36,447 nt of DNA from Salinivirgaceae bacterium (lineage in GTDB: Bacteria > Bacteroidota > Bacteroidia > Bacteroidales > Salinivirgaceae), in contig JAQVXQ010000015.1 of assembly GCA_028709085.1 (NCBI GenBank), forward strand, positions 1 through 36,447, written 5' to 3'. Shown here in pieces: positions 1-36,447 of the stretch (its first letter is position 1; every line of letters starts with the position of its first letter). A program made the position numbers and the translations under genes. The notes below the pieces were generated by a model, which worked only from the letters and a program-made list of their open reading frames with translations, ran no database searches and was not told the DNA's origin.

Positions 1-253
1 AACTTAGTTTTAGCGCTAACGCTGAACTCAATTGTTTGTTCTATTTCCTGATAGTAATCGAGATACAATTCAGAATATTATTTGATAATACATCCTCTTT
101 TCTCATTTTCGCATTGATTTGTGTTTTTCTTGTACGGCTTTATTGATTATTCCACAACAGATTATCTTAACGTGACACAAATAAAACATAGCGCATTTCG
201 GAAAAACCTTGCCCCAATTTTATTCAAAATTAGATTACCATAAAATGCTTTTG
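1..253. other. Gene-free left edge, thiL upstream region
   Basis: AT-rich stretch with no convincing reading frame on either strand. I looked for a TPP riboswitch because thiL follows, but see no CUGAGA-type or ACC-type thi-box core. The only small structure is a 10-bp perfect palindrome (TTAGCGCTAA) at 10-19, too short to interpret. Confidence 0.5.
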
Positions 254-261
254 TACCTTTG
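254..261 (+). promoter_or_regulatory. Bacteroidota -7 promoter element of thiL
   Basis: TACCTTTG is an exact match to the Bacteroidota -7 consensus TAnnTTTG. It lies 20 bases before the thiL ATG, which would give a short leader. No clear -33 TTG is seen at the expected spacing of about 20 bases. Confidence 0.6.
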
Positions 262-281
262 TCTCCCAAAAAATTGATATT

Positions 282-1319
282 ATGGAGCATAAATTGACGG
301 ATATTAAAGAGATAGGCGAATTTGGTTTAATTAAAAGAATTGCTGCCAGCACAAAGTTGCGAAACATCGAAACCATAAAAGGTATTGGAGACGATGCGGC
401 TGTTATTCAGTGTAATGGGGATAGAATTGTTATCACAACCGACATGTTGATAGAAGGTGTTCATTTCGATTTAACCTATATGCCTCTCATACATCTTGGA
501 TATAAGGCTGTGGCGGTAAATTTATCCGATATTTTTGCCATGAACGCCATCCCAAAACAAATTACGGTCAGTATTGGATTGTCGTCAAAATTCTCAGTCG
601 AACATGTCGATGAGATTTATAAAGGAATTTCAAAAGCATGTGAATTATATCAAGTAGATTTAGTGGGTGGCGACACCGTTGCGTCTCCTAATGGGTTGGT
701 AATTTCCATAACTGCCATTGGAACAGTGAGCGACGATCAGATTACATATCGAAATGGTGCGAAAGCTAATGATTTAATATGTGTAACGGGAGATTTAGGT
801 GCGGCATATTTGGGATTAAAACTTTTGGCTCGCGAAAAAGAAGTTTTTGAAATTAATCCTAATGAACAACCTCAACTTATTGGTTATGAATATCTTATAG
901 AACGACAATTAAAACCAGAACCCCGCCAAGATATTGTTGTTAAATTGAAGGAATTGGATATTTTGCCAACTTCCATGATCGATGTCAGTGATGGACTCTC
1001 TTCTGAACTGATGCATATTTGTCAAAGTTCCGCAAAAGGGTGTCGAATTTATGACGATAAAATACCAATCCATCCTCAATCCGTTGCACTTAGCGATGAA
1101 TTTATGATTGAACCCATTATCCCTGCATTAAATGGAGGTGAAGATTATGAGTTGTTATTTACAGTCGATCAAAAGCACTTTGAAAAGGTGAAAAGCATGG
1201 AAAACGTTTCTATAATTGGACATATAACCAATGTGGAGGGACAGTATGAGATTGTATTTCAAGATGGCACCGTTTTACCGCTTTCAGCTCAAGGCTGGAA
1301 TGCTTTTACGGAGGAATAG
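282..1319 (+). CDS. thiL: Thiamine-monophosphate kinase ThiL
   Basis: Cytosolic kinase that phosphorylates thiamine monophosphate to thiamine pyrophosphate, the last step of cofactor synthesis. The 345-residue length is normal for the family. AIRS/PurM-type landmarks appear in order: GIGDDAAV near residue 35 (Mg/ATP binding), VGGDTVASP near 128, VTGDLGAAYLG near 168, SMIDVSDGLSSEL near 231 and NGGEDYELLFTV near 285. The start is the ATG at 282, 20 bases after a TAnnTTTG promoter element, and no Shine-Dalgarno sequence is obvious. No other thi gene is adjacent, so it appears to be transcribed alone. The function call is family-based and secure. Confidence 0.96.
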   Translation: MEHKLTDIKEIGEFGLIKRIAASTKLRNIETIKGIGDDAAVIQCNGDRIVITTDMLIEGVHFDLTYMPLIHLGYKAVAVNLSDIFAMNAIPKQITVSIGLSSKFSVEHVDEIYKGISKACELYQVDLVGGDTVASPNGLVISITAIGTVSDDQITYRNGAKANDLICVTGDLGAAYLGLKLLAREKEVFEINPNEQPQLIGYEYLIERQLKPEPRQDIVVKLKELDILPTSMIDVSDGLSSELMHICQSSAKGCRIYDDKIPIHPQSVALSDEFMIEPIIPALNGGEDYELLFTVDQKHFEKVKSMENVSIIGHITNVEGQYEIVFQDGTVLPLSAQGWNAFTEE

Positions 1320-1607
1320 TTGTATAGAGAAGCTAAAATTATCAATTTTATAGGTTGAAACCGTGATTACGTTTTCATATTCCTATTTTTCGGCAAGTTA
1401 CTAATGTGGATAATATTCAATGTTTTGTCTTTTGAATTAAAGCAATATCTGGCCATTCAATACCATGCCGTGGTTGAACAACAATAGTTGTGGGTTAAAC
1501 CCGTGATAACAAAAACATCTAAAAGAGAATAAGATTACCGGCAAGTTCGGTAAAACAGGGTCGTGTGGAGTACCTGAAATTATAACTTGTGTGTCAAGAA
1601 AATAAAA
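1320..1607. other. Intergenic region with a degenerate repeat pair
   Basis: No credible gene. An AT-only inverted repeat (TAAAATT/AATTTTA, 1334-1350) follows thiL but lacks a U-tract. Two similar blocks, 1353-1401 and 1493-1550, each carry a GGTTnAAnCCGTGATnAC-like string followed 38-46 bases later by CGGCAAGTT. They look like two copies of a decayed repeat. Confidence 0.4.
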
Positions 1608-1636
1608 AAGCACTTACAAAATATGTGTAAGTGCTT
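1608..1636 (-). terminator. Rho-independent terminator of the tRNA
   Basis: An 11-bp perfect inverted repeat (AAGCACTTACA / TGTAAGTGCTT) with a 7-base loop. On the minus strand the hairpin is followed by a T-rich run (TTTTTTATTTT), and it begins 13 bases past the tRNA 3' end. On the plus strand the trailing sequence is also T-rich, so it may act both ways. Confidence 0.8.
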
Positions 1637-1648
1637 AATTTTTATTTG

Positions 1649-1723
1649 TGGGCCCAGCTGGGCTCGAACCAGCGACCCCCTGATTATGAGTCAGGTGCTA
1701 CTAACCTGCTGAGCTATGGGCCC
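1649..1723 (-). tRNA. tRNA with CAT anticodon (Met, or Ile2 if lysidine-modified)
   Basis: On the minus strand a full cloverleaf can be folded: 7-bp acceptor GGGCCCA/TGGGCCC, D arm beginning AGCTCAG, 5-bp anticodon stem CTGAC/ATCAG-type around loop CTCATAA (anticodon CAT), and a T arm containing GGTTCGAGCC. The discriminator base is A at 1649 and CCA is not encoded. The D stem has only three good pairs. CAT may be elongator Met or Ile2; sequence alone here does not separate them. It lacks the C1:A72-type mismatch expected of an initiator tRNA. Confidence 0.93.
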
Positions 1724-1749
1724 TTTCTGCTATGCAGTTTTTCGGGATG

Positions 1750-1780
1750 CAATATTACGGACTTTTCTGTTAAATTACAA
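1750..1780 (-). promoter_or_regulatory. Probable promoter of the tRNA
   Basis: On the minus strand TTG (1778-1780) is followed after 20 bases by TAATATTG (1750-1757), close to the Bacteroidota -33/-7 pair TTG-N19-21-TAnnTTTG. The -7 box is 26 bases upstream of the mature tRNA 5' end. Confidence 0.5.
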
Positions 1781-1786
1781 GTTTTA

Positions 1787-2587
1787 CTATCTTTTTTTGA
1801 ATGTTTCTGTAAGGGAGTCAAAGTTTAAGTAGTAATCTCCCTTTGGAAGGTTTGTAATGTCTACGGTCGAACCTTTGCCATATAAAACCCGCTCACCATT
1901 TCCATTGAATATTTCGTAGGTTGTTTCGGCTGAAAAGGTTATGCTTGTTGATGGCTTTTTAGGTTCAAAGGTTACGGGTGCTTTAGCCGATCGAATTGCA
2001 ACTTCTTTTGTGTATCGTTTGCGGTTGGTGAAATCGTTTTGGAAAATACGAAAGCGATTTACTCCACTTATTAGATCAACATCAAACGAGTATTCGTTCG
2101 TACTTACACTGCCCTTCCCTTCTACGGTTCCAACTTTTATCCATTTGTTCCAACGGAACTGTTCGATAATATAGGGTAGCGCTCCTGATTCTTTGGTTGT
2201 TTCCCAGTTAATGGTATTGGTCTTCATGTCGAATCGCAACGTTTTGACTTCAAATGTACTACGGGGTTTTAGAACATCATCATTCAAAATACGTGGTTTG
2301 CAGTCATCTTTGTGTTTTATGGTAACCACTATTTTATCGCCAAAATTAAATTGAAAAGCTGTAAAGTTGATTTCAAAAGCACTACTATTAATGTCCTCAG
2401 TATATGTTTGTCCATTAACAGATATTTCTTGCACACAAAATCCACCAATCGACGAAAATGGATTCATAATATATAGGTTTTTACCCTGATAGATTCCATT
2501 TATTACGATTTCGCCAGAAAATGCCGGAAGCGATAATGCTATAAGTGCTACTAGAAAATAAAATCGAGTTCGCATAAATTTAAACAT
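1787..2587 (-). CDS. Secreted protein with T9SS-like C-terminal tail
   Basis: A 266-residue protein I cannot assign to a functional family. An N-terminal basic/hydrophobic stretch with an AFSG-like cleavage region near residue 24 indicates Sec export. The middle is beta-rich with two Cys near residues 50 and 95 that could form a disulfide. The last 40 residues have the pattern of a type IX secretion sorting domain: an extended strand with YEIFNGNGERVLYG, then ITNLPKGDYYLNF, ending KR. That suggests cell-surface or secreted localisation. It may instead be a conserved Bacteroidota surface protein with a beta-sandwich tail. Transcribed alone, divergent from priA. Start could also be the Met five codons in. 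Confidence 0.75.
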   Translation of the reverse strand: MFKFMRTRFYFLVALIALSLPAFSGEIVINGIYQGKNLYIMNPFSSIGGFCVQEISVNGQTYTEDINSSAFEINFTAFQFNFGDKIVVTIKHKDDCKPRILNDDVLKPRSTFEVKTLRFDMKTNTINWETTKESGALPYIIEQFRWNKWIKVGTVEGKGSVSTNEYSFDVDLISGVNRFRIFQNDFTNRKRYTKEVAIRSAKAPVTFEPKKPSTSITFSAETTYEIFNGNGERVLYGKGSTVDITNLPKGDYYLNFDSLTETFKKR

Positions 2588-2893
2588 TTTAACTTCAATG
2601 CTTTATTGTGAAGTGGATATTTTATATTCTTTATTAACCTAACTAGAGCGACTATGATGTTCGGATAAACGATAATTATCAATATTTGATTTAGACGTTT
2701 GAAACTCTTAGAAAATAACCCTACTTAGTATACTAAACGGTAAAAATACGTTATTTCTATGAATTCATGCTAGTTTTTGATAATAATTTGCCATTATTAG
2801 AAGGCAATTCATTTATTTCGCTTCTTTTTTATGTTTTTCTTGTTTGAAGTTCTCTCATGAAGGTTCTTTAGTCACGACCTATCAATAAGTTTG
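2588..2893. other. Divergent intergenic region, secreted protein / priA
   Basis: AT-rich and gene-free. It should contain the promoter of the secreted protein on the minus strand, but I see no clean TAnnTTTG there. The priA promoter lies at its right end. Confidence 0.4.
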
Positions 2894-2901
2894 TATCTTT
2901 G
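2894..2901 (+). promoter_or_regulatory. -7 promoter element of priA
   Basis: TATCTTTG, an exact TAnnTTTG, 22 bases before the ATG at 2924. It overlaps the upstream in-frame TTG at 2891, so translation cannot sensibly begin there and the ATG at 2924 is preferred. Confidence 0.65.
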
Positions 2902-2923
2902 CTATATATGTAAACTGAGTTTA

Positions 2924-5353
2924 ATGCAGCCTGAAATTCTGATACCCGAAACCATTTTCATTGACACCATTCTTCCCTTGCGTCATGGCGTATTTACCTA
3001 TCATTTGGCTGAAAATCAAAATCTTCCATCCGTGGGTTTCCAAATTGTGGTCCCGTTGGGTAAAAATTTATACAGTGGGGTTGTTATTGCAATTCATAAA
3101 AACAAACCACAATTCAAAACCCGACCCGTTATTTTTATTCCTGAAAGAAATCCAATAGCCACGCCATTACAAATGAAATTCTGGAATTGGGTTGCTGGAT
3201 ATTATCTCTGTTCCATTGGTGAGGTTTTGGATGCGGCTCTGCCGTCAATGTTAAAAGTTAAAAGCGAAGCAATCGTATCGCTCTCCGATGGTGCTTTAGA
3301 AATGATGGATGATCCTTTTGATGAAACTGTTTATAATTATCTTAATGAATGTAAGTTAGCTACGATCAATCAATTAATTGATTTAACTAAAACGAGAGAC
3401 TCTTTACCTTTGATTTATAAAATGATTGAGCGTGGTTTTTTGATTTTTGCCAACGACAAAACTAAATATAAACCGTTGATTGAAAAACGGTATCGACTTA
3501 AAGCGGATTCATACAACGAGGCGCTCTCTGTTTACAAACGGTCGCCAAAAAAACTGGAGTTGATCGAATATTTGTATGCCAATACTGGTAGGAGCAAAAC
3601 CCCGGTTGATATTCGTTCTGAAAGCGGATTGTCGATGTCGATTATTAAGTCGGTTCTATTGGGTTCTTTTGTGGATGAGGAGATAACCGAAATATCTCGC
3701 ATTAGCGGTGTATTTGACGAAAATGCCAAACCAATTGTTCTTTCTGAATATCAACAGAAGGCGTTTAATGAAATTGAAGCCTCTTTATTGCAGTCAAAAC
3801 CAGTTTTACTCGAAGGGGTTACTGGAAGTGGGAAAACTGAGATTTATATTAAGTTGATAGAGAAAGCAATAGCTCAAAATAAACAAACCTTGTATTTGCT
3901 TCCGGAAATTGTTCTTTCTTCCCAAATTATTAAACGGTTACAACACTATTTTGGCGACAAAGTATGTATTTATCATTCGCGCATTAATCAATCGGAACGC
4001 GCCGAGATATGGTACAATATTTTGAGTGGAGATCGATTTAAAGTCGTTGTGGGGCCGCGTTCTGCCATATTTTTGCCCTACCATAACCTGGGGTTTGTCA
4101 TTGTTGATGAAGAGCACGATCCCGGTTTTAAGCAACAAGATCCTGCGCCCCGATATAACGCCCGTGATGCGGCCATTGTTTTGTCGCAGTTAACAAAATC
4201 GTGGTTGCTTTTGGGATCGGCAACGCCTTCGTTCGAGAGTATTCAAAATGTTAATTCAAATAAATATTTGGGCGTAAAATTGACCCAACGATATGGCAAT
4301 TCTCCCATGCCGGAGGTTGAAATTGTTGATTATCGGAAATGGTATCGCCGACACGAAGTTGTTGGACATCTGACGCCAATTTTAAAAGAGTATATGGAGC
4401 GATCTTTTCAGAAAGATGAACAAGTAATTTTGCTTCAAAACAGACGGGGTTTTGCGCCATTTGTTCAGTGTCCATCATGCGGTTATATTCCACAATGCAA
4501 ACATTGCGATGTTTCGTTAACGGCTCATAAGTTCTCCAATAAATTAACGTGCCATTATTGTGGCTATTATATCATAAAACCAGTAAAATGTCCGCAATGT
4601 AATAATGATGAATTTGTGAACCAAGGATTTGGAACAGAGCGGGTTGAAGAGGAGTTAAAGGAGATTTTTCCCGATAAGAAAATTGCACGCCTTGATTCTG
4701 ATACTGCGCGTTCAAAACAGAATCTAGAGGAGGTTATTTCTAGATTTGCTGAAGGTAAAACTGATATTCTAATTGGAACACAGATGGTTAGTAAAGGACT
4801 TGACTTTGGGGGTGTTAATTTGGTTGGGGTTTTAAATGCCGATAATATGCTTTCTTTTCCCGATTTTAGATCTCATGAACGTGGTTTTCAGATGCTTATG
4901 CAATTTGCAGGGCGTGCAGGGCGTCGAAATCAGCAAGGAAAGGTAATTATTCAAACTTCACAACTCGATCATCCTGTTATTCAGGCGATTCAGCATTCAA
5001 AGCAACACGAATTTGTCAAGGTAGAACTTGCTGAACGATTAAATTTTGAATATCCACCCTTTATTCGATTAATTCAACTCACCGTGAAGCATTTCGATCG
5101 TCAGAAAACCGATAAAGCGGCGGAAATATTAATCCGTTTGCTTAATAAATCGGGGATACAGAAAATTTTGGGTCCGTATATTCCACCCATTCCTAAAATT
5201 AAACGGCAACAGCATTCACAAATTATGATTAAACTCGATCGGAATGTAAAACTTATGGAGTATCGGGATAAGGTGATTCAATGTATCGAAACTGTAACTT
5301 CCATTGATGGATTTAAAAGTGTTAAAATTGTGGCTGATGTTGACCCATACTAG
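2924..5353 (+). CDS. priA: Primosomal protein N' (replication restart helicase PriA)
   Basis: 3'-to-5' superfamily 2 helicase that recognises stalled forks and reloads the replisome. From the ATG at 2924 the protein is 809 residues, slightly longer than E. coli PriA. Order: N-terminal 3'-DNA-binding domain, winged helix, Walker A GVTGSGKTEIY (Lys near 304), DEEH box in IVDEEHDPG, then the zinc-binding insertion with eight Cys in CPSCGY, CKHCD, CHYCG and CPQCN, then the helicase C lobe with QMVSKGLDFGGV and QFAGRAGRR. A longer frame from TTG at 2891 is rejected because a TAnnTTTG promoter element sits inside it. No dnaB/dnaT partner is nearby. Confidence 0.96.
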   Translation: MQPEILIPETIFIDTILPLRHGVFTYHLAENQNLPSVGFQIVVPLGKNLYSGVVIAIHKNKPQFKTRPVIFIPERNPIATPLQMKFWNWVAGYYLCSIGEVLDAALPSMLKVKSEAIVSLSDGALEMMDDPFDETVYNYLNECKLATINQLIDLTKTRDSLPLIYKMIERGFLIFANDKTKYKPLIEKRYRLKADSYNEALSVYKRSPKKLELIEYLYANTGRSKTPVDIRSESGLSMSIIKSVLLGSFVDEEITEISRISGVFDENAKPIVLSEYQQKAFNEIEASLLQSKPVLLEGVTGSGKTEIYIKLIEKAIAQNKQTLYLLPEIVLSSQIIKRLQHYFGDKVCIYHSRINQSERAEIWYNILSGDRFKVVVGPRSAIFLPYHNLGFVIVDEEHDPGFKQQDPAPRYNARDAAIVLSQLTKSWLLLGSATPSFESIQNVNSNKYLGVKLTQRYGNSPMPEVEIVDYRKWYRRHEVVGHLTPILKEYMERSFQKDEQVILLQNRRGFAPFVQCPSCGYIPQCKHCDVSLTAHKFSNKLTCHYCGYYIIKPVKCPQCNNDEFVNQGFGTERVEEELKEIFPDKKIARLDSDTARSKQNLEEVISRFAEGKTDILIGTQMVSKGLDFGGVNLVGVLNADNMLSFPDFRSHERGFQMLMQFAGRAGRRNQQGKVIIQTSQLDHPVIQAIQHSKQHEFVKVELAERLNFEYPPFIRLIQLTVKHFDRQKTDKAAEILIRLLNKSGIQKILGPYIPPIPKIKRQQHSQIMIKLDRNVKLMEYRDKVIQCIETVTSIDGFKSVKIVADVDPY

Positions 5354-5494
5354 TGGTTTTGCCGCCTATTTAGAGGACGTTGACAATCCGAATCAGTATG
5401 GCTGAATAAAACTTAGTTTTAGGAGATTTGTTTTTTTCAATAGAGGTACATTTTTTGCTAAAAGGAATTTAACGCTATAAATATTCTGAATTAT

Positions 5495-5938
5495 ATGAAA
5501 AACAGAGTTCGAATTACGAAAGAATTTTCATTTGAGATGTCACATCTTTTAACGAATCATCTTGGAGGATGCAAGAATATACATGGACATAGTTATAAGT
5601 TTTTTGTGACCATCATTGGAACTCCAAATATGGAAGAGGGAAATCCGCAGAATGGGATGCTCATTGATTTTGGGGAATTAAAGAAAATTATTAATCGGCT
5701 GATTGTTCATCCGCTTGATCATGCACTTATGGTTTCCAAAAGTTCGTATGAAGGTACATTTCTTGAACAATACACCGGTAAAGTAATTGTTAAAAATTTT
5801 GAACCTACGTGTGAAAATTTGGTGTCGGAATTTGCCGCAATCATAAAAAATGAATTGCCCGAGCATGTTCAATTACATAGTTTGAAGCTCTATGAAACCG
5901 CTACAAGTTATACGGAGTGGTTCCACTCTGACAATTGA
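5495..5938 (+). CDS. 6-pyruvoyl-tetrahydropterin synthase / QueD family
   Basis: A 147-residue T-fold enzyme acting on dihydroneopterin triphosphate. Zinc ligands are visible as His17 (FEMSH), His30 and His32 in CKNIHGHSY, with Cys26 at the usual catalytic position. LDHALM (near residue 74) and the PTCENL and LYETATSY motifs complete the site. The pattern fits 6-carboxy-tetrahydropterin synthase (QueD, queuosine/7-deazaguanine pathway), but no queC, queE or folE is adjacent, so a role in pterin metabolism cannot be excluded. It starts 141 bases after priA with no obvious promoter of its own and ends 22 bases before the convergent sensor kinase. Confidence 0.85.
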   Translation: MKNRVRITKEFSFEMSHLLTNHLGGCKNIHGHSYKFFVTIIGTPNMEEGNPQNGMLIDFGELKKIINRLIVHPLDHALMVSKSSYEGTFLEQYTGKVIVKNFEPTCENLVSEFAAIIKNELPEHVQLHSLKLYETATSYTEWFHSDN

Positions 5939-5960
5939 TAGACATCTACTTTAAGGTTAG

Positions 5961-8900
5961 CTACGATTTTTTTTGTTTTGTGTTTTTCTTTAAATAGGTT
6001 GTAATTTCAGGAGAAGCGTTGTTCCAACAGATATTTATTTCCTTAAGTAACTCTTTGTAGTCAACAACCTCGTTTTCTAGAGCTGCTTTTTCGATTTCTA
6101 AGGCCGATGTTTGCGCTTTTTTCATTCCCAGATATCTAAAAGAGGTTTTAAGAGTGTGCGAAAGAATCCGAATTTCGTCTATTTTACCCGATTTTATACC
6201 GGTTTCTAACTCTTTTATTTGCGTGGGAATAGCGTTTGCATACATACTGAGGTATCGAATAAAACGATCAATTTTTCCCGTTGAGTTTTTCCATAATTGT
6301 TGTGGATCGAGTGCTGCAAACGAAGGCATTTGCTGTTCATTTATATCTATGTAGTCGCCTAATTTAGTGGCATTTGCATTTGTTAAGTTAAGTACTAGTT
6401 CAAATAAATGCCGTGGAGCAAAAGGTTTTGTTATATATTCGTTCATCCCATGTTGTAAGCATTTTTCCCGTTCATCGCTCATGGCGTGTGCCGTCATCCC
6501 CAGAATAGGGACATTGCATAATGGGGCGCTTAGCCTATTTCGAATAACTTTGGTGGCGGTGTAGCCGTCCATTTCGGGCATTTGAATGTCCATTATTATT
6601 ATATCATAAAGTACCCGACTTGCTGCATCAACTGCCTGCATGCCGTTCATGGCTGTTTCAATTTTAAATTGGCTGCTAAAGGAAGTGAGGGTGTTTTCTG
6701 CTAAGGCGAGGTTGATTTCGTTGTCGTCAACAAGCAAAATTTTAATATCCTTGGATAGAGAGTGTGGGTTTATTGTGTAGTCTAATTTATTCTCCTCTAG
6801 GGGGTTTGCATCTGATTTTGGATACGGTATTATAATGGAAAAACAACTCCCTTTATCAATTTCACTGGTGACTTTAATGGTTCCTTTTTGTTTTTCGACC
6901 AGTCGTTTTACAATGGTTAATCCTAGTCCAGTTCCACCAAATTTTCTTGTGGTTTCATTGCTGGCTTGGGAAAAAGAATCGAAAATAGTTTCCAGTTTTT
7001 CGGGTAGTATCCCGATTCCGGTATCCATGATATTAATTTTCAATTCGATTGTTTCTTCGTTGGAACTTTGATCGGTAATATCGATGGTTATTGTTCCGGA
7101 GGGCGTAAATTTAATGGAATTTCGAACTAAGTTTGACAATATTTGGTTGAGTCGAACAGGATCACCTATAATAACGTTATGACTGATATTATTAAATGAT
7201 AATTCCAACGATAATCCATGTTTTGCAGCCTCTATTTCCATGTGATTCCCTGTAGTACGGATGGTTTTTACGAAATCGAAAGGTACATTTTCAAATTCCA
7301 ATTTGTCGGCTTCGATTTTAGAGAAATCTAAAATATCGTTTATTATAACTTTTAAGTTGTCTGAACTGTCTTTTATGTAACGTAGGTATTTCTGTTGTTG
7401 GTTGTCAACACGTGTATTTAAGAGTAAATTTGTATATCCGGTAACAACATTGAGTGGTGTTCGTATTTCGTGACTCGTGTTGGCCAAAAATTGTTCTTTC
7501 ATACGTGCTCCTTGACTAATTTTTATATTCGCTAGTTCAAGTTCTTCTTTCTGTTTTCGGAGATCGGCTACTCGTTCTTTTATTAAGGATTCTAGTCGCC
7601 GCTCGTTTGTTCGTATCGACTTTACTCTAAGTTTCCAGATTAAAACTGTTAGGGATATAATTAATACAATCATGCTGATAACAAACCAATTACGTGCGTA
7701 ATATGGTTTTAGGATTACAAAACTAAAACAAGCTACATAGTTAGAAACGTTTTGAGCAGAGTACCATGATCTTACTTTCATGGTGTATGTTCCTGGGGGT
7801 AGATTAGTGTAATTAACAAAACGTTGTTTTGTGGGAGGCATCCAGTTGGGGTCAAATCCTTGAAGGTAAAATTGGAGTTTTAGTTTTTGCGGTGTTTGGT
7901 AATCGTTAGCTCCAAAATAGAAGGTTAGATTGTTTTCGCTGTATGGAAGCTCGAGTCCAAGAGGTAACAAGCTCCAGTTTGAAATTGAATCGGTGTATTT
8001 GTCCCATTTTACTTTGGAATAGAAGAGCTCAATATCTCTAATGTATGCTTTTGCCAACGGATTTTGAATACTATCGGTTAAAGGATTGTATTTTGTTGCG
8101 CCCTGTTTTGTTCCAAATAAAAGTTCTCCCGAACTGTTTGAGGCAACGGCATTTAGATTGCATTCAATTCCAAAAAATCCATCGTGGCGACGGTAACTTT
8201 TCTTGGATATTGGAGATGATGCGGTATCTAACGATAAAATATCAATGCCTCGTTCTGTTCCCAAAACTAAATTCCCAAACAGGTCGTTGGTGACAGAATA
8301 AACTATATTGGCGTCCGATATCTTATCAATGGGTAGATGGTATAGTGAATCGGTATCGAATCGGGTAATCCCGTTTTCTGAAATAATCCAAAGACGATCG
8401 TTTTTGTCGATCACCAACGATGTGATTAGATTTGAGATGAGCCCATTCGCTTCAGAGTAGTTTTTAATTTTATGATTCGAAATGATCGATAATCCTTGAT
8501 CCGTTGCAATGAATAGATCCCCTTTTTTGTTTTCAATAATGTCATATACATGATTGCCTGCCAAACCGTTTTTTGTGTTTAGTTTGGAAACACTTTTATT
8601 TTCAATACGATAGAGACCGTGTCCAAATGTTCCAACTATAAAATTGTCATTTGTTGTAGTGTATGAGCAACTAACGGGTTCTTTTATATTTATTGTTTCT
8701 CGTAATGCGATATCCACCTTCCCTTTTTGAATAAAATCGACTCCGCGGTCAGAACCCAACAAAAGAGTTCCTTTTTTATTTGAAGTAACGGTGCGAATAA
8801 CGCTGTTCGTTAGTCCATCTTTTTTTGAGTAATGTTTTCTACTCTTGTTTTTAACTACTAGTAAGCCATTTCCGTTGGAACCTATGCAAATTCGATTATC

Positions 8901-9956
8901 TTTCGTTACATGAAGAGCAAGAATAGAAGTGGTTTCTGAAAACTCCGGAAGTTGCATTTTTGTAAATCGAAATCCTTTAAATACATAAGCACCGGCACCA
9001 TCTGTTCCAACCCACATGTTAAAGTAATTGTCGCGATAAATGGAGTAAATTCTATTATAACCAATCCCTTGATCGGAGTCAATGTTTAAAATTCTATCGT
9101 TGGAGATTATACTAACTCCTCCTTCATCGGTTCCTGCCCAAATATTCCCAAAGCGGTCTTCGGCAAGCGAAATAATGTGGTCATCAGAAAGTCCTTCTTT
9201 AGTTGTAATCGTTTTATAGTAATAGTCTTCACGCGTAATTAGTCCGCGTGTGGTTCCGATCCAGATTCGATCTTGAGAATCAAAAAATACCAATTCAATA
9301 TTCGATCCATCGGTTAAAGGTAGTTCCACTTCTTCTAATTCATGTCCATCGAAAATGAGCAAAGGCTGATTAAAAACGGTTATGTACAATAAATTGTTGG
9401 AGCGGGCAGCAATCTTTGAGATTTGTTTATTCTCTAATTCTGGAATTAAATTGAAACACCCCAATGAATCATTATAACCATATACCCCTTTGTTTGTGGC
9501 CATTACAATAATTCCATCGGTACGTTGCGTGATATTCCAAACAAACATGGAGTCGAGAAGTTCTCCGTTTTTTGGAATGGTTAAGTTTTTTCCGTTGTAA
9601 TAGCGAACTCCTTTATTGGTTCCAATCCACATACGGGCATTTTTGTCGTGAAAAAGCGAAAGTGTTGCGGTTCCTGGCAATCCTTCGCTTCGACCAATAT
9701 ATTGTGGGAAATCGCCCGATAGAATTGTAACGCCTCCTCGTTCAGTTGCTAACCAGATTCTTCCTAAGCTATCTTGTGTAATGTCAAACACTTGGCTTTG
9801 AGATAGTCCTTCTGGCAAGGAATATCTTTCAAAGTTGTAGATTTGGGCGGATGAGTTTAGAAGTGTCAAAAAATATAATAGGGAAGCGTTACAAAGCTTT
9901 AAAAATGGCCTATTTTTAAGGGATTTGAAGAAAAACGATAATTTCATTATTTCCAT
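5961..9956 (-). CDS. Hybrid two-component sensor (Reg_prop, Y_Y_Y, kinase, receiver, HPt)
   Basis: A 1331-residue one-protein phosphorelay. An N-terminal signal peptide (about residues 10-38) is followed by roughly 600 periplasmic residues of two-component-regulator propeller repeats (GRIWLAT, ARMWIGTN, DRIWIGTT, GNIWAGTD and similar), forming beta-propellers. A Y_Y_Y domain spans about 673-740 and a single membrane helix about 754-776. A HisKA domain has phospho-acceptor His829 in SHEIRTPLN. HATPase_c has N and G boxes (DTGIG, GGTGLGL). A receiver has Asp1123 in IIMDIQMPEMDG and the last domain is an HPt with His1267 in LSHTLK. Unlike the classical Bacteroides HTCS proteins it has no AraC-type HTH, so output must pass to another protein. 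No polysaccharide utilisation genes are nearby, so the ligand is unknown. Confidence 0.93.
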   Translation of the reverse strand: MEIMKLSFFFKSLKNRPFLKLCNASLLYFLTLLNSSAQIYNFERYSLPEGLSQSQVFDITQDSLGRIWLATERGGVTILSGDFPQYIGRSEGLPGTATLSLFHDKNARMWIGTNKGVRYYNGKNLTIPKNGELLDSMFVWNITQRTDGIIVMATNKGVYGYNDSLGCFNLIPELENKQISKIAARSNNLLYITVFNQPLLIFDGHELEEVELPLTDGSNIELVFFDSQDRIWIGTTRGLITREDYYYKTITTKEGLSDDHIISLAEDRFGNIWAGTDEGGVSIISNDRILNIDSDQGIGYNRIYSIYRDNYFNMWVGTDGAGAYVFKGFRFTKMQLPEFSETTSILALHVTKDNRICIGSNGNGLLVVKNKSRKHYSKKDGLTNSVIRTVTSNKKGTLLLGSDRGVDFIQKGKVDIALRETINIKEPVSCSYTTTNDNFIVGTFGHGLYRIENKSVSKLNTKNGLAGNHVYDIIENKKGDLFIATDQGLSIISNHKIKNYSEANGLISNLITSLVIDKNDRLWIISENGITRFDTDSLYHLPIDKISDANIVYSVTNDLFGNLVLGTERGIDILSLDTASSPISKKSYRRHDGFFGIECNLNAVASNSSGELLFGTKQGATKYNPLTDSIQNPLAKAYIRDIELFYSKVKWDKYTDSISNWSLLPLGLELPYSENNLTFYFGANDYQTPQKLKLQFYLQGFDPNWMPPTKQRFVNYTNLPPGTYTMKVRSWYSAQNVSNYVACFSFVILKPYYARNWFVISMIVLIISLTVLIWKLRVKSIRTNERRLESLIKERVADLRKQKEELELANIKISQGARMKEQFLANTSHEIRTPLNVVTGYTNLLLNTRVDNQQQKYLRYIKDSSDNLKVIINDILDFSKIEADKLEFENVPFDFVKTIRTTGNHMEIEAAKHGLSLELSFNNISHNVIIGDPVRLNQILSNLVRNSIKFTPSGTITIDITDQSSNEETIELKINIMDTGIGILPEKLETIFDSFSQASNETTRKFGGTGLGLTIVKRLVEKQKGTIKVTSEIDKGSCFSIIIPYPKSDANPLEENKLDYTINPHSLSKDIKILLVDDNEINLALAENTLTSFSSQFKIETAMNGMQAVDAASRVLYDIIIMDIQMPEMDGYTATKVIRNRLSAPLCNVPILGMTAHAMSDEREKCLQHGMNEYITKPFAPRHLFELVLNLTNANATKLGDYIDINEQQMPSFAALDPQQLWKNSTGKIDRFIRYLSMYANAIPTQIKELETGIKSGKIDEIRILSHTLKTSFRYLGMKKAQTSALEIEKAALENEVVDYKELLKEINICWNNASPEITTYLKKNTKQKKS

Positions 9957-10102
9957 CTTTATTTATATGGCTACATATTAGTTCATGAATTGATAAAATT
10001 AATTATAATTCTTTATTATTCTTATTTAAAAGGAGTCAATCTTAAGTAGTTTTGATTGCCATTATTTGAAATTTAGCTTTTTGATGCAATTTTGTCACAA
10101 AA

Positions 10103-10137
10103 AAAATCCGAAAACCTATTTTGTGTTTCCGGATTTT
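10103..10137 (-). terminator. Terminator after the padR-pspC operon
   Basis: Inverted repeat AATCCGaAAAC / GTTTcCGGATT with one mismatch and a 9-base loop. On the minus strand it is followed by eight T residues. It begins 19 bases past the stop of the PspC-domain gene. Confidence 0.75.
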
Positions 10138-10155
10138 GTTGGATTATTTAACGAT

Positions 10156-11682
10156 TTATTCTATTGTGTTTTCGCCTTGTTTTATGTATTTGTTGAAAAC
10201 GGATGTGTTTTTGAAATTAATCGAATTGTTTATATTTAAAAGGTTGTTTTCCAAAGAGTGATCTAGGTAAATGGTTTTTCCCTCTGGAACGTACAGTGTT
10301 AAATTTAGTTTTTTGTTTTGCCAAAAATCGGATAATTTTGATTCGAAAAACGTATTCAAAAGAAGAGTGTCTCCTGAAATGGAGTAATTATAAATGATTT
10401 CTTGTGCGTTTTCATCCGCTTTTTCCTGTTTTGTGTTTTGTGCGGTTTTCTGGATTTTAAGTTCAAATTGGGCACTATTCGATTTTTCAATGGTAAGTTT
10501 GGGTTTGATTATTAAAATGGATTTGTTGTCGTCTGTTATGACTCCGAGGTGTTTTGAATCTATTTTTAAATCATAGTTTTCATTGTAATGGTATTTTAAT
10601 CCCTTAATTATAAGAGAATCCCTATTATTTACTTCAATAATTGATTTAGATTCAATTTCTCCTTCATATACAGAGAATGGACTTTTCAAAACAAAGAATA
10701 GCGTGAATAGCACAATGGCAAGAATCCAAACTCCAATTCCGAATGAGACAAATCCACCCCCATGATGTTTTTTACCCGAAAGTGCTCTTATTAATGCAGC
10801 AATTAGTAAAAATAATGGAATTATAATAATTAAAAATAATGCAATTAAAACTATTTTCACTGTTGTTCCTCCTGCCATAATGGTATCTAAAATAGGAAGG
10901 TTAAGTGATAATATTCCCAAATCTCCGATATCGAAAAACAGAATGGATATCATGAAAACTAGTAATACTAATCCCGTAATTAGAAAAGCAAAGCCAATTA
11001 TGGCACCTATAAAACTAAAGAAAGCTGTTAAAATTATGCCAAGCCATGAAAAAAAACGTTCAATAAGTGACGTGGCTTGTTTTGGGACATCACTTTTTGC
11101 AAGCTCCTCAAAACGTTGTTTTACGCTTTCAATGTTGTTGCGAATATTCTTTTCAAACTCTTCTTTATCAAAGGTTTCTCCACTCATTTGGGAGTATTCG
11201 TCGGGTGTTTTTGCTTCCGGTACAATGACCCAAAGGAGTATGTATAATAGAACTCCAAATCCCCAGAAAGCTGAAAACGTCAATGTTATAAGTCTAATTA
11301 CCCATACGTCGATTCCCACATAGTTCGCAATACCGGAACATACTCCGCCCAAAATAACATTTTTTGGATCTCGAAATAGGGTTTTGTGTCCTTTTTTACG
11401 ATCTTTTGATTTTGTTTGATTGGTTTCAATCTCTTCGGGTTCACCAATGGTTTGGATAACGGATTGAACATCTTCAATGGTTATTACCTGTTTGGTTGCG
11501 GAGAGTTTTGATTGAAAAAGTTCGGCTATTCGAGCTTCAAAATCCTCCATAGTTTCGTCGGTTTCACCGATTTCTCCAAAACTAAATTTCAGTTTTTTGA
11601 TATAACGGGACAGCTTTTCATAAGCATCCTCGTCAATATGGAATACTATTCCTGCGATATTTGCGGTTGTGGTTCTTTTCAT
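10156..11682 (-). CDS. PspC-domain membrane protein
   Basis: A 508-residue integral membrane protein, probably an envelope-stress component. The N-terminal 95 residues are soluble, acidic and helical. A PspC domain follows at about 97-155 (RDPKNVILGGVCSGIANYVG start, first membrane helix to WVIVPEA). Three more hydrophobic segments lie near 205-250, 275-300 and 315-340. The last 160 residues are beta-rich and predicted extracytoplasmic, like the LiaF/adhesin-type tails of such proteins. It begins two bases after the padR stop, so the pair is co-transcribed and probably autoregulated by PadR. The PspC fold is clear; the physiological stimulus is not. Confidence 0.88.
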   Translation of the reverse strand: MKRTTTANIAGIVFHIDEDAYEKLSRYIKKLKFSFGEIGETDETMEDFEARIAELFQSKLSATKQVITIEDVQSVIQTIGEPEEIETNQTKSKDRKKGHKTLFRDPKNVILGGVCSGIANYVGIDVWVIRLITLTFSAFWGFGVLLYILLWVIVPEAKTPDEYSQMSGETFDKEEFEKNIRNNIESVKQRFEELAKSDVPKQATSLIERFFSWLGIILTAFFSFIGAIIGFAFLITGLVLLVFMISILFFDIGDLGILSLNLPILDTIMAGGTTVKIVLIALFLIIIIPLFLLIAALIRALSGKKHHGGGFVSFGIGVWILAIVLFTLFFVLKSPFSVYEGEIESKSIIEVNNRDSLIIKGLKYHYNENYDLKIDSKHLGVITDDNKSILIIKPKLTIEKSNSAQFELKIQKTAQNTKQEKADENAQEIIYNYSISGDTLLLNTFFESKLSDFWQNKKLNLTLYVPEGKTIYLDHSLENNLLNINNSINFKNTSVFNKYIKQGENTIE

Positions 11683-11684
11683 CT

Positions 11685-12053
11685 TTATAAGTTTTTAGGG
11701 TTTACGGTTTTTATTTTTTCGATTGATTCCGCTAAACTGTTCCATGAAATGTCGAGATGGTCTAGGAATTTAAGACCTTCAGGTGTTATTTCGTAATATT
11801 TACGCGGGGGTCCTTGTGGGCTTTCTTCCCAGCGATATTGGAGCATGTTTTCTTTTTTTAGTCTATTTAGTAAAGGATATAACGTTCCTTCGACAACAAT
11901 TAATTCAGCCTCTTTTAGCAAATGTATTATTTGTGATGCATAGGCTTCATTTTTCGCCAAAATCAATAGCGTACAATATTCAAGCATTCCTTTTCGCATT
12001 TGTGCTTTTGCGTTGTCTACCTTTTGGTCTTGATTTGTTTTATCAGAGGTCAT
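11685..12053 (-). CDS. PadR-family transcriptional regulator
   Basis: A 122-residue winged-helix repressor. The signature appears as MRKGMLEYCTLLILA (helix 1), YASQIIHLLKEAELIVVEGTLYPLLNRL (recognition helix region; near residues 40-67) and the wing PRKYYEITPEGLKFL. It has a charged N-terminal extension of about 18 residues and only a short C-terminal dimerisation helix (PadR-s2 type). It is first in a two-gene operon with the PspC-domain protein, an arrangement frequently seen in Bacteroidota. That suggests it senses envelope conditions and represses its own operon. The effector is unknown. Confidence 0.92.
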   Translation of the reverse strand: MTSDKTNQDQKVDNAKAQMRKGMLEYCTLLILAKNEAYASQIIHLLKEAELIVVEGTLYPLLNRLKKENMLQYRWEESPQGPPRKYYEITPEGLKFLDHLDISWNSLAESIEKIKTVNPKNL

Positions 12054-12390
12054 ATTATAGGTCTCAATTTTAAATAAATGGAGATTATTATTTAATGTAG
12101 AGGTTTATTTTATTATTCGTTGATATATTTCTATGAATGCATAAATTGTATTGATTACTAAGATTTTTGTAATATATGCATGTTAAAAAATATTACATTG
12201 CATTTTAAAGAATTATATAAATAGTTCCCAAATTATTGGTTTTACAACTAAAGATTTAAACCAACTACATTGTATGGGCAAATATAATATAATATTTAGT
12301 ATCTTGCAATACATAGTACTGGATAATTTTAAAACAAATACAGCAATTTTTAATAACTCCTTGTTAACTAGATTCCTATATTCATAAAAA
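12054..12390. other. AT-rich intergenic region between lipB and padR
   Basis: About 340 bases of very AT-rich sequence. The only longer frame (12213-12401, minus) encodes an incoherent Phe/Ile/Leu/Tyr-rich peptide and is not believed. No exact TAnnTTTG element is seen upstream of padR. Confidence 0.45.
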
Positions 12391-12433
12391 AAGTTGAACA
12401 AATGTGAGTAGTTTTAACACATTTGTTCAACTT
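12391..12433 (-). terminator. Terminator of the lipA-lipB operon
   Basis: A 16-bp perfect inverted repeat (AAGTTGAACAAATGTG and its complement at 12418-12433) with an 11-base loop, followed on the minus strand by seven T residues. It lies 38 bases beyond the lipB stop. Confidence 0.88.
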
Positions 12434-12471
12434 AGGGGAAATAAAAAATATGATTTGGGATTTATGCGTAA

Positions 12472-13149
12472 TTACGAATCTATTTGACCCTCAAATTCCC
12501 GCATAATGTAATTTGTTAGATTCTTTTTCTCCAACTCAAAATCGCATTTTGTACCTTTTAATTTTTCCAGCGACGTAACGCCTTTATCTTTAAATCCGCA
12601 TGGATTTATATATTCGAAATAGCTGAGATCTGTGTTGATATTTAAAGCAAAGCCATGCATAGTGATATATCGGCTTGCCTTTGTACCAATGGCACATATT
12701 TTTTCAGGACCATTCTTAGTTTTAATCCAAACGCCTGTGGCGCTATCTAGTTGAAAGACATCAAGTTGATGGCACTCTTTTAAGTATTTTAAGATTGCGG
12801 TTTCCAGCTTTTCAATATATCCTTTGTAGGTTACATGCATTACTTCGAGATCAAAAATAGGATAACCCACAATTTGTCCAGGACCATGATAGGTAATATC
12901 ACCACCTCGGTCCACTTTATAGTAGGTTGCATTGATCTTTTTGAGAATTTCGTCGGATATTAACAAGTTTTGATTATCGCCACTTTTCCCAAGGGTGTAA
13001 ACATGAGGATGTTCCACAAATATTAAATGGTTTTCGGTGGTAGTTTTATTTGCCTTGTGTACTATTTGGGCATCAAATATTTTTTGTTGTTTTTCCCAGG
13101 CTTGTCCATAATCCATTTTGCCCCAATCAAGATATTTTATTGTATTCAT
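12472..13149 (-). CDS. lipB: Lipoyl(octanoyl) transferase LipB
   Basis: Transfers octanoate from octanoyl-ACP to lipoyl-accepting domains of 2-oxoacid dehydrogenases and GcvH. The protein has 225 residues, typical of the family. RGGDITYHGPGQIVGYPIFD (near 82-101) is the conserved substrate loop. The catalytic dyad is Lys150 in EKICAIG and Cys184 in INPCG, spaced 34 residues apart as in E. coli LipB. A good Shine-Dalgarno (AAAGGAG) sits two bases before the ATG, unusually close. It is downstream of lipA with a 60-base gap, and a strong terminator follows, so the two form an operon covering de novo lipoate synthesis. Confidence 0.96.
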   Translation of the reverse strand: MNTIKYLDWGKMDYGQAWEKQQKIFDAQIVHKANKTTTENHLIFVEHPHVYTLGKSGDNQNLLISDEILKKINATYYKVDRGGDITYHGPGQIVGYPIFDLEVMHVTYKGYIEKLETAILKYLKECHQLDVFQLDSATGVWIKTKNGPEKICAIGTKASRYITMHGFALNINTDLSYFEYINPCGFKDKGVTSLEKLKGTKCDFELEKKNLTNYIMREFEGQIDS

Positions 13150-13209
13150 TTCTCCTTTTATTAATGGTTAACCTGTTGGTTCTGTTTATGTTGGCCTTCA
13201 AATTCAGAT

Positions 13210-14052
13210 TTATACGTGTTTTTCGGCGTGGTAGGATGAGCGCACCAGCGGTCCGCTTTCAACAAATGCAAATCCTTTTTTTAGTCCGATGATTTCCAGG
13301 TTTTTAAACTCTTCTGGTGTAACAAATCGTTCAACTGGAAGGTTTGTTGTTGTGGGTTGCAGATATTGACCAATAGTCATAATTTTACAATTAATGGCCA
13401 ACAGGTCGTCCATGGTAGTATATACTTCTTCCATCTGCTCTCCAATTCCAAGCATTACTCCACTTTTTGTAGTAACTCCATTTTTTGCTAGATATTCCAA
13501 TACTGAAAGCGAGGTTCTGTATTTTGCTTTGGTTCTTATTTCAGGGGTCAGTCGTTCAACGGTTTCTAGATTATGAGAAACAATATCGGGTTTACTAGTG
13601 ATGATAATATCCAGAAGGTTTGTATTTCCATCGAAATCGGGAATTAAAGTTTCGATGGTTATTGTCGGATTCTCCCTTTTTATTGCAGTTATGGTTGCAG
13701 CCCAGTGGTTTGCTCCACCATCAGCAAGATCGTCGCGATCTACCGAGGTTATTACCACATGTTTTAATCCTAAGGTGTGTATTGCTTTTGCTAGTTTCAC
13801 TGGTTCGTTCGTGTCCGGAGGGAGAGGTTTCCCAGTTGTTACGTTACAAAATTTACAAGCTCGGGTACAGATATCCCCTAAAATCATAAAAGAAGCAGTA
13901 CCGGCCGACCAACATTCGCCCATATTTGGACATTTCCCGCTAGTGCATATTGTATGCAGATTTCCCTTAACAATCAGGTCGTTTAGTGCTTGATATTCAT
14001 TGGTTTTTGGTAGTTGGATTTTTAACCACTCGGGTTTTCTTGATATTTTCAT
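13210..14052 (-). CDS. lipA: Lipoyl synthase LipA
   Basis: Radical SAM enzyme inserting two sulfur atoms into protein-bound octanoate. The auxiliary cluster Cys are Cys36, Cys41 and Cys47 (CTSGKCPNMGEC). The radical SAM cluster is Cys62, Cys66 and Cys69 (CTRACKFC). The C-terminal RSSY motif (271-274) supplies the Ser that ligates the sacrificial cluster. At 280 residues it is short because the N-terminal extension is minimal, as in many Bacteroidota. It is the first gene of the lipA-lipB operon and has a TAnnTTTG promoter 25 bases upstream. Confidence 0.97.
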   Translation of the reverse strand: MKISRKPEWLKIQLPKTNEYQALNDLIVKGNLHTICTSGKCPNMGECWSAGTASFMILGDICTRACKFCNVTTGKPLPPDTNEPVKLAKAIHTLGLKHVVITSVDRDDLADGGANHWAATITAIKRENPTITIETLIPDFDGNTNLLDIIITSKPDIVSHNLETVERLTPEIRTKAKYRTSLSVLEYLAKNGVTTKSGVMLGIGEQMEEVYTTMDDLLAINCKIMTIGQYLQPTTTNLPVERFVTPEEFKNLEIIGLKKGFAFVESGPLVRSSYHAEKHV

Positions 14053-14077
14053 TATGTGAAGTTTTCAAATTGTGGTA

Positions 14078-14085
14078 CAAAGATA
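14078..14085 (-). promoter_or_regulatory. -7 promoter element of lipA
   Basis: TATCTTTG on the minus strand, an exact TAnnTTTG, 25 bases upstream of the lipA ATG. No clean -33 TTG is seen at the canonical distance. Confidence 0.6.
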
Positions 14086-14380
14086 CGATCAATTTCAATA
14101 ACCCTATGAAATTAATTGGAAATCGGATGGAGTTAAACTTAATCTTAATTACATAAATGGTCAAACATTGCCCATAGAGTTTTGTTTTATTTTAAAGAGA
14201 AAACAAACGGATTTTATCCTACGGTTAAAGGAATCCCTTAATAATTGAAATTGTTTTGAATATGTGACCAAAGTTTTATTGAATTGAGTGTTATTTTTAT
14301 ATTTTACGATGTTTAGATAATTATAATAATTTTTTTTATTGTTTTTTTAATCCCTATCTTTCACCATTATCTCTCATAAA
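14086..14380. other. Divergent region lipA / sensor kinase
   Basis: AT-rich, gene-free, holding the upstream parts of both promoters. On the plus strand TATCTTTC at 14355-14362, one base off TAnnTTTG and 18 bases before the kinase ATG, is a plausible -7 box. Confidence 0.4.
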
Positions 14381-16822
14381 ATGAGGTTATATAAAATATT
14401 TTCGATCGTTTTAATTATAACTTTTTTTTGTAATCCTATTCATGGATTCAAAAGAGAGGTGCGTGTTGGTGTTTATCAAAATCCGCCAAAAATATTTATG
14501 AATTCAAACGGGCAAGCCGATGGATTTTTTATCGATATACTGGAACGTATCGCTGAAAAAGAAGATTGGACAATTACCTATGACTTCGCAGATTGGGAAA
14601 CGCTATTAAAAAAGCTGGATAACGCTGAGATTGACCTTCTTCCGAATGTTGTGAAAAATGATAACAAAGATTCGCTCTATGATTTTAATGAAATTGCTTT
14701 TATTGACACCTGGCTTGAAGTTATATCTTTAAAAAGTTCATTAACGGATTCTACTATTGTTGCAACTAATCCCAAAATCGGAGTACTATCTTCGTCTTTT
14801 CAGGAGGGTTTTATAAAAGAGCACTATTCAAATTACCCCGATTCTCTTCTGTTTTTTTATGACACTTATTTAGAAGCTGTTTCTGCATTGCTTTCAAAAG
14901 AAATAGATTTTATTGCTGTTTGTCGATTTTTCGAATATACCGATTTTTTCGATAATGCAAATATGTCTGTTACGAAAGTATTAAAGCCTACCCTTTTGTA
15001 TGTTGTTGCCCCCAAAGAAAAGAATCGCGATTTATTGAAAAGAATAGATTTATATTTAACTGAAATCAAAAACGATACGGATTCTTTTTATTATAAGACA
15101 TTGGGGAAATGGTTAAAGGTTCCCGCCAAGTTTTTATCTATTGATGCTATAATTTTAATCGTCTTTTTATTAGGAGTGGTTCTTGTTTTTGCATTATGGG
15201 GGATTCTAGTTATGCTTAGAAAGGTAAAAGCAAAAACTAAGACAATACATGAAATAAACGAGGATTTAAAAAATTTGAACAAGATTTTTTTAGATATCAG
15301 CGAAACTGTACCGGTTGGGATATATCGTTTAAGCACCAAGTTTAATAACAATTTAATTGATATTAAGAATCTGGAATTTAAAATGATATACACAAATACT
15401 GTTTTTCAAAAACTACTTGATTATACCGTCGAAGATATTGAACAAGGAGTATTTAATATTATTGGTAAAGTTTTTCCCACTGATTTACAGGGGTTTGCGG
15501 AAGAAAACAGAAGAGCCATTACAATGTGTGAGGTTTTTAAGTGGGAAGGAAAGATGGTTATAGACAATACATTACGTTGGTATCGTATAGTGGCTGTTCC
15601 CAAAAAAGTAAACTCATCGGAGATTTTATGGACAGGCGTAGTGAATGATTTGACGCACGAGAAGGATATTGAACTTAAATTACGGGAAAGTGATAATTTG
15701 TTTCACTCTTTAGCTGAGATTTCACCCGTGGGCATATTTAGAACTCGACCCGATGGATATACAACTTATGTAAATGCCCGTTGGTGCGAGTTGTCTGGGT
15801 TGTCATATAAACAAGCACTTGGCTGGGGATGGCTCGATGCCGTTCATCCTACAGAACGGGAACGAACTGAGCTGAAATGGAACAAAAAAGTTGAAAAACA
15901 ACAAGTGTCGGCGGATGAATATCGCTTTTATCGTTCCGATGGCGTACTTGTCTGGGTTTTAGGGCTTGCTGTTCCAGAAGTTGTTGATGGAGAGATAGTT
16001 GGGTATATTGGAACCATCACAGATATAACTGAACGCAAAGAGGCTGAGATGATTTTACGCGCAAAGAATGAGGAGCTTAAAGTTGCTAAAGAACGGGCAG
16101 AGGAGAGCGATAGATTGAAATCTTCGTTTTTGGCTAATATAAGTCACGAAATTAGAACGCCCATGAATGCAGTGTGTGGTTTTGCCTATTTACTTCAAAA
16201 TGCCAAGGAGGAAGAGCGAAGACAAGAGTATATAGAACTGATACTTTCTAATTCGCAGGAGCTCCTTGAAATTATTAACGATTTAGTAGATTTGTCAAAA
16301 ATTGATACAAAACAGGTAGAGATTAAAAAAAGTAATTGGTTAATAAATAGTATAATTGATGAGCTAAAAGCAATTCATTATCAATTGATAAAGAATAAAG
16401 GAATAAATCTGAAAGTTACAAAATCGCTTTCCGATACAGAGGATCAGATTTTTACAGATGGGTTGAAATTAAAGCAAGTGTTAAATATTCTAATAATAAA
16501 TGCGATAAAAAACACCACCCATGGTAAAATTGAATTTGGGTATCAAGTGGAAGAATCGCACATAGAGTTTTTTGTTACTGATACCGGAAATGGAATCCCC
16601 TTAACGTATTTAAATACAATTTTTGAAAAATTCCGACAGATTGACTCCCATAATTTTGCAAGTCGTCAAGGTACAGGAATTGGTTTGTCAATTGCTAAAG
16701 CATATGTGGAGTTACTCGATGGAAGAATATGGGTTGAATCAAAGGAGAATGTGGGATCGAATTTTTATTTTCGTATTCCCTTTGCTCCTAAATTAATACA
16801 CTATATAAAAAGAGATGAATAA
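14381..16822 (+). CDS. Sensor histidine kinase with solute-binding and PAS domains
   Basis: An 813-residue membrane kinase. Signal peptide (1-22), then a periplasmic SBP_bac_3 (HisJ/ArtJ-type) domain at about 25-245 beginning [13 protein letters not shown] and including [15 protein letters not shown], which suggests sensing of an amino acid or similar small ligand. One membrane helix lies at about 253-277. Two PAS domains follow (about 300-420 and 435-560; the second contains [12 protein letters not shown] and ends [13 protein letters not shown]), then HisKA with His589 in SHEIRTPMN, then HATPase_c with DTGNG and GTGIGLS. It lacks a receiver of its own; its last 8 bases overlap the next gene, a lone receiver, its likely partner. 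Confidence 0.93.
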
Positions 16823-17198
16823 AACAATTTACAATTGGACAGGAAAAACCATTTTATTAGTTGAAGATGATCAACCGAGTTATCTATTTTTAAAATACAT
16901 GATTGAGAGTACCAATGCAAAGTTTTTGTTGGCAAAAACAGGGGGTGAGGCATTATCGTTTTTTACGAATAAAGCCAAAATTGATTTGATTTTGCTCGAT
17001 ATCAAATTGCCCGATTTTAGTGGGTTAACTGTTGTGGAAGAGATCAGAAAAGCAGGATCGGAGATCCCAGTGATAGCTCAGACGGCCTATGCTTTAACGC
17101 TTGATCGAGAAAAAGCAATAGAAAGTGGGTGTAATGAGTATCTTATAAAACCATTGCATAGAGATGCTTTGTTTGAATTGATGGATCAATACTTGTAA
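16815..17198 (+). CDS. Single-domain response regulator (receiver only)
   Basis: A 127-residue CheY-like receiver with no output domain. Acidic pair at Asp18/Asp19, phospho-acceptor Asp62 in [11 protein letters not shown], Thr90 and Lys112 (YLIKPL) are all present, so it should be phosphorylatable. Its start lies inside the end of the upstream kinase gene, giving translational coupling. It probably acts as a phospho-carrier or by protein-protein contact, and could also feed an HPt protein. The sequence most resembles the receiver modules of hybrid kinases, so it may have split from one. Confidence 0.92.
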
Positions 17199-17200
17199 TG

Positions 17201-17230
17201 CCATAAGTACGCGAATGTGCATATGGTTTC
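17201..17230 (+). terminator. Possible terminator between kinase operon and usp
   Basis: Hairpin CCATA-a-GTACG / TGTGC-a-TATGG with a CGAA tetraloop, one internal mismatch and G:U pairs, three bases after the receiver stop. The T-tract is poor (TTTCTAATCGTT), so the call is tentative. It sits between convergent genes and may serve either. Confidence 0.4.
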
Positions 17231-17247
17231 TAATCGTTAAAACCTTC

Positions 17248-18051
17248 TTAATTGTTGATTTTTTGGGGATTTATACACATTACAGGTATCTTGTGGTTGT
17301 TTGCAATAATATGTTGCTCTGATATGCCCATCATATATTCTTTAAATCCGGTTTTAGGGGAAGTCATAACGGCAATTAAATTGGCTCCACTTTGTTGAGC
17401 ATAATCAATGGATGCCTCAGCGAAGCTCTTTTTTGAATTATTGGATTGGATTGAATATTTAATCCCCTTATTATCGAGCTCGGTTTTCAAGAATTGTATG
17501 TTTTGATTCGACTTGGCGGATAAATGTTGACTGCTGTGACCATCTTTAAAGATTAAAATTTCGCTTCGATAATGTTTTGCCAAGTAAATAATCCAGGGGA
17601 GCTTTTCTTTGTTTTCACTTTTGGAATTTATGGGCACTACTATTTTTTGTAAATAGTCGTTTGTGGGCAAATCTTGAACAACGAAAAAGGGAACATACGA
17701 CCCAGCAAGTACTTTTAATGCCCAGCTTCCGGTTAATTTCTGAAACCCTTGCATTCCATGGGTTCCCATGATTACCATGCTTGCTTTAATATTATTTGCA
17801 ACCTCGCTAATGGTTGTGAAAATTGATCCTTTTTTAATGATTAATCCGGGTTTAATACCATGAGTTGCATCGCAATTATTGGCAATGGATTGCAAATTAA
17901 CTTGAATTTGTAATTCGTCGGCATTTTTGTCCAAAATATGAATAATCTGAATGCTATTATTTACCATACGAGCGATTCTGACGGCATGCTCTAATGCATA
18001 TTTTGAAACGTCTGTAAAATCCCATGTTACTAGAATTGTCGAAGGAGTCAT
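17248..18051 (-). CDS. Tandem universal stress protein (UspA family)
   Basis: A 267-residue cytosolic protein with two Usp domains of about 135 residues each. The first begins STILVTWDFTDVSKYALEHA and carries the nucleotide-binding signature MGTHGMQGFQKLTGSWALKV, so it may bind ATP. In the second (from about 142, KIVVPINS) the matching loop reads MTSPKTGFKEYMMGISEQHI and is degenerate, which suggests a structural role. Usp proteins accumulate on stress or starvation. It is divergent from the TPR/PP2C gene across a region with an 18-bp perfect palindrome. Confidence 0.92.
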   Translation of the reverse strand: MTPSTILVTWDFTDVSKYALEHAVRIARMVNNSIQIIHILDKNADELQIQVNLQSIANNCDATHGIKPGLIIKKGSIFTTISEVANNIKASMVIMGTHGMQGFQKLTGSWALKVLAGSYVPFFVVQDLPTNDYLQKIVVPINSKSENKEKLPWIIYLAKHYRSEILIFKDGHSSQHLSAKSNQNIQFLKTELDNKGIKYSIQSNNSKKSFAEASIDYAQQSGANLIAVMTSPKTGFKEYMMGISEQHIIANNHKIPVMCINPQKINN

Positions 18052-18114
18052 GTTTGGTGAGCTGTTTTACTTATTTCGGCGTAAATATTTGATTAATTCA
18101 ACAATGTAATGCAC

Positions 18115-18132
18115 ATATTTGTTAACAAATAT
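18115..18132. promoter_or_regulatory. 18-bp perfect palindrome upstream of usp
   Basis: ATATTTGTTAACAAATAT reads the same on both strands and lies 64-81 bases upstream of the usp ATG, in the divergent region shared with the TPR/PP2C gene. Its form suits a dimeric DNA-binding protein. The regulator is unknown. Confidence 0.4.
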
Positions 18133-18224
18133 ATTAAAATAGTGATGTGTTGAGAGTTAAAGTAAGAAAAATAATATTTTTTTGAGAATATGGTGAGAAA
18201 TTAAGGTGATATTTGCTTGTAATA

Positions 18225-18266
18225 CACCGTAAAAAGGCTTTATGGTGCAAAATAAAGCTACATTTG
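18225..18266 (+). promoter_or_regulatory. Promoter of the TPR/PP2C gene with overlapping inverted repeat
   Basis: TACATTTG at 18259-18266 matches TAnnTTTG and lies 30 bases before the ATG at 18297. The region where the -33 box should lie is spanned by an inverted repeat, CACCGTAAA (18225-18233) and TTTATGGTG (18239-18247), with one mismatch. That would place a bound factor on the -33 element. Confidence 0.5.
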
Positions 18267-18296
18267 TAAATCCAAACAATGCGCTAAATTTCGTAA

Positions 18297-20456
18297 ATGA
18301 GAACGTTTTTAACCTTTCTTTTATTGTTAATAATATCTTTAACGACCAATTATAGGGTGCTGTCGAACAGTCAAGTTGATAGTCTTAAAAAACAACTTCT
18401 CTTTTGCACTGATAGTATTCAACGCGCCGACTTACTCCATGAAATTGCTCGCAATATATCATTAAATAAGGAGACAAACAATCAAACTACCATATATTTA
18501 GAGGAGCTACTACAACTCTCCACACGGATTAATTATGTTGAAGGGTTGGTTAAATATTATGATTTAGCGGGCCATTTTGATCGTAATAATAGCGATTATG
18601 CCTCCGCCTTGCAGAAGCATTTTAAAGCATTACAATTGGCTGAGGAAAACAAATTAATTGAATATTTACCCCGAATTTATAATAATATTGGTGTTGTTTA
18701 TCGTCGTATTGATGATTTTACAAATGCCATTAATTTTCATTTGAAATCTTTAAAAGTGGCCGAGATGGTGAATGATAAATCATCCATAAGTTATGCCTAC
18801 AATAGTATTGGGAATATTTATTCTTTATCAAAGCAGTATGATAAAGCCTTGGAGTTTTTTCAAAAATCATTGGAATTTGGTCAGCAAAATAAGAACAAAC
18901 GCAGTATCGCCATTAATCTAAATAATATTGGTGAAGTGTATGAGTTTATGGAACAGTATGAAAAAGCGCTGGAGTTTTATTCAAAATCGCTCTCCTATAA
19001 TTTGGAAATCAATAGTATAAAAGGCTTGGGTATCTCCTATGATTGTATCGGGAATATTTATCGCAAGAGTGGGAAATATGAAAAAGCACTCTCATACTAT
19101 TTGCAAGGTGTGGAAATGCATAAAAAGCATGGGGAGGAACTTTTTATGGCCATAAGTTTGAAAAATATTGGGATCATATATTTAGAATTAGACAGCATGA
19201 AATTTGCTGAAAAGAATATTGATCAAAGTATGAAATTGGCACTCTCTATAGCATCAAAATCGACCATTGCCGAGCTATATAAAATAAAAGTCCAAATTAG
19301 TGAGAGGAGAAATGATCCTGTTAAAGCTCTTTATTATGAACGGCTTAGGACTCAATATAATGACAGTGTTTGGAATGAAAACAACAGTATTAATATTGCT
19401 AAATTACAAGCAATATATAATAGTGAACGACAGTTAGAGGCCATTTTAAAACTGAATAGAGAGAATGAATTGAATGAGAAAATTATTGAACGACAAAACC
19501 GATTGAATTTTACGTTGATCATAATTATTTCACTAGTTTTAATTTTCTCCTTGTTGTTGTATCGCGAATATCAGATTAAAAAGAAAAACAATAATCAATT
19601 AAAAGCACAGGCAAACGTAATTTCGAGAAAGAATAAAGCTTTGGTTCATCAGAAGAAACGAATACAGCTAATCCATACTCGAATTACGGATAGTTTGAAC
19701 TATGCCCAACGGATTCAAAGAGCATTATTGCCATCCAATGAGATGTTAAGTTCAATTTTTAAAGATTATTTTGTTCTTTATATGCCTTTGGAAGTAGTAA
19801 GTGGAGATTTTTATTGGGTGTCGAAGCAAAAAAACCAAACATTAATTGTTGCTGCCGATTGTACCGGACATGGAGTTCCCGGAGCCATGATGAGCATGTT
19901 GGGAATATCCTATTTGAATGAGCTTGTACTGCGATCGGATGTTAAAACCCCCGCCGATTATTTGAACGAACTGCGTAATTTGGTTATTCTTTCGTTAAAA
20001 CAGAATGGAAGCTTTCGCGAGATAAAGGATGGAATTAGTTTGTCGTTTTGTATTTGCGATTCAGAAAATAAGACCCTTCAATTTGCTGGAGCTCAAAGCT
20101 CTGTAGTTACCACCTATTATGATGATACAAAAAATGAATATTCCATTGTAGAACACAAGGGTGAAAATATGCCCATAGGGTATTTTCCGCGAATTAAACC
20201 ATTTGAAAATCATATAATTCCCACCGAAAACATTCGTAATTTGTATTTATTTAGCGATGGGTACATGGACCAATTTGGAGGTAAACGAGGACTTAGATAC
20301 AAAAAGAAAACATTTATTTCAATCATTGAAGCTAATTTGGCAAAGTCACTACAGGAACAATGCGTTATTTTTGAAAATGAGTTCCAAACATGGAAGGCCG
20401 ATAGAGACCAAATTGATGACGTTTTGATATTAGGGGTTAAGTTATGCGATTATTAA
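18297..20456 (+). CDS. TPR-domain SpoIIE/PP2C-type serine phosphatase
   Basis: A 719-residue membrane-anchored phosphatase. Signal sequence (1-23), then tetratricopeptide repeats over about 70-350 with recurring Y(D/E)KALEF and NNIG motifs, presumably exported. One membrane helix at about 402-424 is followed by a short basic coiled coil. The PP2C-like SpoIIE domain spans about 485-718. Metal-binding Asp motifs are VSGDFYW, AADCTGHGVPGAMMS, LFSDGYMDQ and DQIDDVLILG. In the family this fold dephosphorylates anti-anti-sigma or other phosphoproteins; no sigma/anti-sigma gene is adjacent, so the substrate is unknown. The stop overlaps the convergent Crp/Fnr gene by 4 bases. Confidence 0.92.
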   Translation: MRTFLTFLLLLIISLTTNYRVLSNSQVDSLKKQLLFCTDSIQRADLLHEIARNISLNKETNNQTTIYLEELLQLSTRINYVEGLVKYYDLAGHFDRNNSDYASALQKHFKALQLAEENKLIEYLPRIYNNIGVVYRRIDDFTNAINFHLKSLKVAEMVNDKSSISYAYNSIGNIYSLSKQYDKALEFFQKSLEFGQQNKNKRSIAINLNNIGEVYEFMEQYEKALEFYSKSLSYNLEINSIKGLGISYDCIGNIYRKSGKYEKALSYYLQGVEMHKKHGEELFMAISLKNIGIIYLELDSMKFAEKNIDQSMKLALSIASKSTIAELYKIKVQISERRNDPVKALYYERLRTQYNDSVWNENNSINIAKLQAIYNSERQLEAILKLNRENELNEKIIERQNRLNFTLIIIISLVLIFSLLLYREYQIKKKNNNQLKAQANVISRKNKALVHQKKRIQLIHTRITDSLNYAQRIQRALLPSNEMLSSIFKDYFVLYMPLEVVSGDFYWVSKQKNQTLIVAADCTGHGVPGAMMSMLGISYLNELVLRSDVKTPADYLNELRNLVILSLKQNGSFREIKDGISLSFCICDSENKTLQFAGAQSSVVTTYYDDTKNEYSIVEHKGENMPIGYFPRIKPFENHIIPTENIRNLYLFSDGYMDQFGGKRGLRYKKKTFISIIEANLAKSLQEQCVIFENEFQTWKADRDQIDDVLILGVKLCDY

Positions 20457-21139
20457 CTTAGTTTCTCGATTAACCGGAGTTTTTCTAGATCAACTACCAT
20501 TATCTCTTTTGTTTTTAAGGAAATTAGACCTTCTTTTTCAAATTCTTTTAAAAATTTCACCGTGCTTTCAACTGTTATGGAGGCGAAATCGGCAATGTCC
20601 TGTCGGGTGAGATATTGAAATAAATTATTGGAAATAAAATCTTCCGATGATAGATAAAGTATAGTTGATGCCAGCTTTCCACGCATTTGTCGATATGAAA
20701 TATTATGCAGAATGTCAAGGTATCTTCGTTCCGTTTTGTAGTTTCGAGAAGTGATCTTTAGTGCAAATTCAGGATTCTTTACCAACAGCTCTTTCAGTGC
20801 CTCCTTATCGATCATACATATAGTTGTATCTTTCATTGCCGTTGCTGAATAGTTATAAATCGGTTCCCCAAAGACAGAGGAGAATGCCAAGAAATCACCT
20901 TCCTGTGAAATGCTGATATTCAGTTGTTTTTGGTGGCCTGTTTGAAGAAAAACTTTTACCAAACCATCAATTACAAAAAGCACATAGGGCGCAAACGCAC
21001 CTTGTTTAAAAATGGTTTCTCCTTTTAGATACACGAGGCGTGTTTTCTTTTCTTCGATAAACGCAAGTTCATGAGCATCGAGATAACGAAAGCATCCTAT
21101 CGAATTTAAATTGCTATTGGTGGATTCTTGATTGTTCAA
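20453..21139 (-). CDS. Crp/Fnr-family transcriptional regulator
   Basis: A 228-residue regulator with an N-terminal cyclic-nucleotide-binding-type beta roll (ETIFKQGAFAPYVLFVIDGLVKV, here spanning about 40-62) and a C-terminal HTH_Crp (LTRQDIADFASITVESTVKF, about 176-195). The cAMP-contact segment GEPIYNYSATA is only loosely CRP-like. There is no N-terminal Cys cluster, so it is not an oxygen-sensing FNR. Its ligand is unknown; redox, nitrosative or starvation signals are typical for this subgroup. It is divergent from the large transporter gene and could regulate it. Convergent with the TPR/PP2C gene, with a 4-base overlap. Confidence 0.9.
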   Translation of the reverse strand: MNNQESTNSNLNSIGCFRYLDAHELAFIEEKKTRLVYLKGETIFKQGAFAPYVLFVIDGLVKVFLQTGHQKQLNISISQEGDFLAFSSVFGEPIYNYSATAMKDTTICMIDKEALKELLVKNPEFALKITSRNYKTERRYLDILHNISYRQMRGKLASTILYLSSEDFISNNLFQYLTRQDIADFASITVESTVKFLKEFEKEGLISLKTKEIMVVDLEKLRLIEKLS

Positions 21140-21501
21140 AATTGATTGCGATTTTGTTTCTACGTTGCTAAATTAGATATTTTATGTGAATTTAATGTAA
21201 ACTATTGTTTTAGCATGCGTTTTAGTTCTGTTTTTACTTATTTATTTCATTGATTTATTGTAAAATACAAAGTAGATCTACTCTGTATGAAATTAATGTA
21301 TTCAATATGAAATTGAATCCAGAAATATTTTTGTTTCTGAAATTGTTAATTGAAGTTCGACGTTTTTTTGCTTTTATATTTTATGTTGATAATGAAAGAC
21401 TTAAAATAATAAATTTGTATATTTGGTTCTGACAAAAACTGCGTATTATTTTCTGTAATAATCGCTAATGGGTTGGTTGTCAATTATATAGTTGCGCTCT
21501 G
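21140..21501. other. Divergent intergenic region crp-like / transporter
   Basis: About 360 gene-free bases. The one frame here (21250-21432, 60 codons) is hydrophobic and AT-driven and is not supported. I see no exact TAnnTTTG on either strand. The notable inverted repeat is listed separately at 21502-21522. Confidence 0.4.
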
Positions 21502-21522
21502 CTTTTGCAAAAATAGCAAAAG
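21502..21522. promoter_or_regulatory. Inverted repeat upstream of the transporter-NTPase gene
   Basis: CTTTTGC - 7 bases - GCAAAAG, perfect 7-bp arms, 34 bases before the ATG of the transporter-NTPase fusion and about 360 bases from the divergent Crp/Fnr-type gene. It could be an operator or a small leader hairpin. Confidence 0.4.
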
Positions 21523-21556
21523 ATGAGTCCTAATTTATTCAAATTTATAGCAACAG

Positions 21557-24500
21557 ATGTCAAAAATTAAGAAGTTTGGAACTTTTGGTGGGGTTTTTAC
21601 CCCATCGATACTCACTATTCTTGGAGTAATAATGTATTTGCGTTTTCCAGTCATTCTTGGTCAGACTGGATTAATCAATACCATTGGAATTATAGTAATA
21701 GCGCATATTATCTCTATTACTACAAGTTTGAGTGTGGCATCGCTTTCAACGGATAAACCGGTGCGCAACGGTGGCACTTATTTTATGATATCGCGCAGTT
21801 TGGGACTGCCCATTGGTGGAACATTAGGTTTGGCACTTTTTGTGGGGTTGTCGTTTAGCGTAAGTCTTTATTTAATTGGGTTTTCTGAAAGCTTCTTACA
21901 ATATTGGGATATTGAGAATAGTAAAAATGCAATTCGTATAACCGGCACCATTGTATTGATTGTCGTAACCACCATAACTTTCATTAGCACATCATTGGCC
22001 ATTAAATCTCAATACATTATAATGGGGTTGATTGTTTTGTCGTTTCTCTCCATTCTTTTGGGAAACCATGAGTTTACACCCACGACCATTAGTTTAAAAC
22101 CCATTGCTACGGCGGCACCGTTTATGGTCCTTTTTGGTATATTTTTTCCGGCAGTAACTGGATTTGAAGCTGGAGTTTCCATGTCGGGCGACCTAAAAGA
22201 TGCAAAAAAATCACTGCCTTTGGGTGCAATTATGGCGGTTGGTGTTGGTTTTGTAATCTACATACTATTTGCTCTTTTCTATACTTTTACCGTTGATGCT
22301 CATGCACTTGCCAATGATCCACAGATTCTTTTTAAGATATCGCTTGTTCCTGTGTTAGTAATTGCGGGTATTTGGGGAGCAACGCTTTCGTCAGCGTTGG
22401 GTAGTATTTTGGGCGCACCGCGGATTTTGCAGGCAATTGCCATGGATAAAATCGCTCCAAAGATTTTCGCAAAAGGAACCGGCAAAACCAATGAGCCGCG
22501 CAATGCATTACTCCTTGTGTTTTTGATTGCCGAGGTGGGGATATTAATAGGCGAGCTTGATTTAATTGCACGTATTGTCTCCATGTTTTTTATTACCACC
22601 TACGCTTTTCTAAACTTAGCATCGGCGATTGAAAGTTGGTCGAGTTCCGATTTTCGACCCGCATTTAAAGTCCCTCGATTTGTGAGCGTTTTAGGAACAT
22701 TGTCCGCATTTATTGTAATGATATTGCTCGATTTCCTTGCTTTGGCTGGCGCAACGGTAGTGTTGGGCGTGCTCTATTTTTATTTGCAACGCAAAGAACT
22801 TATTTTGGAAAGCGGCGATGCTTGGAGCAGTTTCTGGACAAGTTTGGCAAAGCGATCTTTGTTGAATTTGAGTGTTCGGAAACCAGATAAACGAAATTGG
22901 CGACCAAATATTATTTTGTTTAGTGGTGGCGAAAAAGCACGTCCACATCTTGTTGAAATAGGTCTCTCTTTAACAGGTAAACTGGGCGCATTGACTGATT
23001 TTAACTTGTTAATCGATGGAAAGCAATCAATGCAATTGGATGCACCAAAAAAGAGCAACAATCTCAATTATTTTGTCCGTGAATTAAGTTGTCCCTCCAT
23101 TCAAGAAGGCATTGAAACGATTACAAGCGTCTATGGTTTCAGCGGATTTGAGCCCAATACGGTGTTAATGGGATTCATTAAAGATCCAACACATTTGCAG
23201 TTTTTCAATGATATTATTGGGGGATTAAAGTTGAAAAAGCTCAATGCTATTTTTCTGAATTACAATAAAAACAAAGGCTTTGGTAAGAAACAAAATGTGG
23301 ATGTCTGGTGGAACGGAAAAGGACGACATCTCAGTTTCTCGTTAAATGCACTGCAGTTTTTACTTTCAGATCCTACTTGGCTCGATACGCAAGTTCGAAT
23401 TATGGTCATTAACAGCGATACCTCGCAAGAGGAGCATATTATTCGAAATACCAATTCCATACTTTCAGAAAAACGTATGAAAGCCGAAGTGTGCGTCTTG
23501 AGCGACGATTTTGGTTCGCGGAGTACACACGATATTATACAATCCGAGTCCAACGAGGCTGATTTAATAATTCTAGGTGTTTCACAAAAGAAAGCTCTTT
23601 TTACCGATACCATTGTTGCTGATATTTTAAGTTACGAACCTAGTTCCTTGATTTTAAGTTCAACCGACGAATTTGAAGAGATAACCATTGTTGAGAAAGT
23701 GGCGCAAAAGAGCATTGAAACCAAACCAATGCCCTCGGTCGCAATCTTGCAGGTTTTACCGCCGCTTGGAAATAAAGTGGTGCAAAACCGAGTTGAGGGG
23801 TTGGACTTGCGTTTTCAGAGTTATGCTCAAGAGTTTGCCAATATATCGATTACAAAATCGGTGTATATTCTGAAAACCATTTTTAGTGATTTGGCGGAAA
23901 TTGTTTCCAGCAATAAGAGTAATTTGGAACGGATTGTTTCTGAAAGTGATAGCCATGAAATTAAAAAAGCAATTATTCAAAATCATTATGTTTTCTTACG
24001 AAATGTAAGTCACTATCTGGAAAACAAAATCATAGCTTTAGTTAAAGAGAGTGAAGAGCTTCTTAATCAGAGTATTTCAAAAGTAATTACACAGCTTGGA
24101 AACACTTTATACGAAACCCCGGATTCAATTACTTTGTCGTATTTTGTTGTCTCCAAGAATCGGAACAAAGATGTAAAGGTGCGTTTTCATTCGTTGCTCA
24201 ATTATCTTTTCGAGCACGATGTGAAGCCAGAGATTAGGTCACAACTTATTCATTTAGAGGATTTAACGTTGGGTCAAATTGTGGCGGTTAAGCAGTTGGT
24301 TTTGGGGGTTAACGATACCTATGAAAAACTATTGCTTAACTTACAGAACGATATTCAACCCTTTTTAACGGAATTTGATGGTGTGCTTGCTTCGTTTAGC
24401 GATATTGACGAACAACTTAGTGTATTTAAAGCCACTGCAACGGGCAATATTCACGCGGTATTTCGTGCGGCAACCCATCAATTGGCAACGAATTTTAATG

Positions 24501-26554
24501 ATCCCAAAAACGTCAAATATCCAAAAATGGATAAAGTCGTCTGTTCTGAAAATGCTGAGTTTTTTGATTCTTTTGGTCAAAATTGGGGCGATGGAATCAA
24601 TCAGCTTTGCAATACAATTTACTTGAATGCCATTATATTGTCGAAAAAGAATATTGCTAAAAACTTGATCGATAGCGGAATAGAAAAAGTTGGAATACAA
24701 ATATCGGAGGGATTGCTTCAACCCATCAAAATTTTAGAAAGCAACTTGAATTTGGTTCGCCAACGGAGCGATCAAAAATTGGATTCACCAAAATTTGCCG
24801 TTGATTTTTCGGTGCAGAAGATCTTTGATGAGTCGTACGAAAAAATTACCCAAATTATTAATGGATTGCCCGAAGAGTTTGTTATTCCGGTTTCAATATA
24901 CAGCAATGCCGAATTGATAGCCTTTAACGATTATAATTCAACGACCATCAATCTTCGCAAGTTGGCAAATTTTGCCCTCGATACCCTTTTTGCCGAGCCT
25001 TTTTATCGCGAAATTGAGCAGTTGGGTGAAAGTGTTAACAATGCTCTTTTGGAGTGCAAAGAGGCCAATAGTTTGCTTGTTTTTCAACTTAACAATCGCG
25101 ATTTTGATGCCGATTCTTTGGATGTGGATTTAAAATTCGATGTGGAGATATTCGACAAACTACAAAAGCAGATTGAGGTACAAAAAAGCATGGTTAATAC
25201 GGCTTTGCAGCGCATCGACCACTATTCAAAACTACACTTAAACGAGTCGTTTTCAAAGTTGTTTTATCATTCCATTGTTGATTCTGAAACCAAAATATCC
25301 AGCGAGAAACGAAATCAAAATAAACAGAAATTACGAATTGCCATCACCCATAATATTGCTGCTATACAACGGTTTGTGAATCGTGGCATAATTAATCTAT
25401 TAAATAGCACAAGCAAAGGTAGTTTACTTTCAAAAAAGTATTTTGCGAAAGCAGAAAAGCGTCAAACACAGATTCAGGAAGTGCTTAATTTGCGCGATCA
25501 AGTTAAATCCAACGCAAAAGTATATAACTCTATTCCAGTGTTTTATAGAAATTTAATGAGCAGTAGTTCAAAAATTCACGATGAGTTTTGGATTCCGCGA
25601 AACAAGGAGATGCAACAACTCAGAGATTCATTGCAACGACATCGCAATGGAATTGGTGGTGCAGTAATTGTCAAAGGCGCGCACGGGTCCGGTAAGACTA
25701 CCTTTTCGCGTTATGCAACCTCGCATCTGTTCCGACAGGGGAATGTTTTTTGGATAAATCCGCCTAAACAAGGCTCAGTCAGTGTCGCTCAGTTTTTAAC
25801 CCATTTGCAAGAACAAATTGCGGATATGGTCGATTTTAACTCCATATTTAGCAATCTGCCGTTTGAAAGCGTTGTTGTAATGAATGATCTTGAACTCTGG
25901 TGGGAGCGAAATCCCAATGGATACGCCGTGATGAATACGATTATTGAACTTATTCGGAACTTTGGCAATAAAATTCTTTTCATCTTAAATATCAATAATC
26001 ATTCGTTCAATTTAATAAAGCAAAGTCTTCCTTTGGAGGAGAATTGTTTGGCAATTATTGATTGCGAACCGTTTAATGCAAAAGAGATTCAACAGTTGAT
26101 TTTGAGCCGACATAAATCGAGTGGATTAACGCTGACGTATGGGCATCGATCCGAGGAGTCTGTCTCCCAACTCACCCTATCGTTGCTTTTTAATGCGTAT
26201 TTTGGTGTCTCCGGAGGAAATCCAGGTGTAGCGCTCAATAGCTGGAGATATTGCATTACCAATATTCAGGGTGATTCGGTGTTTATTAAAAAACCAAAAA
26301 CCTTTAATGCTGATGTTTTGATGAATCTCTCCCCCGATTGGTTAATTACGGTGGCGCTCTTTATTCAACACAAAAACATGGATTCCGATAAGCTTTCTAG
26401 GGTGCTGTATTGCGAAAAATCACACGCCGAGAATGTAATGCGAGTTTTAAATAATTCAGGAATTATTGTTGCTAAAACTAAAACTACCTACACGCTTGAA
26501 CGTTCCATTGAGCCGATGCTTGTGGATGCATGTTTGAAAAAAGGATTACTTTAA
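21557..26554 (+). CDS. Cation-chloride-cotransporter-like permease fused to a STAND/AAA-type NTPase
   Basis: A 1665-residue protein. Residues 8-415 are an APC-fold permease with about 12 membrane helices; the start FGTFGGVFTPSILTILGVIM, then MYLRFPVILGQTG, is the helix-1 signature of the SLC12 (Na-K-Cl / K-Cl) family. Residues about 430-715 match the SLC12 cytosolic domain: NWRPNIILFSGGEKARPHL, then IMVINSDTSQEE, RMKAEVCVL and the IIQSESNEADLIILG segment. Residues about 715-1350 are helical, charged and unrecognised. The C-terminus is a P-loop NTPase with Walker A GAHGSGKTT (Lys1380), Walker B VVVMNDLE (Asp1444, Glu1446), an SGGNPG motif near 1555 and a winged-helix-like end. Prokaryotic SLC12 proteins normally end after the cytosolic domain. 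I infer nucleotide-controlled ion transport; the substrate ions are not readable. The next gene follows after 10 bases. Confidence 0.88.
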   Translation: MSKIKKFGTFGGVFTPSILTILGVIMYLRFPVILGQTGLINTIGIIVIAHIISITTSLSVASLSTDKPVRNGGTYFMISRSLGLPIGGTLGLALFVGLSFSVSLYLIGFSESFLQYWDIENSKNAIRITGTIVLIVVTTITFISTSLAIKSQYIIMGLIVLSFLSILLGNHEFTPTTISLKPIATAAPFMVLFGIFFPAVTGFEAGVSMSGDLKDAKKSLPLGAIMAVGVGFVIYILFALFYTFTVDAHALANDPQILFKISLVPVLVIAGIWGATLSSALGSILGAPRILQAIAMDKIAPKIFAKGTGKTNEPRNALLLVFLIAEVGILIGELDLIARIVSMFFITTYAFLNLASAIESWSSSDFRPAFKVPRFVSVLGTLSAFIVMILLDFLALAGATVVLGVLYFYLQRKELILESGDAWSSFWTSLAKRSLLNLSVRKPDKRNWRPNIILFSGGEKARPHLVEIGLSLTGKLGALTDFNLLIDGKQSMQLDAPKKSNNLNYFVRELSCPSIQEGIETITSVYGFSGFEPNTVLMGFIKDPTHLQFFNDIIGGLKLKKLNAIFLNYNKNKGFGKKQNVDVWWNGKGRHLSFSLNALQFLLSDPTWLDTQVRIMVINSDTSQEEHIIRNTNSILSEKRMKAEVCVLSDDFGSRSTHDIIQSESNEADLIILGVSQKKALFTDTIVADILSYEPSSLILSSTDEFEEITIVEKVAQKSIETKPMPSVAILQVLPPLGNKVVQNRVEGLDLRFQSYAQEFANISITKSVYILKTIFSDLAEIVSSNKSNLERIVSESDSHEIKKAIIQNHYVFLRNVSHYLENKIIALVKESEELLNQSISKVITQLGNTLYETPDSITLSYFVVSKNRNKDVKVRFHSLLNYLFEHDVKPEIRSQLIHLEDLTLGQIVAVKQLVLGVNDTYEKLLLNLQNDIQPFLTEFDGVLASFSDIDEQLSVFKATATGNIHAVFRAATHQLATNFNDPKNVKYPKMDKVVCSENAEFFDSFGQNWGDGINQLCNTIYLNAIILSKKNIAKNLIDSGIEKVGIQISEGLLQPIKILESNLNLVRQRSDQKLDSPKFAVDFSVQKIFDESYEKITQIINGLPEEFVIPVSIYSNAELIAFNDYNSTTINLRKLANFALDTLFAEPFYREIEQLGESVNNALLECKEANSLLVFQLNNRDFDADSLDVDLKFDVEIFDKLQKQIEVQKSMVNTALQRIDHYSKLHLNESFSKLFYHSIVDSETKISSEKRNQNKQKLRIAITHNIAAIQRFVNRGIINLLNSTSKGSLLSKKYFAKAEKRQTQIQEVLNLRDQVKSNAKVYNSIPVFYRNLMSSSSKIHDEFWIPRNKEMQQLRDSLQRHRNGIGGAVIVKGAHGSGKTTFSRYATSHLFRQGNVFWINPPKQGSVSVAQFLTHLQEQIADMVDFNSIFSNLPFESVVVMNDLELWWERNPNGYAVMNTIIELIRNFGNKILFILNINNHSFNLIKQSLPLEENCLAIIDCEPFNAKEIQQLILSRHKSSGLTLTYGHRSEESVSQLTLSLLFNAYFGVSGGNPGVALNSWRYCITNIQGDSVFIKKPKTFNADVLMNLSPDWLITVALFIQHKNMDSDKLSRVLYCEKSHAENVMRVLNNSGIIVAKTKTTYTLERSIEPMLVDACLKKGLL

Positions 26555-26564
26555 ACCCAAATCC

Positions 26565-27269
26565 ATGATTGTTAAGATATTAAGTGTTATTGTAGCCATT
26601 TTTATAGGATTCCGAGTTCTTTCGTTCATCGTTGGTCGATTGCATTATTTGAATCGAATTCGTCATCGAATAAATTTAGTTCTGCCCATTATTGAGTTGT
26701 TGGTTTGGATTGGTACTATTATGTGGATTGTAAAATTGATTTACGAAACCCATAACTATGAGTTGCTGATCTCTTTGGGTGTGATTTTTCTCCTTTTTAT
26801 TGTACCGGCATTCTCGTTACTGCGTGATTTTATTTCCGGCATTTCCTTAAAGGCACAAAGCACGATATTTTTAGGTGCATTTTTGGAAGTGAATCAGATT
26901 CAGGGCGAGGTAGTTAAAGTGGGACATTTCGTGGTTGAACTAAAGGATTCTCATGGCGATATTAGAACCTATCCATACAGTCAAATTCGATCGAAAGTAA
27001 TTTTGAGAACCAGCGATAATGTTCATTTGGTAAAGCTTAAACTAGAATTTCAGATTCCAGATAACAATCACATAAACGATACCTTGAAAACTATAATTCA
27101 TGTTATCATAAACACGCCATGGTGCGCGCCATCCAAAATGCCCGTTGTCGATCAAGTGGTGTCCAATAATGGAGTTTCCAATGTTATTGTGGGAGTTTAT
27201 TCGCTGAATAAATCATATGGCGAAAAAATCAAAGGTGTGGTTGATTTATATTTGCAGCAAAACTCATAG
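26565..27269 (+). CDS. MscS-like membrane protein
   Basis: A 234-residue protein with three predicted membrane helices (about 2-24, 40-62 and 70-92). The third runs into LLRDFISGISLKAQ, resembling the pore-lining helix and exit of the mechanosensitive channel MscS. A beta-domain-like segment follows (EVNQIQGEVVKVGHFVVELK), with a TYPYSQIRSKVI string where MscS proteins have the conserved PNS motif. That motif and the usual GD of the beta domain are altered, so it is a divergent member and channel activity is not assured. It starts 10 bases after the transporter-NTPase gene and is surely co-transcribed, which suggests a shared role in osmotic or volume control. Confidence 0.75.
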   Translation: MIVKILSVIVAIFIGFRVLSFIVGRLHYLNRIRHRINLVLPIIELLVWIGTIMWIVKLIYETHNYELLISLGVIFLLFIVPAFSLLRDFISGISLKAQSTIFLGAFLEVNQIQGEVVKVGHFVVELKDSHGDIRTYPYSQIRSKVILRTSDNVHLVKLKLEFQIPDNNHINDTLKTIIHVIINTPWCAPSKMPVVDQVVSNNGVSNVIVGVYSLNKSYGEKIKGVVDLYLQQNS

Positions 27270-27359
27270 ACATTATCATGGTAGGTTTGTTGAACGCCTA
27301 ATGGTTTACAATTTATGTTATTGTGAGATCTCTGCACGTGACGTTCTGTTGCCATGAAT

Positions 27360-27389
27360 ATTTGTCGCCGTAGGTGGCAAATAGCGATA
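27360..27389. repeat. REP-like hairpin 1 with GGCAAATAGCGATA tail
   Basis: ATTTGTCGCC-GTA-GGTGGCAAAT forms a 10-pair stem (two G:U) with a 3-base loop, and continues AGCGATA. The string GGCAAATAGCGATA at 27376-27389 recurs exactly at 34515-34528, and 13 bases of it (one base different at the edge) recur inverted at 27498-27510. Confidence 0.6.
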
Positions 27390-27413
27390 GAAATCGTAAA
27401 ATGAAACGAATTC

Positions 27414-27432
27414 GTCGCTCCGTAGGTGCGAC
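27414..27432. repeat. REP-like hairpin 2
   Basis: GTCGCTCCGTAGGTGCGAC forms a stem with one T:T mismatch around a GTA loop. It shares the CCGTAGGTG apex with hairpin 1, whose apex lies 52 bases upstream. Such paired short hairpins resemble the REP elements found in many Bacteroidota intergenic regions. Confidence 0.6.
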
Positions 27433-27497
27433 ATGTTTTCACGTTTTGTTTGTTGCACATCGAACGGCGTACGTATCCATTTTCACCATCGTTTTTT

Positions 27498-27510
27498 TAT
27501 CGCTATTTGG
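27498..27510. repeat. Inverted copy of the CAAATAGCGATA repeat core
   Basis: TATCGCTATTTGG is the complement of CCAAATAGCGATA and so opposes the direct copy at 27376-27389, about 110 bases away. It is followed by CCAC, extending the similarity to the GTGG preceding the other copy. Confidence 0.5.
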
Positions 27511-27589
27511 CCACAATGTGAGTGGTGATGGGGATGTTGATTTCTTTTGTTGTGAAGGGCAACAGATTGCACGTTTTGAACTGGTATAA

Positions 27590-27624
27590 AAAGAGAGACA
27601 GTTCATTATGAACTGTCTCTCTTT
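27590..27624 (-). terminator. Terminator of ahcY
   Basis: Seventeen-base arms (AAAGAGAGACAGTTCAT and its exact complement) around a single T form a near-perfect stem. On the minus strand it is followed by TT then ATACC, and on the plus strand by ATTATATA. It lies 21 bases beyond the ahcY stop and may act for both convergent transcripts. Confidence 0.85.
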
Positions 27625-27645
27625 ATTATATAAGAAAATTACAGA

Positions 27646-29064
27646 TTAATATCTATAATGATCGGCTTTGTAAGGACCTTCGGCAGGTATTCCTAGATAT
27701 TCGGCTTGTTTCGGTGTTAGTGTGGTTAATTTTACTCCCAATTTCTCAAGGTGTAATTTTGCTACCATCTCGTCGAGGTGTTTTGGCAATCGATATACAT
27801 CAATTTCATAGTCATTTTTCCACAAATCAATTTGTGCCAGTGTTTGATTTGTAAATGAGTTACTCATCACAAATGATGGGTGACCCGTTGCACAACCAAG
27901 GTTTACCAATCTACCTTCGGCCAAAAGAATAATAGAATGACCATCTTCAAAATAGTATTGATCTACTTGTGGTTTAATGTTCTCTTTTCGGATTCCTTTC
28001 CATGCTTCCAACTCGGCAACTTGAATTTCGTTGTCGAAATGCCCAATGTTACAAACAATGGCTTGATCTTTCATTTTCGACATGTGTACAGCCGTTAGAA
28101 CATCTCTGTTTCCTGTGGTTGTGACATAGATATCGCCTTCGTCTAACGCATCTTCAACAGTTTTAACTTCGAATCCTTCCATGGATGCTTGTAGTGCACA
28201 AATCGGATCAATTTCGGTTACAATTACGCGTGAACCGTAGGCTTTCAGCGATTTAGCCGAACCTTTACCAACATCACCGTAACCACAAACTACCGCTACT
28301 TTACCGGCAAGCATTACGTCGGTTGCTCTTTTGATACCGTCGGCAAGCGATTCGCGACATCCATAAAGATTATCGAATTTTGATTTTGTGACTGAGTCGT
28401 TTACATTGATGGCGGGGAAACGAAGTTTTCCTTTTTCCATCATTTGATACAAACGGTGAACGCCTGTTGTAGTCTCTTCGGAAACTCCTTTAATAGCGTC
28501 AATTCGATTACTCCAGAATTTTGGATCTTCGGCCATTACACGTTTCAACATTTTATACAACTCTGCCTCGTCTGGGCCATCGGCTTTACGATCAAGGATC
28601 GAAGCATCTTTTTCAGCTTCAAAACCGATGTGTACCATAAGGGTTGAGTCGCCACCGTCGTCAACAATTAGGTTTGGCCCTTTTCCGCCTGGGAAATTAA
28701 GTGCTTGAACGGTACACCACCAATACTCCTCCAATGTTTCGCCTTTCCACGCAAAAACAGGAATACCAAGATCGGCTATAGCCGCAGCAGCGTGGTCTTG
28801 GGTACTGAAAATATTACAACTTACCCATCGTACATCGGCGCCTAATTTCACAAGTGTTTTAATAAGAACTGCGGTTTGAATGGTCATGTGTAACGATCCC
28901 ATTATACGCGCTCCTTGTAATGGTTTTGATTCCCCATAACGTTCCTGTAATGCCATTAATCCCGGCATTTCGTGTTCTGCAATTTCAATTTCTTTATGAC
29001 CGAATTTTGCCAACGACATATCGGCTACTTTATACGGAAGGTTTAATCCTAATAATTTTTCCAT
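27646..29064 (-). CDS. ahcY: Adenosylhomocysteinase (SAH hydrolase)
   Basis: NAD-dependent enzyme splitting S-adenosylhomocysteine to adenosine and homocysteine, which relieves methyltransferase inhibition. The 472-residue length is normal for the bacterial form with its insertion. Visible landmarks: [15 protein letters not shown] near 83, [10 protein letters not shown] near 130, [20 protein letters not shown] near 220, Rossmann motif [10 protein letters not shown] near 260, [20 protein letters not shown] near 390 and the C-terminal KADHYRY that reaches the neighbouring subunit. It lies 41 bases downstream of the S41 protease gene and may be the last gene of that operon. The short gap leaves no room for an SAH riboswitch. 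Confidence 0.98.
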
Positions 29065-29105
29065 CTTTGTTTATAATTAATGTTTCTGTTTATAATCGGA
29101 TTGTC

Positions 29106-30707
29106 TTATTTTTTGCCTTTAATTACCTCTAGGGCTTTTAAGAATGTTGGGTCTATCTCGTTCATTATTAGATAGAAGCCAGTTTCGTCAATTAGGTTTC
29201 TAACGATTAGGGCTTTAATCTGTTTTTCGAGATATTTATCGCCTTTTGTACGTTCTGCGTCGGTAACTTTCACTCCTTTTTTAATTGCATAGTCGTAAAA
29301 TTTCTGCATTATCTCTTGACGATGTAAATAGTTTTCAAGACTTTTAGCGTCGGTATAAGTTTTTAGTTTTTCCCGATTTTGGTCGGCATAATCGTATGTA
29401 AATTGAAAATCGATTCCCATTTGTCGTACTTTAGAGAAGAATTTTGAACCGCGCGTAGTGTCAGCAGGTACAAATATATCGGGCATAATTCCGCCACCGC
29501 CATAGACTGTTTTTCCGCCGGGAGTTGTGTATTTCAACGATTCGTCGTGTTTAATACTGTCTTCTTGGGTAAATTCACCATGTTCGAATCGGGTTATTAA
29601 ATCCTTGGCATACTCCTCCTCATTGTCATACGATTTTTGAATTGAGCGTCCTGTTGGTGTGAAATAGCGTGCCACGGTTAAACGTAGTGCGCTACCGTCG
29701 TTAAAATAAATTGGTTCTTGCACCAATCCTTTTCCAAAACTACGGCGTCCCACAATAATTCCACGATCGTTATCTTGAATAGCACCTGCTAAAATTTCAC
29801 TCGCCGATGCACTCCACTCGTCAATCATAATCACAACATCATTGTTTTGAAGAAATCCTCGAGCCGAGGAGAGGTAATCAAAACGAGGACGTGCCTTCCC
29901 TTCTGTGTAAACAATGGTTTTTCCGGCCGGCAAAAATTCATCGACAATTCGCACGGCATCTTGCAAAATTCCGCCACCGTTGCCTCGTAAATCGAGAATT
30001 AATTTTCGCATTCCCTGTTGCTTTAGGAGGGCGATTTTTTCCATAAATTCGTTGTAGGTGGTCATGCTAAAACGAGATATTTTGAGATATCCCACATCGC
30101 CTTGCGCCACATATGCGACGTCGATACTATGAATTGGAATTTTATCGCGAATAATATCAAATGAGAGCTCCTTGTCAATGCCCGGACGTACCACAGTGAT
30201 GTTTACTTTTGTGCCTTTTAATCCCTTAAGCCGCGCCATTATTTTCTCATTGGTGATTTTTATACCGGCAACAATGGTGTCGTTGACCTTAATAATTCGA
30301 TCGCCACCTCGAATTCCCACTTTTTCGCTGGGTCCTCCTTGGATTGGCTGAATTACATATACTGTGTCGTTTCGGAGATTGAAGGTGATTCCAATGCCGT
30401 CAAAGTTTCCGCGAATGGGTTCGTCTGCTTCGGCAAGTTCTTTGGCCGGAATGTAAATTGAATGCGGATCGAGTTGCTCTATAATTTTAGGAATGGCATT
30501 TTCAACCAGAGTGTCGTATGAGACTGTATCAACATAATTTTCACCAACAAGTTGCAATAAAATATCGATTTTATTTAAGTTGTTGTTTCTTCCTCCGGCC
30601 GTTTCTAAATTGTTTCCAAAGAGCGTTTTGTAAACATACATCCCAAAAACAACGCTAACGGCTATGATAATGGGCAATAGAATCTGAATTTTACTATTTT
30701 TATACAT
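29106..30707 (-). CDS. S41-family C-terminal processing protease (CtpA/Prc-like)
   Basis: A 533-residue periplasmic serine protease. A single N-terminal signal anchor (about 8-28) is followed by a helical region and a PDZ domain (about 95-185; GIGITFNLRNDTVYVIQ, VGIRGGDRIIKVND). The S41 catalytic domain has Ser301 in SASASEI and Lys326 in GRRSFGKGLVQ, 25 residues apart as in E. coli Prc. LDLRGNGGG is the oxyanion/substrate strand. A helical C-terminal extension of about 120 residues follows. The gene lies 10 bases downstream of the dCMP deaminase gene, so the two are co-transcribed. Substrate unknown; envelope protein maturation is likely. Confidence 0.95.
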   Translation of the reverse strand: MYKNSKIQILLPIIIAVSVVFGMYVYKTLFGNNLETAGGRNNNLNKIDILLQLVGENYVDTVSYDTLVENAIPKIIEQLDPHSIYIPAKELAEADEPIRGNFDGIGITFNLRNDTVYVIQPIQGGPSEKVGIRGGDRIIKVNDTIVAGIKITNEKIMARLKGLKGTKVNITVVRPGIDKELSFDIIRDKIPIHSIDVAYVAQGDVGYLKISRFSMTTYNEFMEKIALLKQQGMRKLILDLRGNGGGILQDAVRIVDEFLPAGKTIVYTEGKARPRFDYLSSARGFLQNNDVVIMIDEWSASASEILAGAIQDNDRGIIVGRRSFGKGLVQEPIYFNDGSALRLTVARYFTPTGRSIQKSYDNEEEYAKDLITRFEHGEFTQEDSIKHDESLKYTTPGGKTVYGGGGIMPDIFVPADTTRGSKFFSKVRQMGIDFQFTYDYADQNREKLKTYTDAKSLENYLHRQEIMQKFYDYAIKKGVKVTDAERTKGDKYLEKQIKALIVRNLIDETGFYLIMNEIDPTFLKALEVIKGKK

Positions 30708-30717
30708 GCATTTTCTT

Positions 30718-31152
30718 TTAATCAGGTAAATAAATTAAATCGATACCGGCTTTTTCAAGCAATCTTTTTCCGTCGTCGCTGCGATAGCTTTCGGAGTATA
30801 CGACTCGAATTATTCCAGCTTGGATAATCAATTTTGCACATTCGATGCAGGGTGCTGCTGTTACGTACAGCGTGGCTCCATCGCTTGAATTTGCGCTTTT
30901 TGCCACTTTTGTTATTGCATTTGCCTCGGCGTGTAAAACATAGGGTTTTGTGGTATCGCCGTCTTCACACTCGTTTTCAAATCCAGAAGGCGTTCCGTTG
31001 TACCCATCGGAAATAATCATTTTGTCTTTCACCAATAATGCGCCTACTTGACGACGAATACAATACGAATTTTGAGCCCAAATGCGCGCCATCTGTAAAT
31101 AACGTTTATCGAGTAATAATTGTTTGTTCTCGTTGTAAGCTTTCGTATTCAT
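30718..31152 (-). CDS. dCMP/cytidine deaminase-fold zinc enzyme
   Basis: A 144-residue protein matching deoxycytidylate deaminases (ComEB-like), which supply dUMP for thymidylate synthesis. Zinc site: His74 with Glu76 (LHAEANAI) as proton shuttle, and Cys102/Cys105 in APCIECAK. An N-terminal RRQVGALLV segment and GYNGTPSGFENECEDG are typical for dCMP deaminase. It heads a probable operon with the S41 protease and perhaps ahcY, with a TAnnTTTG promoter 57 bases upstream. Confidence 0.92.
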   Translation of the reverse strand: MNTKAYNENKQLLLDKRYLQMARIWAQNSYCIRRQVGALLVKDKMIISDGYNGTPSGFENECEDGDTTKPYVLHAEANAITKVAKSANSSDGATLYVTAAPCIECAKLIIQAGIIRVVYSESYRSDDGKRLLEKAGIDLIYLPD

Positions 31153-31208
31153 GATTTCCGTTTATTGATATTTAGTGTTTGTGGCTATTGTGAAACAAAA
31201 CGAATCGA

Positions 31209-31216
31209 CAAAGGTA
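31209..31216 (-). promoter_or_regulatory. -7 promoter element of the dCMP deaminase operon
   Basis: TACCTTTG on the minus strand, an exact TAnnTTTG, 57 bases upstream of the ATG at 31152. Confidence 0.6.
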
Positions 31217-31397
31217 TGTTTTTTAGGGGCTATTTCGCTAAAAAGCAATGGTTTTAATAGCAAATATTTTGCCATCTTATTAAATCCTAGTTTGATGGTT
31301 GTGGACGTGTCTTTTTAAGAGCATTGGGCTCCAAATAATTTGATTCTTTTTGCGTAAACAGTTTCGATGAATCGGGTTTGGAAGCGTACAATTAGAA

Positions 31398-31439
31398 CGA
31401 GCAGAATGTAGCAATGTTATCATTGTTATATCCTGCCCG
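31398..31439 (-). terminator. Long imperfect hairpin, possible terminator of the small secreted-protein gene
   Basis: About 17 pairs (several G:U) and two mismatches around a TTAT loop; the inner arms are CAATG/CATTG and the outer arms CGAGCAG/CTGCCCG. It lies 82 bases beyond the stop of the minus-strand secreted-protein gene. The following T-tract is weak, so it may be a processing or RNA structure rather than an intrinsic terminator. Confidence 0.4.
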
Positions 31440-31520
31440 CTCACTCCTTAGTGGTTTTAAGTTTACTTAAATTGGTTATTCATTAGTGATTATATGTTTG
31501 GGTTTTAAGGTTTCTGTTTA

Positions 31521-31868
31521 TTAATTTTTCCGAAATTGGAATCGACAAATGAATGTTTTTCCGGAAAATTTTTCTTTATCCATTTGATGATTTTTCAGTT
31601 GTTTTTCTACAAGGGTTTTGTACGTGTTTTCACCGTTTATGGCTACAATGTTTGTTTTTCCATCGTTGTTGATATAGATTTCGGCTACCACCTCGGTGTT
31701 TTTTTGTTCGTCCCAAGGGATATCCGATTGAGACACTCGAAGGGTTAACTTGTTTTTCATTTCATTTCTACACTCAATCGTTGTTTCTGAAACTGGGGTG
31801 ATTGCTTTACTAGTTGTTGCAAATCCAATTAATACGATTGTTGCGGCTAAAATTTTGAAAGTTTTCAT
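31521..31868 (-). CDS. Small secreted protein, TonB-C-terminus-like
   Basis: A 115-residue product from the ATG at 31868, chosen because a clean signal peptide begins there (MKTFKILAATIVLIGFATT, cleavage after SKA). An upstream in-frame ATG at 31898 would add ten residues that break the signal. The mature part of about 90 residues contains VVAEIYINNDGKTNIVAING and later EKQLKNHQ, resembling the beta-alpha-beta fold of TonB C-terminal domains, but no receptor or ExbB/D gene is nearby. The assignment is by pattern only. Transcribed alone. Confidence 0.7.
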   Translation of the reverse strand: MKTFKILAATIVLIGFATTSKAITPVSETTIECRNEMKNKLTLRVSQSDIPWDEQKNTEVVAEIYINNDGKTNIVAINGENTYKTLVEKQLKNHQMDKEKFSGKTFICRFQFRKN

Positions 31869-31946
31869 AGTTGTATGTTTTATGTGGTTATTAATCATTT
31901 TCTATCGCGATACTCTATATTGGTGTATTACTTGACTACGACACTG

Positions 31947-31979
31947 CAAATATAACACAGAAGGTTTTCGATTTCCAAA
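31947..31979 (-). promoter_or_regulatory. Promoter of the small secreted-protein gene
   Basis: On the minus strand TTTG (31976-31979) is followed after 21 bases by TATATTTG (31947-31954), matching the Bacteroidota -33/-7 arrangement. It is about 80 bases upstream of the chosen start, leaving a fairly long leader. Confidence 0.6.
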
Positions 31980-32127
31980 TATTTTCCCATTTATTTTCAA
32001 TGAAAAAATATTCAAAATTTATAATATCTACAACTATAATTGATTACAATATATAATAACTTTGATCTATTTTAGGAATGTGATTCGATTTTAACTCTTA
32101 TAGGCTTGGGATGAAAACTACAAATAG
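31980..32127. other. AT-rich spacer between the secreted-protein promoter and trxB terminator
   Basis: No gene or clear signal. Together with the flanking promoter and terminator it makes up the roughly 340-base gap between trxB and the small secreted-protein gene. Confidence 0.4.
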
Positions 32128-32155
32128 CAAAAAGGCATCCTAGGATGCCTTTTTG
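32128..32155 (-). terminator. Terminator of trxB
   Basis: A 28-base perfect palindrome with arms CAAAAAGGCATCCT; the A-run and T-run on its flanks make it a bidirectional intrinsic terminator. It lies 57 bases beyond the trxB stop. Confidence 0.85.
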
Positions 32156-32211
32156 TAAATGAAATCGAATTATTAAAAGTTGTGAGTATTCCTCACTTTG
32201 TAGTTCTCATT

Positions 32212-33138
32212 TTATTTCAAATTGCGTAGATATTCCGATGAGCTTAGCGATGCAATTGTGCCATCGGCAACAGCGGTGGTTACCTGTCGATATTTTTTTG
32301 CAATGCAATCGCCAGCGGCAAACACGCCCGGTATATTTGTTTTGAGATCCGAATCGACAATAAATTCGTTGCGTTCATTCAGATTTATCAAATTCTTAAA
32401 CTCGTGTGTGTTTGGCGAATATCCCACAAAAATAAATGCGCCTTCGATGTTTTTGGTCGTCATTTTCCCTGTGGGAAGATGTTCAATGTCAACACTATTC
32501 AGTGTTCCATTTCCATTAAAAGATCGGAGTTCCGACTCCATCACAAATTCAATTTTTGGATTTTCTTTTGCCTCTTTAATGGCGTGTTCAAAGGCTTGAA
32601 AATGGTCGAATTGATGTACGATGGTTATTTTTGTGGCAAATTTTGTTAAACTAACGGCTTCTTCGAGCGCTGAATTCCCGCCCCCTACAACAACAATTTC
32701 TTTATTGGTAAAAAACTCGCCATCGCAAGTTGCACAATAGGAGATCCCTGTTCCTTTGAAGGTATCTTCGCCCGGAATATTGAGCGATCGGGGTCTGCCG
32801 CCCGGAGCTAAAATTACCGATTTTCCCTTAAAGGTGCGCCCATCTTCCAATTCGACCCATTTTATGGTATCTTCCAGATGGTAGGCAATTATTTTAGCAT
32901 TGCTCTTAATGTCTGCTCCAAAACTTTTGGCTTGTTTTTTCATGGTGTTCGACAGCGAATACCCTTGGGTGGACTCTACGCCGGGGTAGTTAGCAATTTC
33001 GTGGGTAAGAACCATTTGTCCACCAATGGCGCCTTCGTTTAGAATTAAGGTTTTTTGTTTTGCTCGCGACGAATAAATGCCTGCGGTTAAACCGGCTGCA
33101 CCTGCGCCCACTATTATTACATCATATATCTCGTCCAT
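32212..33138 (-). CDS. trxB: Thioredoxin-disulfide reductase
   Basis: NADPH-dependent flavoprotein that reduces thioredoxin. The 308-residue length fits the low-molecular-weight bacterial type. FAD-binding GAGAAGLTAGIYSSRA sits near residue 12, the redox pair CATC at Cys135/Cys138, the NAD(P)H motif VVGGGNSALEEAVSL near 153 and the C-terminal FAD motif GVFAAGDCI near 272. It lies 266 bases downstream of, and on the same strand as, an atypical thioredoxin and a NifX-like gene, which suggests a functional redox cluster. Its leader contains a short hairpin. Confidence 0.96.
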   Translation of the reverse strand: MDEIYDVIIVGAGAAGLTAGIYSSRAKQKTLILNEGAIGGQMVLTHEIANYPGVESTQGYSLSNTMKKQAKSFGADIKSNAKIIAYHLEDTIKWVELEDGRTFKGKSVILAPGGRPRSLNIPGEDTFKGTGISYCATCDGEFFTNKEIVVVGGGNSALEEAVSLTKFATKITIVHQFDHFQAFEHAIKEAKENPKIEFVMESELRSFNGNGTLNSVDIEHLPTGKMTTKNIEGAFIFVGYSPNTHEFKNLINLNERNEFIVDSDLKTNIPGVFAAGDCIAKKYRQVTTAVADGTIASLSSSEYLRNLK

Positions 33139-33172
33139 AATTGTATTGTTTTGTTGCTATTTTGGGGTTATC

Positions 33173-33196
33173 GAGTCGCATATTTTTGTGCGACTC
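33173..33196. other. Hairpin in the trxB leader region
   Basis: GAGTCGCA - 8 bases - TGCGACTC, a perfect 8-bp stem about 35 bases upstream of the trxB ATG. No T-run follows, so it is not an obvious terminator for the upstream gene. The GTCGC/GCGAC arms recall the REP-like hairpin at 27414-27432. Confidence 0.45.
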
Positions 33197-33404
33197 TAGT
33201 TCTCTAAGGGGTTGAAAATCAAGCTTATTTGTATTAATCTCATTTAATTAACACTTTTTTGCCACCGCTCATCCTTTTTTCCTAAAGAGAGCTGCGCACG
33301 TGTTTTCCCATCTAGGTATGTAGGGGAAAGTTTAAAATGTTAATTTTTGCTTATTCAAATGACAATGCTTTTAGTAATTTTGAAAGGCTTTTTTCTTGCT
33401 AAAA

Positions 33405-33752
33405 CTATTTAAAGTGTTGATCCAGAATGGGTGTAATTTGACTTCGGTTTTGAATGCTCGACGTTGCTTGTACCATCACTCCGTTTTTATAGTAAACTGT
33501 GAATGGAAGACCCATAAACCCTTTACACATTGCCGCATTTCTGATTGGTGCTGCTTCGGGGGAATCGAAGGCCATGGAGTAGAATTTGATTGTGCTTCGT
33601 TCGCTCTCCAACTCTTCCATTGTGTCATATACCGGAATACACATTGGTCCCATGCGTCCGCAACAAACCATAACATTTTCGTTTTCAGCAACTAATTTTT
33701 CCAGCTCCGAGGCTGTTTCAATTTCGTGGATTTCTGTTTGTAATCGTTTCAT
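33405..33752 (-). CDS. Atypical thioredoxin-fold protein without CxxC
   Basis: A 115-residue thioredoxin-like protein. The fold is suggested by the length, the central VMVCCGRMGPMCIPVYDTME strand-helix at 27-46 where thioredoxins carry WCGPC, and a probable cis-Pro at 83 (GLPFTVYYKNG). Instead of CxxC it has Cys30 and Cys31, then Cys38 preceded by MGPM, giving Cys31-x6-Cys38; Cys76 is further on. Disulfide exchange by a non-standard pair or a single-Cys chemistry is therefore likely. It starts 8 bases after the NifX-like gene, and trxB is downstream. It could be a dedicated partner of that reductase. Confidence 0.8.
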   Translation of the reverse strand: MKRLQTEIHEIETASELEKLVAENENVMVCCGRMGPMCIPVYDTMEELESERSTIKFYSMAFDSPEAAPIRNAAMCKGFMGLPFTVYYKNGVMVQATSSIQNRSQITPILDQHFK

Positions 33753-33760
33753 CGTATTTT

Positions 33761-34111
33761 TTATTTAGTGTTTAATATTTCGTTAATTATTGTTTTGTTC
33801 GATTCTGTTTTTCCGTTCAAATAATCGGAAATAAGCTCTTGTGCCGATTTTATTTCAACACCCACAAACAGGTTAATGTGGAGTTGGTGAAAGAGATTCA
33901 TTATTGTACGGTCAATTTTATGCGTAATAATGTCACTAATTTTTTCGTCGAACGCCCATTGAGGCATCTCCAATATTTGGGTCTTTGGCGGTAGTTTTGT
34001 TTCTTGGGAAACTACAATTCCATTTTCAATGGTGAAAACCAAATAGTGATTACATTGTCCAAAATATTGGCTTAGTTTATTGTTTTCAATGGAAATGGCT
34101 ACTCGTTTCAT
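33761..34111 (-). CDS. NifX/NifB-C-type Fe-Mo cofactor fold protein
   Basis: A 116-residue protein of the dinitrogenase iron-molybdenum cofactor biosynthesis domain family (NifX, NafY, NifB C-terminal). It starts MKRVAISIENNKLSQYFGQC, the usual first strand and HFG-like loop, here YFGQCNHYLVFTIENG. The IITHKIDRTIMNLFHQLHIN segment and GVEIKSAQELISDYLNG form the second half of the fold. Family members bind FeMo-co or other Fe-S clusters, but no nif genes are present, so a role in metal or redox handling is inferred from the thioredoxin and trxB neighbours. A full -33/-7 promoter precedes it. Confidence 0.85.
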   Translation of the reverse strand: MKRVAISIENNKLSQYFGQCNHYLVFTIENGIVVSQETKLPPKTQILEMPQWAFDEKISDIITHKIDRTIMNLFHQLHINLFVGVEIKSAQELISDYLNGKTESNKTIINEILNTK

Positions 34112-34130
34112 AGGCTAAAAATTGATGTTA

Positions 34131-34161
34131 CAAAGATAGATGGCCGTGTATCTGAATGCAA
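34131..34161 (-). promoter_or_regulatory. Promoter of the NifX-like / thioredoxin operon
   Basis: On the minus strand TTG (34159-34161), a 20-base spacer, then TATCTTTG (34131-34138). This is the best full match to the Bacteroidota sigma-ABfr-type promoter in the window, 20 bases before the ATG. Confidence 0.75.
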
Positions 34162-34514
34162 GAAAAGCGAGTTTGGGAAAACCGGATTCTGACCTATAAT
34201 TTTATAGGTTTTTAGTTATCATACGATAATTTTAGGAAATGTAAAGCGCATAACTGAAAGTAAATGAGCTGTTTGTGTTTTATTTTGGTTTGCAACGATT
34301 AGTGTTTCTGGACCTTACAGTTGTATGGAAAAACGAACTTAGATATTAGTTGGTAAATCGATGGTTTTGTATTTGTTTCATAACGAAGTTTAAAAAACTA
34401 CAGAACTCTCATTGCATAAATTGATTAATCGGAATTGATACGATGTTATTTCATCGTATTTTCAAGAATTTAGAATAAATCGGTTAGATTTGCACCTCTG
34501 GTTTTGTCTAGGTT

Positions 34515-34528
34515 GGCAAATAGCGATA
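34515..34528. repeat. Dispersed GGCAAATAGCGATA repeat copy
   Basis: Fourteen bases identical to 27376-27389, about 7 kb away, again intergenic. It is preceded by TT rather than the GT of the other copy and has no adjacent hairpin partner. Confidence 0.5.
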
Positions 34529-34740
34529 ACATACCTCTCAATTTATGCTTGGAATTAAGATAGATTTCGATAAACGGATTTTTGGGTTTGAACTTTTGCG
34601 TACTCATGTTCTATTTTCTGTTGGTCGTGGTCGTTGATTTCTACCTGGAATCATGATCTAAGATTTTTCTTTAGGGATAACAAAATCCTCAAAGCCTAAT
34701 GTTGATGTGAGCAATAATAACATAGAAATATTCTACGAGA

Positions 34741-35877
34741 ATGATTAATCAAATAACAAAATTGTTTCAATTAAATCCAGACTATGAGAAAAGAGTATTT
34801 GGACTTGATTTAATGCGTGCATTAGCTATACTTTTTGTTGTTATGGGCCATGGTGGTTGGATCTTAAATAAAGCTAATACTGATTTTCCATGGATACGTT
34901 TTATAGATGGCGTTGAATTATTTTTTGTTTTGAGTGGATTTTTAATTGGAGGGATCCTTATTAAGATATTTCAGAATACAGAGTCGCCTACAATACGGAC
35001 TATTTGGAATTTTTGGATTCGTCGATGGTTTCGTACTTTGCCAAATTATTATTTAGTACTGATTTTAAATATTTTGTTTGTTAGTTATGGTATAATCAAT
35101 GAAGATTTCTCTCAATTTAACTGGAAATTTTTTCTTTTCCTTCAAAACTTCTCTCAACCTTTTTATGGTTTCTTTTGGGAGTCATGGAGTTTAAGTATTG
35201 AAGAGTGGTTTTATCTTTTATTTCCAATAATTTTAGGCTGCTTTTATCTCCTTGGTAAGGCCTTAAAGATTTCTAAAAAAAGTATTTTCCTTTATTCAAT
35301 CTCTTTATTTCTTCTAATTCCTTTATTGCTTAGAGTTTTTGTAGCATCTAAGTTTGAAGTTGACCAATTTTGGCTGGGAGTTAAAATATATAAAGTTGTT
35401 ATTTATCGATTAGATGGCATTGCATTAGGACTTCTTGCCGCGTTTATAAAACACTGGTATCCAAAGTTTTGGGTTAAAAGCCGTAACCTTAGTTTTGTTT
35501 TAGGTGTCGTTTTGAGTTATGCTATACTATATTTTTCGTGGTTGCCGAATGATTTTTCAACAAAGGTTTTTAAAATTATTCTTGGAAGTATCGGTTGTTT
35601 TTTGCTGTTGCCAAAATTTGACAGCATGAAGTCTGCGCCCCCTTTAATCACGAAAGTTATTACTCATATAAGTTTAATATCATATTCAATGTATTTAATA
35701 AATTTGGCTCTAGTTTCGGAGGTTATTCGTGATAATTTTCCGCCACATGGACCAAAATCAGCTTGGGCATTGTATTTACTTTACTGGGGAATTGTAATCA
35801 TTGTATCTACATTGCTATTCAAGTATTTTGAAAAACCAATAATGGATTTTAGAGAAAGATTTAAATCTAAACAATAG
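34741..35877 (+). CDS. Acyltransferase-3 family (OafA/YrhL-type) membrane protein
   Basis: A 378-residue polytopic membrane protein with about ten hydrophobic segments. The N-terminal signature is GLDLMRALAILFVVMGHGGW, with the conserved His (near 38) required for acyl transfer, then GVELFFVLSGFLIGGIL, RRWFRTLPNY and SWSLSIEEWFYLLFPI. Members O-acetylate lipopolysaccharide, exopolysaccharide or other surface glycans from cytosolic acetyl-CoA. No glycan-synthesis gene is adjacent, so the acceptor is unknown. It is more AT-rich than the genes to its left and sits between a 630-base gap and a putative IS end, which is consistent with recent acquisition. Confidence 0.93.
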   Translation: MINQITKLFQLNPDYEKRVFGLDLMRALAILFVVMGHGGWILNKANTDFPWIRFIDGVELFFVLSGFLIGGILIKIFQNTESPTIRTIWNFWIRRWFRTLPNYYLVLILNILFVSYGIINEDFSQFNWKFFLFLQNFSQPFYGFFWESWSLSIEEWFYLLFPIILGCFYLLGKALKISKKSIFLYSISLFLLIPLLLRVFVASKFEVDQFWLGVKIYKVVIYRLDGIALGLLAAFIKHWYPKFWVKSRNLSFVLGVVLSYAILYFSWLPNDFSTKVFKIILGSIGCFLLLPKFDSMKSAPPLITKVITHISLISYSMYLINLALVSEVIRDNFPPHGPKSAWALYLLYWGIVIIVSTLLFKYFEKPIMDFRERFKSKQ

Positions 35878-36326
35878 TTAAGCACAACCCGCAAAATAGT
35901 ACGTCAGGAGATTTACGTAAATTTAAGTAGTGTCAGCAAGAAAACACCTTGTTTTTCTGTCTTTGATAAGAACTCGTCAAAGACAGAGCCTGTCCCGTAT
36001 TCTTATCGGGAGCTTTCGAAGTTTTTGAAAATAAGGATTTTACTAATTGTAAATGACTGTTTCAAAAACGAGAATAACGCAGAAATAAGCGGAGCGATTC
36101 ACGAATGCCAAAAATAAATATTTTATGAGTAATTTGGTGTTTTCTTACAAAGACTAAGTATATAGCCATGTGGTTTCTTTTGCTCAATCCATTGAAAGGG
36201 GTGAAAACTGCAGTTGGAAAACTTATTTTAGTGATAAGTGTTTTGCCATATTCATTATAATTGTTTAATTTGCTCATAATTCAGCTTATAGGTTAACATT
36301 TTCCTACATTTATGAGCAATTGGCTA
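35878..36326. other. Gene-free stretch after the acyltransferase
   Basis: Contains the paired hairpins at 35956-36011. A minus-strand frame of 71 codons (36062-36277) has no recognisable features and is not called. Nothing else is seen before the repeats at the right edge. Confidence 0.4.
35956..36011 (+). terminator. Tandem hairpins downstream of the acyltransferase
   Basis: First hairpin TCTGTCTTTGA / TCAAAGACAGA (11 bp perfect, 10-base loop, 35956-35987); second TCCCG / CGGGA (9-base loop, 35993-36011). They start 79 bases after the stop. The second lacks a clear T-run, so they may be a dispersed intergenic repeat rather than an intrinsic terminator. Confidence 0.45.
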
Positions 36327-36369
36327 TTTCGGTCTAATGGTGCCACCCTTTTCGGTCAAACCGTGCCAC
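36327..36369. mobile_element. Tandem terminal repeats of a probable IS21-type element (partial)
   Basis: Two direct repeats of 20 bases, TTTCGGTCTAATGGTGCCAC (36327-36346) and TTTCGGTCAAACCGTGCCAC (36350-36369), identical at 17 positions and offset by 23. Repeated GTGCCAC/TCGGTC blocks of this form are seen at the ends of IS21-family elements, which carry multiple terminal repeats. The transposase genes (istA/istB) would lie beyond the window, so the identification is tentative and the exact tip is not determined. Confidence 0.45.
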
Positions 36370-36447
36370 TTTGAAAGATCTTGCAATGATACAAAAAATT
36401 AGTTATTCATTTTTCAAAATGCCTTTTCTTAGTGACTCTCCTTTGAG

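Follow-up and report, generated by a model that had tools for sequence, protein, structure and literature searches.

How cells tie ion transport to volume and turgor has been asked for a long time; animal cotransporters use kinases, and bacterial channels and pumps look independent. The locus described here raises this question in a particular form, namely, what an NTPase may do at the end of an ion cotransporter. It lies in a 36,447-nucleotide stretch of DNA from a Salinivirgaceae bacterium (hereafter the window), in which a first-pass annotation had read the plus-strand gene at 21557..26554 as an SLC12-type cation-chloride cotransporter (CCC) joined in one frame to a C-terminal P-loop NTPase, with an osmotic or a defence role. 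The frame proved to be single and intact (1665 aa, stop codon at 26552-26554). A protein search with the fusion returned 1321 proteins at E <= 1e-3, and among the 120 listed (the protein itself included), 117 matched both a CCC and an NTPase profile, 113 of these being at least 1500 aa long; the two profiles were built from 30 CCC-fused proteins (set A1) of the 120, and counts on these are partly circular, as are those on the 12 proteins (set A3) from which an MscS-like profile was built. With both halves present in so many full-length relatives, an assembly join or a frameshift as the source of the fusion was ruled out. No earlier description of this fusion, or of a P-loop NTPase in a CCC chain, was found in the open-access PMC literature (subscription papers and bioRxiv being outside that scope), and the relatives carry the database names 'amino acid permease', 'amino acid transporter', 'AAA family ATPase' and 'hypothetical protein'.

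Regarding the transporter half, residues 1-412 (21557..22792, plus strand) form a 12-TM CCC permease domain, as indicated by 12 hydropathy segments, a Pfam match to AA_permease (E 2e-44), which agrees with the first reading of this half, and the closest PDB sequence matches, namely, the animal cotransporters KCC3 (2.6e-69) and NKCC1 (3.1e-64). An SLC12-type cytosolic domain follows at residues 416-712 (22802..23692, plus strand), identified by the PDB match to KCC3 and by identity to relatives; the KCC3 match stops at residue 649, and none of the PDB matches of the transporter half extends into the NTPase. The layout of a 12-TM permease followed by a cytosolic domain is shared with SLC12 members (NKCC1 and KCC1-4). 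The curated K-Cl cotransporter model TIGR00930 scored 357.9 bits, below its cutoff of 953.4, which indicates that the transporter is a relative within the CCC family and not the equivalent of an animal KCC.

Candidate ion sites point in the direction of NKCC, with which the fusion shares the Ser-Ser pair of the Na+ site and apparently three further site residues. Tyr105, Pro198, Thr201 and Ile21 are kept in the alignment to KCC4 and KCC3, and we take them to correspond to the K+-site residues Y383, P496, T499 and I299 of hNKCC1; at another K+-site position, Thr20 of the fusion replaces the Asn of KCC4. Ser278 and Ser279 (22388..22393, plus strand), a putative Na+ site, align with Ser613 and Ser614 of hNKCC1, a pair that sets apart the Na+-coupled SLC12 members, and KCC4 has Gly-Ala at this place. 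According to PMC7889885, these two serines of hNKCC1 form the Na+ site, their mutation reducing NKCC1 transport to less than 10%, and N298 and I299 contact K+ through the backbone, the former at the position of Thr20. Ser278, Ser279, Tyr105, Pro198, Thr201, Thr20 and Tyr349 are invariant in all 30 aligned proteins (the window's own included). The transporter looks intact and NKCC-like, with putative ion coupling, and the conserved Na+-site serines suggest that its flux may be a Na+-coupled uptake.

The survey of genomes that keep the fusion sampled 198 genomes of the order; in at least 30 of them (the window's own included), the CCC half matched an open frame at least 1500 aa long, which in one case (G404) carries an internal stop. 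In the phylum, Bacteroidota, some match to the CCC half occurred in 177 of 296 genomes, and among the listed matches this half lay in a frame of at least 1667 aa in four genomes (G000, G236, G070 and G219). From these comparisons, unfused CCCs appear widespread and the fusion patchy but old, its relatives differing at 38-57% identity; from the window's own genus, one genome (G409) is listed, and its match is limited to a CCC of 741 aa with 32% identity. The closest unfused CCCs among the listed matches share 53% (G140), 45% (G134) and 44% (G226) identity, and no ORF matching the NTPase or MscS profile was found beside them in the stretches fetched, a YhhN gene following one of the three. The lack of NTPase and MscS neighbours around these proteins suggests that the transporter can work without the module. 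A further CCC of this branch (L007, 6001-8691, plus strand; approximately 74% identity over the transporter part) has a frame that ends at 896 aa; the ORFs behind it are thioredoxin-like and FGE-sulfatase-like, and neither the NTPase nor MscS was found at this locus, which reflects either a loss of the NTPase or an assembly fault. In locus L009, a frameshift or a sequencing error has broken the fusion gene into two ORFs that overlap (6001-10179 and 10139-10921).

Behind the cytosolic domain and a variable linker (residues 713-739), a long helical region with two beta hairpins was predicted at residues 740-1333 (23774..25555, plus strand; model m673dd18102e2). It is followed by a predicted P-loop NTPase domain (residues 1334-1583; 25556..26305, plus strand), in which the alignment of relatives places Walker A, GAHGSGKT, at residues 1374-1381 (25676..25699, plus strand) and the Walker B region, NDLELWWER, at residues 1443-1451 (25883..25909, plus strand), and by a winged-helix-like tail at residues 1586-1661 (26312..26539, plus strand), which corresponds to model elements 873-948 and into which the VIA-align alignments with 1w5t and 2qby extend (Z values no more than 1 apart counting as tied). 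Across 29 relatives, identity to the window's protein is 70-87% over the TM part, 33-63% over the cytosolic domain, 7-33% over the linker, 16-37% over the helical region, 32-59% over the NTPase (1334-1585) and 19-50% over the tail (1586-1665). The predicted C-terminal fold, a P-loop NTPase core with a winged helix, is ORC/Cdc6-STAND-like, in agreement with the STAND/AAA class that had been read from motifs.

The narrower assignment to STAND held only in part. A P-loop NTPase core with a winged helix, predicted in the fusion, is common to Apaf-1, CED-4, P. abyssi 2qen and ORC/Cdc6, but the curated models nSTAND_NTPase5 (26.7 bits, cutoff 34), nSTAND3 (16.2 bits, cutoff 27.2) and AAA_16 (30.9 bits, cutoff 32.6) all remained below their cutoffs. 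Classical STAND proteins carry C-terminal sensor repeats, whereas the present chain ends at residue 1665 directly after the winged helix; unlike ORC/Cdc6 and STAND NTPases, this NTPase without sensor repeats is attached to an ion transporter. A G-x-P motif at residues 1554-1556, a feature in common with ORC/Cdc6 and STAND NTPases, is kept by most sequences, its P occurring in 98 of 117. The NTPase of the fusion fails two defining features of STAND, the curated cutoff and the sensor repeats, and its sequence does not prove membership.

Regarding catalysis, Walker B (N-D-L-E-L-W-W) has no canonical Asp-Glu pair, and the Walker A Lys is replaced, by Arg in nine cases, in 12 of the 51 loci that are not CCC-fused (L041, L042, L043, L064, L066, L067, L077, L084, L086, L087, L089 and L090); two further such loci do not contain the stretch. 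Since both features are missing to this extent, ATP hydrolysis may not be general in the NTPase family. Fold similarity to AAA+ (ORC/Cdc6-like) is present in the predicted model. A chaperone-like or remodelling ATPase that serves the assembly, clustering or turnover of the transporter rather than its gating is a reading that we consider improbable because the top Foldseek matches are ORC/Cdc6 proteins with a winged helix and because these Walker motifs are unlike those of a power-stroke ATPase. The same ORC/Cdc6-like winged helix would allow a membrane-tethered transcription regulator that binds DNA when the transporter is occupied; the tail is only moderately conserved, a membrane tether makes contact with DNA awkward, and winged helices of STAND proteins are often merely structural, all of which render this very unlikely.

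The module at the C terminus is not confined to CCCs. We searched 296 genomes of the phylum with residues 720-1665 and obtained a match in 54 of them, belonging to 15 families, and stretches were fetched around 54 places in 53 genomes besides the window's own (two in G070). No transporter is joined to the NTPase frame in 38 of these 54 loci (approximately 930-1045 aa, or 298-582 aa, some of the latter being cut), where the NTPase is paired with an MscS relative with a Gly/Ala-rich TM3; three loci (L037-L039) are CCC-fused. An antiporter of PF00999 is fused to the NTPase in L075 (3.7e-21), L080 (7.2e-19) and L088 (1.1e-18), and a fourth such fusion, in L074, was found with a profile match of 1.2e-139; the antiporter of L075 is CPA2-like by an NCBIfam match below cutoff. 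TrkH (2.9e-59) and TrkA follow the antiporter-NTPase fusion of L080, with relatives in the same places in L074, L075 and L088. The named antiporter-fusion relatives among the 30 listed (query included) are from Melioribacter and other Ignavibacteria, and one partial relative is from Sphaerochaeta. In L083 (5562-9959, minus strand), an 11-TM N terminus is fused to the NTPase, with TrkA and TrkH upstream; this N terminus matched nothing in Pfam, in NCBIfam (where only the NTPase part matched) or with the antiporter profile. In L048, L082 and L089, the NTPase is followed at a distance of two genes by a Na_H_Exchanger gene.

Several arrangements around these loci were recorded in addition. All four antiporter fusions have upstream a 414-422-aa protein with 7-9 TM segments, for which no Pfam match was found in L080, followed, after the fusion, by MscS-like, TrkH and TrkA genes. 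Beside standalone NTPases, two opposite-strand upstream genes are conserved in 30 loci each (L041 and approximately 29 others), those of L041 matching N-acetylmuramoyl-L-alanine amidase and uridine kinase.

The helical regions of the CCC-fused, antiporter-fused and standalone forms are homologous (hhalign 97.9, 97.7 and 99.4%; 0.3-1.9% in six reversed-alignment controls), and no homology was detected between the TM parts of CCCs and antiporters (hhalign 0.1%), which indicates that the same helical-NTPase module has been reused with a second, unrelated transporter family. In a FastTree of 83 NTPase domains, the CCC-fused group had a support of 0.927, and, with midpoint rooting, a group of the antiporter fusions and L083 (0.922) stood beside the standalone group (0.874); two separate transporter-fusion events are the simplest reading, the midpoint root being insecure. 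A neutral fusion devoid of regulatory consequence would account for the fast divergence of the helical region; nevertheless, it has very little probability in our estimation when the window's residue is kept in 98-116 of 117 sequences at 14 inspected NTPase positions and the NTPase-helical module occurs on two unrelated transporters. Within the window, the two halves of the helical region are alike over 79 columns (hhalign 84.8%, E 6.5e-6), and an internal duplication of 23774-25555 is possible.

The most informative clue to the role of the fusion is the downstream gene, which the first-pass annotation had missed: an MscS-like gene (26565..27269, plus strand; 234 aa) that starts 10 bp past the stop codon of the fusion. 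An MscS ORF follows the NTPase in all 10 of the genome_contigs loci that reach the NTPase end, and an MscS-family ORF adjoins or overlaps the NTPase ORF in 53 of the 54 phylum loci; in five of these (L077, L084, L086, L087 and L090), it lies upstream or extends over the start of the NTPase. Only in L089 is the place of MscS taken by another ORF, of 185 aa and with three TM-like segments. As a control, MscS accounts for 53 of 107 immediate neighbours and for 1 of 201 neighbour ORFs farther away. Since ORF starts were set mechanically, some overlaps (L054, L083, L086 and L090) are start artefacts. A long frame over the MscS ORF of L086 was rejected as a start-codon artefact in a different reading frame, and an apparent NTPase-MscS protein fusion, P0123, was rejected by eye as a frame artefact, because it follows P0122 and departs before the MscS part.

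Among the fusions of the order, an MscS-like ORF is next door in 24 of 30 testable loci and absent from the downstream stretch fetched in six (L102, L111, L112, L115, L121 and L122, the pair L111 and L122 being closely related). The 30 do not count L116 and L126, which offered too little sequence, but include L127, a fragment of a contig with its CCC half expected on a different one; L096 (G356 C147) and L001, each of 92166 bases, seem to be one contig. The MscS-like gene was the only one to recur as a neighbour of the fusion in at least three loci. Together with L007, in which NTPase and MscS are both missing, the six loci show that the module is not indispensable in cis. In the window, a CRP-family regulator (20453-21139, minus strand), divergent from the fusion gene, and an upstream TPR-SpoIIE phosphatase (18297-20456, plus strand) do not belong to a cluster of three or more loci. 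Elsewhere in the same genome, a second CCC of this branch (L015, G000:C124, 1-2382, minus strand) runs off a contig end, and a helical-NTPase frame (L016, G000:C176, 2-2752, plus strand) is open at its contig end; these may be the two ends of a second fusion copy. An MscS-like ORF lies 4 bp behind the L016 frame, identified only by blastp (1.3e-10) to the partner in L009, with no Pfam match.

The MscS-like protein of the window matches PF00924 above cutoff and has three TM helices, a beta domain and an a/b domain; in comparison with MscS, YbiO and MscK, it differs in its short 234-aa chain and its Gly/Ala-poor TM3, the Gly/Ala-rich pore helix being absent (3 of 25 positions). Where the NTPase has no transporter (n=38), Gly plus Ala in TM3 of the partner amounts to a mean of 33% (7-10 of 25), and the MscS-upstream group (6 ORFs from 5 loci, including the distant second MscS of L077) reaches 41%. 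The values are 12%, 16% and 23% in three CCC-fused groups (n=12, 24 and 3, the window's group being that of 12), 15% in CPA2-fused partners (n=4), 16% in partners near an exchanger gene (n=2) and 24% in the L083 partner; an exception among the CCC-fused is the L038 partner, which keeps 36%. In units that are linked to a transporter, the MscS partner may therefore have ceased to be a canonical pore. These values also bear on a different arrangement, in which the NTPase opens, closes or assembles the MscS channel and the fused transporter serves mainly as a membrane anchor, uniting uptake and release in one complex. It is favoured by the 38 loci in which the NTPase has no transporter and stands beside an MscS protein with a Gly/Ala-rich TM3; however, the CCC- and CPA2-fused partners mostly have no such pore helix, the partner is missing next door in six of the 30 order fusions, and the transporter site residues are invariant, so that we regard this arrangement as rather unlikely.

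These neighbourhoods agree with the osmotic role proposed in the first reading, whereas its second proposal, an effector of defence, found no such agreement. For anti-phage defence, in which a STAND-like sensor sets off a lethal ion flux, one may cite the attachment of a STAND-like NTPase to a membrane protein, the patchy distribution and the antiporter fusion L075, whose NTPase has a weak match to mad8 (6.1e-6) that we regarded as generic. However, PADLOC was null for the CCC fusion, the MscS-like protein and the relative P0120 (no family matched P0001, P0124 or P0120), sensor repeats are absent, the family neighbours MscS and K+/Na+ transporters, and the transporter is strongly conserved over its TM part; we therefore hold defence to be highly improbable. 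The 11 window neighbours gave three PADLOC matches, to a TPR model (18297-20456), to PDC-M60B (the response regulator at 16815-17198) and to dCTPase (30718-31152, 9.4e-32), the last of which Pfam assigns to PF00383, cytidine/dCMP deaminase; most of the neighbours for which Pfam gave a match have housekeeping or regulatory functions. A typeIV_Cas11 match of P0122 (0.0027) falls in a helical stretch.

We consider that the NTPase likely couples the MscS relative to the ion transporter in an osmotic or ion-homeostasis module. More specifically, the two genes would form an osmotic unit in which the ion flux of the fused cotransporter is switched by the nucleotide state of the NTPase and by tension through the MscS-like protein, a model that in our judgement has about an even chance of being correct. 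We infer its contacts and gating steps on predicted folds, and that between the MscS-like protein and the fusion from gene order alone, as follows. Membrane tension would alter the MscS-like protein, which would act mainly as a tension sensor or anchor in view of its non-canonical pore helix; the NTPase would bind ATP, perhaps hydrolysing it slowly, and change conformation or oligomerise; contact with the MscS-like protein and ATP or ADP in the NTPase would then determine how the long helices are arranged, and these helices, by pressing against the cotransporter's cytosolic domain, would switch uptake on or off, the outcome being osmotic control of turgor or volume. Counting against this scheme are the six of 30 order fusions without a partner, the 12 of 51 loci without the Walker A Lys, the TM3 of L038 and Thr20; moreover, MscS is a heptamer and CCCs are dimers, which implies a symmetry mismatch for a direct complex.

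There are known systems with which the proposed unit may be compared. In TrkH-TrkA, ion flux is controlled by a nucleotide-binding cytosolic part, TrkA, with a Rossmann/RCK fold. According to PMC8280820, TeaD is a USP-type regulator of the TeaABC transporter, and phosphorylation regulates human KCCs, whose USP-like cytosolic domain contains a pocket for ATP/ADP. The fusion resembles TrkH-TrkA and TeaABC-TeaD in its nucleotide-binding cytosolic part, the control of flux being a proposal in its case, and differs from TrkA, TeaD and the human KCCs in that this part is a separate, predicted P-loop NTPase with a winged helix. By working mode, it would resemble a regulated cotransporter, and by membership, it is an SLC12 relative with an ORC/Cdc6-STAND-like NTPase.

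A wider reading, which we offer only tentatively, is that of a new class, an NTPase family that partners MscS and has been fused at least twice to an ion transporter (SLC12 and CPA2), such that one molecule would read nucleotide and tension and set salt uptake and release, the MscS relative having turned from a pore into a tension sensor in the transporter-fused branches. An MscS branch whose pore helix has lost the usual sequence exists in any case. A physical link between the SLC12-type cotransporter, the P-loop NTPase and the MscS relative would, if it exists, provide a compact, testable bacterial system that bears on whether CCC proteins respond to nucleotides, and osmotic or ion control is a likely context for proteins now annotated as permease, AAA family ATPase or hypothetical.
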